DNA of 64,000 bases from Hoeflea sp. (GTDB lineage: Bacteria; Pseudomonadota; Alphaproteobacteria; Rhizobiales; Rhizobiaceae): positions 1-64,000 of the forward strand of contig NZ_JACIYP010000007.1 of the NCBI RefSeq assembly GCF_014359905.1, read 5' to 3'. Under the pieces are notes generated by a model, which saw nothing but the letters and a program-made list of their open reading frames with translations, did no database searches and was not told the DNA's origin. Every line of letters begins with the position of its first letter. The stretch's first letter is position 1. The translations under genes were made by a program, and so were the position numbers. Below, piece by piece: positions 1 to 64,000 of the stretch.

Positions 1-500
1 ACCGGACACACAACAGCGCCCGCATCGATGAACCGCAACCCCCTGCGGATCTGGGTCATGTCAGCAAGCGGCGGCAGGAACCATCCGCCGTTCAGGGCGG
101 AGGCGTCAGTGGGGTGATCAAGACCGGGCGGCAACTCAGATATCCGCATGCCATCCATCAGGAAACGGGTGAGCGTTTCAGCCTGCTGCTCGCTCATCCA
201 TTCCATGATCCGGCTGGCGCGGCGCCGATCTTCCTCGTATTCGCCGACCCGCCGTTCGACAATCCAGTCGCGCGCATCGGCAAATCCCAGAGCCGAGCAA
301 AGAGCAGCATCCAGATGCCTGACAACAACGCCCGCGCGCTCCAACTCAGCCACGAAACGCCCGTGCTGCAACACCGCCTGGCTCGCATTGCCCCCGCTTG
401 CGGCTTTCGTCCTCGGGGCGCACACCGGCCCCTGAACCAGGACATCGCGAAGACGTGCGACATCATCAATGACAGAAATTATCGCGCCGTCGCGGGCCAT
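1..500 (-). CDS. Arginine deiminase-like protein, N-terminal part (runs off left edge)
   Basis: My reverse-strand reading from the ATG at 500 gives an open frame of 166 codons that leaves the window; the ORF track omits it because no stop is inside. The fold pattern follows the first 160 residues of arginine deiminases: an LRDVLVQGP strand near residue 17, FVAELERAGVVV near 49, a helical insert ending in LTRFLMDGM near 110, then FLPPLAD near 141. Canonical enzymes hydrolyse arginine to citrulline plus ammonia in the cytoplasm and have PLPN followed by FTRD here. This protein has PLAD and then QIRRG, so the guanidinium-binding Asp is not in place. It may be a divergent paralogue with another guanidino substrate. 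An FNR-type palindrome lies about 70 bp upstream and an FNR-family gene follows, which fits oxygen-regulated expression. Family fairly likely; activity unknown. Confidence 0.55.
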   Translation of the reverse strand, partial: MARDGAIISVIDDVARLRDVLVQGPVCAPRTKAASGGNASQAVLQHGRFVAELERAGVVVRHLDAALCSALGFADARDWIVERRVGEYEEDRRRASRIMEWMSEQQAETLTRFLMDGMRISELPPGLDHPTDASALNGGWFLPPLADMTQIRRGLRFIDAGAVVCP

Positions 501-570
501 TCCATGCCAACTCCAAGGCAACCCTCAAGAATATTGGCAATCACGTTCCACCCAAATCGACTCGGGCACA

Positions 571-584
571 TTGATGCTTGTCAA
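571..584. promoter_or_regulatory. FNR box, TTGAT-N4-GTCAA
   Basis: TTGATGCTTGTCAA is a near-perfect palindrome matching the FNR/FnrL consensus TTGAY-N4-RTCAA. It lies between the fnr-type gene (stop at 640) and the deiminase-like gene (start at 500), centred 77 bp upstream of that start. It is therefore a likely oxygen-responsive site for the deiminase-like gene, probably bound by the product of the adjacent regulator gene. Confidence 0.65.
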
Positions 585-639
585 GAACCGCCATTGCGGC
601 GCCGAAGCGGCTCCATTGGCCAGGCCCGAATCGCTGCCA

Positions 640-1401
640 TCATGCCGTCGCGATCCTGTCGAGGTCGGCGCGGGTTTCGCCGGAATGGCGGATCAGCTCG
701 GCCGCATTGAGCAGTTCGAAATGCTTGGCGTTGATATTGCGGATGACTTTGGCTCGCGCCAGCGTCTGGATATTGCGGCTCAAGGTTTCCGGCGTCGTTC
801 CCAGATAATCGGCGATATCGCGGCGGCTGAGCGGAATGTGGACGATGTGAGAGTCCCGCGCGCTTCCCTTGTATTGCTGGTTCACCGTCCGTTTGGAGAA
901 CACGTAAAGCAGGGTAGCAAGTCGCTGCATGGTGGAATGGCCGTTGGTAATCGCCGCCCATTCCCGCACCGCATCAAGTTCATCGAGCTTGGCTTTGAAC
1001 ATTTCATGCTCGATGGCCGGACGCTCGATGAGAAAGCGCTCGAACTGAGGCTTGCTCATCACGCACAGCGTGACATCCGTCGCCGCTTCGTAGGAGAACC
1101 GCGATTCTTCCGCAAACAATCGTCCGAAGAAGTCTGACGGGAACAACAGCCCGACGATGTGATCATTCCCATTGACCGAAGCCACGGACAATTTGACCAC
1201 GCCGTCGACAACATTTCCGACAATGTCGCAATGTTCGCCTTGCGCCTGGATCACACTTCCGCTCGGATAGGTGCGCTGATGGGAGATGCGGTTGAGATGC
1301 GCGAGGTCTTCTGCAGAGCCGATGCTGCAGAGGGAACGATTGTAAATGATACAATTGCCGCATTTGCCGCACGGGCAGGAGCTTTCTGCCGCAATGTTCA
1401 C
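640..1401 (-). CDS. FNR/FnrL-type oxygen-sensing Crp-family transcriptional regulator
   Basis: Crp/FNR family regulator of 253 residues. Near the N-terminus is C14-x2-C17-x7-C25, and there is a further Cys at 113; this matches the four ligands of the oxygen-labile [4Fe-4S] cluster in FnrL/FnrN proteins. Two extra Cys (9, 11) sit just before. A cyclic-nucleotide-binding-type beta barrel is followed by a helix-turn-helix whose recognition helix contains ETLSR, the E-SR pattern that reads TTGAT half-sites. The start is GTG with GGAGG six bases upstream. The gene follows the cbb operon in the same direction but after a 170-bp gap with a hairpin, so it is probably separate. It likely activates or represses genes when oxygen is low; an FNR box lies just downstream, before the deiminase-like gene. 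Confidence 0.9.
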   Translation of the reverse strand: MNIAAESSCPCGKCGNCIIYNRSLCSIGSAEDLAHLNRISHQRTYPSGSVIQAQGEHCDIVGNVVDGVVKLSVASVNGNDHIVGLLFPSDFFGRLFAEESRFSYEAATDVTLCVMSKPQFERFLIERPAIEHEMFKAKLDELDAVREWAAITNGHSTMQRLATLLYVFSKRTVNQQYKGSARDSHIVHIPLSRRDIADYLGTTPETLSRNIQTLARAKVIRNINAKHFELLNAAELIRHSGETRADLDRIATA

Positions 1402-1544
1402 TTGCTACCTCCCCCGAGACCGCTGCGCTTCAAGCGCGAGAGCCAAAGTTGGACAAACAAGACAACACAAGCCCCGGCCAAGCGTCAAGTTGCGATCAGC
1501 TGTTCGGGCGCGGATAATTGACAATACCGGCGCGCTTTTCGCAG

Positions 1545-1561
1545 GGGGCTGGCCAGGCCCC
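1545..1561 (-). terminator. Possible terminator hairpin of the cbb operon
   Basis: GGGGC-TGGCCAG-GCCCC forms a 5-bp GC stem about 15 bp after the cbbZ stop codon, and overlapping GCCTGGC/GCCAGGC arms could extend it. No clear T-run follows on the minus strand, so factor-independent termination is uncertain. Confidence 0.35.
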
Positions 1562-1575
1562 GGGCCAGGCTTGCC

Positions 1576-2286
1576 TCAAACAGGCTCCTTGAGAGCTGCG
1601 ATCACCTTGGGCAGTTCCATCAGGTTCGAGATCACCCGGTCGGCGCCCAGTTCATCGGCCGGGACATTGGTATACCCCCCGCGCACCGCGACGCTCGTCA
1701 TGCGGGCAGCCTTCGCTGCATCGATGTCGGCGGGACTGTCGCCCACCATGAGCGCTGCGGCGGCGGTCAGTCCAACGCTTTTCAGCGCATGCTCGAGCAT
1801 GTCCGGCGCCGGTTTGCGGGAAGGTCCGCTATCGCCGCCGACCACCACGGCGACATGGGCGTCGAGCCCGAAATGCGCGAGAATCTCGCGGGTGAAGGCT
1901 TCCGGCTTGTTGGTCACGACCCCGATCTTCATGCCCGCCGCAGCATAGGCCACCACCATTTCCATGGCGCCGGGCATCAGCACCGTGTGCCGGGTCAAAT
2001 GCTTGCCATAGATGCCCATCATCCGGTCTGTCGTCTCGTCGAGCGCCACCCCTTCCACCGGCTTGCCCGATGAGCCAAAGGCGCGTTCGACGAGTTTACG
2101 CACGCCGTTGCCGATCATGCCGCGCACCGCATCCACGGATTGGTGAGGAAGACCGTCCTGAGAGAGCAGTTCATTGACTGCGGCGGCGATGTCCGGGGCT
2201 GAATCGACCAGCGTGCCATCCAGATCGAACAGGATGGCCTGGGGCCATCCGGGGCGGACGTCGTCCTTGTCAGCGCTTCCCGTCAC
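1576..2286 (-). CDS. cbbZ: Phosphoglycolate phosphatase (HAD family)
   Basis: HAD-superfamily hydrolase that removes phosphate from 2-phosphoglycolate, the product of the RuBisCO oxygenase reaction. The nucleophile motif DLDGTLVDS lies near the N-terminus; later come the Ser/Thr motif (VVTNK), the Lys region (SRKPAPD) and the acidic motif MVGDSPADI. I chose the GTG at 2286 rather than the track start at 2313, because GTGA overlaps the upstream stop and GGAGG stands 8 bases before it; this gives about 236 residues. It is the last gene of the cbb operon and translationally coupled to the thioredoxin-fold gene. A general Gph is the alternative name, but the operon context supports cbbZ. Confidence 0.88.
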   Translation of the reverse strand: MTGSADKDDVRPGWPQAILFDLDGTLVDSAPDIAAAVNELLSQDGLPHQSVDAVRGMIGNGVRKLVERAFGSSGKPVEGVALDETTDRMMGIYGKHLTRHTVLMPGAMEMVVAYAAAGMKIGVVTNKPEAFTREILAHFGLDAHVAVVVGGDSGPSRKPAPDMLEHALKSVGLTAAAALMVGDSPADIDAAKAARMTSVAVRGGYTNVPADELGADRVISNLMELPKVIAALKEPV

Positions 2287-2840
2287 GCCATATCCCTCCA
2301 TTTGATGGAGCATCCCATGGATGCCGTCTGCTCTTCCGGCCCCTTGCCGGTCTCCCTCACCTGCCGCATCGCCTCATAGAGGTCGCGCCGCAGGCCCTGA
2401 GGCCCTGTTTGCTTGCGCGAGGCATCAAGCCGTCCGCGATACTGCAATTCCATCGCCCCGTTGAAGCCGAAGAAATCCGGCGTGCACACCGCGCCCCAAT
2501 CACGCGCCACCGATTGGTCCTCGTCATAAAGATAGGGGAAGGGAAACCCGTGCTTCGCTGCGAAGAGCTTCATGTTCTCAAAGGAATCCGCGGGATAGGC
2601 CGCAGCGTCATTCGATGAAATCGCCACGAAACCGACGCCGATCTCCTTGAGGTCTCGGGCATCGCTCACAATGCGGTCGATCACGGCGATGACATAGGGG
2701 CAATGGTTGCAAATGAACGCCACGACCAGGCCGTTCTCGCCGGCCTGGTCGAGAATGCTGCGGGTTTCGCCGTCGACGCCGATCAATCGGGCATCCGTGG
2801 GCTTCCATCCGAAATCACACAGCGGGGCAATGGCCGCCAT
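2283..2840 (-). CDS. Thioredoxin-fold (redoxin/AhpC-like) protein
   Basis: Cytosolic redoxin of 185 residues with the active-site motif CNHCPYV near residue 44, followed by a typical peroxiredoxin-like strand-helix pattern (FVAISSNDAA) and a conserved YLYDEDQ...WGAVCTPDFF segment. There is no signal peptide. This family of stand-alone thioredoxin-like proteins is common but its substrate is not established. It lies between cbbE and cbbZ, with an RBS (GGAG) 7 bases before the ATG and a GTGA overlap with cbbZ, so it is expressed with the Calvin cycle genes. A role in redox control or protection of Calvin enzymes is only an inference. Confidence 0.75.
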   Translation of the reverse strand: MAAIAPLCDFGWKPTDARLIGVDGETRSILDQAGENGLVVAFICNHCPYVIAVIDRIVSDARDLKEIGVGFVAISSNDAAAYPADSFENMKLFAAKHGFPFPYLYDEDQSVARDWGAVCTPDFFGFNGAMELQYRGRLDASRKQTGPQGLRRDLYEAMRQVRETGKGPEEQTASMGCSIKWRDMA

Positions 2841-2873
2841 CTCTCATCTCCTCGGTCAGCGCCTTCACATCGA

Positions 2874-3548
2874 TCAGCGCATGGCGCCATCGGACGCCGC
2901 GCGAATGGCCTCTATATTGGCCCGATAAGCTTCCTGTGTACCCCCCTTGAACACGGCCGAACCGGCAACCAGCACGTTGGCGCCGGCCGCAGCAACCAGC
3001 GGCGCGGTTTGAGGCGTCACGCCGCCATCGATCTCGATGTCGATCGGCCGGTCGCCGATCATGCTTTTTATACGCGCCACCTTGTCGACCACCGCCGGAA
3101 TGAAGGTCTGGCCGCCGAACCCCGGATTGACCGTCATCAAGAGGATCAGGTCGACCCGGTCGAGCACATAGTCGAGCACGCTTTCCGGCGTCGACGGGTT
3201 GAGCGACACGCCGGCCTTCTTGCCGAGATCGCGGATCGCCTGCAGCGAGCGGTCAAGATGCCGGGTGGCTTCGGCATGCACCGTGATGATGTCGCAGCCC
3301 GCATCGGCGAAGGCCGCCAAAAACGGATCGCACGGTTCGATCATCAGATGGCAGTCGAAGATCTTGTCGGTGCGGTTGCGCACCGCCTTGATGATCGGTG
3401 GGCCAAAGGTGATGTTGGGCACGTAGTGCCCGTCCATCACGTCGAGATGGATCCAGTCGGCGCCAGCGGAGACCACGGCCTCGATCTCCTCGCCAAGCCG
3501 GGAGAAATCCGCCGACAGCACTGATGGCGCAATAATGGTTTTGCTCAT
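2874..3548 (-). CDS. cbbE: Ribulose-phosphate 3-epimerase
   Basis: Interconverts ribulose 5-phosphate and xylulose 5-phosphate in the regeneration phase of the Calvin cycle. The protein has 224 residues, the usual length. It shows the TIM-barrel signature: [10 protein letters not shown] at the N-terminus, [12 protein letters not shown] near residue 35, [11 protein letters not shown] near 66, [11 protein letters not shown] near 136 and EIDGGV near 173, which carry the metal-binding His and Asp residues. Its ATG overlaps the cbbX stop as ATGA, so the two are translationally coupled. The symbol rpe would be equally valid; operon position favours cbbE. Confidence 0.95.
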
Positions 3549-4492
3549 GTCCCGATCTCCCGCGCGCTGTCTGGCACGCCCATGGTGAACACCCGGCTTG
3601 TCTTCAGGTCCTCGGCGGTGATCGTCGACAGGTCCGCCGCCGTCACCGGTCCGGTGGAGGTGGAGAACAGCCGGTTGGCCTGCCTCAGCCTTGCCCGGTC
3701 GAGCGCATTGCGGATCGAGCGCGCATTGGCGAAATGCGGTTGCTGCCGCCTCAACTCGATATATTTCTGCATCATCGCATGCGCTTCATCGTCGAATGTG
3801 TAGTTTTGCTGCGTGAGCATGCCGTCGGCGATCTGCATCAGCTCGCTCTCGCTGTAGTCCGGGAACTCGATGTGATGGGCGATGCGCGAGCGGAAGCCCG
3901 GATTGCTCTCGAAGAACTTGTCCATCCGGTCGGCATAGCCCGCCAGGATCACCACCAGGTCCTCGCGGTTGTTCTCCATCACCTGCAGCAGGATCTCGAT
4001 GGCTTCCTGGCCGTAGTCGCGCTCGTTGTCGGGCCGGTAGAGATAATAGGCCTCGTCGATGAACAGCACGCCGCCCATCGCCTTCTTGAGGATTTCCTTG
4101 GTCTTGGGCGCGGTGTGGCCGATATACTGGCCGACGAGATCGTCGCGCGTCACCGACACCAGATGGCCTTTGCGGACATAGCCGAGCCGGTGCAGGATAT
4201 TGGCCATCCGCATCGCCACGGTGGTCTTGCCGGTGCCGGGGTTGCCGGCAAAATTCATGTGCAACGTTGGTGTTTCGTGGCTCAGCCCCATCGCCTTGCG
4301 CGCGCGCTCGACAATCAGCATCGCCGCGATTTCGCGGAGCCGCAGCTTGACCGGCTTGAGTCCGATCAGTTCGCGGTCGAGTTCCGCCAGCACCTCGGCG
4401 ACGCCCGATTTCCTGTACTCCTCGCGCAAATCGATGGCGGTCGGCAAGACCTCCGGTGCATCGGGGACGATCGGGTCTGCGGTAGCGGCCAT
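3545..4492 (-). CDS. cbbX: CbbX, AAA+ activase of red-type RuBisCO
   Basis: Hexameric AAA+ ATPase that remodels inhibited form IC RuBisCO by pulling the C-terminus of the large subunit. The 315-residue protein has Walker [10 protein letters not shown] at 83-91, Walker [13 protein letters not shown] near 140, and the sensor/arginine region NPGFRSRI. This is the length and motif set of proteobacterial CbbX. It lies directly downstream of cbbS, separated by a short stem-loop, and overlaps cbbE by four bases. Its presence agrees with the red-type CbbL encoded nearby. Confidence 0.96.
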
Positions 4493-4514
4493 GGGATTCC
4501 TCCGTCAGGGATTG

Positions 4515-4542
4515 CCGCCCGTCCGGCGATGCGGGCGGGCGG
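4515..4542 (-). other. Stem-loop in the cbbS-cbbX intergenic region
   Basis: CCGCCCG and CGGGCGG form a 7-bp GC stem between the cbbS stop and the cbbX start. There is no T-run. It could stabilise or attenuate message so that CbbL and CbbS are made in excess over CbbX, which is needed only in small amounts; this role is inferred. Confidence 0.4.
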
Positions 4543-4565
4543 TCATGTTCAGGCGTCCGCTCAGA

Positions 4566-4958
4566 TCACCGGCTGGTCGAGACCCAGGAATAGGACTGGC
4601 TGCGCGCGCGCACATCGGTGCGGGTCATCTGCAGTCTGGGCTCTTCCTTGGGCCGGTTGACGATGAAGCTCATCATCACCGTTTCAAACCCACGCGAGGA
4701 ATCGAACGCATTGATCCGGATGTAGCTGTCGCCATGGGCCTTGCGGCAATCGTCGAGCTCCATCATCGCGCCCTTGGAATCCTTCAGATCGAACATCGGG
4801 TGGCCCCACATGTCCCAATAGATGTTCCGGGGATGGGGGTCGTCGGTGTATTCGATGCCGACGGCCCAGCCGCGGCCCAGGCAATATTCGATCTGGGCGG
4901 AAATCTGTTCGTCTGTCAGGTCAGGCAAAAACGAAAAACAGCCTTGGGTGATACGCAT
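4566..4958 (-). CDS. cbbS: RuBisCO small subunit, form IC
   Basis: Small subunit of ribulose-1,5-bisphosphate carboxylase/oxygenase, 130 residues. It begins MRITQGCFSFLPDLTDEQI and has the conserved WAVGIEYTDDPHPRN and YWDMWGHPMFD segments, followed by the C-terminal beta-hairpin extension found in red-type small subunits (FIVNRPKEEP). An AGGAG motif precedes the ATG. It lies 22 bp after cbbL and is co-transcribed with it. Confidence 0.97.
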   Translation of the reverse strand: MRITQGCFSFLPDLTDEQISAQIEYCLGRGWAVGIEYTDDPHPRNIYWDMWGHPMFDLKDSKGAMMELDDCRKAHGDSYIRINAFDSSRGFETVMMSFIVNRPKEEPRLQMTRTDVRARSQSYSWVSTSR

Positions 4959-4980
4959 TGTGTGGTCTCCTCAATCTCGC

Positions 4981-6474
<1,494 letters not shown>

Positions 6475-7554
6475 TCAGGCAGCCTTGGCTGTTGAGGTTT
6501 GCGGATCGAGCGCGCCGCTCGCGTAGCGTGCCGCCATGTCGTCCATGGCGATCACCTTGATCTTGGAAGCCTGTCCGGCTGTTCCGAAGGCCTCGAAGCG
6601 GGCGCGGCACAGATCCCGCATCGCGTCCATCGCAGGCTTCAGGAATTTGCGCGGATCGAATTCGCCGGCCTTGCTTGTGGCGATCTTGCGGAACTGGCCG
6701 GTCATCGCCATCCGGCAATCGGTGTCGATGTTGACCTTGCGCACGCCGTGGCGGATGCCGCGGACGATCTCCTCAACCGGCACGCCGAAGGTTTGCGGCA
6801 TCTCGCCGCCGAACTCGTTGATGATGTCTTGCAGTTCCTGCGGCACCGACGACGAGCCGTGCATGACCAGGTGCGTGTTGGGGATCTTGCGGTGGATCGC
6901 CTCGATCACGCCCATCGCGAGAATGTCACCATCGGGCTTGCGCGAGAACTTGTAGGCGCCGTGCGACGTGCCGCAGGCGATCGCCAGCGCGTCGACCTTG
7001 GTACGAAGCACGAAATCGAGCGCCTGGTCGGGATCGGTCAGCAGCTGGTCATGCGAAAGTTTTCCCTCCGCACCCGAGCCGTCCTCGGCCTCCGCCTCGC
7101 CGGTCTCGAGCGAGCCCAGCACGCCGAGTTCGCCTTCGACCGAGGCCCCGACCCAATGCGCCATCCGCGCCACGCGCTCGGTGATCGTCACGTTGTAATC
7201 TTAGGACGCCGGTGTCTTCATGTCGGCTTCGAGCGAACCGTCCATCATCACCGAGGTGAAGCCATGGCGGATCGCGGTCATGCAGGTGGCTTCGTTGTTG
7301 CCATGGTCCTGATGCATGCAAATCGGATTGTCCGGATACATCTCCGTGAGCGCGTCGATCATCTTCGACAGCATGATGTCGCCGGCATAGGAGCGCGCGC
7401 CGCGCGAGGCCTGGATGATCACCGGCGCGTGGCACTGCTTGGCGGCCTCCATGATGGCGAGCCCCTGCTCCATGTTGTTGATGTTGAAAGCCGGCACGCC
7501 ATAGCCGTGTTCGGCGGCGTGATCGAGAAGCTGTCTGAGTGTGATGCGGGCCAT
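6475..7554 (-). pseudogene. cbbA: Fructose-1,6-/sedoheptulose-1,7-bisphosphate aldolase, class II, interrupted by an in-frame TAA
   Basis: Class II aldolase of the Calvin cycle. The frame starting at the ATG at 7554 gives [19 protein letters not shown]... and continues in the same register to the stop at 6475, about 359 codons, the normal family length. Codon 118 (bases 7201-7203) is TAA where the family normally has Tyr (TPA-x-YDYNV), so one base change from TAT or TAC explains it. The ORF track therefore shows two pieces, 117 and 238 residues. Both halves keep catalytic features: HQDHGNNEA in the first, [17 protein letters not shown] and VNIDTD in the second. The rest of the sequence shows no decay. 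It may be a real recent nonsense mutation, a suppressed codon, or a sequencing error. An AGGAG motif precedes the start. Confidence 0.88.
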
Positions 7555-7566
7555 GGGAATCTCCTG

Positions 7567-8046
7567 TCAGGCTGAAGGCGCTAGATCGTTTGCGGGTTCG
7601 GGCAGCAGTTTGGCGAGTTCCCGGATCCAGACGGCGGCTGGCTCGGGCATCCCGCCCGGGACGGAAAAGAAGTCGCCCAGCACGCTCAACCTGATGGCGA
7701 AGGTTCGCGAGTGACGCTGCGCTTCGGGATGGAACCGGACGTTTTCCAGCAGCGCGATCGCGCCGGCGGGCATTGCCGCAATGCCTGCCTCGGCGACCGG
7801 CCCGACGCAATCGCCGACGAAATGCACCGGCAATCCGGTCAACGCTGTAAGCGGTTGCACCAGGTGACGCAACGACATCACCGGGTTCACGTCCCCGGCA
7901 GGATTGTCGTGTCCGGCAACCACCGCAACCACCGCGCCGCGATCGGCAAGCTGTTTGAGATGGGCGGCGAAGGTCTCGGTCCAGCCACGGCTGAGGTCGG
8001 AGCGGACCAGCACGGTCCGCCCTTCGAGGTCGCGGGCGCCGCTCAC
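7567..8046 (-). CDS. Stand-alone phosphoglycerate kinase N-terminal-domain-like protein
   Basis: A 159-residue protein resembling only the 3-phosphoglycerate-binding N-domain of phosphoglycerate kinase. It has [10 protein letters not shown] near residue 9 (PGK: VRxDxNVP), [13 protein letters not shown] near 40 (PGK: SHLGRPxG), VHFVGDCVG near 74 and [11 protein letters not shown] near 98. The NVP triad and the Arg of GRP are lost, while the Arg of ENVRF remains. The nucleotide-binding C-domain is absent: the stop is followed 12 bp later by cbbA. The GTG start overlaps the cbbT stop (GTGA), so it is translationally coupled and looks like a maintained gene rather than debris. It cannot be a normal kinase; a ligand-binding or regulatory role is conjecture. 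Confidence 0.7.
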
Positions 8047-10058
8047 GATCCTGCCCTCCCCGCGAGCGTGACCGCCAGGCCCGCGACATGGTCGGCGGTG
8101 ATGGTAAAGTGCTCATAGAGTTCGGGCGCCGGGGCGGACGCGCCAAAGCCTTCCATGCCGACAAAGGCACCAGTCTCTCCGATCCAGCGGTCCCATCCCA
8201 TACGGGCGGCGGCCTCGATGGCGATCCGCGGGGCCGTGCCGAGCACGTCCTTCCGGTAAGCCTGATCCTGTGCCTCGAATTTCTCCCAGCACGGCATCGA
8301 GACGACCGCAGCGCTCAGCCCGTGCTGGTCCATGAGAATCCGGGCCGCCTCTCGGGCGATTTCGACTTCCGATCCGGTCGCAAGCAAGGTCACATCACGC
8401 CCGCCATCGGGGGCATGCAGGACATAGGCGCCGCGCGCCGAAAGGTTCTCGGCGGATCCGGTTTCGCGCAGCATCGGCAGGCCCTGGCGCGACAAGGCCA
8501 GCACGCTCGGAGTCGAGCGGTCGCGAAGCGCCAGTTCCCAGCATTCCGCCGTCTCGATGATGTCGGCAGGCCGGTAGACATTGAGGTTCGGCGTGGCGCG
8601 GAGCATGGCCAGGTGCTCGACCGGCTGATGCGTCGGGCCGTCTTCGCCAAGCCCGATGGAATCATGGGTGAGCACATAGACCACGCCCTGCTCCATCAGG
8701 GCCGACAGCCGGATGCCGCCGCGGGCATAGTCGGAAAATACCAGGAATGTGCCGCCATAGGGAATGAAGCCGCCATGCAGCGACAGACCGTTCATCACCG
8801 CGGCCATGGCGTGCTCGCGGATTCCGTAGTGCACATAGCGGCCCTTGAACCGCTTCGGCGCGATCGACTCGGTCTGCGAGGTCTGGGTCAGGTTCGACCC
8901 GGTCAGATCGGCCGAGCCGCCGATGGTAAGCGTGGTTGCCTCGTTGATCACTTCGAGCGCCATCTGAGAGGCCTGGCGGGTTGCAACCTTGGTGGCCTTC
9001 TCGAGATGCTCCTTGCGGAACGCCGCGAGCTTGCGGAACACCGCATCGGGCAGCTCGCCCGACAGGGTACGGTCGAAGGCAGTCCCGTTGCGGGCCGCCG
9101 CATGGCGCTCCTGCCACTCTGCCCGCGCCGCCGCGCCCCGAGCCGCCACCGCCTCCCATGCCGATTTGATTTCTGCGGGAATGACGAAGGCTTCATATGG
9201 CCAGGCAAGCTCGATCCGGGCGCGGGCAATCTCGTCCTTGCCGAGCGGCGCGCCGTGGGTCTTGTGCGACCCCTGCATCGTCGGCGCACCTTTGCCAATG
9301 ATGGTGCGGCAGGCGATCAGCGACGGCTTGGAGCTGTTGCGCGCCTTGGCAATGGCCGCGACAATGGCGTCCTGGTCATGACCGTCGATGCTTTGCACAT
9401 CCCAGCCCGCAGCCTTGAATCGCATCGGCTGGTTCATCGACGTGGACAGCGACGTGGCGCCGTCGATGGAGATCTCGTTGTCGTCCCACAGCACGATCAG
9501 CTTCCTGAGCTTCAGATGCCCGGCAAGATCGATCGCCTCGTGGCTGATGCCTTCCTGCAGGCAGCCGTCGCCGGCCATCACATAGGTGTAGTGGTCGACG
9601 AGCTTCCGGCCGAACCGCGCGGCCATCATTTCCTCGGCCAACGCCATGCCGACGGCGGTGGTGATGCCCTGCCCCAGCGGACCGGTGGTGGTTTCGACGC
9701 CGAGCGTGTGGCTGTATTCGGGATGACCCGGCGTTTTCGATCCCAGCTGCCGGAAATTCCTCAGCTGATCGATTGTCATGTCGGAATAGCCGACAAGGTG
9801 ATGCAGAGCGTAGATCAGCATCGAGCCGTGACCGGCGGACAGCACGAAGCGGTCCCGGTCGGGCCAATCGGGCATCGACGGGTCGATATGGATGAAGCGG
9901 TTGAACAGCACGGTGGCGACATCGGCCATGCCCATCGGCATGCCGGGATGACCCGAATTGGCGGCCTGCACGGCATCCATCGCGAGGAACCGGACGGCGT
10001 TGGCCATGTCCCGTTCGCTGGCCGCATCCGAGGCGGCGATGGCTTGAGATACGTTCAT
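8043..10058 (-). CDS. cbbT: Transketolase
   Basis: Thiamine diphosphate enzyme that moves two-carbon units in the regeneration phase of the Calvin cycle. Its 671 residues match the family. It shows the substrate His region [10 protein letters not shown] near 35, the ThDP motif [12 protein letters not shown] to [10 protein letters not shown] around 160-200, and the pyrimidine-domain segment [13 protein letters not shown] near 420, then the C-terminal domain ([11 protein letters not shown]). It lies between cbbP and the PGK-domain gene, which it overlaps by four bases. No anomalies seen. Confidence 0.96.
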
Positions 10059-10068
10059 GATGGCCTCC

Positions 10069-10938
10069 TCAGGACATGCGGCGCTTGCGCTCGACCAGCT
10101 TGTTGATCAGCGGCGTGAAAATGAGCTGCATGGCGAGATCGAGCTTGTCGCCCGGCACAACGATGGAATTGGCGCGCGACATGTAGCTGTTGGACATCAT
10201 CGACAGCAGATAGGGAAAATCGATGCCGCGCGGATTGGCGAAGCGGATCACCAGGATCGATTCCGCCGGCGTCGGGATCCATCGCGCCACAAACGGGTTG
10301 GATGTGTCGACGATCGGGACCCGCTGGAAATTGATGTCGGTCAGCGAAAACTGCGGGCAGATATAGTGCACATAGTCGGGCATCCGGCGCAGGATCGTGT
10401 CGGTGACCGCTTCGGTGGAGTAACCGCGCGCGGCCTTGTCGCGATGGATCTTCTGGATCCATTCGAGATTGATGACCGGCACGACGCCGATCTTCAGGTC
10501 GCAGTGCTTGGCCAGGTTGACCTCGTCGGTGACGACGCAGCCGTGCAGGCCTTCATAGAACAATACGTCGGTGCCGCCGAATTCCTCCCACTCGGTGAAG
10601 GTGCCGGGCTCGGCGCCATAGCACGCGGCTTCGTCCGCATCGTGGATGTAGTGGCGGGTCCGGCCCTTGCCGCGCCGGCCATAGTCCTCGAACACGCTCT
10701 CAAGGATCTTGAGTTCGTTGGCCTCCGAGTTGAAGTGGGTGAAGTCGCGACCGAGCGCCTTCTCCTCGGCGATCTTCTGCTTCATCGTCTCACGGTCGAA
10801 ACGGTGAAACGCATCGCCCTCGATAAAGGAGGCCGAGACCCCCTCACGGGCAAAGATCTTCTTGAATGTCTGCTCGACGGTCGTGGTGCCCGCGCCCGAA
10901 GAGCCTGTGATGGAGATGATGGGATACTTGGCTGACAT
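10069..10938 (-). CDS. cbbP: Phosphoribulokinase
   Basis: Phosphorylates ribulose 5-phosphate to the RuBisCO substrate with ATP; the enzyme is unique to the Calvin cycle. The 289-residue protein is the short proteobacterial (octameric) type. It begins [21 protein letters not shown] with the P-loop at 12-19, then [13 protein letters not shown] near 36 and a conserved Arg/His-rich middle (GRTRHYIHD), with a C-terminal [17 protein letters not shown]. It sits just after cbbF and just before cbbT on the minus strand with gaps of about 10 bp or less. Confidence 0.97.
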
Positions 10939-10944
10939 AATGGC

Positions 10945-11994
10945 TTAAACCCTGAAAAGACCGCGGTTTCCGAACAAGGGGGAGCGTTCGCTGATCATCT
11001 CGGGATCGACATGATAGCGGGCGACCCGCTCGACTTTTGATTTTGAGCCGAAGATCAGCGGAACGCGCTGGTGCAGGCTGGCCGGCTTGATTTCGAGGAT
11101 CCGGTTGACGGAATCGGTGGCGGCGCCATCTGCCTGTTCGACCAGAAACGCGATCGGGTTGGCCTCGTAGACCAGCCGGATGCGTCCCGACCCGTAACCC
11201 TTGCGCTTGTCGGCGGGATAGAGGAACACGCCGCCGCGAATGAGAATGCGGTAGCAATCGGCCACCAGCGACGCAATCCAGCGCATGTTGAAGTCCTTTT
11301 CGCGCGGGCCCTCGCTGCCTGCGAAACAATCATCGATATAAAGCCGGACCGGCTCTTCCCAGTGGCGGTAGTTCGACACATTGATGGCGAACTCGGAGGC
11401 GTGCTTGGGGATGGACACTGAATCATAGGCTTCGATGAAGTCGCCATATTTGCTCGAATGGATGAAGATCCGCGTTCCCGTGCCAACCGTCAGCACCAGC
11501 GCCAGTTGCGGCCCGTAGATGAAGAAGCCGGCGGCAAGCTGGGCGGTACCCGGCTGCATGAACGACTGCTCCGGATCTGATTTCGGGTCGCCGGTCACCG
11601 GCAGGATGGAAAAGATGGTTCCGATCGAGACATTGGTTTCAATGTTGGAGGAGCCGTCGAGCGGATCGATGGCCAGCGCCAGCGGCTTCAACGGATCGAT
11701 CAGGATTGCGCCGGTATTCTCCTCCGATCCGTAGAGTGCCACCGGCACCTGGCGGATTGCCTCGAGGAAAATGCCGTCGGCCACCACATCCAAATCTTTC
11801 TGAATGTCGCCATCGGTGTTTTCACTGCCGCGCGAGGTGGCGAAACCGGCATTGAGCGCGCCCTGGGTCGTAAGTTTGCGGACCTCCAGGGCAGCCTGCG
11901 CCAGCGCACCGATGGTCGCGGCGATGGCTTCACAGTGCGGTTTCTGGGTGAACGATCCAGAGCGTAGAAAGGCGAGAAGCGATTGACCAGACAT
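10945..11994 (-). CDS. cbbF: Fructose-1,6-bisphosphatase, class I
   Basis: Removes the 1-phosphate from fructose bisphosphate (and often sedoheptulose bisphosphate in autotrophs). The diagnostic metal motif IDPLDGSSNIETNVSIGTIF and the sugar-binding FNMRWIASLVADCYRIL and GGVFLYPADKR segments are clear. I start at ATG 11994 (MSGQSLLAFL) because GGAGG lies 9 bases upstream; the track start at 12018 has no support. This gives about 349 residues. It is the first gene of the cbb operon, divergent from cbbR across a short AT-rich region. Confidence 0.95.
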   Translation of the reverse strand: MSGQSLLAFLRSGSFTQKPHCEAIAATIGALAQAALEVRKLTTQGALNAGFATSRGSENTDGDIQKDLDVVADGIFLEAIRQVPVALYGSEENTGAILIDPLKPLALAIDPLDGSSNIETNVSIGTIFSILPVTGDPKSDPEQSFMQPGTAQLAAGFFIYGPQLALVLTVGTGTRIFIHSSKYGDFIEAYDSVSIPKHASEFAINVSNYRHWEEPVRLYIDDCFAGSEGPREKDFNMRWIASLVADCYRILIRGGVFLYPADKRKGYGSGRIRLVYEANPIAFLVEQADGAATDSVNRILEIKPASLHQRVPLIFGSKSKVERVARYHVDPEMISERSPLFGNRGLFRV

Positions 11995-12090
11995 TGTCGA
12001 AGTCCTCCAATGCGACAATGAATAAATGAAATGCTATGTTTGTAAATTTTAACTTATTGACTTCTTGAGTAAGATTTATTTACATATGGA
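11995..12090. promoter_or_regulatory. cbbF-cbbR divergent control region with probable CbbR sites
   Basis: This short intergenic segment is strikingly AT-rich in a GC-rich neighbourhood. It holds TAA-N8-TTA at 12043-12056, close to the TNA-N7/8-TNA pattern of CbbR sites, and an overlapping inverted repeat CTTA-N13-TAAG at 12053-12073. The position between a LysR gene and its target operon is the classic arrangement. I cannot place the exact promoters. Confidence 0.55.
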
Positions 12091-13065
12091 ATGTTCAACA
12101 TTTCGCTGCGTCAGATGCGCACACTCCTCGCCATCCAGAAGCACGGCAAGATTTCCGCCGCGGCCAGGGCGCTCGGATTGACCTCGCCTGCGGTCACCCT
12201 GCAGGTGCAGCAATTGGAGCAGGAACTCGGCTGCCAGCTGTTCTTGCGGACGAAGACGGGCGCGCAGCCGACGGAAATCGGCGAAATCGCCATTCAAAGC
12301 GCCCACAGGCTGATCCACGAACTCACCTCCTTCGAGGAGATCGTCCAGGCCCACAAGGGCGTGGCCGCCGGCACCATCAGGCTCGGCGTGGTGTCGACCG
12401 GCAAGTATTTCGCCCCGCGCGTTATTGCCGCATTCACCGCCATGCATCCCGGCATCTCGATGACGCTGGTCGCTGCCAACAGGGCCGATATCATCCAGAA
12501 GCTGCATGATCATGACATCGATGTCGCGCTGATGGGCCGCCCGCCGACCACCTTCAAGGTTCAAGCCACCCTGTTTGGCGATCACCCGCTGGTCTTCATC
12601 GCCAGTCCGGAGCACCCGCTGGCGGGCAAGCTCGACATCAGCAGGGAAGAGCTGGCCGAGCAGAAATTCATTGTCCGCGAGCGGGGCTCGGGCACGAGGT
12701 CGTCCTACGAGTTCTTCATGTCGGACACGCTGGGCGGCCTGCGCACCGCGCCGACGGAAATGGATTCCAACGAAACCATCAAGCAGGCCGTCATCGCCGG
12801 TCTGGGCATCGCCTTCATCTCCGGACACACCATCGAGCAGGAATGCCTGAGCGGCAAGATCGTCATTCTCGACGTGGTGGAGACCCCGATCCGGCGGCAA
12901 TGGTTTTCCATCCGGCACGCGAGCCGCACCTCCACGCCGGCCTTGCAGGCGCTTGACGACTTCCTCAGGCTGCGCGGGCCGAGCCTCCTGCCGGTCCTGT
13001 CCAAGCCCTATCCGGCCGCGCCGTCCCAATCTGCGAACATGCCTCTCGCGTCCTATCCGGATTAA
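12091..13065 (+). CDS. cbbR: LysR-family regulator of the cbb operon
   Basis: LysR-type transcription factor of 324 residues. The N-terminal helix-turn-helix reads SLRQMRTLLAIQKHGKISAAARALGLTSPAVTLQVQQLEQELG. A type 2 periplasmic-binding-like effector domain follows (IRLGVVSTGKYFAPRVIAAF near 92). CbbR proteins sense metabolites such as RuBP, ATP or NADPH and activate the divergent cbb operon. It reads away from cbbF, the usual arrangement. The C-terminus overlaps the stop region of the next, convergent gene by four bases. Confidence 0.93.
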   Translation: MFNISLRQMRTLLAIQKHGKISAAARALGLTSPAVTLQVQQLEQELGCQLFLRTKTGAQPTEIGEIAIQSAHRLIHELTSFEEIVQAHKGVAAGTIRLGVVSTGKYFAPRVIAAFTAMHPGISMTLVAANRADIIQKLHDHDIDVALMGRPPTTFKVQATLFGDHPLVFIASPEHPLAGKLDISREELAEQKFIVRERGSGTRSSYEFFMSDTLGGLRTAPTEMDSNETIKQAVIAGLGIAFISGHTIEQECLSGKIVILDVVETPIRRQWFSIRHASRTSTPALQALDDFLRLRGPSLLPVLSKPYPAAPSQSANMPLASYPD

Positions 13066-14711
13066 CCGATTGTCTCGGCGCGCCCCGCCTGACGGCCCGA
13101 GAAGATGCAACCGCCAAGGAAGCTGCCTTCAAGCGCGTTGTAGCCGTGATAGCCGCCGCCGCCAAAACCGCTGACTTCACCCGCGGCAAACAGCCCCTCT
13201 ATCCTTTCGCCCTGCGCAGTGAGCACCTGGCCGCTGAGATCGGTCTCCAGACCGCCCAGTGTCTTGCGCGTGATGATGTGCAGCTTGACCGCAATGAGCG
13301 GCCCGTTTGCGGGATCTAGAATGCGATGCGGCCTGGCCGTGCGCATCAGCCGGTCGCCGCGATAGTTCCGTGCCGCATGCACTGCCATCAATTGCGCGTC
13401 CTTGACGAACGGATTGGCGATCTGGCCGTCGCGCGCAACGATCTGCGCCCTCAGCTTTTCGAGATCTATCAGCCCGCCCTTCTTGTTCATGCCGTCGACC
13501 AGCTCTTCCAGGCTGGTGGCGACGATGAAATCCTCACCATGCCGCTTGAACGCCTCGACAGCTGGCGTCGCCTGTTTGTTGAGAAGCCGCTGCCGGATCA
13601 CCTTGAGCCAGCTCCTGGAGGCAAAATCGGGATTTTGCTCAGACCCTGAAAGCGCCACCTCCTTCTTGAGGATTTTCTGCGTCATCACGAACCAGGAAAA
13701 GTCGTGCCCGGTGGCAAGGATCTGCTTGAGCGTCGACAGCGTGTCAAAGCCGGGCATGCAGGGCGGCCTGAGCCGGTTGCCTTCGGCGTCAAACCACATC
13801 GCGGACGGTCCCGGCAGGATGCGGATGCCGTGATTGGGCCAGATCGGGTCCCAGTTCTTGACGCCCTCGGTGTAATGCCACATCCGGTCTTCATTGATCA
13901 CCCGGCCGCCGGCGGCTTGCGTGATCGCCATCATCCTTCCATCGACGTGGGCCGGAACCCCGGCGATCATGTCTTGCGGCGGCTCGCCCAACCGGTCGCG
14001 CGGCCAGACCTTGCGCACCAGATCGAAATTGCCGCCGATGCCGCCGGAGGTCACCAGAACGCTCGCAACGCGCAGTTCAAAGTCGGCCTTGATCTCGCGG
14101 CTCGTCGATTGCCCGCGTTCCTTGACGTCATCGATCAGGATCTCCCCTGAAACCCCTTTGACCGCGTTGTTTTCCGTGATGATATGCGAGCAGCGATGCC
14201 GAAATCTCAATTCGACCCGTCCGGCCTCGGCATGGGCGCGGACGCGGGCAATGAACGGCGCGATGGTGCCCGGACCGACGCCCCATGTGAGATGAAACCG
14301 CGGTACCGAATTGCCGTGCCCATCCGCGAACGAACCGCCGCGTTCTGCCCAGCCGACAACCGGAAACCAGCGCATGCCCATCCGATGCAGCCAGGGCCGC
14401 ATCTCGCCTGCGGCAAAATCGACATAGGCTTCGGCCCATTTCCGCGGCCAGTAATCTTCCTCGCGATCAAACTGGGCCGAGCCCATCCAGTCGCTCAGGG
14501 CTAGCTCGCGGCTATCCTTGATGCCCATCCGTCGCTGTTCAGGCGAGTCGACCAGAAACAGCCCGCCGAGCGACCAGAAGGCCTGCCCGCCAAGAAAATT
14601 GGCGGGCTCCTGATCAAGAATGATGACCTGCTTGCCGCGATCGGCAAGCTCGGCTGCCGCAACTAGGCCTGCCAGCCCGCCGCCCACCACGATGACATCG
14701 CACTTGTCCAT
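13062..14711 (-). CDS. FAD-binding dehydrogenase (fumarate reductase/ketosteroid dehydrogenase-like, COG3573 type)
   Basis: Flavoprotein oxidoreductase of 549 residues. The dinucleotide-binding motif DVIVVGGGLAGLVAAAELADRGKQVIILDQE starts at residue 5, and the C-terminus has the FAD-closing segment GLFAAGEVSGFGGGGYHGYNALEGSFLGGCIFSGRQAG. This is the pattern of the fumarate reductase/succinate dehydrogenase flavoprotein superfamily, in the subgroup of predicted cytosolic dehydrogenases of about 550 residues. The substrate is unknown. It ends four bases inside cbbR (convergent) and is not obviously part of the cbb or the next operon. Confidence 0.8.
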   Translation of the reverse strand: MDKCDVIVVGGGLAGLVAAAELADRGKQVIILDQEPANFLGGQAFWSLGGLFLVDSPEQRRMGIKDSRELALSDWMGSAQFDREEDYWPRKWAEAYVDFAAGEMRPWLHRMGMRWFPVVGWAERGGSFADGHGNSVPRFHLTWGVGPGTIAPFIARVRAHAEAGRVELRFRHRCSHIITENNAVKGVSGEILIDDVKERGQSTSREIKADFELRVASVLVTSGGIGGNFDLVRKVWPRDRLGEPPQDMIAGVPAHVDGRMMAITQAAGGRVINEDRMWHYTEGVKNWDPIWPNHGIRILPGPSAMWFDAEGNRLRPPCMPGFDTLSTLKQILATGHDFSWFVMTQKILKKEVALSGSEQNPDFASRSWLKVIRQRLLNKQATPAVEAFKRHGEDFIVATSLEELVDGMNKKGGLIDLEKLRAQIVARDGQIANPFVKDAQLMAVHAARNYRGDRLMRTARPHRILDPANGPLIAVKLHIITRKTLGGLETDLSGQVLTAQGERIEGLFAAGEVSGFGGGGYHGYNALEGSFLGGCIFSGRQAGRAETIG

Positions 14712-14808
14712 TCAGCCTCCATCCGGAACAGCCGCCCGGCCCAGGATCACATGTCCCCGGGGATTGCCTCCATCCACAACACTAAACAATTCAAAGCCAG
14801 CGACAACT

Positions 14809-16080
14809 CTAGAGGCTCCTGAGCATCTGATTGGCGGCAAAGGCCATTTGATAGAAGCCGGCCTTGAGCTCGCGCGCCGTCTCCTGCCGGATATCCGTGA
14901 CCGGCATCAGCAGGTCGGCCTCCTTGCCGCCGGCGAGCAGATCCGCCATGGCCTTGCCGAACACGGTTCCCGGCGCGATGCCGCGGCCATTGTAGCCGAT
15001 CGGCGTGTAAAGCCCGTCGTCCAGGCGGTGGATGCGCGGCAGATGATCGCCGGTCATGGCGATCTTGCCATGCCAGGAGGTCTCGAACTCGACCGGGCCG
15101 AGATCCGGGAACAGCCGCTTGAGCTGCCGCGCCGCCCAGCGTTCCGACAATCCCCTGGCCCCGCCGATGGCCGCCCCCATCGAACCGATGATCAGCCGGT
15201 CGGCCGCATCGCGCCGGAGCGAGAACATGATCTTGCCGGTGTCCCAGATGCCCTGCCGCTCAGGCAGGATGTGGGCGATCCGCGCACCCAGCGGCACGGT
15301 CGCGACCTGGAAAAAATGGATCGGCACGAAGCTCTGCTTGAGGCCCGGCCACAATTCGTCGGAATAGGCGTTGGTCGCCAGGATCACCGACTTCGCCCTG
15401 ACGGTCCCCTGCCCGGTTTCAAGCAGCCAGCCGCCCGTCTGCTTGACGAGCCGGCTCACCGGCGCGTCGGTGTGGATGCGCGCACCAGCTGCCCTTGCCG
15501 CGCGCGCCAGCCCGCGCACATAGCCCATCGGGTTGATGGTTCCCGCCCTTGCGTCAAGAAGACCGCCATGGAACGCGTCGGTGCCGATCTTTTGCGCCGT
15601 CTCCTGCCGCGACAGCAGTCTCACCGGCGCGCCGAGCCGCGCCCATTCCTCGGCGCGCCGCGACAAGTCCTTGAGTCCGGTTGCGGAATGCGCGGCGTGT
15701 ATGGTGCCGGTCCGGGTCAGTTCGCAGCGGATCTGGTGCCGCTCGATCAGCGACATCACGTAACTCGGCCCCTCGCCGAGGATATCCACCAGCCGCGTCC
15801 CGCGCGCGCCGCCAAGCTTGGCCCGCACATCCTGCGGCGGCAGCCACAGGCCGGCATTGAGCAGCCCGACATTGCGTCCCGACCCGCCAAACCCGATCTG
15901 CCGGGCTTCGAGGACGCAGCAATTCAACCCCTGCTCGGCTGCATGCAGCGCGGTCGACAGCCCCGTATACCCGCCGCCGACGATTGCCACATCCGTGGTC
16001 ACATCTGCTGTCATCGGCGAGTGGAAATCGGATTCCTCCGCGGTTTCGTCCCACAAGGAAAGTGTCGATGGACCGGGCAT
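14809..16080 (-). CDS. FAD-dependent oxidoreductase, DAO family (PuuB/GlyOx-like)
   Basis: Amine or amino acid oxidase-type flavoenzyme of about 423 residues. The FAD motif DVAIVGGGYTGLSTALHAAEQGLNCCVLEA lies near residue 30, followed by GFGGSGRNVGLLNAG, which is typical of gamma-glutamylputrescine oxidase-like enzymes. The C-terminal YTPIGYNGRGIAPGTVFGKAMADLL closes the FAD site. I start at ATG 16080, with AAGGAA upstream, instead of the GTG at 16098. The true substrate (a secondary amine or amino acid) cannot be told from sequence. Its neighbours do not form an evident pathway. Confidence 0.8.
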   Translation of the reverse strand: MPGPSTLSLWDETAEESDFHSPMTADVTTDVAIVGGGYTGLSTALHAAEQGLNCCVLEARQIGFGGSGRNVGLLNAGLWLPPQDVRAKLGGARGTRLVDILGEGPSYVMSLIERHQIRCELTRTGTIHAAHSATGLKDLSRRAEEWARLGAPVRLLSRQETAQKIGTDAFHGGLLDARAGTINPMGYVRGLARAARAAGARIHTDAPVSRLVKQTGGWLLETGQGTVRAKSVILATNAYSDELWPGLKQSFVPIHFFQVATVPLGARIAHILPERQGIWDTGKIMFSLRRDAADRLIIGSMGAAIGGARGLSERWAARQLKRLFPDLGPVEFETSWHGKIAMTGDHLPRIHRLDDGLYTPIGYNGRGIAPGTVFGKAMADLLAGGKEADLLMPVTDIRQETARELKAGFYQMAFAANQMLRSL

Positions 16081-16180
16081 TGATTGAGATTCCTTCACTG
16101 CGAAACGTCGCCGGCGCTCCGGATGGAGACCTGCCGCGCCGTTCGCGAGTGTTGAACCAAGCGCGCTGTTGCGTCAATCC

Positions 16181-17005
16181 TCACACCATCTCGACATCCT
16201 CCTCGATCTTCCACTGCACCTTGCCGGCGTCGAGAAAATCGATGGAATGGATCACCGTGCTGTCTTCGCGCAGGAAACAGACATTGTAGTTGGGCGCCAG
16301 ATCGCCATATCCCATCCGGTTGATCTGACCGGTGAAATCCGGCCAGCAGGTGTGATTGGTCGACCGCGGCGCCGAATAGGGAATGCCACCGACCGCGCCG
16401 CTCAGCGTGTAATGGCAATGGCCGAAAAACAGGTGCGCGATGGTGTCGTTGTACGCTTTCAGGAGCGCCTGCAGTTCGCGCTCGTTGAAAATGCCGATGA
16501 TATCCGCATTGGCGACATTCACCCGGACCGGGTTGTGGTGCATGAACAGATAGGCCCTCCGGCCCTCTTCCCGTGCACCGTCAAGCACATGCTTGAGCCA
16601 GGCCATGCGCTTTTCGCAGTAAAGCCCGCCATGCCGGCCGGCGTCGACCGTATCCATGTAGACGAACAACCCCGCCGGGGTCTCCTCGGTCCACTGGATG
16701 AACCCTGCGTCGTCGCGTCTTGTCCCCGAAAACACAGAGGCGAAGGTCTCGCGGTTGTCGTGATTGCCGATCATCAGCCGCGGTGCGAGCTTGTCCTTGA
16801 GCGGGCTGCCAGCCAGAATGCCAGCCAGTTCGCGGTAGCTCTCCTCCAGCCCGTAATGGGTCAGGTCGCCGGTGATCACCACGCGGTCGGCGTCCTGGTC
16901 ATGGGCCTCGACATAGGCCAGGCACTTCTTGAAATTGGCGATCGGGTCGAGCCCGAGGATCGGTTCGGGATTGATATGGATGTCGGAAATATGCACGAGT
17001 TTCAT
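16181..17005 (-). CDS. Class III metallophosphodiesterase (CpdA/GpdQ-like)
   Basis: Binuclear metal phosphodiesterase of about 274 residues. All metal-binding blocks are visible: DIH in MKLVHISDIHIN, GDLTHYG near 64, GNHDN near 95, HHNPVR near 165 and GHCHY near 206. Members hydrolyse 3',5'-cAMP or glycerophosphodiesters; which one applies here is uncertain. The start at 17005 has AGGAG 8 bases upstream, whereas the track start is 66 bases further out without an RBS. A glycerophosphodiester role would suit the nearby phosphorus-scavenging genes, but this is only inference. Confidence 0.8.
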   Translation of the reverse strand: MKLVHISDIHINPEPILGLDPIANFKKCLAYVEAHDQDADRVVITGDLTHYGLEESYRELAGILAGSPLKDKLAPRLMIGNHDNRETFASVFSGTRRDDAGFIQWTEETPAGLFVYMDTVDAGRHGGLYCEKRMAWLKHVLDGAREEGRRAYLFMHHNPVRVNVANADIIGIFNERELQALLKAYNDTIAHLFFGHCHYTLSGAVGGIPYSAPRSTNHTCWPDFTGQINRMGYGDLAPNYNVCFLREDSTVIHSIDFLDAGKVQWKIEEDVEMV

Positions 17006-17283
17006 GATGGTTTCTCCTGGAATCCAGGGATGATTATCCGGACTGTGTTGCGGCCCCATGACGAACGCCAAAGGCAGGTTCGATCACGACAATCGACCAG
17101 GCGCAACCTTTTCCGCCCGTCAACGACAGGGGTGATGAACCGGGCTGACGGCCTCTGCCGCCGGAGACGAAAAACGCCGAACGCTCCGCCCGGTCAAGGG
17201 GGAGAATGCGGCATCGGAGTTGCCCGGCCGCACAATCCCGGGAGGTGGGAGGAAGGAGCATCGGGACCGGCAGGTCTCCGCTT

Positions 17284-17865
17284 TCAGAGCAGGTCCAGAT
17301 TGATGCCGATGGTGATCGCGCCGATCGCCTCGCCGGTTTGGGGATCGGAGATGGTGAGGCTCGCCTGCAACTGCAGTGCCTGCGACGATTCATCGATCGC
17401 TGCACGATCGAAGTAGATGACATCAGGACCGGCGCTGTAGGTCTGCCGCCATTTGGCTTCATCGCCCTGCCAGTAATCGGATGTCACTTCGCTTTGGCCG
17501 ACATTGAGACCTTTGCTGTCCATCACGAACAATTCCGAGATCATGCCCCTGCTGAGTTCCTGCTTCTGCGCAAGGAATTTCGAAATCTCCCGGCCGAGGA
17601 CTTCGTCGACCAGCGGCCTGTTGGCTGTGGTCACCTGGGCTCGCCATGCGAGGTCGAGCTTTTCGATATCGGCCTGGGACAGATAGGCGTGTTTGGCGTT
17701 CTGTTCCTTGATAGCTTCGATCACAATCGGATCAGTCAACCAGGGTTGGATTTTGCTTGCTATGAATTTCCTGACCGGCGCCACATGGGCGTCCTCGGCC
17801 AGGGCAGCGACAGGCGCCGCTGCGGCACAGGCGATCACAAGGCTCAACAGAGCATGCTTGATCAT
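17284..17865 (-). CDS. Secreted PDC/sCACHE-sensor-like protein of unknown function
   Basis: About 193 residues with a clear Sec signal peptide (MIKHALLSLVIACAAAAPVAALAED). The mature part contains ELFVMDSKGLNVGQSEVTSDYWQGDEAKWRQTY and SLTISDPQTGEAIGAITIGINLDLL, which resemble the beta-strand core of PDC/CACHE sensor domains found outside the membrane in chemoreceptors and kinases. No transmembrane anchor or signalling domain follows, so it would be a free periplasmic ligand-binding protein. Start chosen at ATG 17865, with GAGGAG 9 bases upstream. No partner kinase or receptor gene is seen nearby. Confidence 0.6.
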   Translation of the reverse strand: MIKHALLSLVIACAAAAPVAALAEDAHVAPVRKFIASKIQPWLTDPIVIEAIKEQNAKHAYLSQADIEKLDLAWRAQVTTANRPLVDEVLGREISKFLAQKQELSRGMISELFVMDSKGLNVGQSEVTSDYWQGDEAKWRQTYSAGPDVIYFDRAAIDESSQALQLQASLTISDPQTGEAIGAITIGINLDLL

Positions 17866-18249
17866 GAGCGACATCTCCTCGGTTTTGAGATGAACCGCGG
17901 CCGGCTTGAGATCGGCCCCTTGCACACCCCATGACAATTGCATGAGCCACCTCCCCCGGTGCACTCATTGCGGGCCAGCCGGCATCATGCCGGGTATATG
18001 GCTGGATATTCCTACGGCGATTGTGAACTGACCGGGGTGTAGCAACCCTTAACGCCAAGGACGTGAAAAATGACCTATGGCCTGCAGTTTGCGGCAGCCC
18101 GGTCCAATCCGGTACAGGTCTGTGCCGGCAACGGACATCCATGGCGGCGGCCCTCGCAGCCTGAATCCCGTGCGGTTGTTTGTGACAATGGACATCAGTA
18201 TGGCTCTTGAGGTTCCCCACGAACGTCCCGCAAAAAGCAGGAGGCGCAA
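17866..18249. other. Intergenic region, 384 bp, with two palindromes
   Basis: I find no supported gene here; the ORFs in the track lack conserved features. It holds a perfect 15-base palindrome CCGGCATCATGCCGG at 17979-17993 and a near-perfect inverted repeat CCGGTACAG-GT-CTGTGCCGG at 18109-18128 (one mismatch). The region must carry divergent promoters for the secreted protein and the small ORF. The palindromes may be operators; nothing identifies a regulator. Confidence 0.5.
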
Positions 18250-18507
18250 ATGCCAGACAAGAAGAAGATCAAGAAGGTCTACGACGTGTTGATCGAAGGG
18301 GCCTATGCCGGCCTGTCAGACACCGCGTTGCATGATTATGTCTTCGAGCATTGTCCGAAGGCCACGAGCAAGCGACTGGTGCGCGCATCGCTGCTGGCGC
18401 TCAGCGACCCCAAGGTTCAGGATCGCAATGTCCTCAATGTCATTTACGCGCTGGCCATCAAACACCGGCTTGACGGCGGCCCGGACTCCGATGGCGACGA
18501 GGATTGA
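18250..18507 (+). CDS. Small conserved-looking hypothetical protein (85 aa)
   Basis: A compact, acidic-tailed protein: MPDKKKIKKVYDVLIEGAYAGLSDTALHDYVFEHCPKA..., ending DGGPDSDGDED. It is predicted all-helical and soluble, with no signal peptide. GGAGG six bases before the ATG and good codon usage support a real gene. It is convergent with phnN, with six bases between the stops. I do not recognise the family; a small regulator or adaptor is possible but unsupported. Confidence 0.65.
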   Translation: MPDKKKIKKVYDVLIEGAYAGLSDTALHDYVFEHCPKATSKRLVRASLLALSDPKVQDRNVLNVIYALAIKHRLDGGPDSDGDED

Positions 18508-18513
18508 AGGCTT

Positions 18514-19119
18514 TCAGCGGACCTGTCCAGCAACCGACTTGCGGATGTAGTCGATCAGTGCCGCGCGCGCCGTCTCGACCGGACCGGAATTGTCGATGAC
18601 GAGTTCGGGTTCGAACTGGGCGGCCAATGCCGCCCCGCGGACGAGCCGGGCTTCGATCTCGGCGGCGCTCTCCCTGCCGCGGGCCTGAAGCCGCCGGGCC
18701 AGAGTGCCTGGATCGACCTTGATTTCCACCGCCACCGCGCTTGGAAAGACCTGACGGATGACATTCCAGGCGCCCCGGGATCCATTGACCACGGCGACCT
18801 TGCCCGCCGCCAGATGCGCTTCGATGCCGCGCGGCAAACCATAGCGCAGCCCGTTCGCAGCCCAGGTCAGGGCAAACCGTCCCTCGTCAATGGCGGCGTC
18901 GAATTCGGCCTCAGACAGAGCAATATGATCCTCATTGCCTGCATCCGCGGACCGCGTAATCACACGCCGGACGAACAGCACATCGGGGCATTGGGCAAAT
19001 TCGCTCCGCGCAGACGATATCAGCGTGTCCTTGCCGGACCCGCTTGGTCCGAGCAGCACGATGAGGCGTCCTGAAGCCTTTCCGTCCGCGCACGGATTTT
19101 CGCTCGCTCCGGGCATCAC
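18514..19119 (-). CDS. phnN: Ribose 1,5-bisphosphate phosphokinase
   Basis: Guanylate-kinase-like enzyme of 201 residues that makes PRPP from ribose 1,5-bisphosphate with ATP, completing recovery of the ribose from phosphonate breakdown. The P-loop GPSGSGKDT lies near residue 24; VRRVITRSADAGNEDHIALSEAEFD matches the guanylate-kinase-like lid and the PhnN family. The ATG overlaps the phnM stop as ATGA. It is the last gene of the phnC-D-E-E-DUF1045-M-N operon. Confidence 0.93.
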   Translation of the reverse strand: MMPGASENPCADGKASGRLIVLLGPSGSGKDTLISSARSEFAQCPDVLFVRRVITRSADAGNEDHIALSEAEFDAAIDEGRFALTWAANGLRYGLPRGIEAHLAAGKVAVVNGSRGAWNVIRQVFPSAVAVEIKVDPGTLARRLQARGRESAAEIEARLVRGAALAAQFEPELVIDNSGPVETARAALIDYIRKSVAGQVR

Positions 19120-20255
19120 GCCACCCGTTCACCTTGCCGCCAGACTTCGCGAACAATTGGAACGCCGGTCTCGCGGCGCACGCGCACCAGGTCGGCGCGC
19201 TTGCCCGGCGCCAGGCTGCCGCGATCATCAAGACCAACCGTCTTTGCGGGCGTCGCGGTGACGAGCCGGATGGCGGTCGCCAGATCCAGCCCGTCAATCT
19301 CGTCGGCCAGCACGAAAGGCGCCTGGATCAGGCTGAACGGCACGTAATCGGAGGACAGCACATCGAGTACGCCGGCACGGGCGAGATCGGACGCCGCGAT
19401 GTTGCCGGAATGCGACCCGCCGCGCACCACGTTGGGCGCCCCCATCAGCACGCTCATGCCAGCCTCGTGCGACGCCTCCGCCGCCTCAAGGCTGGTCGGA
19501 AATTCCGCCAGCCTGACGCCGAACCCGACCGCTTCGGCGACATGATCGAGTGTCGCGTCGTCATGGCTGGCGACCGTGATCCCGCGTTCCGCGCAGGCGC
19601 TCGCCAAAACCGTGCGGTGGGCGTCGGAGTAACGCGCCGAGGCATCCTGGCGCCGCTGCACGAAATGCGCAAACGCCTCATCCGAAAGGCCACGCTTGGT
19701 TTTGTAGTAGAGCGTGTATTGTTCCATGGTCTGAAACTGGCGCTGGCCGGGCGCATGGTCCATCAGCGAGGCGAGCCGGACCTGGCTGTCGGTCGCAAAA
19801 TCCGAAAAATGCTCCAGCACGTCGGAAGCCGACACTTCGCAGCGCAGATGAATCAGGTGGTCGGCGCGCAACCGGTTTTCCGCCCGCGCCTGGGCAAGCG
19901 CATCGGCAATGGCGCGCATCTCGCCCATCTTGAAGCCGTCATCCTCGTCCGAGCCGAGCCGCAGACAGTCAAACACGGTGGTGATGCCGGAGGAGGCAAT
20001 CTGGGCGTCATGCGACTGGATGGCGGAAATGGCGTTCCAGCGCACGCCGGGACGCGGCGAATAATGCGATTCAAGATGATCGGTGTGCAGTTCCACCAGG
20101 CCCGGAAGGATGTAGTCACCATCCATGTCCACGCCCTTTGCCGAATTGCCTTCGCCGATCTCGGCAATGACGCCGTTCCTGACGACAAGGCTGCCCGAGA
20201 GGATCCGGTCCTCGAGCACGAGACGGGCATTGCTCAGTATCATTTCGGTGGTCAT
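19116..20255 (-). CDS. phnM: Alpha-D-ribose 1-methylphosphonate 5-triphosphate diphosphatase
   Basis: Amidohydrolase-fold enzyme of 379 residues that removes pyrophosphate from ribose-1-methylphosphonate 5-triphosphate in the C-P lyase pathway. The segments DYILPGLVELHTDHLESHYSPRPGVRW, THVFDCL-like TTVFDCLRLG, HLRCEVS, ASHDDAT and GSHSGN carry the metal-binding His and Asp residues of PhnM. It directly abuts the DUF1045 gene upstream and overlaps phnN downstream. Confidence 0.95.
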   Translation of the reverse strand: MTTEMILSNARLVLEDRILSGSLVVRNGVIAEIGEGNSAKGVDMDGDYILPGLVELHTDHLESHYSPRPGVRWNAISAIQSHDAQIASSGITTVFDCLRLGSDEDDGFKMGEMRAIADALAQARAENRLRADHLIHLRCEVSASDVLEHFSDFATDSQVRLASLMDHAPGQRQFQTMEQYTLYYKTKRGLSDEAFAHFVQRRQDASARYSDAHRTVLASACAERGITVASHDDATLDHVAEAVGFGVRLAEFPTSLEAAEASHEAGMSVLMGAPNVVRGGSHSGNIAASDLARAGVLDVLSSDYVPFSLIQAPFVLADEIDGLDLATAIRLVTATPAKTVGLDDRGSLAPGKRADLVRVRRETGVPIVREVWRQGERVA

Positions 20256-20963
20256 TCAGGCTGTCTTTCTGTGCAGGCCATGCGCGAGCGGCGTCCGGCT
20301 GTGAATTTCAAAGGGCGCGCCGGGTTCGGGTTCGACGAACAAGGTCAGCGCATTGATCGGGAATTTCTGCCCGGTCACCGGGGCGAAATGTTCGCGGGCA
20401 GCACCAAGAATCCGCTCGCGATCCTTGTCCGGCACCCGGCTTGTCAGGGTCATGTGGAAGCGGAAGCAATCAAACACGTAAGGATAGCCCCAGCGCATCA
20501 GATTGCGCAATTCGGCGAGGGACAAATGCTCTGGATTGCGCCGCTCGATTTCGCTTTCCGTCAGTTCCGCCCGGCAGCCGTCAAAGGCGCTGACCACATC
20601 GCCGGCAAAGCTGTTGAGCTCGCTCACGTCGCCTTGGGGCAAGAGCGCCACGAAGCCTTCTATGGCCCCCACAGTCACCCCCTCGATCGCAAAGCGCGGC
20701 CGGCCGGAACAGAACGTCTCCATGGCCTGGAAAAGATCGTGATCGCTCAATCCCTCGGCAAGCCTGAACGGGGCTTTCAGCGTTGCGTGGAAACCATAGC
20801 GCCGCGCAGGTCCCGTGATTCCGGCGAGCTCATCGGCGCCCAACCCGTCGAAATCCGGCTGCTGCACGGCCTTGCCCGTGGCGGCGTCCCGGCCGATCCA
20901 GCTGGCGGCCAGTTCCGACAGCGGCGATGCGGGCTCGGGTGCAAAGTAGATCGCGTATCTCAT
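20256..20963 (-). CDS. DUF1045 phosphonate-associated protein (2H phosphoesterase-like)
   Basis: About 235 residues; the start MRYAIYFAPEPASPLSELAASWIGRD at 20963 overlaps the phnE stop as ATGA, so the track start at 21071 is too long. It contains two HxT-type motifs, GFHATLKAPFRL and FRFHMTLTSRV, characteristic of the 2H phosphoesterase fold. DUF1045 proteins are almost always found in phn operons and are thought to help open cyclic ribose phosphate intermediates, possibly in place of PhnP; that role is from family context, not from this sequence. It lies between phnE and phnM. Confidence 0.85.
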   Translation of the reverse strand: MRYAIYFAPEPASPLSELAASWIGRDAATGKAVQQPDFDGLGADELAGITGPARRYGFHATLKAPFRLAEGLSDHDLFQAMETFCSGRPRFAIEGVTVGAIEGFVALLPQGDVSELNSFAGDVVSAFDGCRAELTESEIERRNPEHLSLAELRNLMRWGYPYVFDCFRFHMTLTSRVPDKDRERILGAAREHFAPVTGQKFPINALTLFVEPEPGAPFEIHSRTPLAHGLHRKTA

Positions 20964-22309
20964 GGGTGCCCCGTTCGTCCGATCAGGCGCGACCTCAGCC
21001 AGCCCGACAGCGTGTCCATCGCCATCACCATAAGGACGATCAGGATGATGTAATAACTCACCTCTTCCCAATCCTTCTGCGTGGCAATGGCCTGGGTCAG
21101 CAACAGCCCGATGCCGCCGCCAACGATCGCGCCAATCACCGTGGCCGAGCGGGTATTTGATTCGAAATAATACAGGACCTGGCTCAGAAACACAGGCGTG
21201 ACCTGCGGAATGACGCCGAAACGGGCCTGCTGGATGCGCGACGCGCCGGTCGACTGCACGCCTTCGACCTGCTTGTTGTCGATGTTTTCGAGCGCCTCGG
21301 AGAAGGTTTTGCCGAAGGTGCCGGTGTCGGTGAGAAGAATGGCGAGCGCCCCGGTCATCGGCCCCGGTCCGAAGGCGCGCGACAGGATGATGGTCCAGAT
21401 CAGCCCGTCAACACCGCGCAGGAAATCGAAGACGCGGCGCAGGGTGAACAGAACGGGCCGCGACGGCGAAAAATTGGTGGCGGCAAAGAACGCCAGCGGC
21501 AGGGCGATCATGGCGGCGCCCATGGTGCCCAGAAACGCCATCAGCACGGTCTCGAACAGCGCCCAGGCGACATCGCCATGCCGCCACATCGCGTTGGTCC
21601 AGAAATCGCGCGCCATCGCCGAGATGTTGGTCCGGGCCGGATCCACGCGCTCGCCGACCGTGGCAAGCCGGGCGAGCTCGAAGAAGGATTTTCCGTAGAA
21701 CGGGCTGTCGAGCGTGAAGAAGAACAGCTCCCACCCGGGCTGGTACTTGAACACCTCGGTGCGGTTGCGCGTATAACTGAAGCGCCCCTGCGGTGTCGTT
21801 ACCGAAACGCGGGTGTCGGAGGCATTGATCCAATCCGGAATGCCGCCATCGGGCAGCACCAGCCGCAGCCTGCCGGCCTGGGGCGAGATGTCGATCACGC
21901 CGTAGCCGGGGACCATGTAGCGCGCGCCGTCGTCGTCAAAGATCACTTCATGACCCTTGCCGAGATCGATCCGGGTCACGCCGTCGGCCATCGACACCCA
22001 GTCAGGCAACATGCCTTCCGGATAGGTGCCCTTGTTCTCGCCTTCGATGGCTATCGTGACTTCGTTGACGCGGTTGTCGCGTGTCACATGGGTCTTGTAG
22101 GTCCAGAAATCCGAGACCAGGATCGCAGCATTGTCGAGCCGTGCGCGCGACGCAATGCCGGGAATGTCAAACGCGAAGAACACATAGACGAGATAGAGCA
22201 GGATCAGCCCCGGCGCGCCGAAGGCTAGCATCCGCTTGCGGCTGAAGCCTTCAAGAACGGTGTTCTGCAGATCGGAGATGGCAAGCGGCGCGGTGTCGAT
22301 GGAGCTCAT
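20960..22309 (-). CDS. phnE: Phosphonate ABC transporter permease PhnE, long form with periplasmic insert
   Basis: Second permease of the phosphonate importer, 449 residues against roughly 260-290 for a basic PhnE. A first membrane helix (APGLILLYLVYVFFAFDIPG, near 32) is followed by about 170 predominantly hydrophilic residues rich in beta structure, then the normal permease core with the ABC-coupling loop EALENIDNKQVEGVQSTGAS near 325. The long-insert form is common in rhizobia. It follows phnE1 directly and overlaps the DUF1045 gene by four bases. Confidence 0.92.
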   Translation of the reverse strand: MSSIDTAPLAISDLQNTVLEGFSRKRMLAFGAPGLILLYLVYVFFAFDIPGIASRARLDNAAILVSDFWTYKTHVTRDNRVNEVTIAIEGENKGTYPEGMLPDWVSMADGVTRIDLGKGHEVIFDDDGARYMVPGYGVIDISPQAGRLRLVLPDGGIPDWINASDTRVSVTTPQGRFSYTRNRTEVFKYQPGWELFFFTLDSPFYGKSFFELARLATVGERVDPARTNISAMARDFWTNAMWRHGDVAWALFETVLMAFLGTMGAAMIALPLAFFAATNFSPSRPVLFTLRRVFDFLRGVDGLIWTIILSRAFGPGPMTGALAILLTDTGTFGKTFSEALENIDNKQVEGVQSTGASRIQQARFGVIPQVTPVFLSQVLYYFESNTRSATVIGAIVGGGIGLLLTQAIATQKDWEEVSYYIILIVLMVMAMDTLSGWLRSRLIGRTGHP

Positions 22310-22310
22310 G

Positions 22311-23183
22311 TCAATGTCCCTTGACCATGCGGTTGCGGTAATGGCTCGACACCTGGTCGAAGAACACGATGGTCACGAACAGCAGGATGAAGATCGCCAC
22401 CACCTGGTCGTAGCGTCCCTGCCCCCACTGCATGGCGAGCCGCAGGTCGTGTCCGATGCCGCCGGAGCCGACGAAACCGAGAATGGCGGACGCCCGGATG
22501 TTGATCTCGAAGCGCAGCAACCCGTAGGACAGCCAGTTGGGCGCCACCTGCGGTATGATGCCGAGCCACATTTTCTGGATCCAGCTCGCGCCGACCGACG
22601 ACAATCCCTCGACCGGCTTGAGATCGGCGTTTTCCGCCACTTCGGAGAAAAGCTTGCCCAGCGCGCCGGCAGTGTGAAAGGCAATGGCGATCATTGCCGG
22701 CACCGGACCGCCGCCGAGGATGAAGATCAGCACCAGCGCAATGACGATCTCCGGTACCGCGCGCATACCGTCCATCATCCGGCGGAACACAGGGATCAGC
22801 CGCGGCCAGCGCGCCAGACCGCGCGTGGAAAGCAGCGCCAGAACCACGGCAAACATGGCACCGATCAACGTGGAGACAGCCGCAATGTTCAGCGTCTCGA
22901 TCAGCGAGGGCAGGAATTCGAGAAGAAGGACGGGGATCAGGGCCGCCTTTTCGATCCCTTCGGCCAGCACTTCGGAAGGGAAATCGAAAACCTGCGAAAT
23001 ACCGTTCCAGAAACCGCCGGCGTTGCGCGCATCGGCAAGGCGGAAGCCGGACGCCATCATCGCGATGAAGATCACCAGCAGGATTCCGCCATACATCTGC
23101 TTGCGGCGGGCCATTTCCAGATAGTTGTCGCGGATGGCCATCGCTTCGGCGCTGCCGCCATGAAATGCTGTGCTATCGCTCAT
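22311..23183 (-). CDS. phnE: Phosphonate ABC transporter permease PhnE (first copy)
   Basis: Inner membrane permease of 290 residues with about six predicted helices. The coupling loop reads ENADLKPVEGLSSVGASWIQ, the pattern that docks onto PhnC. It likely forms a heterodimeric channel with the long PhnE encoded one base downstream. A strong 10-bp stem-loop separates it from phnD upstream, so it is probably expressed at a lower level than the binding protein. Confidence 0.93.
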   Translation of the reverse strand: MSDSTAFHGGSAEAMAIRDNYLEMARRKQMYGGILLVIFIAMMASGFRLADARNAGGFWNGISQVFDFPSEVLAEGIEKAALIPVLLLEFLPSLIETLNIAAVSTLIGAMFAVVLALLSTRGLARWPRLIPVFRRMMDGMRAVPEIVIALVLIFILGGGPVPAMIAIAFHTAGALGKLFSEVAENADLKPVEGLSSVGASWIQKMWLGIIPQVAPNWLSYGLLRFEINIRASAILGFVGSGGIGHDLRLAMQWGQGRYDQVVAIFILLFVTIVFFDQVSSHYRNRMVKGH

Positions 23184-23208
23184 CGGCGGAAACCCTTCGG
23201 AAATGGAA

Positions 23209-23232
23209 GCGGGGAGCCTAGGGGCTCCCCGC
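23209..23232 (-). terminator. Strong stem-loop after phnD (attenuator or RNA-stabilising hairpin)
   Basis: GCGGGGAGCC-TAGG-GGCTCCCCGC is a perfect 10-bp GC-rich stem with a 4-base loop, 18 bp after the phnD stop. There is no good T-run on the minus strand, so partial termination or 3'-end protection of phnCD message is more likely than full termination. Confidence 0.6.
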
Positions 23233-23249
23233 CTGAGCTTGACAAAGCC

Positions 23250-24155
23250 TTAGTTGGACTGCGCCTTGCGGACTGCCACAATGGTCTCGTAGGCGTCATG
23301 GGTGATCGGCTTGAACCCGGCGGTTTCGCCAGCGGCTATATTGTAGGCGCACTGCGGGTCCTTCTCGTGCATGCCGCCGACCAGCGCGATCATCTTGTCC
23401 TTGACGTCCTGCGGCAGCGCCTTGCGCAGCGTGACCGGACCTTCCGGGATCGGCTTCGACTTCCAGATCTCGACGATGTCGTTCATGTCGACCACGCCGG
23501 AATCGACGGCCTTGCGCAGCGCGCCCGAATTGTAGCCGTCTTCCCAGTTGCCCTGGCCGTCGGCCCAGGTCACGCCGGCATCGACTTCGCCGTTGGCGAC
23601 GGCGACGATGGTCTGCTCATGGCCGCCGGTGAACTTCACTTCGCCGAAATAAGCGCCGTCGTCCATGGTGGCGCCGATTTCCTGCGGGATTTCGATCGAG
23701 GGGATCAGGTAGCCCGAGGTCGAGTTCGGATCTCCGAAGGCGAAGACCTTGCCCTTCATGTCGGCCAGCGACGCGATGTTCCTGTCCTTGCGGGCGAAAC
23801 CGATCGAATGATAGCTGAACGAACCGTCGAGATTGGTCTTGACCAGAACCGGCTCCACGGCTTCCGGATCGGTCAGATAGGCCTTGGCATAGGCCGAGGC
23901 GCCGAGCCACGACATGTCGATCGAGCCGCCGAGCATGCCCTGGATCACGCCGTCATAGTCGGCCGGGGTGAACAGCTTGACCGGCACGCCCAGCGCTTCC
24001 TCGGCATAGGCGCGCAGGCACTCGTTGGAGGTCAGGCGGTCCTGGGCGTTCTCGCCGCCGAGGATGCCGATGCGGAATTCGGTGATGGCGTCCTGCGCGA
24101 AAGCGCTTGTGGACAGAAGGGCTGCCGTGGCGGCCACGAGGATGGTCTTCATCAT
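23250..24155 (-). CDS. phnD: Phosphonate ABC transporter substrate-binding protein
   Basis: Periplasmic binding protein of 301 residues with a Sec signal peptide (MMKTILVAATAALLSTSAFAQD). The body matches PhnD: FRIGILGGENAQDRL, GVPVKLFTPADYDGVIQGMLGGSIDMSWLGASAYAKAY, and FGDPNSTSGYLIPSIEIPQ, a segment that contributes Ser/Thr contacts to the phosphonate group. It delivers alkylphosphonates to PhnE. It lies between phnC and phnE1, flanked by hairpins on both sides. Confidence 0.95.
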   Translation of the reverse strand: MMKTILVAATAALLSTSAFAQDAITEFRIGILGGENAQDRLTSNECLRAYAEEALGVPVKLFTPADYDGVIQGMLGGSIDMSWLGASAYAKAYLTDPEAVEPVLVKTNLDGSFSYHSIGFARKDRNIASLADMKGKVFAFGDPNSTSGYLIPSIEIPQEIGATMDDGAYFGEVKFTGGHEQTIVAVANGEVDAGVTWADGQGNWEDGYNSGALRKAVDSGVVDMNDIVEIWKSKPIPEGPVTLRKALPQDVKDKMIALVGGMHEKDPQCAYNIAAGETAGFKPITHDAYETIVAVRKAQSN

Positions 24156-24201
24156 AGTCTTGTCTCCGTACAGGGTTGACAGTGGGTAGGAAAATTTCGC
24201 G

Positions 24202-24225
24202 CCTCCGGCCGGAACGGTCCGGAGG
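24202..24225 (-). other. Stem-loop between phnC and phnD
   Basis: CCTCCGG and CCGGAGG form a 7-bp stem in the 87-bp phnC-phnD gap. It has no terminator T-run and may act in differential expression of the ATPase and the binding protein. Confidence 0.4.
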
Positions 24226-24242
24226 AGCGGGAACGGGTGATG

Positions 24243-25091
24243 TCAGATCGATTCCAGCGCCACGCCAGATGGGGTCAGTTTCGCCTTGATCTCGGCCGGA
24301 CGGCCCCGGACGTTCAGGCTGGTGGAGGTCATCGACTCGGAGATCTCCTCGCCATCGGCACCCGATCCGTAGATCGCGCGAACGGCTTCGCTGGTCAGTT
24401 CGTCCGGCTTGCCGTCGAAGACGACCTTGCCGGCGGCCATGCCGACGATGCGCTCGCAATAGTTCCGCGCGGTGTCGAGCGTGTGAAGGTTGGTCACCAC
24501 GGTGATGCCCTCCTGCTCGTTGATGTCCCTGAGCGCATCCATGACGATCTGGGCATTGAGCGGATCGAGCGAGGCGATCGGTTCGTCGGCGAGGATCAGC
24601 TTGGGCGACTGCATCAGCGCGCGCGCGATCGCCACGCGCTGCTGCTGGCCACCCGACAATGCCTCGGCGCGCTTGGTGGCGTTCTCCGCCACGCCAAGCC
24701 GCTCGAGGATCGCAATCGCCCGCAGGATGTCCTCGCGCGGAAACAGGTTGAACATGGTCGCGAATGTCGAGCGCAGGTTCAGGGTGCCGTGCAGCACGTT
24801 CGACACCACATCGAGACGCGGCACCAGGTTGAACTGCTGGAAGATCATGGCGCAATCGCGCTGCCAGTTGCGCAACTCGCGACCGGTGAGCGTCGAGACC
24901 GGACGACCTGAATGGGCGATCATCCCGCCGCTCACGCCGGTGAGCCGGTTGATCATCCTCAGAAGCGTCGACTTGCCCGCGCCCGACCGGCCGATAATGC
25001 CGACCATCTGGCCCTCGGGTATGGACAGGGATACCGAGTCAACGGCGATGTTTGTGCCAAAGCGGCGGGTCACATCGGTCAATTCAAGCAT
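24243..25091 (-). CDS. phnC: Phosphonate ABC transporter ATP-binding protein
   Basis: ATPase of the phosphonate importer, about 282 residues. Walker A is GRSGAGKST near 33, the Q-loop lies in [12 protein letters not shown], the signature is [16 protein letters not shown] and Walker B is [24 protein letters not shown] is the H-loop. The start at 25091 ([12 protein letters not shown]) has AGGGG 8 bases upstream; the track start adds seven unsupported residues. It is the first gene of the phnCDEE operon and is divergent from the bluB riboswitch transcript. Confidence 0.94.
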
Positions 25092-25144
25092 AAGCAAATC
25101 CCCTTGGATCACGCCGGTTCCGTGATCTTCGAGGATTGGACTAG

Positions 25145-26182
<1,038 letters not shown>

Positions 26183-26195
26183 CTGCGCAAAGTGT

Positions 26196-26225
26196 GCGCG
26201 GCAGACGTTTTGGCGCCTGCCGCGC
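26196..26225. terminator. Bidirectional terminator-like hairpin between bluB and the tautomerase gene
   Basis: GCGCGGCAG-N12-CTGCCGCGC forms a perfect 9-bp stem in the 49-bp gap between two convergent genes. The loop contains TTTT but no T-run follows the stem. Confidence 0.5.
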
Positions 26226-26231
26226 CTGGCG

Positions 26232-26447
26232 TCATTTGGCGGCCATGGCCCTGATGTCGGCGGCGCTCGGCGTGTTGCCGCCGATGCCCCACTGGCCGCT
26301 GCGGATTTCCTTGACGCGAACCCAGGTCACGCCGCGCATGGCTTCGCCCTCGACCTCGACCATGGCGTTGGTGACCTTCTCGATCATCTGCGCCTTCTGG
26401 GCCGTGTCGAACACGCCCTCGATCACTTCGATGTCCACCAATGGCAT
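26232..26447 (-). CDS. Tautomerase family protein (4-oxalocrotonate tautomerase-like)
   Basis: Small protein of 71 residues. I start at the ATG at 26447 so that Pro follows the initiator Met (MPLVDIEVIEG), because the N-terminal Pro is the catalytic base in this family; AGGAG lies upstream at good distance. An Arg pair in TWVRVKEIRSGQWGIGG fits substrate binding. Members tautomerise unsaturated oxo acids, but the substrate here is unknown. It is divergent from the HxlR regulator gene, which may control it. Confidence 0.82.
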   Translation of the reverse strand: MPLVDIEVIEGVFDTAQKAQMIEKVTNAMVEVEGEAMRGVTWVRVKEIRSGQWGIGGNTPSAADIRAMAAK

Positions 26448-26587
26448 TGTCATCTCTCCTGTTGTTGACCCGGACAGACTGCCGGGACAGGCGGGATCCG
26501 CGCCAGTTCAGGAACTGTAGGAAACCGCTATAGTTTCTGTACTGGACCGGGCGGCGGCTCCGTGAGACCTTGAATGCGGAGGTGCCC

Positions 26588-27316
26588 ATGGCAGAGTCCG
26601 CCTACCCCCTGTTTTGCCCGGTCGCCATGGCGGCCGAGATGCTGGAGCCGCGCTGGACCATGCTGGTCCTGTGCGAATTGTGGTCGGGCTCGACCCGCTT
26701 CAGCCAGATCCAGCGCGGCGTTCCGGGCATGTCGCCGGGCCTGCTCTCCAAGCGGCTGCGCGACATGGAAACCAAAGGCCTGGTGGTCAGGACCAGCGGC
26801 AGGGGCAAGGAGTATTCCGAGTATGTCACCACGCCGCTCGCCGACGAACTGGAGCCGGTCGTCCGCCAGCTCGGCGAATGGGCTCACCGCAACATCAACA
26901 GCGAGATCTCGCTCGAGCATCTCGACGCCAGACTGCTGATGTGGAACATCCGCCGCAAGATCAACCGGCTCGAACTGCCGCAGCACAGTTGCGTCATCCA
27001 GTTCACGCTCAACCACCCGCCCGATGACCCGGTCAATTACTGGCTGGTGTTCAAGCCGGGGGTCGAGCCGGACCTTTGCTATTCGGATCAGGGATTCACC
27101 GTGGATCTGTTCATCGTCAGTTCCTTGCGCGCCCTCACATCGGCATGGATGGGCCACACCAGTTTCGACGCCGAGATCTCATCGGGCAATATCACCCTGA
27201 TCGGCCAGCAGATCATGGCGCGAAACCTGACCAGATGGATGATTGTCAGCAGCTATGCGCAGGTGTGCAAGTCAGGCAGCCACAATGGTCGCGACGTGCA
27301 GGCGGCAGCCGAATAG
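26588..27316 (+). CDS. HxlR-family transcriptional regulator
   Basis: About 242 residues with an N-terminal winged helix of HxlR type: CPVAMAAEMLEPRWTMLVLCELWSGSTRFSQIQRGVPGMSPGLLSKRLRDMETKGLV. A C-terminal extension of about 140 residues, with a possible SCP2-like or ligand-binding fold, follows. The family often carries a Cys near the start that senses electrophiles or aldehydes; Cys11 of this reading is in place. I chose the ATG at 26588 because GGAGG lies five bases upstream. It is divergent from the tautomerase gene. Confidence 0.85.
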   Translation: MAESAYPLFCPVAMAAEMLEPRWTMLVLCELWSGSTRFSQIQRGVPGMSPGLLSKRLRDMETKGLVVRTSGRGKEYSEYVTTPLADELEPVVRQLGEWAHRNINSEISLEHLDARLLMWNIRRKINRLELPQHSCVIQFTLNHPPDDPVNYWLVFKPGVEPDLCYSDQGFTVDLFIVSSLRALTSAWMGHTSFDAEISSGNITLIGQQIMARNLTRWMIVSSYAQVCKSGSHNGRDVQAAAE

Positions 27317-27337
27317 ACCAGTCCGTGCCGCGATTCT

Positions 27338-27360
27338 GTCGTCAGACCGACGACTGTTTT
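27338..27360 (+). terminator. Rho-independent terminator after the HxlR gene
   Basis: GTCGTC-AGACC-GACGAC followed by TGTTTT forms a short stem and T-run 22 bp after the stop, between convergent genes. Confidence 0.5.
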
Positions 27361-27369
27361 GCGGTGATC

Positions 27370-27984
27370 TCACCCGCCGTGCTTGTCGAGGAACGCCTCG
27401 ACCGGCAGCACCCGGAAATCCTTGAGCGCGGCATGCAGCCGATCATGTTCCCAGTCCCACCAGGCGAGCACATCGAGCCTGCTGGCGATTTCGTCGGAGA
27501 ACCGCTGTTTGATCGTCCGCGCGGGCACGCCCACGGCGATGGCGAAATCCGCCACATCCCTGGTCACCACGGCGTTCGCGCCGATGATCGCGCCATTGCC
27601 GATCGTCACTCCCGGCATCACCACCGCGCCATGGCCGATCCAGGTGTCGTGGCCGATGGTGATCCCCTGGCCCGCGCGCCAGTCGAAGAAATCCTGATCG
27701 TCCGCCTCGCCATCGAAATACCAGGCCGAGCGATAGCTGAAATGATGCAGCGACGCCCGCTCCATCGGGTGCATGCTCGCATAGATGCGCACATGGGCGG
27801 CGATATTGGCGAACTTGCCGATGGTCGCATAGGCGATCTGGGTGTTCTCGACGCAGTAGGAATAGTCCCCGAGCGTCGAGTGCGCGATCGCGCAGCCCGC
27901 GCCCACCTCGGTGTAGCGGCCGAGCGTGGACTCCACGACATTGGCCGTGGCGTGCACCAGCGGCGTTTCCGAGAGCCGGGTCAT
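27370..27984 (-). CDS. Phosphonate-cluster hexapeptide-repeat acyltransferase
   Basis: Left-handed beta-helix acyltransferase of 204 residues with repeated hexapeptides (IGKFANIAAHVRIYA, ITIGHDTWIGHGAVVMPGVTIGNGAIIGANAVVTRDV) and the loop SYRSAWYFDGEADDQDFFDWR. It matches the transferase family seen only in phn clusters. The ATG overlaps the phnL stop (ATGA), so it is the last gene of the phnG-L operon; the 566-residue track ORF 27370-29070 is an out-of-frame read across phnK/phnL. It may acetylate aminoalkylphosphonates as PhnO does, but the substrate is not proven. Confidence 0.88.
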   Translation of the reverse strand: MTRLSETPLVHATANVVESTLGRYTEVGAGCAIAHSTLGDYSYCVENTQIAYATIGKFANIAAHVRIYASMHPMERASLHHFSYRSAWYFDGEADDQDFFDWRAGQGITIGHDTWIGHGAVVMPGVTIGNGAIIGANAVVTRDVADFAIAVGVPARTIKQRFSDEIASRLDVLAWWDWEHDRLHAALKDFRVLPVEAFLDKHGG

Positions 27985-28691
27985 GCCGCGGCCTTTCCGG
28001 CGGCAAAGGCGGAGACGTCGATGACATGATCGGCCACCGCGTTGCGCACGTCGAGATCGTGGAAGATGCCGAGCAGCGCCGCGCCTTCGGCCTTCTTGCG
28101 CGCGATCAACTCGATGACGACTTCCCGGTTTGCCGCATCGAGCGACGCCGTCGGCTCGTCGAGCAGCAGGATAGGATGGTCGGTGATGAAGCCGCGGGCG
28201 ATGTTGACCCGCTGCTGCTCGCCGCCCGAGAAGGTCGCGGGCGGCAGCGACCAGAGCTTTTCCGGCAGGTTGAGTTCCTGGAACAGGCCCCGCGCCTGCT
28301 CGCGCGCCGCCTCCCGCTCGACGCCGCGGATCAGCAGCGGCTCGGCCGCCACGTCGAGCGCGGAGACCCGCGGCACCGCGCGCAAAAACTGGCTGACATA
28401 GCCGATCGTGTCGCGCCTTATCTCGAGCACGAGACGCGGGGAGGCGCTGGCGACATCGACATGGCGGCCGTGATGTTGAACGAGAATCTGGCCGCCGTCG
28501 CAGCCGTAATTGCCGTAGAGCATCTTCAGGATCGAGCTCTTGCCGACGCCCGAGGGGCCGCCGAGAACTGCGCAGGACCCGGCCTTGAGCGAGAACGACA
28601 CATTGGCCACGACCGGCAGCTCGACGCCGCCGCGCATATGCATGATGAAGGTTTTCTTGACTTCCGAGGCGACGAGCAGCGTGTTCATCAT
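27981..28691 (-). CDS. phnL: C-P lyase accessory ATPase-like protein PhnL
   Basis: ABC-type protein of 236 residues that works with PhnGHI in forming ribose-1-phosphonate 5-triphosphate rather than in transport. Walker A is GGPSGVGKSS near 40, the signature ATFSGGEQQRVNIARGF and Walker B ILLLDEPTASLDA. It follows phnK without a gap and overlaps the acyltransferase gene. Confidence 0.94.
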   Translation of the reverse strand: MMNTLLVASEVKKTFIMHMRGGVELPVVANVSFSLKAGSCAVLGGPSGVGKSSILKMLYGNYGCDGGQILVQHHGRHVDVASASPRLVLEIRRDTIGYVSQFLRAVPRVSALDVAAEPLLIRGVEREAAREQARGLFQELNLPEKLWSLPPATFSGGEQQRVNIARGFITDHPILLLDEPTASLDAANREVVIELIARKKAEGAALLGIFHDLDVRNAVADHVIDVSAFAAGKAAA

Positions 28692-29516
28692 TCAGACCTG
28701 CAGGATGGAGGAAACGAGGAGCTGGGTGTAGGGCGCGCGCGGATCGTCGAGCACCCGGTCGGTGAGTCCAGCCTCGATCACCCTGCCCTCCTTCATCACG
28801 ATCATCCGGTCCGACAACAAACGCGCCACCGCCAGATCGTGGGTGACGACGATCACGGCCAGCCCGAGATCGGAGACCAGCCCGCGCAAAAGGTCGAGAA
28901 GCCGCGCCTGCACCGACACGTCGAGCCCGCCGGTGGGCTCGTCCATGAACACCAGTCTCGGCTCGGTCACCAGGTTTCGGGCGATCTGCAGCCGCTGGCG
29001 CATGCCGCCCGAAAAGGTGCGCGGCTGGTCGTCGACCCGGTCCTCGTCGATCTCGACGCGGGCCAGCCATTCGATCGCCGACCCGCGGATGTTGCCGTAA
29101 TGCCGGTTGCCCACCGCCATCAGCCGCTCGCCGACATTGGCGCCGGCCGAAACCGTCATCCTGAGGCCATCAATCGGGTTCTGGTGCACAAAACCCCAGT
29201 CGGTGCGCATCAGATAGCGCCGCTCGGCCTCCGACATCTTGTAGATGTCAGCGCTCACGCCGTCGCGCATGCGGTAATGCACCGTGCCGCAGGTGGGCGT
29301 CAGCCGCGAGGAGATGCAGTTGAGCAGCGTGGTCTTGCCGGACCCGGATTCGCCGACGATCGCCAGCACCTCGCCCGGCCAAAGCTCGAAGCTCACATCG
29401 GCGCAGCCGATACGCTTGCCGTAGACACGCGTCAGTTTTTCGACGGTCAGCAGCGGCTTGACCGGCGCGGGGATCCCCACCTTGGCGAGCGCTTCCAGAG
29501 TATCGGCATCGCTCAT
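28692..29516 (-). CDS. phnK: C-P lyase complex subunit PhnK
   Basis: ABC-type ATPase of 274 residues that docks onto the PhnGHIJ core. It has Walker A GESGSGKTT near 57, the insertion MRDGVSADIYKMSEAERRYLMRTDWGFVHQNP typical of PhnK, the signature TFSGGMRQRLQIARNL and Walker B LVFMDEPTGGLDV. It is translationally coupled to phnJ (ATGA overlap) and abuts phnL. Confidence 0.95.
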   Translation of the reverse strand: MSDADTLEALAKVGIPAPVKPLLTVEKLTRVYGKRIGCADVSFELWPGEVLAIVGESGSGKTTLLNCISSRLTPTCGTVHYRMRDGVSADIYKMSEAERRYLMRTDWGFVHQNPIDGLRMTVSAGANVGERLMAVGNRHYGNIRGSAIEWLARVEIDEDRVDDQPRTFSGGMRQRLQIARNLVTEPRLVFMDEPTGGLDVSVQARLLDLLRGLVSDLGLAVIVVTHDLAVARLLSDRMIVMKEGRVIEAGLTDRVLDDPRAPYTQLLVSSILQV

Positions 29517-30433
29517 ATCGCGGCCTCCTTTTCAACGGCCGGTTCATCGCCCAGCAACGCGCCACGGTGCCCCTCGGCCCGGCGGCTTTCGCAATGATGG
29601 GTGTCGGAGCAGACGAACATGCGCCCGCCCTTGTCATCGAGCACCACCTCGTCGAGATAGACCTGCTCGGCGCCGCACAGCGCGCAGGGCTGATCGAAGT
29701 GCTGGATCTCGAAGGGATGATCCTCGAAATCGAGGCTGACCACGTCCGTGTGCGGCGGAATGGCGTAGATCCGCTTCTCGCGGCCGGCGCCGAACAGTTG
29801 CAGCGCTTCCGACTGGTGCATTTTCGGATTGTCGAATTTCGGCGTCGGCGACGGGTCCATCACATAGCGCCCCTCAACCTTCACCGGATAGGCGTAAGTG
29901 GTGGCGATGCGGCCGTTGCGGGCGATATCCTCGTAGAGCTTGACATGCATGAGGCCGTATTCCTCGAGCGCATGCATCTTGCGGGTCTCGGTCTCGCGCG
30001 GCTCGAGGAAGCGCAGGGGCTCCGGGATCGGCACTTGGTAGACCAGCACCTGGCCCGCCTTGAGCGGGGTTTCCGGGATCCGGTGCCGTGTCTGGATAAT
30101 GGTGGCGTCCGGCGTCGCCGTCGTGGTGGCCACGCCCGCGGTCTTGGCGAAGAAGGCGCGGATCGACACCGCGTTGGTGGTGTCGTCGGCGCCCTGGTCG
30201 ATCACCTTGAGCACATCGTTCCGCCCGATGATCGCCGCCGTCACCTGCACCCCGCCGGTGCCCCAGCCATAGGGCATCGGCATCTCGCGGGAGGCGAACG
30301 GGACCTGGTATCCGGGAATGGCGATGCCCTTGAGGATCGCGCGGCGGATCATCCGCTTGGTCTGCTCGTCGAGATAGGCGAAATTGTAGCTCGCCAGGTT
30401 TTGCTCCGGAGCGTCTGTCGCATGCATAGTCAT
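29513..30433 (-). CDS. phnJ: Alpha-D-ribose 1-methylphosphonate 5-phosphate C-P lyase
   Basis: Radical SAM enzyme that breaks the carbon-phosphorus bond. The 306-residue protein has the unusual cluster-binding pattern near the C-terminus, CALCGAEQVYLDEV... and VCSDTHHCESR, instead of the usual CxxxCxxC. The N-terminus NFAYLDEQTKRMIRRAILKGIAIPGYQVPFASREMPMPYGWGTGG is highly conserved; the Gly-radical region follows the family. It overlaps phnI and phnK by four bases each, in the order expected for the core complex. Confidence 0.97.
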   Translation of the reverse strand: MTMHATDAPEQNLASYNFAYLDEQTKRMIRRAILKGIAIPGYQVPFASREMPMPYGWGTGGVQVTAAIIGRNDVLKVIDQGADDTTNAVSIRAFFAKTAGVATTTATPDATIIQTRHRIPETPLKAGQVLVYQVPIPEPLRFLEPRETETRKMHALEEYGLMHVKLYEDIARNGRIATTYAYPVKVEGRYVMDPSPTPKFDNPKMHQSEALQLFGAGREKRIYAIPPHTDVVSLDFEDHPFEIQHFDQPCALCGAEQVYLDEVVLDDKGGRMFVCSDTHHCESRRAEGHRGALLGDEPAVEKEAAI

Positions 30434-31545
30434 TCTGCGGCCTCCTTGGCGTCATCGCTCGCAGTGTCATCAGCGGCCTTGGCGAAATGCTCGGCGCGCA
30501 TGCGGCGCACCAGGTCGAGTTCGGCCTGGAAGTCGACGTAATGCGGCAGCTTGAGGTGCTCGACGAAGCCGGTCGATTGCACGTTGTCGCAATGCGACAG
30601 CACGAATTCCTCGTCCTGGGCCGGCGCCGTGATGTCCTCGCCGAGTTCGCTCGCCCGCAGTGCCCGGTCGCACAGCGACATCGCCATCGCCTTGCGCTCG
30701 GCCTGGCCGAACACGAGGCCATAGCCGCGGGTGAATTGCGGCGGCGCCTTGGAGGATCCCTTGAACTGGTTGACCATCTGGCATTCGGTGAGCTTGACCC
30801 GGCCGATGACCACGGCAAAGCCGAGTTCCGGGATCATCACCTCGACATCGACCTCGCCGATGCGGATCTCGCCGGCGAAGGGATGGCTGCGCGCATAGCC
30901 GCGCTGGGTCGAATAGGCGAGCGCCAGCAAAAACCCCTCGTCGCCGCGGGCCAGCGTCTGCAGCCGCGCGTCGCGCTCCATCGGAAACTCCGTCGGCGTG
31001 CGGGTGATATCGGCCACGGGCCGCGAGGCGTCGGTGGCCGGATCGTCCTCGATCAGCCCCTCGTCGCCAAGGATGTCGGAGACGCGGATCACCTTCTCGC
31101 CGGTGTCCGCGGCCGTTTCGGGCGCGTCTAAAGGCTCGTCGCCTGCCAGCGCCGGATCGAGCAGGCGGTGGGTGTAATCGAAGGTGGGGCCGAGCAACTG
31201 GCCGCCCGGCAGGTCCTTGTAGACCGCCGAAATCCGCCGCTCGACCACCATCTCGCCGGTGTCGACCGGTTCGGAATGGCCGAAGCGCGGCAGCGTGGTG
31301 CGGTAGGCCCTGAGCAGGAACACCGCCTCGATCAGGTCGCCACGCGCCTGCTTGATGGCGAGCGCCGCGAGTTCGGGATCGTAAAGCGAGCCCTCCCCCA
31401 TCACCCGGTCGACGGCGAGCGACAATTGCCCGGCGATCTGTTCGAGCGTCAGCCCCGGCACGTCCGTGTCGCCGCGGCGGCGGGCGGCGAGCAGGCGGTG
31501 GGCATTGGCGATGGCGGCTTCGCCGCCCTTGACAGCTACATACAT
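30430..31545 (-). CDS. phnI: C-P lyase core subunit PhnI
   Basis: Nucleosidase-like subunit of 371 residues that, with PhnG, H and L, transfers methylphosphonate to the ribose of ATP. I start at ATG 31545 (MYVAVKGGEAAIANAHRLL), just after the phnH stop; the track start at 31659 runs into phnH. Conserved blocks include EGSLYDPELAALAIKQARGDLIEAVFLLRAYRTTLPR and LALAYSTQRGYARSHPF. It overlaps phnJ as ATGA. Confidence 0.95.
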   Translation of the reverse strand: MYVAVKGGEAAIANAHRLLAARRRGDTDVPGLTLEQIAGQLSLAVDRVMGEGSLYDPELAALAIKQARGDLIEAVFLLRAYRTTLPRFGHSEPVDTGEMVVERRISAVYKDLPGGQLLGPTFDYTHRLLDPALAGDEPLDAPETAADTGEKVIRVSDILGDEGLIEDDPATDASRPVADITRTPTEFPMERDARLQTLARGDEGFLLALAYSTQRGYARSHPFAGEIRIGEVDVEVMIPELGFAVVIGRVKLTECQMVNQFKGSSKAPPQFTRGYGLVFGQAERKAMAMSLCDRALRASELGEDITAPAQDEEFVLSHCDNVQSTGFVEHLKLPHYVDFQAELDLVRRMRAEHFAKAADDTASDDAKEAAE

Positions 31546-31547
31546 GT

Positions 31548-32168
31548 CTATGCCTCCGATCGGATCAGGCGGGTGCTGCGCGGCATCGCCGCCACGCACC
31601 CAGGACCGGCAAGAACGAGATCGATCCCGCGCGGAAACGCCTGCCGGTTGGCCGTCCATTGCTTGGCGAAATGCTGCGGCATCGGATCAGGCGCGAGCGA
31701 CTCCCGGCCCTTGATGCCGGGACCCTCGAGCGTCAGGACCGCCCCGTCGGTCAGCGTCGAAACCTGCAGGATCACCGTTGTCGAACGGTCCGGAAATTCC
31801 TGGGTGCCCAGCGCAAATCCGTTGAGCGCCGAGAGCCTCTCGGGCGCCGCGACAACAGCAAACGCCGCCTCCGACTGATAGGCGGTGATCGGCGCGCCGG
31901 TGTGGAAGATGATCCAGTCGCGGACCGCTGAAGTTTTCGTCAGCGCCGGATCGAGCCAGACCGGCGTGTCGGCGTCGGCGAGCGTGGCGATCAGAGCAGA
32001 GGCCGAGGCGGTCAGCGGCGCAGGCGGTGCGGTCACGGCCGGCAGCGCTTGCACCGAGCCGGGCCGCGCCATGGCGTCCATCAGCGCCCGGAAAACAGTC
32101 TGCGATGCGCCGACAGGGTCCGTGAAACCGCCCTCATAGATCGTTGTGGAAGGAGTGGTGTGCGCCAT
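31548..32168 (-). CDS. phnH: C-P lyase core subunit PhnH
   Basis: Core subunit of 206 residues. The start MAHTTPSTTIYEGGFTDPVGASQTVFRALMDAMARPGSV at 32168 shares a base with the phnG stop (TGATG), so the longer track ORF is wrong. The motifs FRALMDAMARPG and LEGPGIKG plus FPRGIDLVL are typical of PhnH, which resembles a PLP-transferase fold without cofactor residues. Confidence 0.94.
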   Translation of the reverse strand: MAHTTPSTTIYEGGFTDPVGASQTVFRALMDAMARPGSVQALPAVTAPPAPLTASASALIATLADADTPVWLDPALTKTSAVRDWIIFHTGAPITAYQSEAAFAVVAAPERLSALNGFALGTQEFPDRSTTVILQVSTLTDGAVLTLEGPGIKGRESLAPDPMPQHFAKQWTANRQAFPRGIDLVLAGPGCVAAMPRSTRLIRSEA

Positions 32169-32662
32169 CAATCTTCTCCCCGCACCATGGTGAAGAAATT
32201 GACCCGGGTCGCGGCGGTCTCTCCCCGCAGTTTCGCGTCCGCTTGGGCCAAGCCCTGTTCGAGCGGCCCGACGATATCGCGCTCGATCGTGCCTGCATGG
32301 GCAGGGTCCTGCGCCAGCGCGTCTATGACGGCCACGAGCTGCGCCTTGCGCGTGTCGCGGCCGGCTACCATTGCATGACCGACCAGGCCCGAGCCGATCC
32401 GCACGGTCACCCGCGTGGCCGAGATTTCGCCGGCATGGAACGGCTGGCCGCTGCCGCCAATGCGTCCGCGCAGGGCCACAAGCCCGGATTCGGGACCGCG
32501 CAGCAGCTCGACCGCGGGATCGAGCCCGGTCCGTTTCCAGCACGCTACAAGCGCGCTTGCGGGCGCCTTGGCCAGCACCGACAGCCGCCGCTGCCGATCC
32601 ACGACCTCCGCGTCGGCGGCTTTGGCCGGTCGATCTTCCCTTCGATGCCCCGTACCCGTCAT
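32168..32662 (-). CDS. phnG: C-P lyase core subunit PhnG
   Basis: First gene of the C-P lyase operon, 164 residues. The pattern RRLSVLAKAPASALVACWKR, ESGLVALRGRIGGSGQPFHAGEISATRVTVRI and the C-terminal AATRVNFFTMVRGED matches PhnG. GGAG stands six bases before the ATG. A palindrome ending 15 bp upstream and a Pho-box-like repeat further up suggest control by PhnF and PhoB. Confidence 0.94.
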   Translation of the reverse strand: MTGTGHRREDRPAKAADAEVVDRQRRLSVLAKAPASALVACWKRTGLDPAVELLRGPESGLVALRGRIGGSGQPFHAGEISATRVTVRIGSGLVGHAMVAGRDTRKAQLVAVIDALAQDPAHAGTIERDIVGPLEQGLAQADAKLRGETAATRVNFFTMVRGED

Positions 32663-32676
32663 CAGGATCTCCTTAC

Positions 32677-32696
32677 TTGTCTATTAGTCTAGACAA
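32677..32696. promoter_or_regulatory. Probable PhnF (HutC-type GntR) operator
   Basis: TTGTCTA-TTAGTC-TAGACAA is a perfect 7-bp inverted repeat and contains the 8-bp palindrome GTCTAGAC, matching the HutC-subfamily consensus GTMTAKAC. It lies 15 bp before phnG and between phnG and the divergent phnF, the expected place for repression of both. Confidence 0.7.
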
Positions 32697-32729
32697 CCAT
32701 ATCAATTACGATACACTTAAACCTCACGT

Positions 32730-32747
32730 GTGACGAGCCTGTGACAT
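32730..32747 (-). promoter_or_regulatory. Pho-box-like site oriented toward phnG
   Basis: On the minus strand, ATGTCAC-AGGC-TCGTCAC has two 7-bp repeats separated by four bases, as in the PhoB consensus CTGTCAT-N4-CTGTCAT. It is 68-85 bp upstream of the phnG start and overlaps the track's GTG start of phnF, which supports a later start for phnF. Confidence 0.5.
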
Positions 32748-33520
32748 TCAGAAAGGAAACCCGATTGGAAACGCTGGAAAGACGCACCGGAATAGCGCTC
32801 TGGCGGCAGGTCGCAGACCAGATCCGCCAGTCCGTCCTCACCGGGCTGAGCGCCAATGAACGGTTGCCGCCCGAGATTGAACTGGCCACCCGCTTCGGCG
32901 TCAACCGACATACGGTGCGCGCGGCCATCGCCGCGCTGGAAAAGGAAGGCACCGTGCGGGCCGAACAGGGCCGCGGCACCTTTCTCAACGAGCGCAAGCG
33001 CCTGAGCTACCCGATCGGCCGGCGCACGCGCTTTTCATCGGGCCTTGAAAACCAGGCGCAGACACGCTCGGGCAAGCTGCTGTCGAGCCAGACTCTCCCC
33101 GCGCCACCGCGGGTCAGCCAGGCTCTGGGGCTGCCGGCCCACACTGGCGTTGTCCAGCTGTCGACCCTCTCCATGGCCGACGGCGTTCCGATCTCGGCGG
33201 CGACATCCTGGTTTGACGCGGCCCGGTTTGCGTCCATTGCCGGCCTTTACGCCGAGACCGGATCGATCACCGCCTCGCTCAGGCTGCTCGGCGTCGAGGA
33301 CTACACCCGCAAGACCACCGCCGTGGACGCGCGCCATGCCTCCGCCGAGGAGCTCGATCTGCTGGCGCTCTCGCCCGGCGCCATCGTGCTCGTAACCCGC
33401 TCGATCGACATCGACCCGGCAGGTCTTCCGGTTCTCTACGGCGAATCCCGCTTTGCCGCCGACAGGGTGGAATTGCTCATAGACAACAGCGCATCCGCGG
33501 CTGCGCCGGACGCACCCTGA
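32741..33520 (+). CDS. phnF: Phosphonate operon repressor, GntR/HutC family
   Basis: Regulator of up to 259 residues. The N-terminal winged helix reads IALWRQVADQIRQSVLTGLSANERLPPEIELATRFGVNRHTVRAAIAALEKEGTVRAEQGRGTFL, and the C-terminal chorismate-lyase-like (UTRA) domain carries YGESRF near the end, the effector-binding element. It is divergent from phnG, as in many phn clusters. The GTG at 32741 lacks an RBS; a TTG at 32765 has AAAGGA eight bases upstream and may be the true start, giving 251 residues. Confidence 0.92.
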   Translation: MTFRKETRLETLERRTGIALWRQVADQIRQSVLTGLSANERLPPEIELATRFGVNRHTVRAAIAALEKEGTVRAEQGRGTFLNERKRLSYPIGRRTRFSSGLENQAQTRSGKLLSSQTLPAPPRVSQALGLPAHTGVVQLSTLSMADGVPISAATSWFDAARFASIAGLYAETGSITASLRLLGVEDYTRKTTAVDARHASAEELDLLALSPGAIVLVTRSIDIDPAGLPVLYGESRFAADRVELLIDNSASAAAPDAP

Positions 33521-33548
33521 AAGCCTGACTGTCACAGTGTCACCGGGA

Positions 33549-33566
33549 CCGTCACAAAACTGAAAA
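33549..33566 (+). promoter_or_regulatory. Pho box upstream of plcP-btaAB
   Basis: CCGTCAC-AAAA-CTGAAAA matches the PhoB consensus CTGTCAT-AAAA-CTGTCAT at about 13-14 of 18 positions with the right spacing and the A-rich spacer. Two further TGTCAC copies stand just upstream at 33530-33543. It precedes a lipid-remodelling operon known to be phosphate-controlled in relatives. Confidence 0.55.
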
Positions 33567-33607
33567 CGGAATCGTGTCTAAGCCTGCCAGCAAGACGATT
33601 GCTCTAG

Positions 33608-34438
33608 GTGCAGGCGGGGCCCGTGACCAACACTTACCGGACTATCTTCCTTTCCGACATTCATCTCGGTACGCCGGATTGCCAGGCCGACATCCTGATC
33701 GATTTCCTGCGCACCCACGATGCGCCGACCATCTATCTCGTCGGCGACATCATCGATTGCTGGCGGATGAAGCGGAAGGGCTTCTACTGGCCGCAATCCC
33801 ACAATGACGTCGTCCAGAAGCTGTTGCGCAAGGCGCGCAAGGGCGCCCGCGTCATCTATGTTCCGGGCAATCATGACGAATTGCTGCGCGAGTATCAGGG
33901 CGTTCATTTCGGCGGCATCGAAGTGCGCGAGCGCGATATGTTCGAGACCGCCGACGGCAAGCGCTTGCTGGTCATTCACGGCGACGAATTCGACATGGTG
34001 GTGATGAACCACCGCTGGCTCGCCCATCTCGGCGACATGGCCTACGGCATGGCGATGTGGACCAACAAATGGCACAACCGCTCGCGCAAGCTGCTCGGGC
34101 TTCGCTACTGGTCGTTCTCCCGCTGGGCCAAGCTCAAGGTCAAGAGCGCAGTCAATTTCATCTCGGATTTCGAGGAAGTGCTGGCCGAGGAAGCCCGCAA
34201 GCACGGCGCCGACGGCGTCATCTGCGGCCATATCCACCACGCCGCCAACGAGATGCGCGGCGGGATCCGCTACGTCAACACCGGCGACTGGGTGGAAAGC
34301 TGCACTGCCGTGGTCGAGCATGACGACGGCCGTCTCGAGATCATCGACTGGTCGCGCCGCATTTCGGAAAAGGCGGGACAACTGACGGTCGTGAAGCCGG
34401 TCAAACAGATACCCGGCGCACAAAACCAGGCGGCATGA
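33608..34438 (+). CDS. plcP: PlcP-type metallophosphoesterase (phospholipase C for lipid remodelling)
   Basis: Calcineurin-like phosphoesterase of about 276 residues. The metal-binding blocks are SDIHLG near 16, VGDIIDCW near 45, GNHDE near 87, HGDEFD near 124 and GHIHHA near 211. It resembles LpxH-type UDP-diacylglucosamine hydrolases, but its position before btaA and btaB identifies it as PlcP, which degrades phosphatidylcholine and other phospholipids to diacylglycerol under phosphate shortage. Start uncertain: GTG at 33608 or GTG at 33623, neither with a strong RBS. It is probably induced by PhoB through the box upstream. Confidence 0.85.
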   Translation: MQAGPVTNTYRTIFLSDIHLGTPDCQADILIDFLRTHDAPTIYLVGDIIDCWRMKRKGFYWPQSHNDVVQKLLRKARKGARVIYVPGNHDELLREYQGVHFGGIEVRERDMFETADGKRLLVIHGDEFDMVVMNHRWLAHLGDMAYGMAMWTNKWHNRSRKLLGLRYWSFSRWAKLKVKSAVNFISDFEEVLAEEARKHGADGVICGHIHHAANEMRGGIRYVNTGDWVESCTAVVEHDDGRLEIIDWSRRISEKAGQLTVVKPVKQIPGAQNQAA

Positions 34439-34475
34439 TGCCCGCGCCTTCCCCTCTCCTGCGGAGTTCTGACAC

Positions 34476-35720
34476 ATGACCATGATTGAAACCGCCGGCG
34501 TCGGCGCCCGCATCGATGGGGCTGTCGTGCGCAACACCGCCCTCTCGTCGACGGGGATCCTGGAGCGGGTCTTCTCGGCCGCTTTCCGCGGCCTGGTCTA
34601 CCCGCAGATCTGGGAGGACCCTCTGGTCGACATGGAGGCGCTGGCGCTCAAGCCGACCGATACCATGGTCACCATCGCCTCCGGCTCCTGCAATGTCCTG
34701 TCCTATCTCACCGCCAACCCGGCCGAGATCATCGCGGTGGACCTGTCGCCCGCCCATGTGGCGCTGGGCAAGCTCAAGCTGGCGGCGGCCACCCACCTGC
34801 CCGATCACACCTCGTTTTCCAACCTGTTCCGCCACGCCAATCTGAAATCCAACACGGCGCTCTATGACCGCCACATCCGGCCGCACCTCGACGAAAGCAC
34901 GCGGGCTTACTGGGACGGACGCGAAGCCAATGGCCGCCGCCGGATCAGCCGCTTCACCCGCGGCTTCTATGCCACGGGCCTGCTCGGTCGGTTCATCTCG
35001 GCAGCCCATGTGATCGGCAAGATCTACGGCGTCGATCCGCGCGAACTCCTGCGCATGGACAGCGTCGAGAAGCAGCGCGAGTTCTTCGATGCACGCATCG
35101 CTCCCGTCTTCAACAGCCGCAGCTTCAAGGCGCTCACATCCATGCGTGCCTCGCTGTTTGGCCTCGGGATCCCGCCAGCCCAATACGAGGCCTTGGCCGG
35201 TGACGCGCCCGACGGCATGATCGGCGCCCTGCGCGCCCGCACCGAGCGGCTCGCCTGCGGCTTTCCGCTCAAGGACAATTACTTCGCCTGGCAGGCTTTT
35301 GGCCGCGGCTATCAGCCGGGCGATGCTGCCAGCCTGCCGCCCTATCTCGAAGCCCGCCATTTCGAGACCGTGCGCCGCAACGCCAGCCGCGTCGCCATCG
35401 TCAATGAGAGCATCACCGCCCTGCTTGCTGCACGGCCCGCCGGCTCGGTCGATGCCTTCGTGCTGCTCGATGCCCAGGACTGGATGACCGACCGGCAGCT
35501 CTCAGAGCTGTGGGCCGAGATCACCCGCACCGCCGCCCCCGGTGCGCGCGTCATCTATCGCACCGCCGCCGCCCCCTCGCCGCTGCCCGGCCATGTCCCG
35601 GATGGCATCCTCGAAAAGTGGGACTATCGCCGTGAGCAGAGCCTTGAGCTTGGCGCGAAGGACCGATCGGCGATCTATGGCGGCTTTCACCTGCACATCA
35701 AGCGAGACACAGCCGCATGA
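34476..35720 (+). CDS. btaA: S-adenosylmethionine:diacylglycerol 3-amino-3-carboxypropyltransferase
   Basis: First committed enzyme of the betaine lipid DGTS: it transfers the aminocarboxypropyl group of SAM to diacylglycerol. The 414-residue protein has the DUF3419 pattern: VYPQIWEDPLVDMEAL near 46, the SAM-binding TMVTIASGSCNVLSYLTANPAEIIAVDLSPAHVALGKLKL near 65-100, and the C-terminal FVLLDAQDWMTDRQLSELWAEITRTAAPGARVIYRTA. It follows plcP, which supplies diacylglycerol, and overlaps btaB by four bases. Confidence 0.95.
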   Translation: MTMIETAGVGARIDGAVVRNTALSSTGILERVFSAAFRGLVYPQIWEDPLVDMEALALKPTDTMVTIASGSCNVLSYLTANPAEIIAVDLSPAHVALGKLKLAAATHLPDHTSFSNLFRHANLKSNTALYDRHIRPHLDESTRAYWDGREANGRRRISRFTRGFYATGLLGRFISAAHVIGKIYGVDPRELLRMDSVEKQREFFDARIAPVFNSRSFKALTSMRASLFGLGIPPAQYEALAGDAPDGMIGALRARTERLACGFPLKDNYFAWQAFGRGYQPGDAASLPPYLEARHFETVRRNASRVAIVNESITALLAARPAGSVDAFVLLDAQDWMTDRQLSELWAEITRTAAPGARVIYRTAAAPSPLPGHVPDGILEKWDYRREQSLELGAKDRSAIYGGFHLHIKRDTAA

Positions 35721-36370
35721 GCGACCTCGCAGCAAATGCCTCGATGATGGACGGCATCTACCGCCACCAGCGCCATATCTACGATCTGACGCGGCGCTAC
35801 TATCTGCTCGGCCGCAACGATCTGATCGCGGCGCTCGATCCGCCCGCCGGCGGATCGGTGCTGGAGATCGGTTGCGGCACCGCGCGCAACCTTATCCTGA
35901 CGGCGGAGCGCTACCACGACGCGCAGCTCCACGGCATCGACATTTCCGCCGAAATGCTCAAATCGGCCGAGGCCACCGTGACAAAAAACAGCCTTTCCGG
36001 CCGCATCCGCCTGGCCCAGGGCGACGCAACCCGCTTTGATGCGGCCGAGTTGTTCGGGGTCGCGCAGTTCGACCGGGTGTTCTTCTCCTACAGCCTGTCG
36101 ATGATCCCCGGCTGGGAAGCCGCGCTCAGGCAGGCCATCGCGGCCACCGCGCCGGGCGGTCAGTTGCATGTGGTGGATTTCGGACAACAAACCGCGCTTC
36201 CGGGCTGGTTCGGCACCGGCCTCAAGGCCTGGCTCGCGCGGTTTCATGTCACGCCGCGGGCCAATCTCGGCGAAGCCATGGCGGCGCTCGCGGCCGAGCA
36301 TCACGGCGAATTGCGGTTTGCCACGCTCTATCGCGATTACGCCCGGATCGGCGCCATCACACTGCCTTGA
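35717..36370 (+). CDS. btaB: DGTS N-methyltransferase
   Basis: SAM-dependent methyltransferase of 217 residues that adds three methyl groups to diacylglyceryl homoserine to complete DGTS. Motif I is VLEIGCGTARNLIL near 49, followed by HGIDISAEMLKSAEATV and FFSYSLSMIPGWEAAL. Length and the YRHQRHIYDLTRRYYLLGRNDLI N-terminus match BtaB. It is translationally coupled to btaA (ATGA) and ends 11 bp from the convergent modC stop. Confidence 0.94.
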   Translation: MSDLAANASMMDGIYRHQRHIYDLTRRYYLLGRNDLIAALDPPAGGSVLEIGCGTARNLILTAERYHDAQLHGIDISAEMLKSAEATVTKNSLSGRIRLAQGDATRFDAAELFGVAQFDRVFFSYSLSMIPGWEAALRQAIAATAPGGQLHVVDFGQQTALPGWFGTGLKAWLARFHVTPRANLGEAMAALAAEHHGELRFATLYRDYARIGAITLP

Positions 36371-36381
36371 CCGCAGCCGGG

Positions 36382-37470
36382 CTACCCGGCGCCGCCGACA
36401 TTGGTCTGGGCCACGGCCACAGTCTTCAGGATCGCGAAGCACGCAACCCCCGGCGCAAGGTCCAGCGCCAGGGCAGACCGCCTTGTGATCCGCGCCAGCA
36501 GCAGATCATCGCCCATTTGCAGCTGGATGATCGCGCCCGGCCCCTCGCCCAGCCGCACCGCAGTGACTGTCGCGGGCAGCACATTGAGCGCCGACAGACC
36601 TTCGGGCCGGGTTCGCGACAGGATCACGTCCTGCGCGGGAATGCGGATCGTCAGACGCGTTCCCACCGGCGCTTCCACTCTTGGCAGGAACAGCGGTCCC
36701 GCCGACGCATCGAGCCGTGTGAGCCCGTCCTCTTCCTGCGCCGCCACCGTGGCGTGGAGCGACGCGCCGGCTGTGCGGATGCCCAGCGCATGCGCGCTGT
36801 CGGGATCGGACAGAATATCGGCCGCCGGACCTGAGCGCACCACCCGTCCCGCCTCCACCAGCACCAGCGTGGTGGCCAGCCGCGCCACCTCGGCCATGGA
36901 ATGGCTCACATAGAGCACCGGGATCAGGGTCTCGTCGCGCAGGCGTTCGAGATAGGGCAGGATTTCCGCCTTGCGCTCCTCGTCGAGCGCTGCCAGCGGC
37001 TCGTCCATCAGCAGCAATTTCGGTCTGGCAAGCAGCGCCCTGCCAATCGCCACGCGCTGTTTTTCACCGCCCGAGAGCATGCCCGGCCGCCGGTCCAGCA
37101 ATGCGCCGATCCCGAGCATGCCGACCACATGGTCAAAGCCGGCGCCGTCTTCGCGCGGCGCGAACCAGCGGCCGTAGGCGAGGTTCTGCCGCACGCTCAG
37201 ATGCGGAAACAGCCGGCCTTCCTGAAACACGTAGCCCAGCCGCCGCCGATGCACCGGCATGAAGACGTCGCTGTCTGAATCAAACAGCACCCGCCCGTCG
37301 AGCGCAACATGCCCGGCATCGGGCCTGAGCAGCCCGGCGACCGCATTGACGATCGAGGTCTTGCCCGAGCCCGAACGGCCGAAAAGCGCGGTGACCCCCT
37401 TGGGCGCCTCGAAGCCGGCATCCAGTGAAAACCCGCCGAAGCTGTGCGCAAGCCGGACCGAAAGCGTCAT
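36382..37470 (-). CDS. modC: Molybdate ABC transporter ATP-binding protein
   Basis: ATPase of the molybdate importer, 362 residues. I start at ATG 37470 (MTLSVRLAHSFGGFSLDAGF), which overlaps the modB stop; the 585-residue track ORF reads across modB in the wrong frame. Walker A is FGRSGSGKTS near 31, the signature MLSGGEKQRVAIGRAL, Walker B LLLMDEPLAALDE. The C-terminal 70 residues (SALNVLPATVTAVRLGEGPGAIIQLQMGDDLLLARITRRSALAL) form the molybdate-binding TOBE/Mop domain. Confidence 0.95.
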   Translation of the reverse strand: MTLSVRLAHSFGGFSLDAGFEAPKGVTALFGRSGSGKTSIVNAVAGLLRPDAGHVALDGRVLFDSDSDVFMPVHRRRLGYVFQEGRLFPHLSVRQNLAYGRWFAPREDGAGFDHVVGMLGIGALLDRRPGMLSGGEKQRVAIGRALLARPKLLLMDEPLAALDEERKAEILPYLERLRDETLIPVLYVSHSMAEVARLATTLVLVEAGRVVRSGPAADILSDPDSAHALGIRTAGASLHATVAAQEEDGLTRLDASAGPLFLPRVEAPVGTRLTIRIPAQDVILSRTRPEGLSALNVLPATVTAVRLGEGPGAIIQLQMGDDLLLARITRRSALALDLAPGVACFAILKTVAVAQTNVGGAG

Positions 37471-38189
37471 GATCCCGCAATCCTTCGCGCCACCGTCCGG
37501 CCAACCCATTCCGACAGGAACAGCGCCGCAAGCGCGATGGCAATGGCGATCAGCACCAGCTGCATGGCCTTGGCGTCGCCGCCGGGCACCTGCAGGAAAC
37601 TGTAGATCGCCGAGGGCAGCGTCTGGGTCTGGCCGGGAATGTTGGAGACGAAGGTGATGGTGGCGCCGAACTCGCCCATCGCCTTGGCAAACGCCAGGAT
37701 CGCGCCGGCGATCACGCCCGGCAGGATCAGCGGCAGGGTGACGGTCGCGAATACCCAGGGACGCGATGCGCCGAGCGTCGCCGCCGCCTGTTCTAGCTTC
37801 GGGTCGACCGCCTCGATCGCCAGCCTTATGGCGCGGACCATCAGCGGAAACGCCATCACGGCAGCCGCCAGCGCGGCCCCCGTCCAACGGAAGGCAAACA
37901 CCAGCCCGAACGTCTGGTCCAGAAAGCTGCCGATCATTCCCTTGCGCCCGAAGGTCAGCAGCAGCAGGTACCCGGTCACCACCGGCGGCAGGATCAGCGG
38001 CAGATGCACCAGGCCATTGAGCGCCTGCTTGCCCCAGAACTCCTGGCGCGCGAGCACATAGGCAATGGCGACGCCGAACGGAAGACTGAGCACGGTCGCC
38101 CAGAACGAGACTTTCAGCGACAGCGCCACCGCGCGCCATTCGTCCGGCGAGAGGGCGGTTGTCAGGCCGTCCGGCAATCCATCCAGCAT
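37467..38189 (-). CDS. modB: Molybdate ABC transporter permease
   Basis: Inner membrane permease of 240 residues with about five or six predicted helices and the coupling loop EQAAATLGASRPWVFATVTLPLILPG. The N-terminus LSPDEWRAVALSLKVSFWATVLSLPFGVAIAYVLAR matches ModB. It lies four bases after modA and overlaps modC by four. Confidence 0.95.
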   Translation of the reverse strand: MLDGLPDGLTTALSPDEWRAVALSLKVSFWATVLSLPFGVAIAYVLARQEFWGKQALNGLVHLPLILPPVVTGYLLLLTFGRKGMIGSFLDQTFGLVFAFRWTGAALAAAVMAFPLMVRAIRLAIEAVDPKLEQAAATLGASRPWVFATVTLPLILPGVIAGAILAFAKAMGEFGATITFVSNIPGQTQTLPSAIYSFLQVPGGDAKAMQLVLIAIAIALAALFLSEWVGRTVARRIAGS

Positions 38190-38193
38190 GCGA

Positions 38194-38976
38194 CTACTTC
38201 TTCAAAACGGTGAAACCCTGGCCTTCAAAGGCGATGCGAGCCTTAGCACCGGACAGATAGGTCAGGAAAGCCTGCGCTTCGGGCTTGGCGGAGTCCGCGA
38301 TCACGGCCGCGGGGTAGACGATCGGCGGATGGCTGTCGGCCGGAAAGACGCCGACGATACGCACCCGCGGTTCCGCCACGGCGTCGCTGGCATAGACGAT
38401 GCCCATCGGCGCTTCGCCGGCCGCCACCAGCGCCAGCGCCGCGCGCACATTGTCGGCCTGCGCCACCTTGGGCTCGACCGCATCCCAGACACCGAGGCTC
38501 GTCAGCGCCGCCTTGCCGTAGACGCCCGCGGGCACCGAGTCGACCAGCGCCATCGCCAGCTTGTTCTCGCCCAGGATCCCCGCGAGATCGAAGCCCGGCG
38601 CGATCTCGACCGGAGCCGCCTCCGCGCCATGCGCCACCAGCACGATCGAATTGCCCAGCAGATCGACGCGCGTCCCGGGCTTGATCAGCTTGCTCTCCTC
38701 AAGCGTGTCCATCCATTTCACCGCAGCCGAGATGAACACATCGGCGGGCGCGCCCTCCTGGATCTGCTTGGCCAGCGCCGAACTGCCCGCATAGGAGACG
38801 ACAGCGGAATTGCCGGTTTCCGCGTTCCAGGCGGTGGCGATCGCGTCGAGCGCCGTCTTCATGCTGGCGGCGGCGAAGATGGTGATGTCTTCCGCCGTCG
38901 CCCGCGCCGGCACGGCGAGCGTGGCGGAAAGGCAGACAGCGGCGGCAAGCGCGATGCGGCGGGTGATGGCAATCAT
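38194..38976 (-). CDS. modA: Molybdate-binding periplasmic protein
   Basis: Substrate-binding protein of 260 residues with a Sec signal peptide (MIAITRRIALAAAVCLSATLAVPARA). It contains ITIFAAASMKTALDAIATAW, SYAGSSALAKQIQEGAPADVFISA and KAALTSLGVWDAVEPKVAQADNVRAALALVAAGEAPMGIVYASDA, all typical of ModA. It supplies molybdate for enzymes such as SoxC, whose operon is next door. A perfect palindrome lies 20 bp before the ATG. Confidence 0.96.
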   Translation of the reverse strand: MIAITRRIALAAAVCLSATLAVPARATAEDITIFAAASMKTALDAIATAWNAETGNSAVVSYAGSSALAKQIQEGAPADVFISAAVKWMDTLEESKLIKPGTRVDLLGNSIVLVAHGAEAAPVEIAPGFDLAGILGENKLAMALVDSVPAGVYGKAALTSLGVWDAVEPKVAQADNVRAALALVAAGEAPMGIVYASDAVAEPRVRIVGVFPADSHPPIVYPAAVIADSAKPEAQAFLTYLSGAKARIAFEGQGFTVLKK

Positions 38977-38995
38977 GGGAGCTCTCCGGATTCGT

Positions 38996-39013
38996 TATGT
39001 TTCAACAAACATA
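38996..39013. promoter_or_regulatory. Probable ModE-type operator of modABC
   Basis: TATGTTT-CAAC-AAACATA is a perfect 7-bp inverted repeat, 20-37 bp upstream of the modA ATG, embedded in CGTTATGTTT...ACATATCC, which resembles Mo-boxes. A ModE-type gene lies just upstream on the same strand, so this is the likely site of molybdate repression. Confidence 0.6.
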
Positions 39014-39045
39014 TCCCTGTGTTTCCGGAGTCCGCAAGCGCTATT

Positions 39046-39399
39046 TCAATCGGTCTCATCCTTGAGCAATCTGGTGATGCCGGAAATCTCGTCCGCGCCA
39101 TGCGCGAGCGTGATCGTCTCCAGTTTTCGGTAATGGGCAAGCACGGCTTCGCCCGCCTCCGTCAGCCGGGCGCCGCCGCCGCTGGCGCCGCCCCGGCTGC
39201 TCTCGACCAGCGGCGTCTCGAAGGCGGCGTTCATCTCCTCCACCAGCATCCAGGCCCGCTTGTAGCTCATCCTCATCCGCCGTCCGGCGGCCGAGATCGA
39301 TCCATCCGTGGCGATGCCCTGCAGCAGATCGGCCTTGCCCGGACCGACTGTCAGGCCACTGTCGAATGTCAGCTTCAGCCGCAGCTTCGGGTTTTTCAC
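39046..39399 (-). CDS. ModE-type regulator consisting of the DNA-binding domain only
   Basis: About 117 residues. I start at GTG 39399 (VKNPKLRLKLTFDSGLTVGPGKADLLQGIATDGSISAAGRRMRMSYKRAWMLVEEMN), with AGGAGG five bases upstream; the track start has no RBS. This is the LysR-like winged helix of ModE. The C-terminal pair of molybdate-binding Mop domains is missing, so it is a short form, common in alphaproteobacteria. It ends 69 bp before modA and probably represses modABC. Confidence 0.88.
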   Translation of the reverse strand: MKNPKLRLKLTFDSGLTVGPGKADLLQGIATDGSISAAGRRMRMSYKRAWMLVEEMNAAFETPLVESSRGGASGGGARLTEAGEAVLAHYRKLETITLAHGADEISGITRLLKDETD

Positions 39400-39478
39400 A
39401 TTATCCTCCTGGCGTTTTGCCGACCATGACGGCATGCGCGAAAGCGGGCAAGCGGCCAGGCCCCTTCCGTCACAAACA

Positions 39479-39517
39479 GCAAGGCCGGAGGCAAGGTTTA
39501 CCTGCCTCCGGCCTTGC
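39479..39517 (-). terminator. Terminator of the sox operon
   Basis: GCAAGGCCGGAGGCA-N9-TGCCTCCGGCCTTGC is a perfect 15-bp stem, 18 bp after the soxF stop, followed on the minus strand by the T-rich TGTTTGTG. It separates the sox operon from the modE gene. Confidence 0.8.
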
Positions 39518-39534
39518 ACGCGCCTTGAGAGAAA

Positions 39535-40809
39535 TCAGCTGAACATGTCGGCGGTAATCCCCTTGTACCAGCCGACGGACTCCTCGTAATTGGACTTGCG
39601 CAACGGCGCATCCTCGCCGGTCTGGCTGACAAAGCCCTGGGTCGAGGCGATCTTGCCGTCACCGGGCGCATATTGCGCGCCGACCTTGATGCTGTCGTCG
39701 GTTTCGATCAGGCTCCAGCAGGTGTTGGCATACTTGGCCGGAAACACCTTGGAACCCGTCAGATCGCCGCGGATGGTCATGGCGGCGACCTTGGCCTGGC
39801 TGTTGGCCGAGAAGGCGGATTTCGGCATGTCGCCGGCGATCGAGGCGTCGCCGATGACGAAGACAGCCTCGTCGATGGTCGAGCGCATGCTGTCGGCCAT
39901 GATCGGGCAGAAGCCGCTGTCGTCGGTGAGCCCCGCCTCGGAAGCAATCGCGCCGGCCTTTTGCGCCGGAATGATGTTGAGAAGCGCGCCCCGGAAGGTG
40001 TCAAGGTCGGTTTCCACCGTTCCTGCGTTGACGTCGACGCTGGCGATGCCGCCATGCACGTCCGGGCCATACCATTCGACCATGCCGGGATAGTGCTTTT
40101 CCCAGCCTTCCTGGAACACGCCCTGCTTGGAGAACTTGTCCTTCGGGTCAAGGATGATGACCTTGGCATCGGTGAGCCCCTTGGCCTTGAGCACATGCGC
40201 CATCATCGACGCGCGCTCATAGGGCCCGGGCGGGCAGCGATAGGGATTGGGCGGCGCCACCATGACGATCTGCTGACCGTTTTCGATGGCGTCGAGCTTG
40301 GCCTTGAGCAGTTCGGTCTGCTTGCCCGCCTTCCAGGCGTGCGGCGCGATTTCGGAGAGTTCCTCCGAGTAACCCTCGACCGAATCCCAGATCAGATCGA
40401 TGCCCGGCGCCACCACGAGACGGTCATAGGGCACCGTCGAGCCATCCGCCATCGTCACCGTTTTGGCTGCGCGGTCGACTCCCGTTGCCCGGCCGGTCAC
40501 CTTGGTGATGCCGTAGCCCGATTGTAGCGCGTCATAGCTGTGAGTGATCGATTCCAGACTGCGGAACCCGCCGATATACAGGTTTGAGTAAAAGCAGGTG
40601 GTGTACATCTCCGACTGGTCGATCAGCGTGACATCGATGGCGCCGTCGGAATCCTTGGCGACGTAACGCGCGGCGGTCGCGCCGCCGGCGCCGCCGCCGA
40701 TGACGACGACGCGGGGTTTGCCCTGCGCCCGCAAATAGGTGGGCAACAGGAGTGCTGCCGCACTCGCGCTGGCGAAAAGTCCGAACTGGCGTCTGGTCAG
40801 GCGTGTCAT
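39535..40809 (-). CDS. soxF: SoxF, flavocytochrome c sulfide dehydrogenase flavoprotein
   Basis: FAD flavoprotein of 424 residues related to FccB. A Tat signal (MTRLTRRQFGLFASASAAALLLPTYLRA) leads to a periplasmic protein. The FAD motif is VVVIGGGAGGATAARYVAK near 34; redox-active Cys residues appear in MYTTCFYSN and PYRCPPGPYE and near FCPIM. With a diheme partner (SoxE) it oxidises sulfide to sulfur. It is the last gene of the sox operon. Confidence 0.92.
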   Translation of the reverse strand: MTRLTRRQFGLFASASAAALLLPTYLRAQGKPRVVVIGGGAGGATAARYVAKDSDGAIDVTLIDQSEMYTTCFYSNLYIGGFRSLESITHSYDALQSGYGITKVTGRATGVDRAAKTVTMADGSTVPYDRLVVAPGIDLIWDSVEGYSEELSEIAPHAWKAGKQTELLKAKLDAIENGQQIVMVAPPNPYRCPPGPYERASMMAHVLKAKGLTDAKVIILDPKDKFSKQGVFQEGWEKHYPGMVEWYGPDVHGGIASVDVNAGTVETDLDTFRGALLNIIPAQKAGAIASEAGLTDDSGFCPIMADSMRSTIDEAVFVIGDASIAGDMPKSAFSANSQAKVAAMTIRGDLTGSKVFPAKYANTCWSLIETDDSIKVGAQYAPGDGKIASTQGFVSQTGEDAPLRKSNYEESVGWYKGITADMFS

Positions 40810-40836
40810 GGTGTCCTCCCGGGTGCAGTGTGCAGT

Positions 40837-41574
40837 CTATTGCGGATCTAGGGAACTGAAATAGGCCGCCAACGCCGCGATCTCGTCATTGGCAAGGTTG
40901 GCGACGCGCAGCTTCATGACTTCATTGGAGCGGACATTGGTACGGTACTCAAACATCGACTTGACGAAATAGTCTTTTGGCAGTCCGACGATGGAGGGAA
41001 TGCCGTCCGCGTGTCCGCTCGCCTGATGGCAGGTCACGCATTCTCCCGCCAGATATTCTCCATATTCCGGATCGCCGTCAATCTGCAGCACAATATCGGC
41101 AAAGTTCTGCACCAGCCCGTCTGGGGGCGCTTCCGTGGCTCCCGGATCTTCCGCAGGGACCTGTCGGCTTGCGGTCTCGATCCAGGTGACAAGCGCCGCG
41201 CGGTCTTGAGCGTCGGGCATGCCGCGGAACGACATCCGGTTGCCCTTGATGAAATCACGCGGCCTCTGGAGATATTCGTCCAGTGTTTCGGACGTCCAAA
41301 CCAGCCCCGCCTCGCCTGCCGCGCGCATGCCGTCGGAATAGCGGAACCTCTCGAGACTGCCGGCGGTGCGGCCAAACAGGCCGTCCAGATGCGGCCCGAC
41401 CTTGTGCCTGGCGCCCGGTCCGATTTCATGGCAGGTGGCGCAGGGCTTGAACACCGCATCGGTGGCGGCGGCCGGATCAGATCCGGCGAAAATCGATGAC
41501 AGGCCGAACAAAAGGACAGACACCAGTCCGCGCATGTTCTCAATGCACTTGTGGTGTCTGTCGTGGTTGTTCAT
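40837..41574 (-). CDS. soxE: SoxE, diheme c-type cytochrome
   Basis: Periplasmic cytochrome of 245 residues with an N-terminal signal segment (MRGLVSVLLFGLSSIFAGSDPAAA) and two haem motifs, CATCHE near 45 and CVTCHQ near 182. The first half resembles class I cytochrome c2-like domains and the second resembles the FccA family. It is probably the electron-accepting partner of SoxF. A GGAGG precedes the ATG at 41574 by nine bases. Confidence 0.88.
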   Translation of the reverse strand: MNNHDRHHKCIENMRGLVSVLLFGLSSIFAGSDPAAATDAVFKPCATCHEIGPGARHKVGPHLDGLFGRTAGSLERFRYSDGMRAAGEAGLVWTSETLDEYLQRPRDFIKGNRMSFRGMPDAQDRAALVTWIETASRQVPAEDPGATEAPPDGLVQNFADIVLQIDGDPEYGEYLAGECVTCHQASGHADGIPSIVGLPKDYFVKSMFEYRTNVRSNEVMKLRVANLANDEIAALAAYFSSLDPQ

Positions 41575-41612
41575 CCCGCTTGTCCTCCCGGGCGCCCTCC
41601 AGCGCCCGATTG

Positions 41613-42728
41613 TCAGTCTATACCGCCTCCGGTGTTCTCGTCACCTTCTCCATCCGGCGTCACATCGATAATCTGCGCGCGGGCGGTAATTTTGACCGGC
41701 CCGGGCTTGCATTCGCTCATGCACGGCTCCCCGCGCTTGGCGTAATGCGGCTCGCTCAGCCTGTCGTCGGGAATGAAATTGCCTTCATTGGGCAGGCGGA
41801 TCGAGGTGAAGTTCTCGTTGGAAAGCTCGAAATCCTCATCCGTGACGATATCGTTCAGGTAGAGCAGATAGGCCGTCAGCGCATAGACGTCATCATCTGA
41901 CAGCGACCGTGCATCGCCAAACGGCATGGCGCGGCGAACATAATCGAACACGGTCGACAGATACGGCCAGTACGATCCGATGGTCTTCTCCGGACGTTCC
42001 CTCTGCAGCGTATCCTGGCCTCCCGCCAGCACCGGCCAGCGCCCGGTGCCCTCGCCGAAATCGCCATGGCAGACAGCGCATTTCTCGGTGAAAATCGGCT
42101 CGCCTTCAGCCACTGTCCCCTTGCCCTCGGGCAAGCCCATGCCATCGGGGCGAATATCGATATTCCAGGCCGCGATCTCTTCGGGCATGGCCACGCGGCC
42201 AAGACCGAAGGCGCCCGTGCTCGCCTCCACCGCCATGGCCGGAGCCGTTTCGGTGGAGACCGCCGGCGTTGTTTCGGCGGTCTCCACCGGCGCTGCGTCT
42301 GCGGGTTCCTGCGCAGCCGGAGCGCTCGCGGCTTCGCCCTGGGAGAAGGTTGTCAGGTAAGCCAGCACATTTTCGATCTCGTCGTCCTTCTTGAGGCCGG
42401 CAAACGCCATCTTGGTGCCTTTGATCATGCCCTTTGGATTGGCAAGGTACTCAGCCAGGGTGGTCTGGTCCCAGACCAGGCCGGCTTCGCCCGCGGCGAT
42501 CATCGGATTGGAATATTTGAATCCCTCGGCCGTGCCGGCGGTGCGGCCAATAAGGTCGTTGAGCACGGGCCCGATCTTGTGCTTGGCGCCGTCGCCCACG
42601 GCATGGCATGCCGCGCATTTCTTGAACACTTTCTCCCCTGCGCCGGCATCGGCTTCCGCCCAGGAAGGCGTGCTCAGCAGGGTCAAACCGAGGACGGCAA
42701 ACGCCGCAGACTTAGGAAACTTCAACAT
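41613..42728 (-). CDS. soxD: SoxD, diheme cytochrome of sulfane dehydrogenase
   Basis: Cytochrome subunit of SoxCD, 371 residues, which accepts the six electrons released from the sulfane sulfur on SoxY. Start at ATG 42728 (MLKFPKSAAFAVLGLTLLSTPSWAEA, signal peptide); it overlaps soxC by 17 bases. The haem motifs are CAACHAV near 39 and CAVCHGD near 218, joined by a Pro/Ala-rich linker (about residues 135-170). The C-terminal RRAMPFGDARSLSDDDVYALTAYLLYLNDIV is characteristic. Confidence 0.94.
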   Translation of the reverse strand: MLKFPKSAAFAVLGLTLLSTPSWAEADAGAGEKVFKKCAACHAVGDGAKHKIGPVLNDLIGRTAGTAEGFKYSNPMIAAGEAGLVWDQTTLAEYLANPKGMIKGTKMAFAGLKKDDEIENVLAYLTTFSQGEAASAPAAQEPADAAPVETAETTPAVSTETAPAMAVEASTGAFGLGRVAMPEEIAAWNIDIRPDGMGLPEGKGTVAEGEPIFTEKCAVCHGDFGEGTGRWPVLAGGQDTLQRERPEKTIGSYWPYLSTVFDYVRRAMPFGDARSLSDDDVYALTAYLLYLNDIVTDEDFELSNENFTSIRLPNEGNFIPDDRLSEPHYAKRGEPCMSECKPGPVKITARAQIIDVTPDGEGDENTGGGID

Positions 42729-43995
42729 TTTCAACCACCCCGTCGTTGCTGACGTGCCATGTCTGGATGCCATTGTTGTGATAGATCGAGTTTTCGCCGC
42801 GCACTGCGCGCAGCTCGTTCTTGGTCGGCTGGACCAGGCCCTGGTCATCCATGGCGCGCGACTGCAGCAGCATTTCCGACCCGTCCCAGTTGATGTCGAG
42901 ATAGAACCGGTGAAGCGCCTTGGGCAGGCTCGGCCCGTCTATGCGCGCAGGCTGCCAGGTGCGGCCGCCGTCTGTCGTCACGTCGACACGGCTGATCGTG
43001 CCGTTTCCTGACCAAGCGAGACCGGAAATCACCAGCGGTCCCTTGCCGTGAGTCACCGGGACCTGCGGGCTCGGACTGGTGATGACCGATTTCACCTCCA
43101 TCATGAAGGTGTGGCGGCGCGCCTTTCCGTTGGGAAGCAGATCGGTGTATTTCGAGGTTTCCTCGCGCTGGGCCCAGGGTTCATCGCCCACTTCCAGGCG
43201 ACGCAGCCACTTGACCCACATGTTGCCTTCCCAGCCGGGAACGCACAGTCTCAATGGATAGCCCTGTTCGGGACGCAGCGCCTCGCCATTCATCTTGAAG
43301 GCGACGAGGCAATCGTCGAGCGCCTTTTCCATCGGGATCGACCGCGTCATCGCAGCCGCATCGGCGCCCTCCGCCAGCAGCCATTTGCCGGTCGTCTTGA
43401 CGCCCGCTTCTTCAAGCAGGTAGCGCAGCGGCACCCCGGTATAGACCACGCAATGGATCATGCCGTGAGTGAACTGGCAGCCGTTGAGCTGCGAGCCTCG
43501 CCACTCCATGCCGCCATTGGCGGCGCATTCGAGGAAATAGACCCGGTTCTCGCGCGGAAACCGCTTCAGGTCCTCCATGGTGAAGACCAGCGGCGTATCG
43601 ACCAGGCCATGGATCATCAGCCGGTGATCAGCGGGATTGATCACCGCGGTGCCGCCATGATGCCGTTCGAAGCATAGACCGTTTGGCGTGATGATGCCGT
43701 CAAGCTCGTGCAGCGGCGTGAAATTGATCGACGAGACCGGATCAGCCGTCAGCCACGGCACGTCGCGGCGCACCACATGCGCCTCGAACTCCGATGGCGT
43801 GCCGTAAGGAGCCACATCCACGCCGTCGCCGAGATAGCGGTTCCAGTCCTGGATTTCGGTGATCAGCGGCTCGCCTGCCGCCCGCGCGGCGCCGGCGCTG
43901 GCGGCAACCGCTGCGCCGCCGAGCAGTCCGGCCTTCAGGAAATCGCGCCGTGAGGCAGTCTGTTTGGTCCCCTTGGGATCGGTGTTGTCTACCAT
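42712..43995 (-). CDS. soxC: SoxC, molybdenum sulfane dehydrogenase subunit
   Basis: Sulfite-oxidase-fold protein of 427 residues carrying the molybdenum cofactor. A Tat signal is present (ASRRDFLKAGLLGGAAVAASAGAARA). The Mo domain includes YFLECAANGGMEWRGSQLNGCQFTHGMIHC; the C-terminal domain is the Ig-like dimerisation domain of the family (GLAWSGNGTISRVDVTTDGGRTW). With SoxD it oxidises SoxY-bound sulfane sulfur, so this cluster should oxidise thiosulfate to sulfate without storing sulfur globules. Confidence 0.96.
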   Translation of the reverse strand: MVDNTDPKGTKQTASRRDFLKAGLLGGAAVAASAGAARAAGEPLITEIQDWNRYLGDGVDVAPYGTPSEFEAHVVRRDVPWLTADPVSSINFTPLHELDGIITPNGLCFERHHGGTAVINPADHRLMIHGLVDTPLVFTMEDLKRFPRENRVYFLECAANGGMEWRGSQLNGCQFTHGMIHCVVYTGVPLRYLLEEAGVKTTGKWLLAEGADAAAMTRSIPMEKALDDCLVAFKMNGEALRPEQGYPLRLCVPGWEGNMWVKWLRRLEVGDEPWAQREETSKYTDLLPNGKARRHTFMMEVKSVITSPSPQVPVTHGKGPLVISGLAWSGNGTISRVDVTTDGGRTWQPARIDGPSLPKALHRFYLDINWDGSEMLLQSRAMDDQGLVQPTKNELRAVRGENSIYHNNGIQTWHVSNDGVVENVEVS

Positions 43996-44090
43996 GAGAT
44001 CCTCCCGTGGCGCTTGTCCAGCATTTGCATACCTGTCTCCGTCGTCATTGGGGGCGCGCTTCGCCCCGCACGTTCGCTCTCAAATAAGGC

Positions 44091-45791
44091 TCACAGGATC
44101 ACCCGGACCGCCGCAGCGTCCGGATCGAGTGAAACCACTGATTTCTTCGTGATGTAGTCTTCCATCAGATCGTAGATCGCCGGTCCCTCGACGCCCTCAT
44201 TGACCGAGGCCCAGCCGCCGACCGTGTAGGTCTTGTCCGCTTCCATCAGCTCGCCGCTGCCGGTGAGCCGCATGTCCGAGATGCGGCTACCCATCTCCCC
44301 TTCAGGCGCGCAGGCATAGGTAAAGCCGCCAACACGCACCATGTCGCCGCCCTGCTGCAGGAACGGATCCTTGTTGAACAGGTTGTCGCAGACATCTTCC
44401 ATGATGTCCTTGAGCTGCGCTCCGGTGAACTCGAGGCGGTAGACCGCCGGGTAGCTCATGGAGGTTTCGGTATAGAGATCGTCGATGGTGATGTCGGCGC
44501 CCGGAAGCAGCGTCGTGCCCCAGCGGAAACCCGGCGACAGGGCAATCTGGGTGTCGCGTTCTTCGATGATGCCCTGGCAGATCAGATCATCCCAGGTGCC
44601 GTTGAAGTTGCCGCGCCGGTACAGCAGCGTGTCGGTGCTTCCGATGACCCGCTGCGTCTCGGCTTCATAGGGCGCGCGGACCTCGGCGATCTTGGCCGCC
44701 ATTTCCGGATCGGGCGTGATCACGTCTGAGAACACCGGGATCAGCGTCGAGCTGTAGCCCGCAACCTTGCCGTCCTTGATGTCGAGATCGATGCGGCCGA
44801 GATACTTGCCGTGCGAGCCGGACGACATCAGCAGCGTGCCGCCGACTTCCAGCGCCACTGGGGTTGCATCATGGGTGTGGCCGGTGACGATCACATCGAG
44901 CCCGCTGACAACGCCGGCCAGCTTGCGGTCGACGTCAAAGCCGTTATGCGACAGCAGAACCACCACTTCGGCGCCTTCGGCACGGGCCGCGTCGACATTG
45001 GCCTGAAGCACCTCGGGGCGAATGCCGAACGACCATTTCGGGAACATCCAGCTCGGATTGGCGATCGGCGTGTAGGGCATGGCCTGGCCGATGACAGCCA
45101 CCTTGACGCCGCCGCGTTCGAAATAGGCGGTGTGCTCAAAGGCCGGTTCATCCCATTCCGCATCGAAAATGTTGGACGCCAGGAACGGGTAGCCCATGGC
45201 ATCGACCAGCTCCAGGAACCGGTCCTGGCCCAGCGTGAACTCCCAGTGTCCGGTCATGGCGTCGGGCTTGAGCAGCTTCATGCACTCGACCATGTCCATG
45301 CCATTGGTCTTGAGCGCGCTGTAGGAGCCCTGCCAGGTGTCGCCGCCATCCAGGAACAGCACCTTGTCGTCGCCACGCTCGGCACGGATCGCCTTGACCA
45401 GCGTCGCCGTCCGGTCGAGTCCGCCGAGCTTGCCGTAAGTCCGCGCCAGGTCGACATAATCGACCATGGTATGGGCATAGGCCAGCGGGCTGCCCTTCTC
45501 GATGTCGAAATAGGCAAGGAACTCTTCGGCCACCAGATGAGGGGGAACGCCTGCATAGGCGCCGACACCGATATTGGTGTCCGGCGGGCGAAAGAACACC
45601 GGCTTGAGCTGGGCATGGCAATCGGTGAAATGCAGGAGCGTCACCTGACCCTTGGAATCGAATTTCAGCAGGTCGTCCTGTGTGAGTTTTTGCTGCGCCA
45701 GCGCCCGGATCGGATTGGCGCCCAATCCGGCGGCGCCGAGGACGAACCCGGCATTGAGGGCATATTGCAGAAAATCGCGTCTGGTGTGCAT
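44091..45791 (-). CDS. soxB: SoxB, dimanganese thiosulfohydrolase
   Basis: Releases sulfate from SoxY-bound thiosulfonate. It belongs to the 5'-nucleotidase family: LLHFTDCHAQLKP near 51, LFLDGGDTWQGS near 144, LSHNGFDVD near 290 and VTGHTHDATPV near 310 hold the metal ligands. I start at ATG 45791 (MHTRRDFLQYALNAGFV), which has GGAG six bases upstream and a Tat signal; the track start at 45803 lacks an RBS. Length about 566 residues is normal. A hairpin lies just upstream. Confidence 0.96.
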   Translation of the reverse strand: MHTRRDFLQYALNAGFVLGAAGLGANPIRALAQQKLTQDDLLKFDSKGQVTLLHFTDCHAQLKPVFFRPPDTNIGVGAYAGVPPHLVAEEFLAYFDIEKGSPLAYAHTMVDYVDLARTYGKLGGLDRTATLVKAIRAERGDDKVLFLDGGDTWQGSYSALKTNGMDMVECMKLLKPDAMTGHWEFTLGQDRFLELVDAMGYPFLASNIFDAEWDEPAFEHTAYFERGGVKVAVIGQAMPYTPIANPSWMFPKWSFGIRPEVLQANVDAARAEGAEVVVLLSHNGFDVDRKLAGVVSGLDVIVTGHTHDATPVALEVGGTLLMSSGSHGKYLGRIDLDIKDGKVAGYSSTLIPVFSDVITPDPEMAAKIAEVRAPYEAETQRVIGSTDTLLYRRGNFNGTWDDLICQGIIEERDTQIALSPGFRWGTTLLPGADITIDDLYTETSMSYPAVYRLEFTGAQLKDIMEDVCDNLFNKDPFLQQGGDMVRVGGFTYACAPEGEMGSRISDMRLTGSGELMEADKTYTVGGWASVNEGVEGPAIYDLMEDYITKKSVVSLDPDAAAVRVIL

Positions 45792-45805
45792 CCTGGTCTC
45801 CATTC

Positions 45806-45845
45806 GGTGAAAAACGGGAAAAAACTACCCGTTCCGGTTTTCACC
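45806..45845 (-). other. Inverted repeat just upstream of soxB
   Basis: GGTGAAAA/TTTTCACC (8 bp) encloses ACGGG/CCCGT (5 bp), giving a long bulged hairpin 15 bp before the soxB start. It carries an internal T6 run on the minus strand. It may be a transcript end for the soxXYZA message or a structure affecting soxB translation. Confidence 0.5.
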
Positions 45846-45964
45846 AGATTCAAATCCTGCTGATATTTCAACTCGTTAACACATTAACATCGAAACCGGA
45901 GCCGGCTTGACGGAACGCCTTGGCGCTCTTCTTTCCATGGCATGATGCAAGGCTCGGCCATTGT

Positions 45965-45990
45965 GCCGGAGGCGCCTAAACGCCTCCGGC
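45965..45990 (-). terminator. Hairpin after soxA
   Basis: GCCGGAGGCG-CCTAAA-CGCCTCCGGC is a perfect 10-bp stem, 11 bp after the soxA stop, without a T-run. Likely an attenuator or 3'-stabiliser between the soxVWXYZA and soxB-F parts of the operon. Confidence 0.6.
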
Positions 45991-46000
45991 AGATCTTGTC

Positions 46001-46849
46001 TTACGGACGAACCGCGGGGGTTTCGACCGAAAGGCCGGTGCCGCGCCATGTCACGTAGGTTTCAAGCGCCATCAACTCGTCCGAGAACGCCTTGGGCATT
46101 TCGGCCCTGGTATCGCGGATGCAGCCGCGGAAGCGGTTGTGCAGCGAGGTGAAACCGCTCTTGAGCCGGTAGACCGGGAAGCCGTTGACCTGGCCCTGGC
46201 TCAAATGGTCGGCGCGGATGTACTTGCCGGCATTGGCCTCGTGACAGCTGGCGCAGGCGAGATTGAGCTGACCTGTCCGGGTGTAGTAGAGGTCCTTGCC
46301 CTGTTCCCACCAGGACTGCATGTCGCCTTCGGTAAGATCCAGTTGTACAGGCAGGCCCAGCGACTGGTGCTTGATATAGGTGGTGAGTTCCTTCTGACCG
46401 CCCTTGTCAAACTCATAGGCCTCCGCGCCCATCTGCTCGGTGCGGCATTTGTTGATCTGCAACTCGACATTGATCGGCCTGTTGGAATCCGCATCCCATT
46501 TCGGGTACTTGGCGCCGATACCCTTCATGCTTTCCGCAGCATCTCCGTGGCAGCTCGCGCAGGATTTGCCGGCGGTCCCGTCGACCTTGTTCCAGAGAAC
46601 CTCGCCATCCTCAACCGAGACCATGGCCGGGTTCTCGAACGTATCGCGCTCGAGATCGCGGGTTTCAGCTTCGCGGTAAAGCCAGCCCGAGAGCACTTCG
46701 TCAAAGGGCAGCCCCTCGGGCGCCTTGGCGCGGGTGATCATCGGCTTGCCATCGATTTCCAGCGTATCATCGACTGGCTCTGCCATTGTCCAACTGGTTG
46801 CGGTGAGTCCCGCCGCCAGCGCAATACCGGCTATCAAAAGTCTCTTCAT
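46001..46849 (-). CDS. soxA: SoxA, diheme L-cysteine S-thiosulfotransferase subunit
   Basis: Catalytic cytochrome of SoxAX, which couples thiosulfate to the SoxY cysteine. The 282-residue protein has a signal peptide (MKRLLIAGIALAAGLTATSWTMA) and two CASCH haem motifs at about 97-101 and 199-203, the diheme form. Cys243 in FRGCIRDTRAEMPKAF is the haem ligand that becomes persulfidated in known SoxA. It follows soxZ and precedes a strong hairpin. Confidence 0.96.
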   Translation of the reverse strand: MKRLLIAGIALAAGLTATSWTMAEPVDDTLEIDGKPMITRAKAPEGLPFDEVLSGWLYREAETRDLERDTFENPAMVSVEDGEVLWNKVDGTAGKSCASCHGDAAESMKGIGAKYPKWDADSNRPINVELQINKCRTEQMGAEAYEFDKGGQKELTTYIKHQSLGLPVQLDLTEGDMQSWWEQGKDLYYTRTGQLNLACASCHEANAGKYIRADHLSQGQVNGFPVYRLKSGFTSLHNRFRGCIRDTRAEMPKAFSDELMALETYVTWRGTGLSVETPAVRP

Positions 46850-46921
46850 AACGGTCTCCGTCCTCCCGGGACTGCGCCTGCACGAATCTCCCGCCCGTGC
46901 AGGGCTCCCTCGCTCTCGTTG

Positions 46922-47245
46922 CTACTTGACTTCGATCGGTTCCTCGGCCTCGTAGACCGACCCGTCATCATCGAGCCAGGTGAACTTGAAGGTTCCGCTG
47001 GCAGGCACTTTGGCGTTGAACTCGAAATACGGATTGGCGGAAATCGCCGGATCCAGATCACATTCGAACACCGTCTGCCCTTCGAAGGCGCAGGTGAACT
47101 TGTTGATGATCTTACGCGGAATGGGGTTGCCATCCTTGTCCTTGCGCTGACCCGATTCCATCTCGTGACTGATCAGCGTCTTGATGGTGATCACCTCACC
47201 GGCCGAAGCCGTCTTGGGGACCTTGATGCGTGGTTTTGATGCCAT
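46922..47245 (-). CDS. soxZ: SoxZ, sulfur carrier subunit
   Basis: Partner of SoxY, 107 residues, without a signal peptide (exported with SoxY). It begins MASKPRIKVPKTASAGEVITIKTLISHEMESGQRKDKDGNPIPRKIINKF, the standard SoxZ pattern, and ends in an Ig-like strand (FKFTWLDDDGSVYEAEEPIEVK). It lies 21 bp after soxY. Confidence 0.97.
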   Translation of the reverse strand: MASKPRIKVPKTASAGEVITIKTLISHEMESGQRKDKDGNPIPRKIINKFTCAFEGQTVFECDLDPAISANPYFEFNAKVPASGTFKFTWLDDDGSVYEAEEPIEVK

Positions 47246-47266
47246 GTTCGTTAATCCTGTCCTGGC

Positions 47267-47722
47267 TCAGCCGCCGCAGCCGCCGATGGTTACCTTGACC
47301 TCTTTCTTGTCCATGAAGAAAGAGCCGTCTTTCATTTTCGCAACCGCGACGACGTTCTGGGTCTTGGCAAGTCGCATACGGGTCGTTGCGAGCGCAGCAC
47401 CACTCAATTCAGTGAAATGGAACGTGGCCACAGCCGGGCTGGGGTTGCCGTCGGCCAAGAGAATGACCGACTCCACCATGTCATCGCCTTCCATGGCGCT
47501 TTCCACGCTCACAGAGACCGGCACCGTGTTGCCGTTTTCCGCGATTTCAGGCGCGGTCAGCGTGATCTTGCCTTCGCCGGGGGCGGTGCCGCCGGTGAAA
47601 TCCATGATCGCCTTGTCCGTGTCCTCAACCGAAGCAAGAGCCGGGGTGATCCGGGCTCCGGCAACCGCGAATGCCGCGGCGCCCACTGTCAATCCTAAGA
47701 CATGTCGTCTTGTCAGTTTCAT
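47267..47722 (-). CDS. soxY: SoxY, covalent sulfur substrate carrier
   Basis: Carries the sulfur intermediates on the Cys of its flexible C-terminal GGCGG motif, clearly visible here (VTIGGCGG). About 151 residues from the ATG at 47722 (MKLTRRHVLGLTVGAAAFAVAGARITPALA), a Tat signal that also carries SoxZ out. The track start adds 25 unsupported residues. Confidence 0.96.
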   Translation of the reverse strand: MKLTRRHVLGLTVGAAAFAVAGARITPALASVEDTDKAIMDFTGGTAPGEGKITLTAPEIAENGNTVPVSVSVESAMEGDDMVESVILLADGNPSPAVATFHFTELSGAALATTRMRLAKTQNVVAVAKMKDGSFFMDKKEVKVTIGGCGG

Positions 47723-47762
47723 AAGATTCGAGCTCCTCTGCTCCAGATAAGTGCTTGCACGC

Positions 47763-48227
47763 TCACTCCTTGAGCGTACCGAGATAAGCGAGAACATCCT
47801 CGACCTGCTGAGCGGTCAGGATCGTCTTGCCGACGAATTTCTCGGCCACGTTCTTGCCGACATCCAGGGAATAGAAGCCGGGCATGACGGTTTGATCGGT
47901 GAATACGGTCTTCGAATTCACCAGGATGGCCCTGAGCATCGGCTCTTCGTAGCGCGAAGCCACGCCATCAAGCGCGGGTCCGACATCGCCATGAAACTGG
48001 TCGCTGGCCATCGCCGCGTTGACATGACAGGCAAGGCAATTGCCAAGTCCGGTGTCCTTGAACACCTTGGCGCCCTCAACCGGATCGCCCGGCGTTCCGG
48101 TCAGCGACGTGGTGATGCCCTCATCGGTAAACTCCACCGCTTCAGGTGCGATCTCGCTGGACCAAGCCGCAGTCGACAACATGATTGCCGCCGCGACCCC
48201 CAGTGTAAAATTCATGCGCCTCATCAT
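47763..48227 (-). CDS. soxX: SoxX, monoheme cytochrome c subunit
   Basis: Electron-accepting subunit of SoxAX, about 154 residues with a Sec signal (MNFTLGVAAAIMLSTAAWS) and one haem motif, CLACHVN, near 68; the Met ligand is likely in TVMPGFYSL. I start at ATG 48227, with GGAGGGA upstream; the track start at 48347 is in the intergenic region. It follows soxW after 126 bp that may hold a second SoxR-controlled promoter. Confidence 0.94.
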   Translation of the reverse strand: MMRRMNFTLGVAAAIMLSTAAWSSEIAPEAVEFTDEGITTSLTGTPGDPVEGAKVFKDTGLGNCLACHVNAAMASDQFHGDVGPALDGVASRYEEPMLRAILVNSKTVFTDQTVMPGFYSLDVGKNVAEKFVGKTILTAQQVEDVLAYLGTLKE

Positions 48228-48353
48228 TTGGCGTTCCCTCCTCCATTGCCCGAAAACAGTCGTTCCGGATCTTCTCCGTTTCAAATGATAATCATACTTC
48301 GACGCACAATCAATGCAAAAATATGATTTCTTGAATGTATCTTTCATCCATTC

Positions 48354-48941
48354 TCATTCCGCGTCAAGCCGGCCCGCGGCCCGCATCTCGTTGATAATGC
48401 GGGCGTGATACTTTTGAAAGTGTTCGTCACTCTCGTAACCCTTTTCGGATACCCACTTGAACATATTGAGAAAAGTCCACTTTCCGAACGCGCCCGGCAT
48501 GGTCGCCACCGCGGCCTCGGCAACGGTTGCTCCTTCCGGCGCGTCCTCGGGCAGAAAAACCATGGTCGGCGTGAAAATATAACCCCATTTGCGCGCTGCC
48601 GTCTTCTCGGTCAGCACCTCGCCGTCGAGGTCGGTGACTTCCTCGTCGCCGAACATGTTGTACTGGACGACCTTGAAGTTGGCCTTGATGAAGTCCGAGA
48701 CTTCCGGATCCGACAGGATCTTCTCGTGCATCTGGGCGCAATAGATGCAGCCACGCTGCTCGAAGATCATGACCAGCCGCTTGCCCTCGTCCTTCGCCGC
48801 CTCGATGTCTTCTGCGACATCGCGGAAGGTGAGCGAGAACCAGTCTTCCTTGTGCAGGCCGTCCTCGCCGATCTCCGATGACCAGGCCTGGGCAGACAGC
48901 GCCGCAACAGCGGCAAAAGTCAAAAACGCGCGTCCGAACAT
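48354..48941 (-). CDS. soxW: SoxW, periplasmic thioredoxin
   Basis: Thioredoxin-fold protein of 195 residues with a signal peptide (MFGRAFLTFAAVAALSAQAWS) and the redox motif CIYCAQMH near 66. It receives electrons through SoxV and is thought to keep Sox proteins, mainly the SoxY cysteine, reactivated. It lies 10 bp after soxV. Confidence 0.93.
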   Translation of the reverse strand: MFGRAFLTFAAVAALSAQAWSSEIGEDGLHKEDWFSLTFRDVAEDIEAAKDEGKRLVMIFEQRGCIYCAQMHEKILSDPEVSDFIKANFKVVQYNMFGDEEVTDLDGEVLTEKTAARKWGYIFTPTMVFLPEDAPEGATVAEAAVATMPGAFGKWTFLNMFKWVSEKGYESDEHFQKYHARIINEMRAAGRLDAE

Positions 48942-48951
48942 GATAGTCCTC

Positions 48952-49686
48952 CTAACCGATCGTTGCGAAAGCGGGAAACATCTCGAGCATCCATTGCGCG
49001 ATTCGCGACATCTGGCCTGTCATGAACAGGATGCCGGTGATGACCAGAAGTACGCCCATGGCCTTTTCGATCACAGCCATATGTTTCTTGATTCGGGTTG
49101 AAAACCGGATGAATCGGCTGGCAAACACCCCGGCCACGACAAAAGGGATCCCGATTCCCAGCGCATAGAGCCCGAGCAGAAGGGCCCCCTGCCCCGCGCT
49201 CTCCTTGGCCGCAGCCATGAACAGGATCGCCGCCAGGATCGGTCCGACGCAGGGCGTCCAGCCGAAGGCAAAGGCCAGCCCCATGACATAGGCGCCCACC
49301 ATGCCCGCGGGCTTGCGCTCAACCGTGACCCGCGCTTCGCGGTACAGAAGCGCCAAGCGGAACACGCCGAGGAAATGCAGCCCCATCAGCAGTATCAATA
49401 CCCCGGCGATGATGGACAGCACGTCAAAATAGCGCGCCAGCGATTGACCGATCAGGCTAGCAGTGGCGCCGAGAGCGATGAAGACCGTGCTGAATCCCAG
49501 CACGAAAGCGACCGACGCCAGTGCGATGCGGCGTGACGCCACATTGTCAGCGCCGGCGTTTTTGACTTCGTTGAAACTCATGCCCGCCAGATAGGCGAGA
49601 TAGGGCGGAACGATCGGAAGCACGCAGGGCGAGAAGAATGACAGCAATCCGGCCAGAAAGGCGGCTCCATACCCGACATCAATCAT
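48952..49686 (-). CDS. soxV: SoxV, CcdA-type membrane electron transporter
   Basis: Six-helix DsbD/CcdA-like protein of 244 residues that moves reductant from cytosolic thioredoxin to periplasmic SoxW. The Cys pair is in SFFSPCVLPIVPPYLAYLAG and FGWTPCVGPILAAILF. The ATG at 49686 has GGAGGAAGAAACTG upstream; the track start reads across the control region. It is the first gene of the sox operon, divergent from soxS. Confidence 0.95.
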   Translation of the reverse strand: MIDVGYGAAFLAGLLSFFSPCVLPIVPPYLAYLAGMSFNEVKNAGADNVASRRIALASVAFVLGFSTVFIALGATASLIGQSLARYFDVLSIIAGVLILLMGLHFLGVFRLALLYREARVTVERKPAGMVGAYVMGLAFAFGWTPCVGPILAAILFMAAAKESAGQGALLLGLYALGIGIPFVVAGVFASRFIRFSTRIKKHMAVIEKAMGVLLVITGILFMTGQMSRIAQWMLEMFPAFATIG

Positions 49687-49845
49687 CAGTTTCTTCCTCC
49701 CGCGAAGCGCCGCCTGTCCAGACCAGCCGGAAAAGGCTGCCCCAGCACCCTGTTCAAACATGCACCGTTCACCCGTGACGCCGCTCGAACGCAACACGCC
49801 TGACCCGCATTCGGCCTCCCCATGGCGCATCGCCGGCCAGAATGC

Positions 49846-49883
49846 GATTGCAAGATATGCAAAATACAATATATATTGCAATC
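49846..49883. promoter_or_regulatory. Probable SoxR operator between soxV and soxS
   Basis: GATTGCAAGATAT-N12-ATATATTGCAATC is an inverted repeat with 12 of 13 matching positions in an AT-rich stretch, ending 28 bp before soxS. ArsR-family SoxR proteins bind this soxS-soxV intergenic region in relatives, so the site likely controls both directions. Confidence 0.7.
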
Positions 49884-49911
49884 ACTATTTTACCGGAGCT
49901 GGACCAGCCTC

Positions 49912-50262
49912 ATGACATCACCTCTCGCGGCTGCGCTTTCCTTCGTCCTGCTCCTGGCCACGCCAGCATTCGCGGCCGAAATGATCATGTATGAGCAACC
50001 GGGCTGCGCCTGGTGCAAGCGCTTCAATGAGGAAGTGGCGCCGGCCTGGCCAAACACCGAACAGGGCCGGCGCGCGCCCTTGCGGCGGGTCAATATCCGC
50101 GAACCGCTGCCCGAGGACTTGGCCGACATTCCGGTCGAGAGATTCACGCCGACCTTTGTTCTGGTCGATGACGGCGAGGAGATCGCGCGGTTGCGGGGCT
50201 ATCCCGGCGATCAGTTCTTCTGGGCGCTTGTCGATGAGATGCTTGCAAAGCTGGAGCCATGA
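49912..50262 (+). CDS. soxS: SoxS, periplasmic thioredoxin-like protein
   Basis: About 116 residues with a signal peptide (MTSPLAAALSFVLLLATPAFAAE) and the redox motif CAWCKRF near 34. In Paracoccus SoxS reactivates the Sox enzyme system. Start at ATG 49912; the track's longer ORF has no RBS and crosses the operator. It overlaps soxR by four bases (ATGA), so the two form the soxSR unit. Confidence 0.9.
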   Translation: MTSPLAAALSFVLLLATPAFAAEMIMYEQPGCAWCKRFNEEVAPAWPNTEQGRRAPLRRVNIREPLPEDLADIPVERFTPTFVLVDDGEEIARLRGYPGDQFFWALVDEMLAKLEP

Positions 50263-50609
50263 CATCGGACCCGACGCCAAGCCAGGATTTTTCCGGTCAG
50301 GATATCGACGTCCTTGCCGGACAGGCGCGCAAGGCGAGCGATATTCTCAAGGCGATGTCGCACGAGACCCGGTTGCTCATTCTCTGGCTGTTGTCGGAAA
50401 ACGAAAAATCCGTCTCGGAGCTTGAGCAATTGCTGGCCCTGCCCCAGGCGGCGGTGTCCCAGCAGCTCGCAAGGCTGCGCTTTGACCACATGGTCAGCGC
50501 GCGCCGCGAGGGCCGGATGATTCACTATTCGATTTCCAACGCCGAAGTCTCGGCCATTGTGGCCTCGCTCTATGATCTGCTGTGCCGTCCGGACGCCGGG
50601 AACGGCTGA
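50259..50609 (+). CDS. soxR: SoxR, ArsR-family repressor of the sox locus
   Basis: Winged-helix protein of 116 residues: ILKAMSHETRLLILWLLSENEKSVSELEQLLALPQAAVSQQLARLRFDHMVSARREGRMIHYSIS. It resembles the SqrR/BigR/YgaV persulfide sensors, which use two Cys. Here only the C-terminal one is present (Cys109); Trp43 stands where the first Cys is expected. It probably represses soxV-F and itself until thiosulfate-derived persulfide appears, but the sensing chemistry may differ. Confidence 0.92.
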   Translation: MTSDPTPSQDFSGQDIDVLAGQARKASDILKAMSHETRLLILWLLSENEKSVSELEQLLALPQAAVSQQLARLRFDHMVSARREGRMIHYSISNAEVSAIVASLYDLLCRPDAGNG

Positions 50610-50625
50610 ACCGGAGACACATTGC

Positions 50626-50654
50626 TTGCATTGAATACCGCCGGTGCCTAAACT
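50626..50654 (+). promoter_or_regulatory. Possible sigma-70-type promoter for the SoxT-like gene
   Basis: TTGCAT, 17 bases, then TAAACT, ending 50 bp before the YeeE/YedE gene. Plausible spacing and hexamers, but unconfirmed. Confidence 0.3.
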
Positions 50655-50703
50655 TGACGAGAGGGACCGGGGCTGTGCCGGCCAACCGGAGGAGGAGGCC
50701 ATC

Positions 50704-51810
50704 ATGTTTGACTCAGGGTGGATGCTTGCGCTGTCGGGCTGCATGGTCGGCGTCATTATCGGCTTTGCAGCGCGCAAAAGCCATTTCTGCACCATGGCGG
50801 CCCTGGAGCGCCACTGGTATGCGGGCGACGACCGGCCGCTCAGGGCCTGGGCGCTGGCCGCATTCACGGCGCTCATCGCCACGCAACTGCTCGGCGCTGC
50901 GGGCATGGCCGGGCTCGAACAATCCTTCTATCTGACCGAGCCGCTGCCGCTCGCCGGCGCCATTGTCGGCGGCCTGATGTTCGGCCTGGGCATGGCGCTT
51001 GTCGGCACCTGCGGCTTCGGCGCGCTGGTCCGGCTTAGCGGCGGCAATCTGCGCGCGCTGGTGGTTCTGACAGGCCTCGGGCTTGCAGCCCTTGCCGCCC
51101 AGCGCGGCGTCACCGCCCACATCCGCGCGGTTCTGCTCGATCCCTTGTCGCTCGACCTGTCGGCATTTGGCGGGCAATCGGCGGGCGCACTGATCTCACG
51201 CGCCACGGGTGTCAACGCAACACTGCCGCTGGCGCTGCTCATCGGTGCTGCGGGCCTGTGGTGGGTGTTCAAATCGGCCAGTTTCCGCGCCGACCGCAAC
51301 CGGCTGATCGCCGGCGTGGTCATAGGCCTCTGCATCGCCGCCGGCTGGGTGATCACCAGCCTGTTTGCGGCCCGGGCGCTGTACCCGGTTCAGGTCGAGG
51401 CCGGCTCCTTCGTCATGCCGGTGGGCGAAACCATCCTGCAGATCATCACCGTCACCGGCGAACTGCCCGATTACGGCATCGGCATCGTCATCGGCGTGTT
51501 CCTGGGCGCGGCTGTCTCCGCATTCCACTCCGACGACATGCGCTGGGAGGCCTGCGACGACGCCCGCGAACTGAGCCGCCACCTGCTCGGCGCCTTCCTG
51601 ATGGGCACCGGCGGCGTCTTTGCGCTCGGATGCACCATCGGACAGGGCGTCAGCGCCTTCTCGGTGATGGCGGTTTCGGCCCCGATCGTGATGCTCTCGA
51701 TTGCGGCGGGCGCCCGCATGGGGCTCGGCCTCTTGGTCGAAGGCAACGCCTTCAGCTTCATCGCAGACTGGCGCGCGCCGAAGGCTCAGCCGGAAGCCAC
51801 GAAACGGTAA
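50704..51810 (+). CDS. YeeE/YedE-family sulfur transporter (SoxT-like), first copy
   Basis: Integral membrane protein of 368 residues with about nine or ten helices. The family motifs GFAARKSHFCTMAALERH near 23, GTCGFGALVRLSGGNLRAL near 101 and FALGCTIGQGVSAFS near 310 contain the Cys residues that line the thiosulfate/sulfur channel. The ATG at 50704 follows GGAGGAGG. SoxT proteins accompany sox clusters and may import sulfur species or pass a persulfide signal to SoxR. Its end overlaps the convergent hydrolase gene by 25 bases. Confidence 0.88.
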   Translation: MFDSGWMLALSGCMVGVIIGFAARKSHFCTMAALERHWYAGDDRPLRAWALAAFTALIATQLLGAAGMAGLEQSFYLTEPLPLAGAIVGGLMFGLGMALVGTCGFGALVRLSGGNLRALVVLTGLGLAALAAQRGVTAHIRAVLLDPLSLDLSAFGGQSAGALISRATGVNATLPLALLIGAAGLWWVFKSASFRADRNRLIAGVVIGLCIAAGWVITSLFAARALYPVQVEAGSFVMPVGETILQIITVTGELPDYGIGIVIGVFLGAAVSAFHSDDMRWEACDDARELSRHLLGAFLMGTGGVFALGCTIGQGVSAFSVMAVSAPIVMLSIAAGARMGLGLLVEGNAFSFIADWRAPKAQPEATKR

Positions 51811-52712
51811 GCCGCCCCGTCCCGCTCCACCCTGCCCTCACCGGGCTTGGGCAGATGGTAGGCGGTGATCGCCGCCTTGTCCGCCGCCAGCCGGTCGAGC
51901 AGCCTGAGCCGGGTGGCGACGCCCTTGTCCGGATCCTGGTCGGATCCGCTCGGCCATGCCGGATGGGTGAACGAGATCGCGAAATGGGTGATCGCATCAC
52001 CAGCCACCAGCACCGGCTCCGATCCGCCATGCAGCAGGAACGACATGTGCCCGGGCGTGTGCCCCGAAGTGTCGACGGCCTCGACGCCGGGCAGCACTTC
52101 CGCGCCGGGCTCGAACAGGTTGATCATGTCTTCGAGATGAGCAAGCCGGTTCTGCGCACCGACGGCGAATGTCTTGCGTTCCTCGGGCATGGTGTCAACC
52201 GTGCCCGGATCGCGCCAGAACTCCCATTCCGCACGGCCCATGTGGAAGCTCGCATTGGAGAACAGCACCTCGTCGAAGTCATCGACCAGCCCCCAGAGAT
52301 GGTCGGGATGGCAATGGGTGAAGACAACGTCGGTGACATCCGCCGGATCAAGGCCGGCCTCCGCCATGTTGTCGAGAAGCGTGCCCGCCGACGGCATGAA
52401 GTTGGGGCCGGACCCCACATCGAACATGATCAGCCGGTCACCCGATTTCAGGAACGGAACATTGCAATCAGGCGCCAGGGCGTCTGTCGGTTGTCCGTTC
52501 TCCGCAAGCAGCGCCACAAGCTCATCCCTCGGCACATCCGGATAGGAGAAGGCCAGCGGCAACACCAGGTTGCCGTCGCTGACGGTGCTCAGCACCGCCT
52601 CGCCGATCTCAAGGGCGCGGGCCGGCCGCAGGCCCACGGGCAGCAGCAATGCAGCCCCTGCAGCCGCACCGGTCCGCAGCAAGGTGCGTCTGGTCAGATC
52701 AAGCGATGTCAT
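51786..52712 (-). CDS. SoxH-like metallo-beta-lactamase-fold hydrolase
   Basis: Periplasmic hydrolase of 308 residues with a Tat signal (LTRRTLLRTGAAAGAALLLPVGLRPARA). The zinc motif is FTHCHPDHLWG (HxHxDH), with later ligands in GHTPGH and VAGDAITH. GGAGG lies six bases before the ATG at 52712; the track start is 90 bases too early. Proteins of this kind (SoxH) occur in sox loci but are not essential for thiosulfate oxidation in Paracoccus. It is divergent from the second SoxT-like gene, with an FNR-type palindrome between. Confidence 0.8.
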   Translation of the reverse strand: MTSLDLTRRTLLRTGAAAGAALLLPVGLRPARALEIGEAVLSTVSDGNLVLPLAFSYPDVPRDELVALLAENGQPTDALAPDCNVPFLKSGDRLIMFDVGSGPNFMPSAGTLLDNMAEAGLDPADVTDVVFTHCHPDHLWGLVDDFDEVLFSNASFHMGRAEWEFWRDPGTVDTMPEERKTFAVGAQNRLAHLEDMINLFEPGAEVLPGVEAVDTSGHTPGHMSFLLHGGSEPVLVAGDAITHFAISFTHPAWPSGSDQDPDKGVATRLRLLDRLAADKAAITAYHLPKPGEGRVERDGAAYRFVASG

Positions 52713-52754
52713 GATATTCCTCCACATAGATTTATTTGAATATTTGCCTTTGTC

Positions 52755-52768
52755 TTGACTGAGGTCAA
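52755..52768. promoter_or_regulatory. FNR-type palindrome between the SoxH-like and second SoxT-like genes
   Basis: TTGAC-TGAG-GTCAA has perfect 5-bp arms and fits TTGAY-N4-RTCAA. It lies 43 bp before the SoxH-like gene and 48 bp before the YeeE/YedE gene, so it could control either. TTGAC could instead be part of a -35 element. Confidence 0.55.
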
Positions 52769-52816
52769 TGCCTGTTCCCGCAATTGGGGTATTTTGGTGC
52801 AAAAGGAAAAGCTTCG

Positions 52817-53935
52817 ATGGAACTTGAGCTGCTTGCCGACCGGTTCGGCGACAAATGGACGCTTTTGATCGGTGGCGCGGTGATCGGTGCCTTGTTCGGC
52901 GCCTTTGCCCAGCAGAGCCGGTTCTGCCTGCGCGCCGCCGCCATCGAATTCTCCCGCGGCGAGGTCGGCGGCAAGATGGCGGTCTGGCTCATCGTGTTTT
53001 CGACCGCGATCGCCGGAACCATGCTGCTGGCCGCGTTTGATCTGTTCGTCGCCACCGAAGCCCGCCAGCTGGCCTCGCCGCAAAGCCTCTCCGGTGCGGC
53101 CCTCGGCGGGCTGATGTTCGGTGCCGGCATGATTTTGGCGCGCGGCTGTTCGTCCCGGTTGCTGGTGCTGTCGGCTACCGGAAACCTGCGCGCCCTGCTC
53201 TCGGGCCTGGTGTTCGCGGTCGTGGCGCAAGCCAGCCTGCATGGGTTTCTATCTCCGCTGCGGGAAGCGCTGGCAACGCCGCTGACGACGCTGTCGATCG
53301 GTTCCAATGACCTTCTGGTCCTGTCCGGCGTTTCCGAAACAACCGCCTTCACGCTGGTGTTGATAGGCCTCGCCGCGAGCATTGGGCTGGCGATGTGGCG
53401 CAAGATCGGCATCTGGAAGACGCTTTCCTCCTTCCTGGTGGGGGCCTGCATTCCGCTCGCCTGGTGGTTCACCAAATCCATGACCGGGATCGCCTTCGAG
53501 CCGGTGACGATCGAATCCTTGAGTTTCACCGGCCCCTCGGCGAACACCCTGATGCTTTTTCTGTCGGAGCCCGGGTCGATGATCGATTTCGATGTCGGCC
53601 TCGTTCCCGGCGTGTTCCTCGGTGCCTTCCTGGCGGCCCTGCTGACGGGTGAACTCGAACTCCAGGGGTTTGAGGGTGGCGGCTCGATGCGGCGCTATCT
53701 GGCGGGCGCCGCTCTGATGGGCTTCGGCGGCATGCTGGCCGGCGGCTGCGCCGTGGGCGCGGGCGTCACCGGCGCAAGCATTTTCGCGCTCACCGCCTGG
53801 GTCACCCTGTTCTCCATCTGGCTCGCGGCATCGGCCACCGACTGGCTGGTCGACCGCAAGCTGCCCGAACGGCAATCGCGCGCGCACCTCCAGCCTCAAC
53901 AAGCCCGACCCGTCACGATCCGGACCACCGAATAG
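52817..53935 (+). CDS. YeeE/YedE-family sulfur transporter (SoxT-like), second copy
   Basis: Membrane protein of 372 residues, divergent from the first copy. Family motifs are GAFAQQSRFCLRAAAIEFSRGE near 30, MILARGCSSRLLVLSATGNLRAL near 105 and MLAGGCAVGAGVTGASIF near 305. The ATG at 52817 (MELELLADRFGDKWTLL) has AAGGA nine bases upstream. Two SoxT-like proteins in one locus suggest separate roles, for instance uptake and signalling; this is inference. Confidence 0.88.
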   Translation: MELELLADRFGDKWTLLIGGAVIGALFGAFAQQSRFCLRAAAIEFSRGEVGGKMAVWLIVFSTAIAGTMLLAAFDLFVATEARQLASPQSLSGAALGGLMFGAGMILARGCSSRLLVLSATGNLRALLSGLVFAVVAQASLHGFLSPLREALATPLTTLSIGSNDLLVLSGVSETTAFTLVLIGLAASIGLAMWRKIGIWKTLSSFLVGACIPLAWWFTKSMTGIAFEPVTIESLSFTGPSANTLMLFLSEPGSMIDFDVGLVPGVFLGAFLAALLTGELELQGFEGGGSMRRYLAGAALMGFGGMLAGGCAVGAGVTGASIFALTAWVTLFSIWLAASATDWLVDRKLPERQSRAHLQPQQARPVTIRTTE

Positions 53936-53940
53936 CAAGA

Positions 53941-53998
53941 CCGCCAGGCAGACCACGCTCTCCGTACATCCGGGAATGAACGTGATCCTGCCTGGCGG
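53941..53998. repeat. Inverted repeat with an unusually long spacer
   Basis: CCGCCAGGCAG and CTGCCTGGCGG are perfect 11-bp arms separated by 36 bases, starting five bases after the second SoxT-like gene stops. It may be a terminator for both converging units or an operator pair. The rest of the 288-bp gap to urtE shows no gene. Confidence 0.6.
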
Positions 53999-54223
53999 CC
54001 CTGAACCCTGCACCCTTTGCGGGCGTCGTTATCGATCCCCTCTGGATCTGAGATACTCAATGCAGGAAGCGTGCCAGTTTGGGAAAGTCCGGTAAATCCG
54101 GATTTCAGTCGGATTTTTTCGCTAACCCAATGAGACAGATGCAAGTGCAATGGGCAAGAGCGGGACTGCATTCGCCCAATTCATGGGCAGGCAGAAGGAT
54201 TGCCGGGATTGCGGGCGTGGGCC

Positions 54224-54919
54224 TCACACGGAAACCGCTTCGCGCAATCTGTCCTTGGTCAGGCTCTCGCGATCGCCTGCCATCTTGACCTCGCCGCGCT
54301 CGATCACGCAGAACCGGTCGGCTAGGCCATAGGCGAACTCGAAATATTGCTCCACCAGCACGATCGCCATCTTGCCGTCATCGCGCAAGAGCGCGATGAC
54401 GCGGCCGATCTGCTGGATAATGTTGGGCTGGATGCCTTCGGTGGGCTCATCCAGCAACAGCAGTTTGGGCCTTGTGATCAGCGCCCGCGCTATCGAAAGC
54501 TGCTGCTGCTGGCCACCGGAGAGGTCGCCGCCGCGGCGGTTGCGCATGTCTTTGAGCACCGGGAACAGCTCGTAGATATGATCCGGGATCCGGTGCTCGC
54601 TGCGCGGCAGACAGGCAAAACCGGTCTCCAGATTCTCGGTCACCGTCAAGAGCGGGAAGATATCCCGGCCCTGCGGCACATAGCCGACCCCCCTGGCGGC
54701 CAGCTGGTGCGCCGGGATCCTGCCGATCGCCTGCCCGTCGAGATGATACGCGCCGCCCGAGCGGTGATGCACCCCGGAAATCGCCTTCAGCAGGCTGGTC
54801 TTGCCCACGCCGTTGGTGCCCATCACGCAGGTCACCTGCCCGACATCGGCTTTCAGCGAAATGCCCTTGAGGATCTGCGACTGGCCGTAATGCAGCGTCA
54901 GGTTTTGGATATCGAGCAT
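54224..54919 (-). CDS. urtE: Urea ABC transporter ATP-binding protein UrtE
   Basis: LivF-like ATPase of 231 residues. Walker A is GTNGVGKTS near 34, the signature DLSGGQQQQLSIARAL, Walker B LLLLDEPTEGIQPNIIQQIG; the GIQP sequence is typical of UrtE. It is the last gene of urtABCDE, three bases after urtD. Confidence 0.95.
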   Translation of the reverse strand: MLDIQNLTLHYGQSQILKGISLKADVGQVTCVMGTNGVGKTSLLKAISGVHHRSGGAYHLDGQAIGRIPAHQLAARGVGYVPQGRDIFPLLTVTENLETGFACLPRSEHRIPDHIYELFPVLKDMRNRRGGDLSGGQQQQLSIARALITRPKLLLLDEPTEGIQPNIIQQIGRVIALLRDDGKMAIVLVEQYFEFAYGLADRFCVIERGEVKMAGDRESLTKDRLREAVSV

Positions 54920-54922
54920 GGT

Positions 54923-55663
54923 CTAGCGCCCCAGATAGACATCAATGACCTCGGAATTGGCGGTGACATGGTCGAGCGACCCCTCCGCCAGAACCGAGCC
55001 TTCGTGCAGCACCGTCACCTTGCAGTCGAGCCGGCGGACGAATTCCATGTCGTGCTCGACCACCACCACGGCCCGGGTTTCCGCCGCCCGGCGCAACAGG
55101 TCGGTGGTGTGCTCGCGCTCGCCCAGCGTCATGCCGGCGGCCGGCTCGTCGACCAGAAGCAGCTTCGGCTCCTGCGCCAGCAGCATGCCGATTTCCAGCC
55201 ACTGCTTCTGGCCGTGCGAGAGTTCGCCCGCCATCCGCTCAAGCGCCTCCGACAGGCCGATTTCCTCGGCGAGCGCCAGCACGCGGCTCCCGTCTTCCGG
55301 TGTCGCCCGGTATCCCAGAACCGCAAACGGCAGCCGGTCGTTGCTCAAGGCCATCATCAGGTTGTCGCGCACGCTTTGCGCCTCGAACACTGTGGGGCGC
55401 TGGAACTTGCGCCCCACGCCGGCGCGCGCGATTTGGCTCTCTGACAATCTAAGCAGGTCAAACTGCGGCTCGCCGAACCGCACCCTGCCCTCGTCGGGCC
55501 TGGTCTTGCCGGTGACGATGTCCATGAAGGTGGTCTTGCCCGCCCCGTTGGGTCCGATGATCGCGCGCAACTCCTGTTCGCCGATTTCAAACGACAGATT
55601 GTTGATGGCCTTGAACCCGTCAAAGGACACCGAGATCGAGGTGACTTCGAGAAGTGCGCTCAC
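54923..55663 (-). CDS. urtD: Urea ABC transporter ATP-binding protein UrtD
   Basis: LivG-like ATPase of 246 residues. I start at GTG 55663 (SALLEVTSISVSFDGFKAINNL), which overlaps the urtC stop as GTGA; the track start is 99 bases too early. Walker A is GPNGAGKTTFMDIVTGKTRPDEGRV, the signature ELSHGQKQWLEIGMLL and Walker B LLLVDEPAAGMT, matching UrtD. Confidence 0.95.
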   Translation of the reverse strand: MSALLEVTSISVSFDGFKAINNLSFEIGEQELRAIIGPNGAGKTTFMDIVTGKTRPDEGRVRFGEPQFDLLRLSESQIARAGVGRKFQRPTVFEAQSVRDNLMMALSNDRLPFAVLGYRATPEDGSRVLALAEEIGLSEALERMAGELSHGQKQWLEIGMLLAQEPKLLLVDEPAAGMTLGEREHTTDLLRRAAETRAVVVVEHDMEFVRRLDCKVTVLHEGSVLAEGSLDHVTANSEVIDVYLGR

Positions 55664-56829
55664 GCTGCATCCTTTCTGACCAGCCGGTCGAACAGCCCGC
55701 CAATGCCCTTGGGCATGAACAACGTCACCAGCACGAAACCGAGCCCCAGCAGGACCTGCCACCAGTCGACCCAGTTAATGGTGTAGAAGCCCAGCGGAAT
55801 GCTCGGCGCCTGCCCGCCGGTGAACCAGGACGACAGCAGCGACACGGTCGCCGCCCCGATGACGGCCCCGTAGAGACGTCCCCGCCCGCCGATGGCCACC
55901 CAGACCGCCAGATAGATCGAGGCGATCGGCGCTATTTCCGCCGGGTTGATGATGCCTGCCTGCGGATAATACAGCGCCCCCGCGATCGCCGCGATCACGG
56001 CCGTCAGCGTGAACACCACCAGCTTGTAGGCTTCCACCGGGTAGCCCATGAAGCGGATGCGGGTCTCGTCGTCGCGGATGGCGCGGATGACATTGCCGAA
56101 CTTGCCCGAGACCACCCAGGCAGCAAGCAGATAGCCCAGCCCCAGCGCCAGAGCGGAGGCCAGGAAAAACCACACCGAGATCACCGATTGCGGCACGTCG
56201 GTCAGGCCCGGAATGTTCTGCAATCCCGACAGGCCGTTGTTGCCGCGCAACCCGCTGTCGTTCTGGAACAGGTAGAGCGACAGCGCCAGCGTCATCGCCT
56301 GGGTCAGGATCGACAGATACACCCCGGTCACGCGTGAGCGGAACGCCAGCCACCCGAACACCAGCGCCAGCAGACCCGGCACCAGCACCACCAGCACCAG
56401 TTGGGCAAACAGACTGTCGGCGAAATACCATACGACGGGGATTTCCGAGCCGCCGACCACGCCGAAGATCTGCGTGCCGATGCCTTCGCGGATCTCTTCG
56501 GCCGTCGGCGGCAATTCGGCGCCGGCAAGCGAGGCAATGACGATGTCCTTGGTGCGCTCATACATCAGCCACATGCCGATCATGTAGCCGCCGAGGCCGA
56601 AGAAGGCGAAATGGCCCAATGACAGGATTCCGCAATAGCCCCATACCAGATCCATGGCGATGGCGATCAGGCACAGGCAGAGCGTCTTGCCGAGGATCTT
56701 GACGAAGCTGGTCGAGACCAGCCCCAGGCCGAAGCCTTCCGACAGCACCGTGATGACGATGGTGAAGACCGCAAGCAGCGAGATGAAGACCAGCACCGAC
56801 GGCTGCCGCGCGAACAGGGAACGCTGCAT
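55660..56829 (-). CDS. urtC: Urea ABC transporter permease UrtC
   Basis: LivM-like permease of 389 residues with about ten membrane segments. It contains MDLVWGYCGILSLGHFAFFGLGGYMIGMWLMY near 60, GLSGLQNIPGL, and SRVTGVYLSILTQAMTLAL, typical of UrtC. It starts three bases after urtB and overlaps urtD by four. Confidence 0.96.
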   Translation of the reverse strand: MQRSLFARQPSVLVFISLLAVFTIVITVLSEGFGLGLVSTSFVKILGKTLCLCLIAIAMDLVWGYCGILSLGHFAFFGLGGYMIGMWLMYERTKDIVIASLAGAELPPTAEEIREGIGTQIFGVVGGSEIPVVWYFADSLFAQLVLVVLVPGLLALVFGWLAFRSRVTGVYLSILTQAMTLALSLYLFQNDSGLRGNNGLSGLQNIPGLTDVPQSVISVWFFLASALALGLGYLLAAWVVSGKFGNVIRAIRDDETRIRFMGYPVEAYKLVVFTLTAVIAAIAGALYYPQAGIINPAEIAPIASIYLAVWVAIGGRGRLYGAVIGAATVSLLSSWFTGGQAPSIPLGFYTINWVDWWQVLLGLGFVLVTLFMPKGIGGLFDRLVRKDAA

Positions 56830-56832
56830 GGT

Positions 56833-58782
56833 CTAGTCCCCCGCCGCTCGGCCCTTGAGCGCGATGATGCCCTTGGGTCTGAACTGAATGAAAATGATGA
56901 TGAAGATGATCATGTAGGTCTGCGCCGCCAAGGTGTTGGACGGGTTGAAGAACTCGATCAGCTTCTGCAGTGAGCCGATCATGCCGGCGCCGGCGAGGGT
57001 GCCCCAGATATTGCCGACGCCGCCCACCACCACCGTCATGAAGCTTTGCACGATGTAGCCCGAGCCGAGCTCGGAGGTGACCTTGGCGAACAGGCCGATG
57101 GCGACGCCTGCGATGCCGGCGATGCCGGAGCCCAGCCCGAAGGTCATCATGTTGATACGGTCCGGATTGATCCCCATCGACGAGGCCATGCGCGGATTCT
57201 GCGTCACCGCCCGGATCTCGAGCCCGAGCCGGGTCCGCTTGAGGATGAACAGCAGCAGCCCCATGAACACGACCGCGAGCACGAAGATGGCGATCCGGAT
57301 ATAGCTGACCGACACCACGTCATTGAGCGCCCAGGCGCCATCCAGCCAGGATGGCGAGGTCAGCGGGCGCGCCTGGGTGCCGAAGATGTTCTTGGCGATC
57401 TGCTGCAGCGCAATGGAAATGCCGAACGTGGCGAGCAGCGTTTCGAGCGGCCGGTGCGCCAGATGCCGGATCACCAGCCGCTCCAGCGCCACGCCCGCCA
57501 TGAATGCCACAGCGAAGGCGAGCGGCAACGCCACCAGGATGGAGGCGGTGTAGTTCGGAATGATCTGCTGGACCACATAGCCGGTATAGGCGCCGATCAT
57601 GATGAATTCTCCATGCGCCATGTTGATCACCCCCATCACACCGAAGGTGATGGCAAGACCGATGGCGGCCAGAAAGTAGATCGACGCCAGCGACAGCCCG
57701 TCGAGCGCGAGCGAGAGGAACCGGTAGAACCCGACAGTCCTGCTGATATCGGAGAGTGTCTCCCTGGCCGCCGTGGTCAGAGCCGCATCGGACTCAGCAT
57801 AGACCTCGGCGAGGACATGGCTTGAAACGGCCTCTTGCTGCTCGTCCTGGGTTACAAGCGGCGGGACTGCGCCGGAGGCGGCGAGCGCCAGATAGGCCCG
57901 GTCGCGCGCCTCCTGGGTCACCAGCTCGGCAACGGGAATGCCCGCGACCGCGCCGTCCTGGATATTGGCGATCAACGCGCGCTTGCGCGCGTCAGGCAGC
58001 ACGATCGGCTGCGCCTTGCCCGCGTCGACCAGCAATTGGTAGGCTGTATCCGTGTCGATGTCGCTGCCCGGCGTCAGGATCCTGGCAACATTGACGCCTT
58101 CCGGCGTCGCATCGAACACCTTCACGCTGGACGCCAGCAACGGGTTGAGCGCCGCCCGCGCATCCACGCCGGAATCGCCGGCAAAGCTTCTGATCGCAGC
58201 GACGCGATTGGCGGAATCGCTGCCGAACTTGATCGTCAACAGCCGCTGGAGCCGCATCTTGCGGGCCTTGATGGCCGGATCCGTTTCCTCTTCGATCGCA
58301 TCCCTGAGGATGGCCAGGTGCGATTCATTGGCGGAACGCTCAAGCGCGGTCAGCGCCTGCAACCGGCGCTCCGGGTCCGGGTCGGACAGTTGGAACTGGA
58401 CCAGTTTGGCGGCGATCAAGCCGCGCACGCCACTGTTGGGATTGAGATTGGAGAGATCCGCCTGCTCCGCCAGCCCGGCTTCCGCGCCGGTATCGACATC
58501 GATCAGCATCAGCTTGCCGCCATCGGCCTTCTCGACAAAGAAGAAGCGTCCGTCTGACTTGCGCTGCCAGACCCCTTTCTCCCGCCATTTCTCCAGGAAC
58601 ACCGGAACATTGGGCAATTCACTCGTCGCCAGGTCCTCAAGCACGGGACCGATTGTCATGCGCGATGGTCGTTCGATCATGGCGCGCTTGCTTTCAAGCA
58701 GCGCGTTGAGACCGCCCTCCTGCGCTGTCGCCGGCAGAAGCCAGCTCAGCGCGGCAATCAGGATATAGGCAATGCGGAGCAT
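56833..58782 (-). CDS. urtB: Urea ABC transporter permease UrtB with long N-terminal domain
   Basis: LivH-like permease of 649 residues. The permease core begins near residue 355 (FYRFLSLALDGLSLASIYFLAAIGLAITFGVMGVINMAHGEFIMIGAYTGY) and is of normal size. Before it come a signal peptide (MLRIAYILIAALSWLLPATA) and about 330 residues of periplasmic, helix-rich sequence with HEAT-like repeats (RRLQALTALERSANESHLAILRDAIEEE). Such an extension is usual in proteobacterial UrtB, though this one is long. It follows urtA after a strong hairpin. Confidence 0.95.
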   Translation of the reverse strand: MLRIAYILIAALSWLLPATAQEGGLNALLESKRAMIERPSRMTIGPVLEDLATSELPNVPVFLEKWREKGVWQRKSDGRFFFVEKADGGKLMLIDVDTGAEAGLAEQADLSNLNPNSGVRGLIAAKLVQFQLSDPDPERRLQALTALERSANESHLAILRDAIEEETDPAIKARKMRLQRLLTIKFGSDSANRVAAIRSFAGDSGVDARAALNPLLASSVKVFDATPEGVNVARILTPGSDIDTDTAYQLLVDAGKAQPIVLPDARKRALIANIQDGAVAGIPVAELVTQEARDRAYLALAASGAVPPLVTQDEQQEAVSSHVLAEVYAESDAALTTAARETLSDISRTVGFYRFLSLALDGLSLASIYFLAAIGLAITFGVMGVINMAHGEFIMIGAYTGYVVQQIIPNYTASILVALPLAFAVAFMAGVALERLVIRHLAHRPLETLLATFGISIALQQIAKNIFGTQARPLTSPSWLDGAWALNDVVSVSYIRIAIFVLAVVFMGLLLFILKRTRLGLEIRAVTQNPRMASSMGINPDRINMMTFGLGSGIAGIAGVAIGLFAKVTSELGSGYIVQSFMTVVVGGVGNIWGTLAGAGMIGSLQKLIEFFNPSNTLAAQTYMIIFIIIFIQFRPKGIIALKGRAAGD

Positions 58783-58807
58783 GGAAGACCGGAAGGGTTG
58801 GGAAGGC

Positions 58808-58831
58808 GGAAAAGGGGGCCGCCGGCCCCCT
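58808..58831 (-). terminator. Attenuator/terminator hairpin between urtA and urtB
   Basis: On the minus strand AGGGGGCC-GGC-GGCCCCCT forms an 8-bp GC stem followed by TTTTCC, 15 bp after the urtA stop. It likely ends most transcripts after urtA, so that the binding protein is made in excess. Confidence 0.7.
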
Positions 58832-58845
58832 CCCGTTCCAGGGGA

Positions 58846-60138
58846 TCAATAGTTGGAATTGAGCTGCACGCAGGTCTTGGTCTCGGTGTTGTACATGCCG
58901 CACTCGAGTTCCTTCCAATTCGATTCCAGCACGGCCGATTCCGGCAGGAAGTCGGTCCAGGCGTCGCCGGGAACCGGCTCGGTCTGGCTGACGATGCTGA
59001 ACTGTCCATCCGCCTGGATTTCGCCGATCAGAACCGGCTTGGTCAGGTGGTGGTTGGGCAGCATTTCGGCTTCCGAGCCGGTCAGGTTCGGAAACTTCTG
59101 GCCGTACATGGCGGTGCGGACGGCATCGACGTCGGTGGTGCCGGCGGCTTCGACAGCGTTCACCCACATGTTGAAGCCGATGTAATGGGCTTCCATCGGG
59201 TCGTTGGTGACCCGCTCTTCACCGGCAAAAGCCTTCCATTCCTTGATGAATTCGGCATTGGCCGGCGCATCGGCGGACTGGAAGTAGTTCCAGGCGGCGA
59301 GATGGCCGACGAGGTTGGTGGTGTCGAGGCCGGAGAGTTCTTCCTCGCCCACCGAGAAGGCCACGACAGGAATGTCGTCAGCCGAGATGCCGGCCGCGGC
59401 GAGTTCCTTGTAGAAGCCGATATTGGCGTCGCCATTGATGGTCGAAATCACGCCCACCTTCTTGCCGTCGGCGCCAAGGGCGACCACGTCACCGACGATC
59501 TTGGACCAGTCGGAATGGCCGAACGGGGTGTAGTTGACGAAGATGTCCTCTGCCGCGATGCCCTTGTCCTTGAGATACTGCTCGAGGATCTTGTTGGTCG
59601 TGCGCGGATAGACATAGTCGGTGCCCAGCAGCGCGAATTTCTCGACCCCAAGCTCTTCAAGGAAGTAGTCGGTCGCCGGAATGGCCTGCTGGTTCGGGGC
59701 AGCCCCCGTGTAGAAGACGTTCTTGGAGGATTCCTCGCCCTCGTACTGAACGGGATAGAACAGAAGCCCGTTGAGTTCCTCGATCACCGGCAGAACCGAC
59801 TTGCGGCTCACCGAGGTCCAGCAGCCGAACATGACATCGACGTTCTGGACGGTCATGAGTTCGCGGGCCTTTTCGGCAAACAGCGGCCAGTCGGATGCCG
59901 GATCGACAACAACAGCCTCGAGCTTCTTGCCCAGCAGGCCGCCCTTGGCGTTCTGCTGCGCGATCAGCATCTCCATGGTTTCCTTGAGTGTCGTTTCCGA
60001 GATGGCCATCGTTCCCGATAGCGAGTGCAGGACACCAACCTTGATTGTCTCCTCCTGCGCATATGCCGAGTGGGCCAATACGGTCGATGTAACCAGTGCC
60101 GCCGCCCCTGCGATCTTCAATTGAGTGGTAAATTTCAT
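58846..60138 (-). CDS. urtA: Urea-binding periplasmic protein
   Basis: Type I substrate-binding protein of 430 residues with a Sec signal (MKFTTQLKIAGAAALVTSTVLAHSAYA). The body has IKVGVLHSLSGTMAISETTLKETMEMLIAQQNAKGGLLGK, VDVMFGCWTSVSRKSVLPVIEELNGLLFYPVQYEGEESS and FYTGAAPNQQAIPATDYFLEE, typical of UrtA. I start at ATG 60138; the track start adds 13 residues. A sigma-54-type promoter lies 40 bp upstream. Confidence 0.97.
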   Translation of the reverse strand: MKFTTQLKIAGAAALVTSTVLAHSAYAQEETIKVGVLHSLSGTMAISETTLKETMEMLIAQQNAKGGLLGKKLEAVVVDPASDWPLFAEKARELMTVQNVDVMFGCWTSVSRKSVLPVIEELNGLLFYPVQYEGEESSKNVFYTGAAPNQQAIPATDYFLEELGVEKFALLGTDYVYPRTTNKILEQYLKDKGIAAEDIFVNYTPFGHSDWSKIVGDVVALGADGKKVGVISTINGDANIGFYKELAAAGISADDIPVVAFSVGEEELSGLDTTNLVGHLAAWNYFQSADAPANAEFIKEWKAFAGEERVTNDPMEAHYIGFNMWVNAVEAAGTTDVDAVRTAMYGQKFPNLTGSEAEMLPNHHLTKPVLIGEIQADGQFSIVSQTEPVPGDAWTDFLPESAVLESNWKELECGMYNTETKTCVQLNSNY

Positions 60139-60498
60139 GTCAGCCTCCGTGCTGTTCGTGTCCACGGAACTTTTCAATGCAAGCGCCTTGCCAGTTGCGT
60201 TGCTGCTGGCTTTTCACGGTTTATTAAGGTTTCGCAACAGACGCCGGCAAAACATGTCTCAAAAACGCGTCAAATAATGCCCATATTTAGTGCACTGCCA
60301 TTTTTATGTGCATTAGATAGCCGGGCACATGGGGCCAGGAAGCGGGCCCAATTGTCACGCGCAGCTCGCAAGGTCACCCGAAAGTGCCTTATCCCCAGGG
60401 CGGGCTTGCGTGGAAGCTTTATTTCGCTTCTTATGCTCTCAGGATGAGGTCATCTCGGGTTTCATCCCCACTTGGCAACAAGGAGCTCCGTCGTCCCC
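60139..60498. other. Intergenic control region upstream of urtA, 360 bp
   Basis: No supported gene. It contains the sigma-54-type promoter for urtA and, about 100-120 bp upstream of it, the inverted repeat TGCAC-N12-GTGCA at 60291-60312. That resembles NtrC half-sites, but its spacer is longer than the usual 7 bases. The segment is AT-rich near 60220-60310. The promoter of the divergent peptidase gene must also lie here. Confidence 0.5.
60178..60193 (-). promoter_or_regulatory. Sigma-54 (RpoN) promoter of urtABCDE
   Basis: On the minus strand TGGCAA-GGCGC-TTGCA matches the -24/-12 consensus TGGCAC-N5-TTGCA with one mismatch and exact spacing. Transcription would begin about 25-30 bp before the urtA ATG. 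This fits nitrogen control by NtrC. Confidence 0.75.
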
Positions 60499-61068
60499 AT
60501 GAGCGTACCTCTGTTCTTGCTGGCCGTTCTGGCGGCCATGTTCTCCTTTCTCGCGCCAGCCTTCGCCTCGACCTGGCTGAAGACCGGCAAGGAAACGACG
60601 CGGCCCTATGGTCATGTCGAGTACTGCTCCCGCAAACCCTCCGACTGCCGCAGCCGGTCCACCCGGTCGCAGCTTCCGCCCGCGCGGCTCGATGTTCTGC
60701 GCGGCGTCAATGTCTCGGTGAACCGGGCGATCAAGCCGGTGTCGGACCAGGTAGCCTTCGGACGCAAGGAATACTGGACATCGAAGGCCCGAGCCGGCGA
60801 CTGCGAAGACTTTGCACTGGCCAAGCGCGCCAGACTGCTGAGCAAGGGCTTCAAGCCGTCGCAGCTGCTGTTGACCATGGGGCACAATGGCACTGAACCG
60901 CACGCGGTGCTGGTGGTAAGAACCCGTGACGGCGACTATGTGCTCGACAACCTCGATGACGAGGTCACACCCGTGCAATCGGCGCGCGTGAACTTTCTCA
61001 AGATCCAGTCCCCGGACCACGGCGGCCAATGGCTGCGCATCACCGGCAAGACCGGCCGGGCGCCCTGA
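60499..61068 (+). CDS. Transglutaminase-like cysteine peptidase (BTLCP family)
   Basis: Secreted protein of about 189 residues with a signal peptide (MSVPLFLLAVLAAMFSFLAPAFA). The catalytic triad is visible: Cys in SKARAGDCEDFALAKRARLL, His in EPHAVLVVRT, Asp in DYVLDNLDDEV. Members are predicted periplasmic peptidases often linked to biofilm or adhesin control (LapG-like), but no adhesin or c-di-GMP gene is nearby. The ATG at 60499 follows an AAGGAG at somewhat long spacing (13 bases). Confidence 0.85.
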   Translation: MSVPLFLLAVLAAMFSFLAPAFASTWLKTGKETTRPYGHVEYCSRKPSDCRSRSTRSQLPPARLDVLRGVNVSVNRAIKPVSDQVAFGRKEYWTSKARAGDCEDFALAKRARLLSKGFKPSQLLLTMGHNGTEPHAVLVVRTRDGDYVLDNLDDEVTPVQSARVNFLKIQSPDHGGQWLRITGKTGRAP

Positions 61069-61297
61069 ACGCCACTTCCGTTTTTCCCCTCGCGCCCCGC
61101 AGCATGATTGCGTAAATCGGAATCGATTGAAGGCGAGCATGTGCAGCCGTTTTCAGTGCGGCAGCGTCCTTCGCGGGTTCGATTGAACGCCCGCCGCTGG
61201 AGCCGGGTCAAATTGGCTTTAGTCCCTGCGAATGCCTGTGCTATGGCTCATTGCTTCGCTCGCCTGAACGGCAGTCGAACCGCCGGAGGAGCCGCCG

Positions 61298-62581
61298 ATC
61301 GCCGCCTATCGTTTCATCCACACCGCCGATATTCATCTCGATTCACCGTTGCGCTCGCTGGCGTTGCGCAACCCCGAGCTTGCCGACCTGATCGGCTCGG
61401 CCACACGACAGGCGTTCAGCTCCATCATTGATCTGTGCCTTGACGAGCGCGTCGATGCGCTGCTGGTTGCCGGCGATCTCTATGACGGCGACCAGACCTC
61501 GATGAAGACCGCCCGGTTTCTGGCGGGCGAACTGGGACGCCTGTCAAAGGCCGGCATCCGCACCTTCCTCATTCGCGGCAACCACGACGCGCTTTCCCGG
61601 ATTTCGAAGGAACTGGTGCTGCCGGATCTGGTCAAGCTGTTCGGCGGACGGCCCGAGCATGTGCTGATCGACCGCGGCCCGGGCGAAAAGCCGGTCGCCA
61701 TTCACGGCCTGAGTTTCTCCCAGGCGACCGCGCCCGAAAGCCTGCTGCCGAAATACAGGCCTGCCATCCCCGACACGATCAACATCGGCATGATGCACAC
61801 GAGCCTCGGCGGGGCCGAAGGCCATGACGTCTATGCGCCGTGCAGCCCCGCCGATCTCATCGCCACCGGTTTTAACTATTGGGCGCTGGGCCACATCCAC
61901 AAGCGTTCGGTCATTGAAAATGGTGGCACCATCGTCATGCCCGGCATGCCGCAGGGCCGCGACATCAACGAGGACGGACCCAAATCCGTGACCCTCGTCT
62001 CGATTGCCGACGACGGGACCGTGAGCATCGAGGAGCGACCGACCTCGCGCGCTGAATTCACCCGCGTCAGCGTCAACGCCGAGGGCATTACCGAGTGGAG
62101 CGGTCTCGCGGAGGCCATAAGTGCCGCACTGAGACAGGCGCGCGACACATCCGTGTCGCCCGAGCTTGTGGTGCGCCTGACTTTGTCCGGCGCCACGCCG
62201 CTCGCCTGGCGGATGCGCCGCGATTCTGATTTGCTGATGACGGAAGCCGAGGAACGCGCCGCGCAAGCCGGCGCCACATGGATTGAAAAGCTCGACATCG
62301 GCTGCACGCCGCCCAATACCCATGGCGGTCCCTCGACCGACCCGTTGCATGAACTCCGGGCGTTGATCGGCGCCGCCATTCTCGGTTCGGACGGCTATGA
62401 AACCGCGCTCGAAAGCATCGCTGCGAATCTCCAGACACAGCTTCCCGCAGATTTGCGCGATCTCTTCGGCACGGACGAGGCCGACACACGCGCCGCGCTC
62501 TCACGTATCGCACGCGAGGGGGCAGACGATGTGCTCGCCCGGCTCCAGACCGGTTCGGCATCGACGAGCGAGTCTGCCTGA
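61298..62581 (+). CDS. SbcD-like/YhaO DNA repair metallophosphoesterase with apparent ATC start
   Basis: Mre11-family nuclease subunit of about 427 residues. Metal-binding blocks are FIHTADIHLDSPL at the N-terminus, VAGDLYDGDQTS, IRGNHDALSR, MHTS and LGHIHKRS. The track begins at TTG 61349, which would delete the essential DIH motif. In frame upstream, back to the TGA at 61265, there is no ATG, GTG, TTG or CTG; homology and a GGAGGA seven bases upstream point to the ATC at 61298 (IAAYRFIHTADIH). This is either a rare non-canonical start or an ATG-to-ATC change or error. It overlaps the ATPase gene by one base. Confidence 0.88.
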   Translation: MAAYRFIHTADIHLDSPLRSLALRNPELADLIGSATRQAFSSIIDLCLDERVDALLVAGDLYDGDQTSMKTARFLAGELGRLSKAGIRTFLIRGNHDALSRISKELVLPDLVKLFGGRPEHVLIDRGPGEKPVAIHGLSFSQATAPESLLPKYRPAIPDTINIGMMHTSLGGAEGHDVYAPCSPADLIATGFNYWALGHIHKRSVIENGGTIVMPGMPQGRDINEDGPKSVTLVSIADDGTVSIEERPTSRAEFTRVSVNAEGITEWSGLAEAISAALRQARDTSVSPELVVRLTLSGATPLAWRMRRDSDLLMTEAEERAAQAGATWIEKLDIGCTPPNTHGGPSTDPLHELRALIGAAILGSDGYETALESIAANLQTQLPADLRDLFGTDEADTRAALSRIAREGADDVLARLQTGSASTSESA

Positions 62582-64000
62582 TGCGCCTCAACCGCCTCGA
62601 TCTCACCCGCTACGGCAAGTTCACCGATCATGTCATCGATTTCGGCCCCCCGACCGAGCGCGGCTGCGACCTGCACATCGTCTACGGCCCGAACGAGGCC
62701 GGAAAGTCCACCCTGTTCCACGGCTGGCTCGACCTGCTTTATGGCATTGGCGCGCAGAGCAGCTACAATTTCCTGCACCCCTATCCCACCATGCAGATCG
62801 GCGCGGCGATCGCGTTTGAGGACAAGACGATCGAGGTCATTCGCCGCAAGCGGTCGCAAAACAGCCTGTTTGACGCCCAGGACCAGCCGATTTCCGAGGG
62901 CGTCCTGCTCGCCGGTCTGGGCGGGCTCGACCGCGACGCGTACCGGACCATGTTCTCGCTCGATGACGAAACGCTCGAACAGGGCGGCGAGAGCATCCTC
63001 GCAAGCCGCGGCGATCTGGGCGAACTGCTGTTTTCGGCCAGCGCGGGCCTCGGCGAACTGTCGCAACGGCTGGTCCAGATCCGCGGCGAGACCGAAGACT
63101 TCTACAAGTACCGGGCCCGCTCGGGGCGGCTCGCCGCGCTGAAATCGGACCTGGCCGGGCTGAAGGCCGAGCGCGACCGTCTCGACACCCAGGCGAGCGA
63201 CTATGCCCGCCTGACCAGGATCCACGACGACGCGACGGAGCGCCATGCCGAGGCGAGTTCCCAACGCCAGCAGGTCAGGGCGCGCCTCGCCGCCATCAAC
63301 CGGCTGCTCACCGCGCTGCCGCGCCTGGGAGAACTCGATACGCTGGCCCGACAGATCGAACCCCTGGCCGGACTGCCCGACGCAGCGCCGGAATGGCGCG
63401 ACCAGATCCGCAAGCTGAGCGAGGATGACGCTGCCCTTCAGGCAGGCGGCGCGGCGCTCCACGCGGAAATCGAGCGGCTGACAGCCGACCTCGAAGCCAT
63501 TGGCGTCGATCCCGGCATCCTGTCGCTTCAGGACCGCATGACGGACCTCGACCGGTTGCGCACACGCCACAATGCGGCGGAGGAAGACCTGCCGGATCGC
63601 CGCGCAGCGCTGGCCCGGCTCCAGGGCCGCATCGAGCACCTTCTCACGCAATTGGGGCGGCCCGGCGAGGCAGAGCCCGACCGGCTGCTGCTCGACACCG
63701 CGACAAGTGCCGGCCTGCGCGAGCTTATAGAGGCGCGCACCAGCCTCGACGTGCGCCTGGCGACCGCCCGGCGTGAAGCCGAAGACGCCAGGGCCGCCCG
63801 CGAAGAACTTCAGGCGCAGCTCGGCGATTCCGGCGGGAAGGCGGATGACCTCGCGCCGGACGAACGGCCACGCCGGATTGCCGCATTGGCAAGCCTCGTC
63901 ACAACCATTCTCGGCGAAGATCACGGGCTCAGGCGGCAGGCCGCCCGCCGCGCCATCCCGGACGCAAGGGAAAAATGCGACGCCTGCCTGAATGCGCTGC
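62581..64000 (+). CDS. SbcC-like/YhaN AAA ATPase, N-terminal part (runs off right edge)
   Basis: Partner ATPase of the preceding nuclease; at least 473 residues are in the window with no stop. It begins MRLNRLDLTRYGKFTDHVIDFG, with Walker A YGPNEAGKSTLFHGWLDLLYG near 35, and then long heptad-rich coiled coil from about residue 180 onward (AALKSDLAGLKAERDRLDTQ, DRRAALARLQGRIEHLLTQL). Walker B and signature should lie beyond the edge. This is the Rad50/SMC-like YhaN family, acting with YhaO on DNA ends. Confidence 0.9.
   Translation, partial: MRLNRLDLTRYGKFTDHVIDFGPPTERGCDLHIVYGPNEAGKSTLFHGWLDLLYGIGAQSSYNFLHPYPTMQIGAAIAFEDKTIEVIRRKRSQNSLFDAQDQPISEGVLLAGLGGLDRDAYRTMFSLDDETLEQGGESILASRGDLGELLFSASAGLGELSQRLVQIRGETEDFYKYRARSGRLAALKSDLAGLKAERDRLDTQASDYARLTRIHDDATERHAEASSQRQQVRARLAAINRLLTALPRLGELDTLARQIEPLAGLPDAAPEWRDQIRKLSEDDAALQAGGAALHAEIERLTADLEAIGVDPGILSLQDRMTDLDRLRTRHNAAEEDLPDRRAALARLQGRIEHLLTQLGRPGEAEPDRLLLDTATSAGLRELIEARTSLDVRLATARREAEDARAAREELQAQLGDSGGKADDLAPDERPRRIAALASLVTTILGEDHGLRRQAARRAIPDAREKCDACLNAL

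Follow-up and report, generated by a model that had tools for sequence, protein, structure and literature searches.

A nuclease reading frame that offers no ATG, GTG or TTG ahead of its catalytic motif raises two questions, namely where translation begins and what purpose, if any, such a start serves. The frame lies in a stretch of 64,000 nucleotides from Hoeflea sp. (contig NZ_JACIYP010000007.1), referred to here as the window, the source assembly of which (6.9 Mb, 552 contigs) is fragmented and 8% contaminated. It was compared across a set of 18 Hoeflea genomes and with homologues beyond the genus. The best combined explanation, considered probable, is a genuine start at AUC, a very rare initiation codon, which is served by a strong Shine-Dalgarno (SD) sequence and would give IF3-sensitive synthesis at a low rate.

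The nuclease gene and its neighbours

The yhaO/sbcD-like gene extends over positions 61298..62581 of the forward strand and encodes a metallophosphoesterase nuclease of 427 aa. The calcineurin-like domain of Mre11/SbcD-type metallophosphoesterases is present above the cut-off (PF00149, E 2e-13) and the protein is related by sequence to Mre11/SbcD structures in the PDB. The DxH, GD, GNHD and GHxH motifs, by which the Mre11/SbcD type is recognised, are all found in the window protein and are invariant in the alignment (A1) as D11xH13, G59D60, G94NHD97 and G198H199xH201. The score against the TIGR00619 sbcd model, 61.9 bits against a cut-off of 77.65, leaves the protein outside the SbcD family proper, and PADLOC returned only a very weak match for the nuclease.

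Downstream lies a yhaN/sbcC-like ATPase gene (62581..64000, forward strand; PF13514 AAA_27, E 3e-65), which is cut by the end of the window and whose ATG overlaps the stop codon of the nuclease gene as TGATG. The CTGATGCG overlap is present in oriented loci, although TGATG is not universal, with TGACATG found in L070 and L169. As in the YhaO-YhaN, SbcD-SbcC and Mre11-Rad50 systems, a metallophosphoesterase is followed by a long P-loop ATPase; the Hoeflea case differs in a nuclease that falls below the SbcD cut-off and in a partner with an AAA_27 domain, the adjacent gene that marks a YhaO/YhaN pair. For these reasons the pair is best called YhaO/YhaN-like, which is more precise than SbcD-like and which we take to be the appropriate name from the domain make-up and from general background on such pairs. 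The SbcD-like label of the preliminary description holds in the broad sense but not in that of the SbcD family. On the upstream side a LapG-like cysteine protease gene (60472-61068; PF06035) is found in 15 of 16 Hoeflea loci, and the ATPase gene lies downstream in all 16.

Pairs of this type also occur on mobile DNA. A 10.9 kb contig (G000:C53, locus L250) is a piece of a conjugative element with an S26/TraF-like peptidase, a lytic transglycosylase-like ORF and a DUF3363 relaxase. It holds a second pair of nuclease and ATPase genes, which shares 62% identity with the window copy and likewise has an SD and an ATC, as well as a further AAA_23 ATPase that has weak matches to the defence ATPases LmuB, PtuA and GajA. 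This contig may belong to the window genome or to the 8% contamination. Other relatives (L251-L256) reside on plasmids of Bosea, Bradyrhizobium, Methylovirgula and Aminobacter, several of them typed as conjugative, which suggests that mobile elements carry the pair as cargo in certain lineages.

Position of the start codon

The frame is closed upstream by a TGA (61265..61267, forward strand), after which the codons run ACG GCA GTC GAA CCG CCG GAG GAG CCG CCG to the ATC at 61298, and from there ATC GCC GCC TAT CGT TTC ATC CAC ACC GCC GAT ATT CAT. As the preliminary description had stated, no ATG, GTG or TTG stands in frame between this TGA and the catalytic DxH (DIH) motif, and the first such codon after the TGA, a TTG at codon 18 (61349..61351, forward strand), lies beyond it. 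Moreover, none of the three codons occurs in any of the three frames from codon -1 to codon 15 in the window genome. The same description had placed a GGAGGA seven bases before the ATC, and this SD is indeed found at 61285..61290 on the forward strand, with a predicted anti-SD pairing energy of -9.5 kcal/mol and a spacer of seven bases to the ATC at 61298..61300 on the same strand. The RNA structure around the start is not unusual (z +1.27). Further upstream, a TGCTAT block (61239..61244, forward strand), which in most of the Hoeflea loci recurs some 30-80 nt ahead of the ATC, is possibly a -10 promoter element.

The nuclease gene was found in 17 of the 18 Hoeflea genomes, with only a 20-bit match in G009; the copy in G008 is a fragment without its 5' end, and start codons were hence counted over 16 loci. 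ATC occupies the same column in all 16, and is also present in two named RefSeq records, H. olei (L090) and Hoeflea sp. YIM 152468 (L063), the start regions of which, however, duplicate two already counted among the 16. This comparison of orthologous starts, a check set beforehand, revealed neither an ATG nor any other conserved start in the genus. The AGGA at -11..-8 and the ATC at +1..+3 are identical throughout, with variation at -7..-3, and the sequence upstream of the SD varies across the genus, also in length. Before the ATC the synonymous share of codon differences is only 0.07-0.13, nearly all of the differences being non-synonymous or stops, whilst among the 16 Hoeflea it is intermediate (0.48) in codons 2-4 and reaches 0.94 in codons 5-17. 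Judged from these shares, it is at the ATC that the sequence ceases to evolve as non-coding DNA and begins to evolve as coding DNA. Sequence comparison establishes in this way where the start lies, that it is conserved and that a strong SD accompanies it, and lends strong support to the AUC start that the preliminary description had proposed; the AUC at 61298 is very probably the start codon of the nuclease gene.

Translation could instead begin upstream, at another codon or by way of a frameshift or readthrough, so that the ATC would be an internal isoleucine codon. ATC is the common Ile codon here and, of seven invariant Ile columns, one other besides the start column is ATC in all 16 loci. 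Across the 16 species, however, 172 columns hold a single amino acid and only 20 of these a single codon, hence an invariant ATC would be uncommon, though possible, for an ordinary Ile codon. In L005 and L012 the frame does contain an ATG, six codons before the ATC and with no visible SD, which could be a usable start in those two loci. Nevertheless, no start codon upstream of the ATC is common to the Hoeflea loci, and the frame is closed at varied positions, from 37 to as few as 8 codons before the ATC (the latter in L007 and L010). With these varied stops, and with a preceding sequence that evolves as non-coding DNA and varies in length, an upstream start or frameshift was rejected as improbable.

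Initiation at the downstream TTG (61349) is less probable still. As the first in-frame canonical start of the window gene it is a possible choice for a gene caller limited to ATG, GTG and TTG, yet it is present in only 2 of the 16 species, the first canonical codon after the ATC varying in position between codons 18 and 69 across the loci. Moreover, codons 5-17 ahead of it are strongly purified at the protein level and its product would be without the DxH metal site, and this start was also rejected. That the base at 61300 was wrongly sequenced or assembled, for which the fragmented and contaminated assembly might speak, deserves almost no credence and is excluded by the same base in the genomes of 16 species (16/16 ATC) and in the two named RefSeq records.

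Start codons and Shine-Dalgarno sequences among relatives

Beyond the genus, the start region was read in 193 distinct homologues, the 16 Hoeflea loci included. In 168 of these an ATG, GTG or TTG is located at codons -7 to -4 relative to the HTADIH motif, in most cases a single codon downstream of the column that ATC occupies in Hoeflea. Most alphaproteobacterial relatives of the pair have canonical starts, unlike Hoeflea with its AUC. No canonical start is present there in the other 25, which are the 16 Hoeflea loci and nine others. ATC is found in the same column in four distinct Bosea-type loci (L070, L168, L169 and L175), in L165, in Methylocapsa palsarum (L068) and in L002, a second, mobile-element copy in the window genome; it stands one codon later in a Neomegalonema MAG (L110), and ATT is present in Bosea sp. 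OK403 (L077). Seven non-Hoeflea loci were re-read and contain no canonical codon in the open upstream frame. The start of L002 is less certain than the others because TTG codons lie just before and overlap its SD. In the plasmid of Bosea sp. F3-2 (L254:2492-2520) the annotated TTG directly follows a G-rich, SD-like run, and an ATT three codons further on is better spaced from that run; the annotated start may therefore be wrong.

The same-column ATC loci of other lineages have strong SDs as well, and across the relatives a weaker start codon goes with a stronger SD by predicted pairing. The median anti-SD energy is -9.5 kcal/mol for the Hoeflea AUC starts and -9.4 for other AUC/AUU starts, as compared with -6.5 for TTG, -6.1 for GTG and -3.9 for ATG. 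A rank test of AUC/AUU against ATG gives p 7e-11 with ancestry ignored, and in the tree set a strong SD accompanies 23/25 non-canonical as against 11/90 canonical starts. The difference is confounded by shared ancestry: an independent-pairs test points in the same direction, although only two pairs lie on well-supported branches and significance cannot be reached with so few. The compensation of GUG and UUG starts by a stronger SD is a known trend (PMC5622118), which the present gradient resembles. Among the 61,358 ancestral AUG starts of that study no switch to AUC is listed, with one to AUU and two to CUG, whereas Hoeflea keeps AUC genus-wide.

On a quick tree, in which Hoeflea and Bosea group weakly (support 61), AUC requires about five changes, at least two of them on well-supported branches. 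A single origin, with all AUC rows constrained to one clade, was rejected under a simple model on this tree (p-AU 0.019). The history of AUC would fit either recurrence or an ancient presence followed by repeated loss.

A possible brake on nuclease synthesis

The strong SD, at the right spacing, would position the 30S subunit at the AUC, where fMet-tRNA would form a codon-anticodon pair mismatched at the third base. Because IF3 discriminates against such mismatched starts, synthesis of the nuclease would proceed at a low, IF3-sensitive rate, with a low dose of the YhaO-like protein as the outcome. In loci with the TGATG overlap this low rate would perhaps be passed by coupling to the ATPase, and hence to the whole nuclease complex. 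Genus-wide conservation of the ATC suggests that the codon has been kept as a brake and is not a sequencing error, and a dosage brake of some kind is the somewhat favoured role for the AUC. A conserved AUC brake alone does not prove IF3 control, and IF3 as the specific agent is a tentative proposal, held at rather less than even confidence.

Scarcity and IF3 control are made plausible by the AUU start of infC in the same genomes, by the SD compensation and by the precedent of sigR. The infC start is AUU (ATT) in 18/18 Hoeflea genomes (L143-L160), mostly behind CAGGAG, which suggests that the IF3 autoregulation loop exists in Hoeflea. E. coli infC also starts with AUU, and its recovery here indicates that the homology approach finds a known case. 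The nuclease gene resembles infC, the AUU/AUC start of which is autoregulated by IF3, in having an AUN codon behind an SD with no usable ATG, GTG or TTG, and in the conservation of that codon, here in 16/16 Hoeflea as well as in Bosea, Methylocapsa and others. It differs in that infC encodes IF3 itself and so provides feedback, whereas the nuclease would be an outside target of IF3.

In Streptomyces, infC starts with ATC and the GTC start of sigR has been shown by experiment to be repressed by IF3 (PMC5472188). Like the nuclease gene, sigR functions outside translation, has a non-canonical start and a strong SD, and is the first of an overlapping pair; unlike it, sigR has GTC rather than AUC, encodes a sigma factor and comes with experimental proof, the Hoeflea case being made by comparison. 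In a reconstituted system (PMC10158994), more IF3 gave less full-length product where the third-base pair was weak or mismatched; the pairs in question were formed with engineered anticodons, and AUC with the natural CAU anticodon was not among them.

The same start codon may, on the other hand, serve no regulatory function, with a poor ancestral start having become fixed, a strong SD compensating for it and the two locked in at ordinary expression. This is a minority reading to be taken seriously. A strong SD does go with AUC, as SD strengthening goes with GUG and UUG generally (PMC5622118), and a single start codon may be under weak selection. However, ATC becomes ATG by one substitution that should be easily regained, yet none of the 16 Hoeflea has it; Bosea, Methylocapsa and further lineages have ATC too, and a single clade for all of these was rejected.

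Literature searches on bacterial AUC/ATC start codons returned no report of this nuclease gene. To our knowledge, well-documented natural AUN starts are few, namely infC and pcnB, and a genus-wide AUC on a DNA-processing gene would add to them. Gene callers restricted to ATG, GTG and TTG would misplace such a start and lose the catalytic motif. With the graded SD compensation across its relatives, this start offers a clean natural case for the question of whether genes that have no part in translation use near-cognate starts as brakes on dosage. The broadest form of the proposal, in which IF3 controls the translation of an operon for a Mre11-type nuclease in Hyphomicrobiales through a conserved AUC that has arisen or been kept in several lineages, is less likely than not; if true, IF3 control would couple the availability of a DNA-end nuclease to the condition of the translation machinery.
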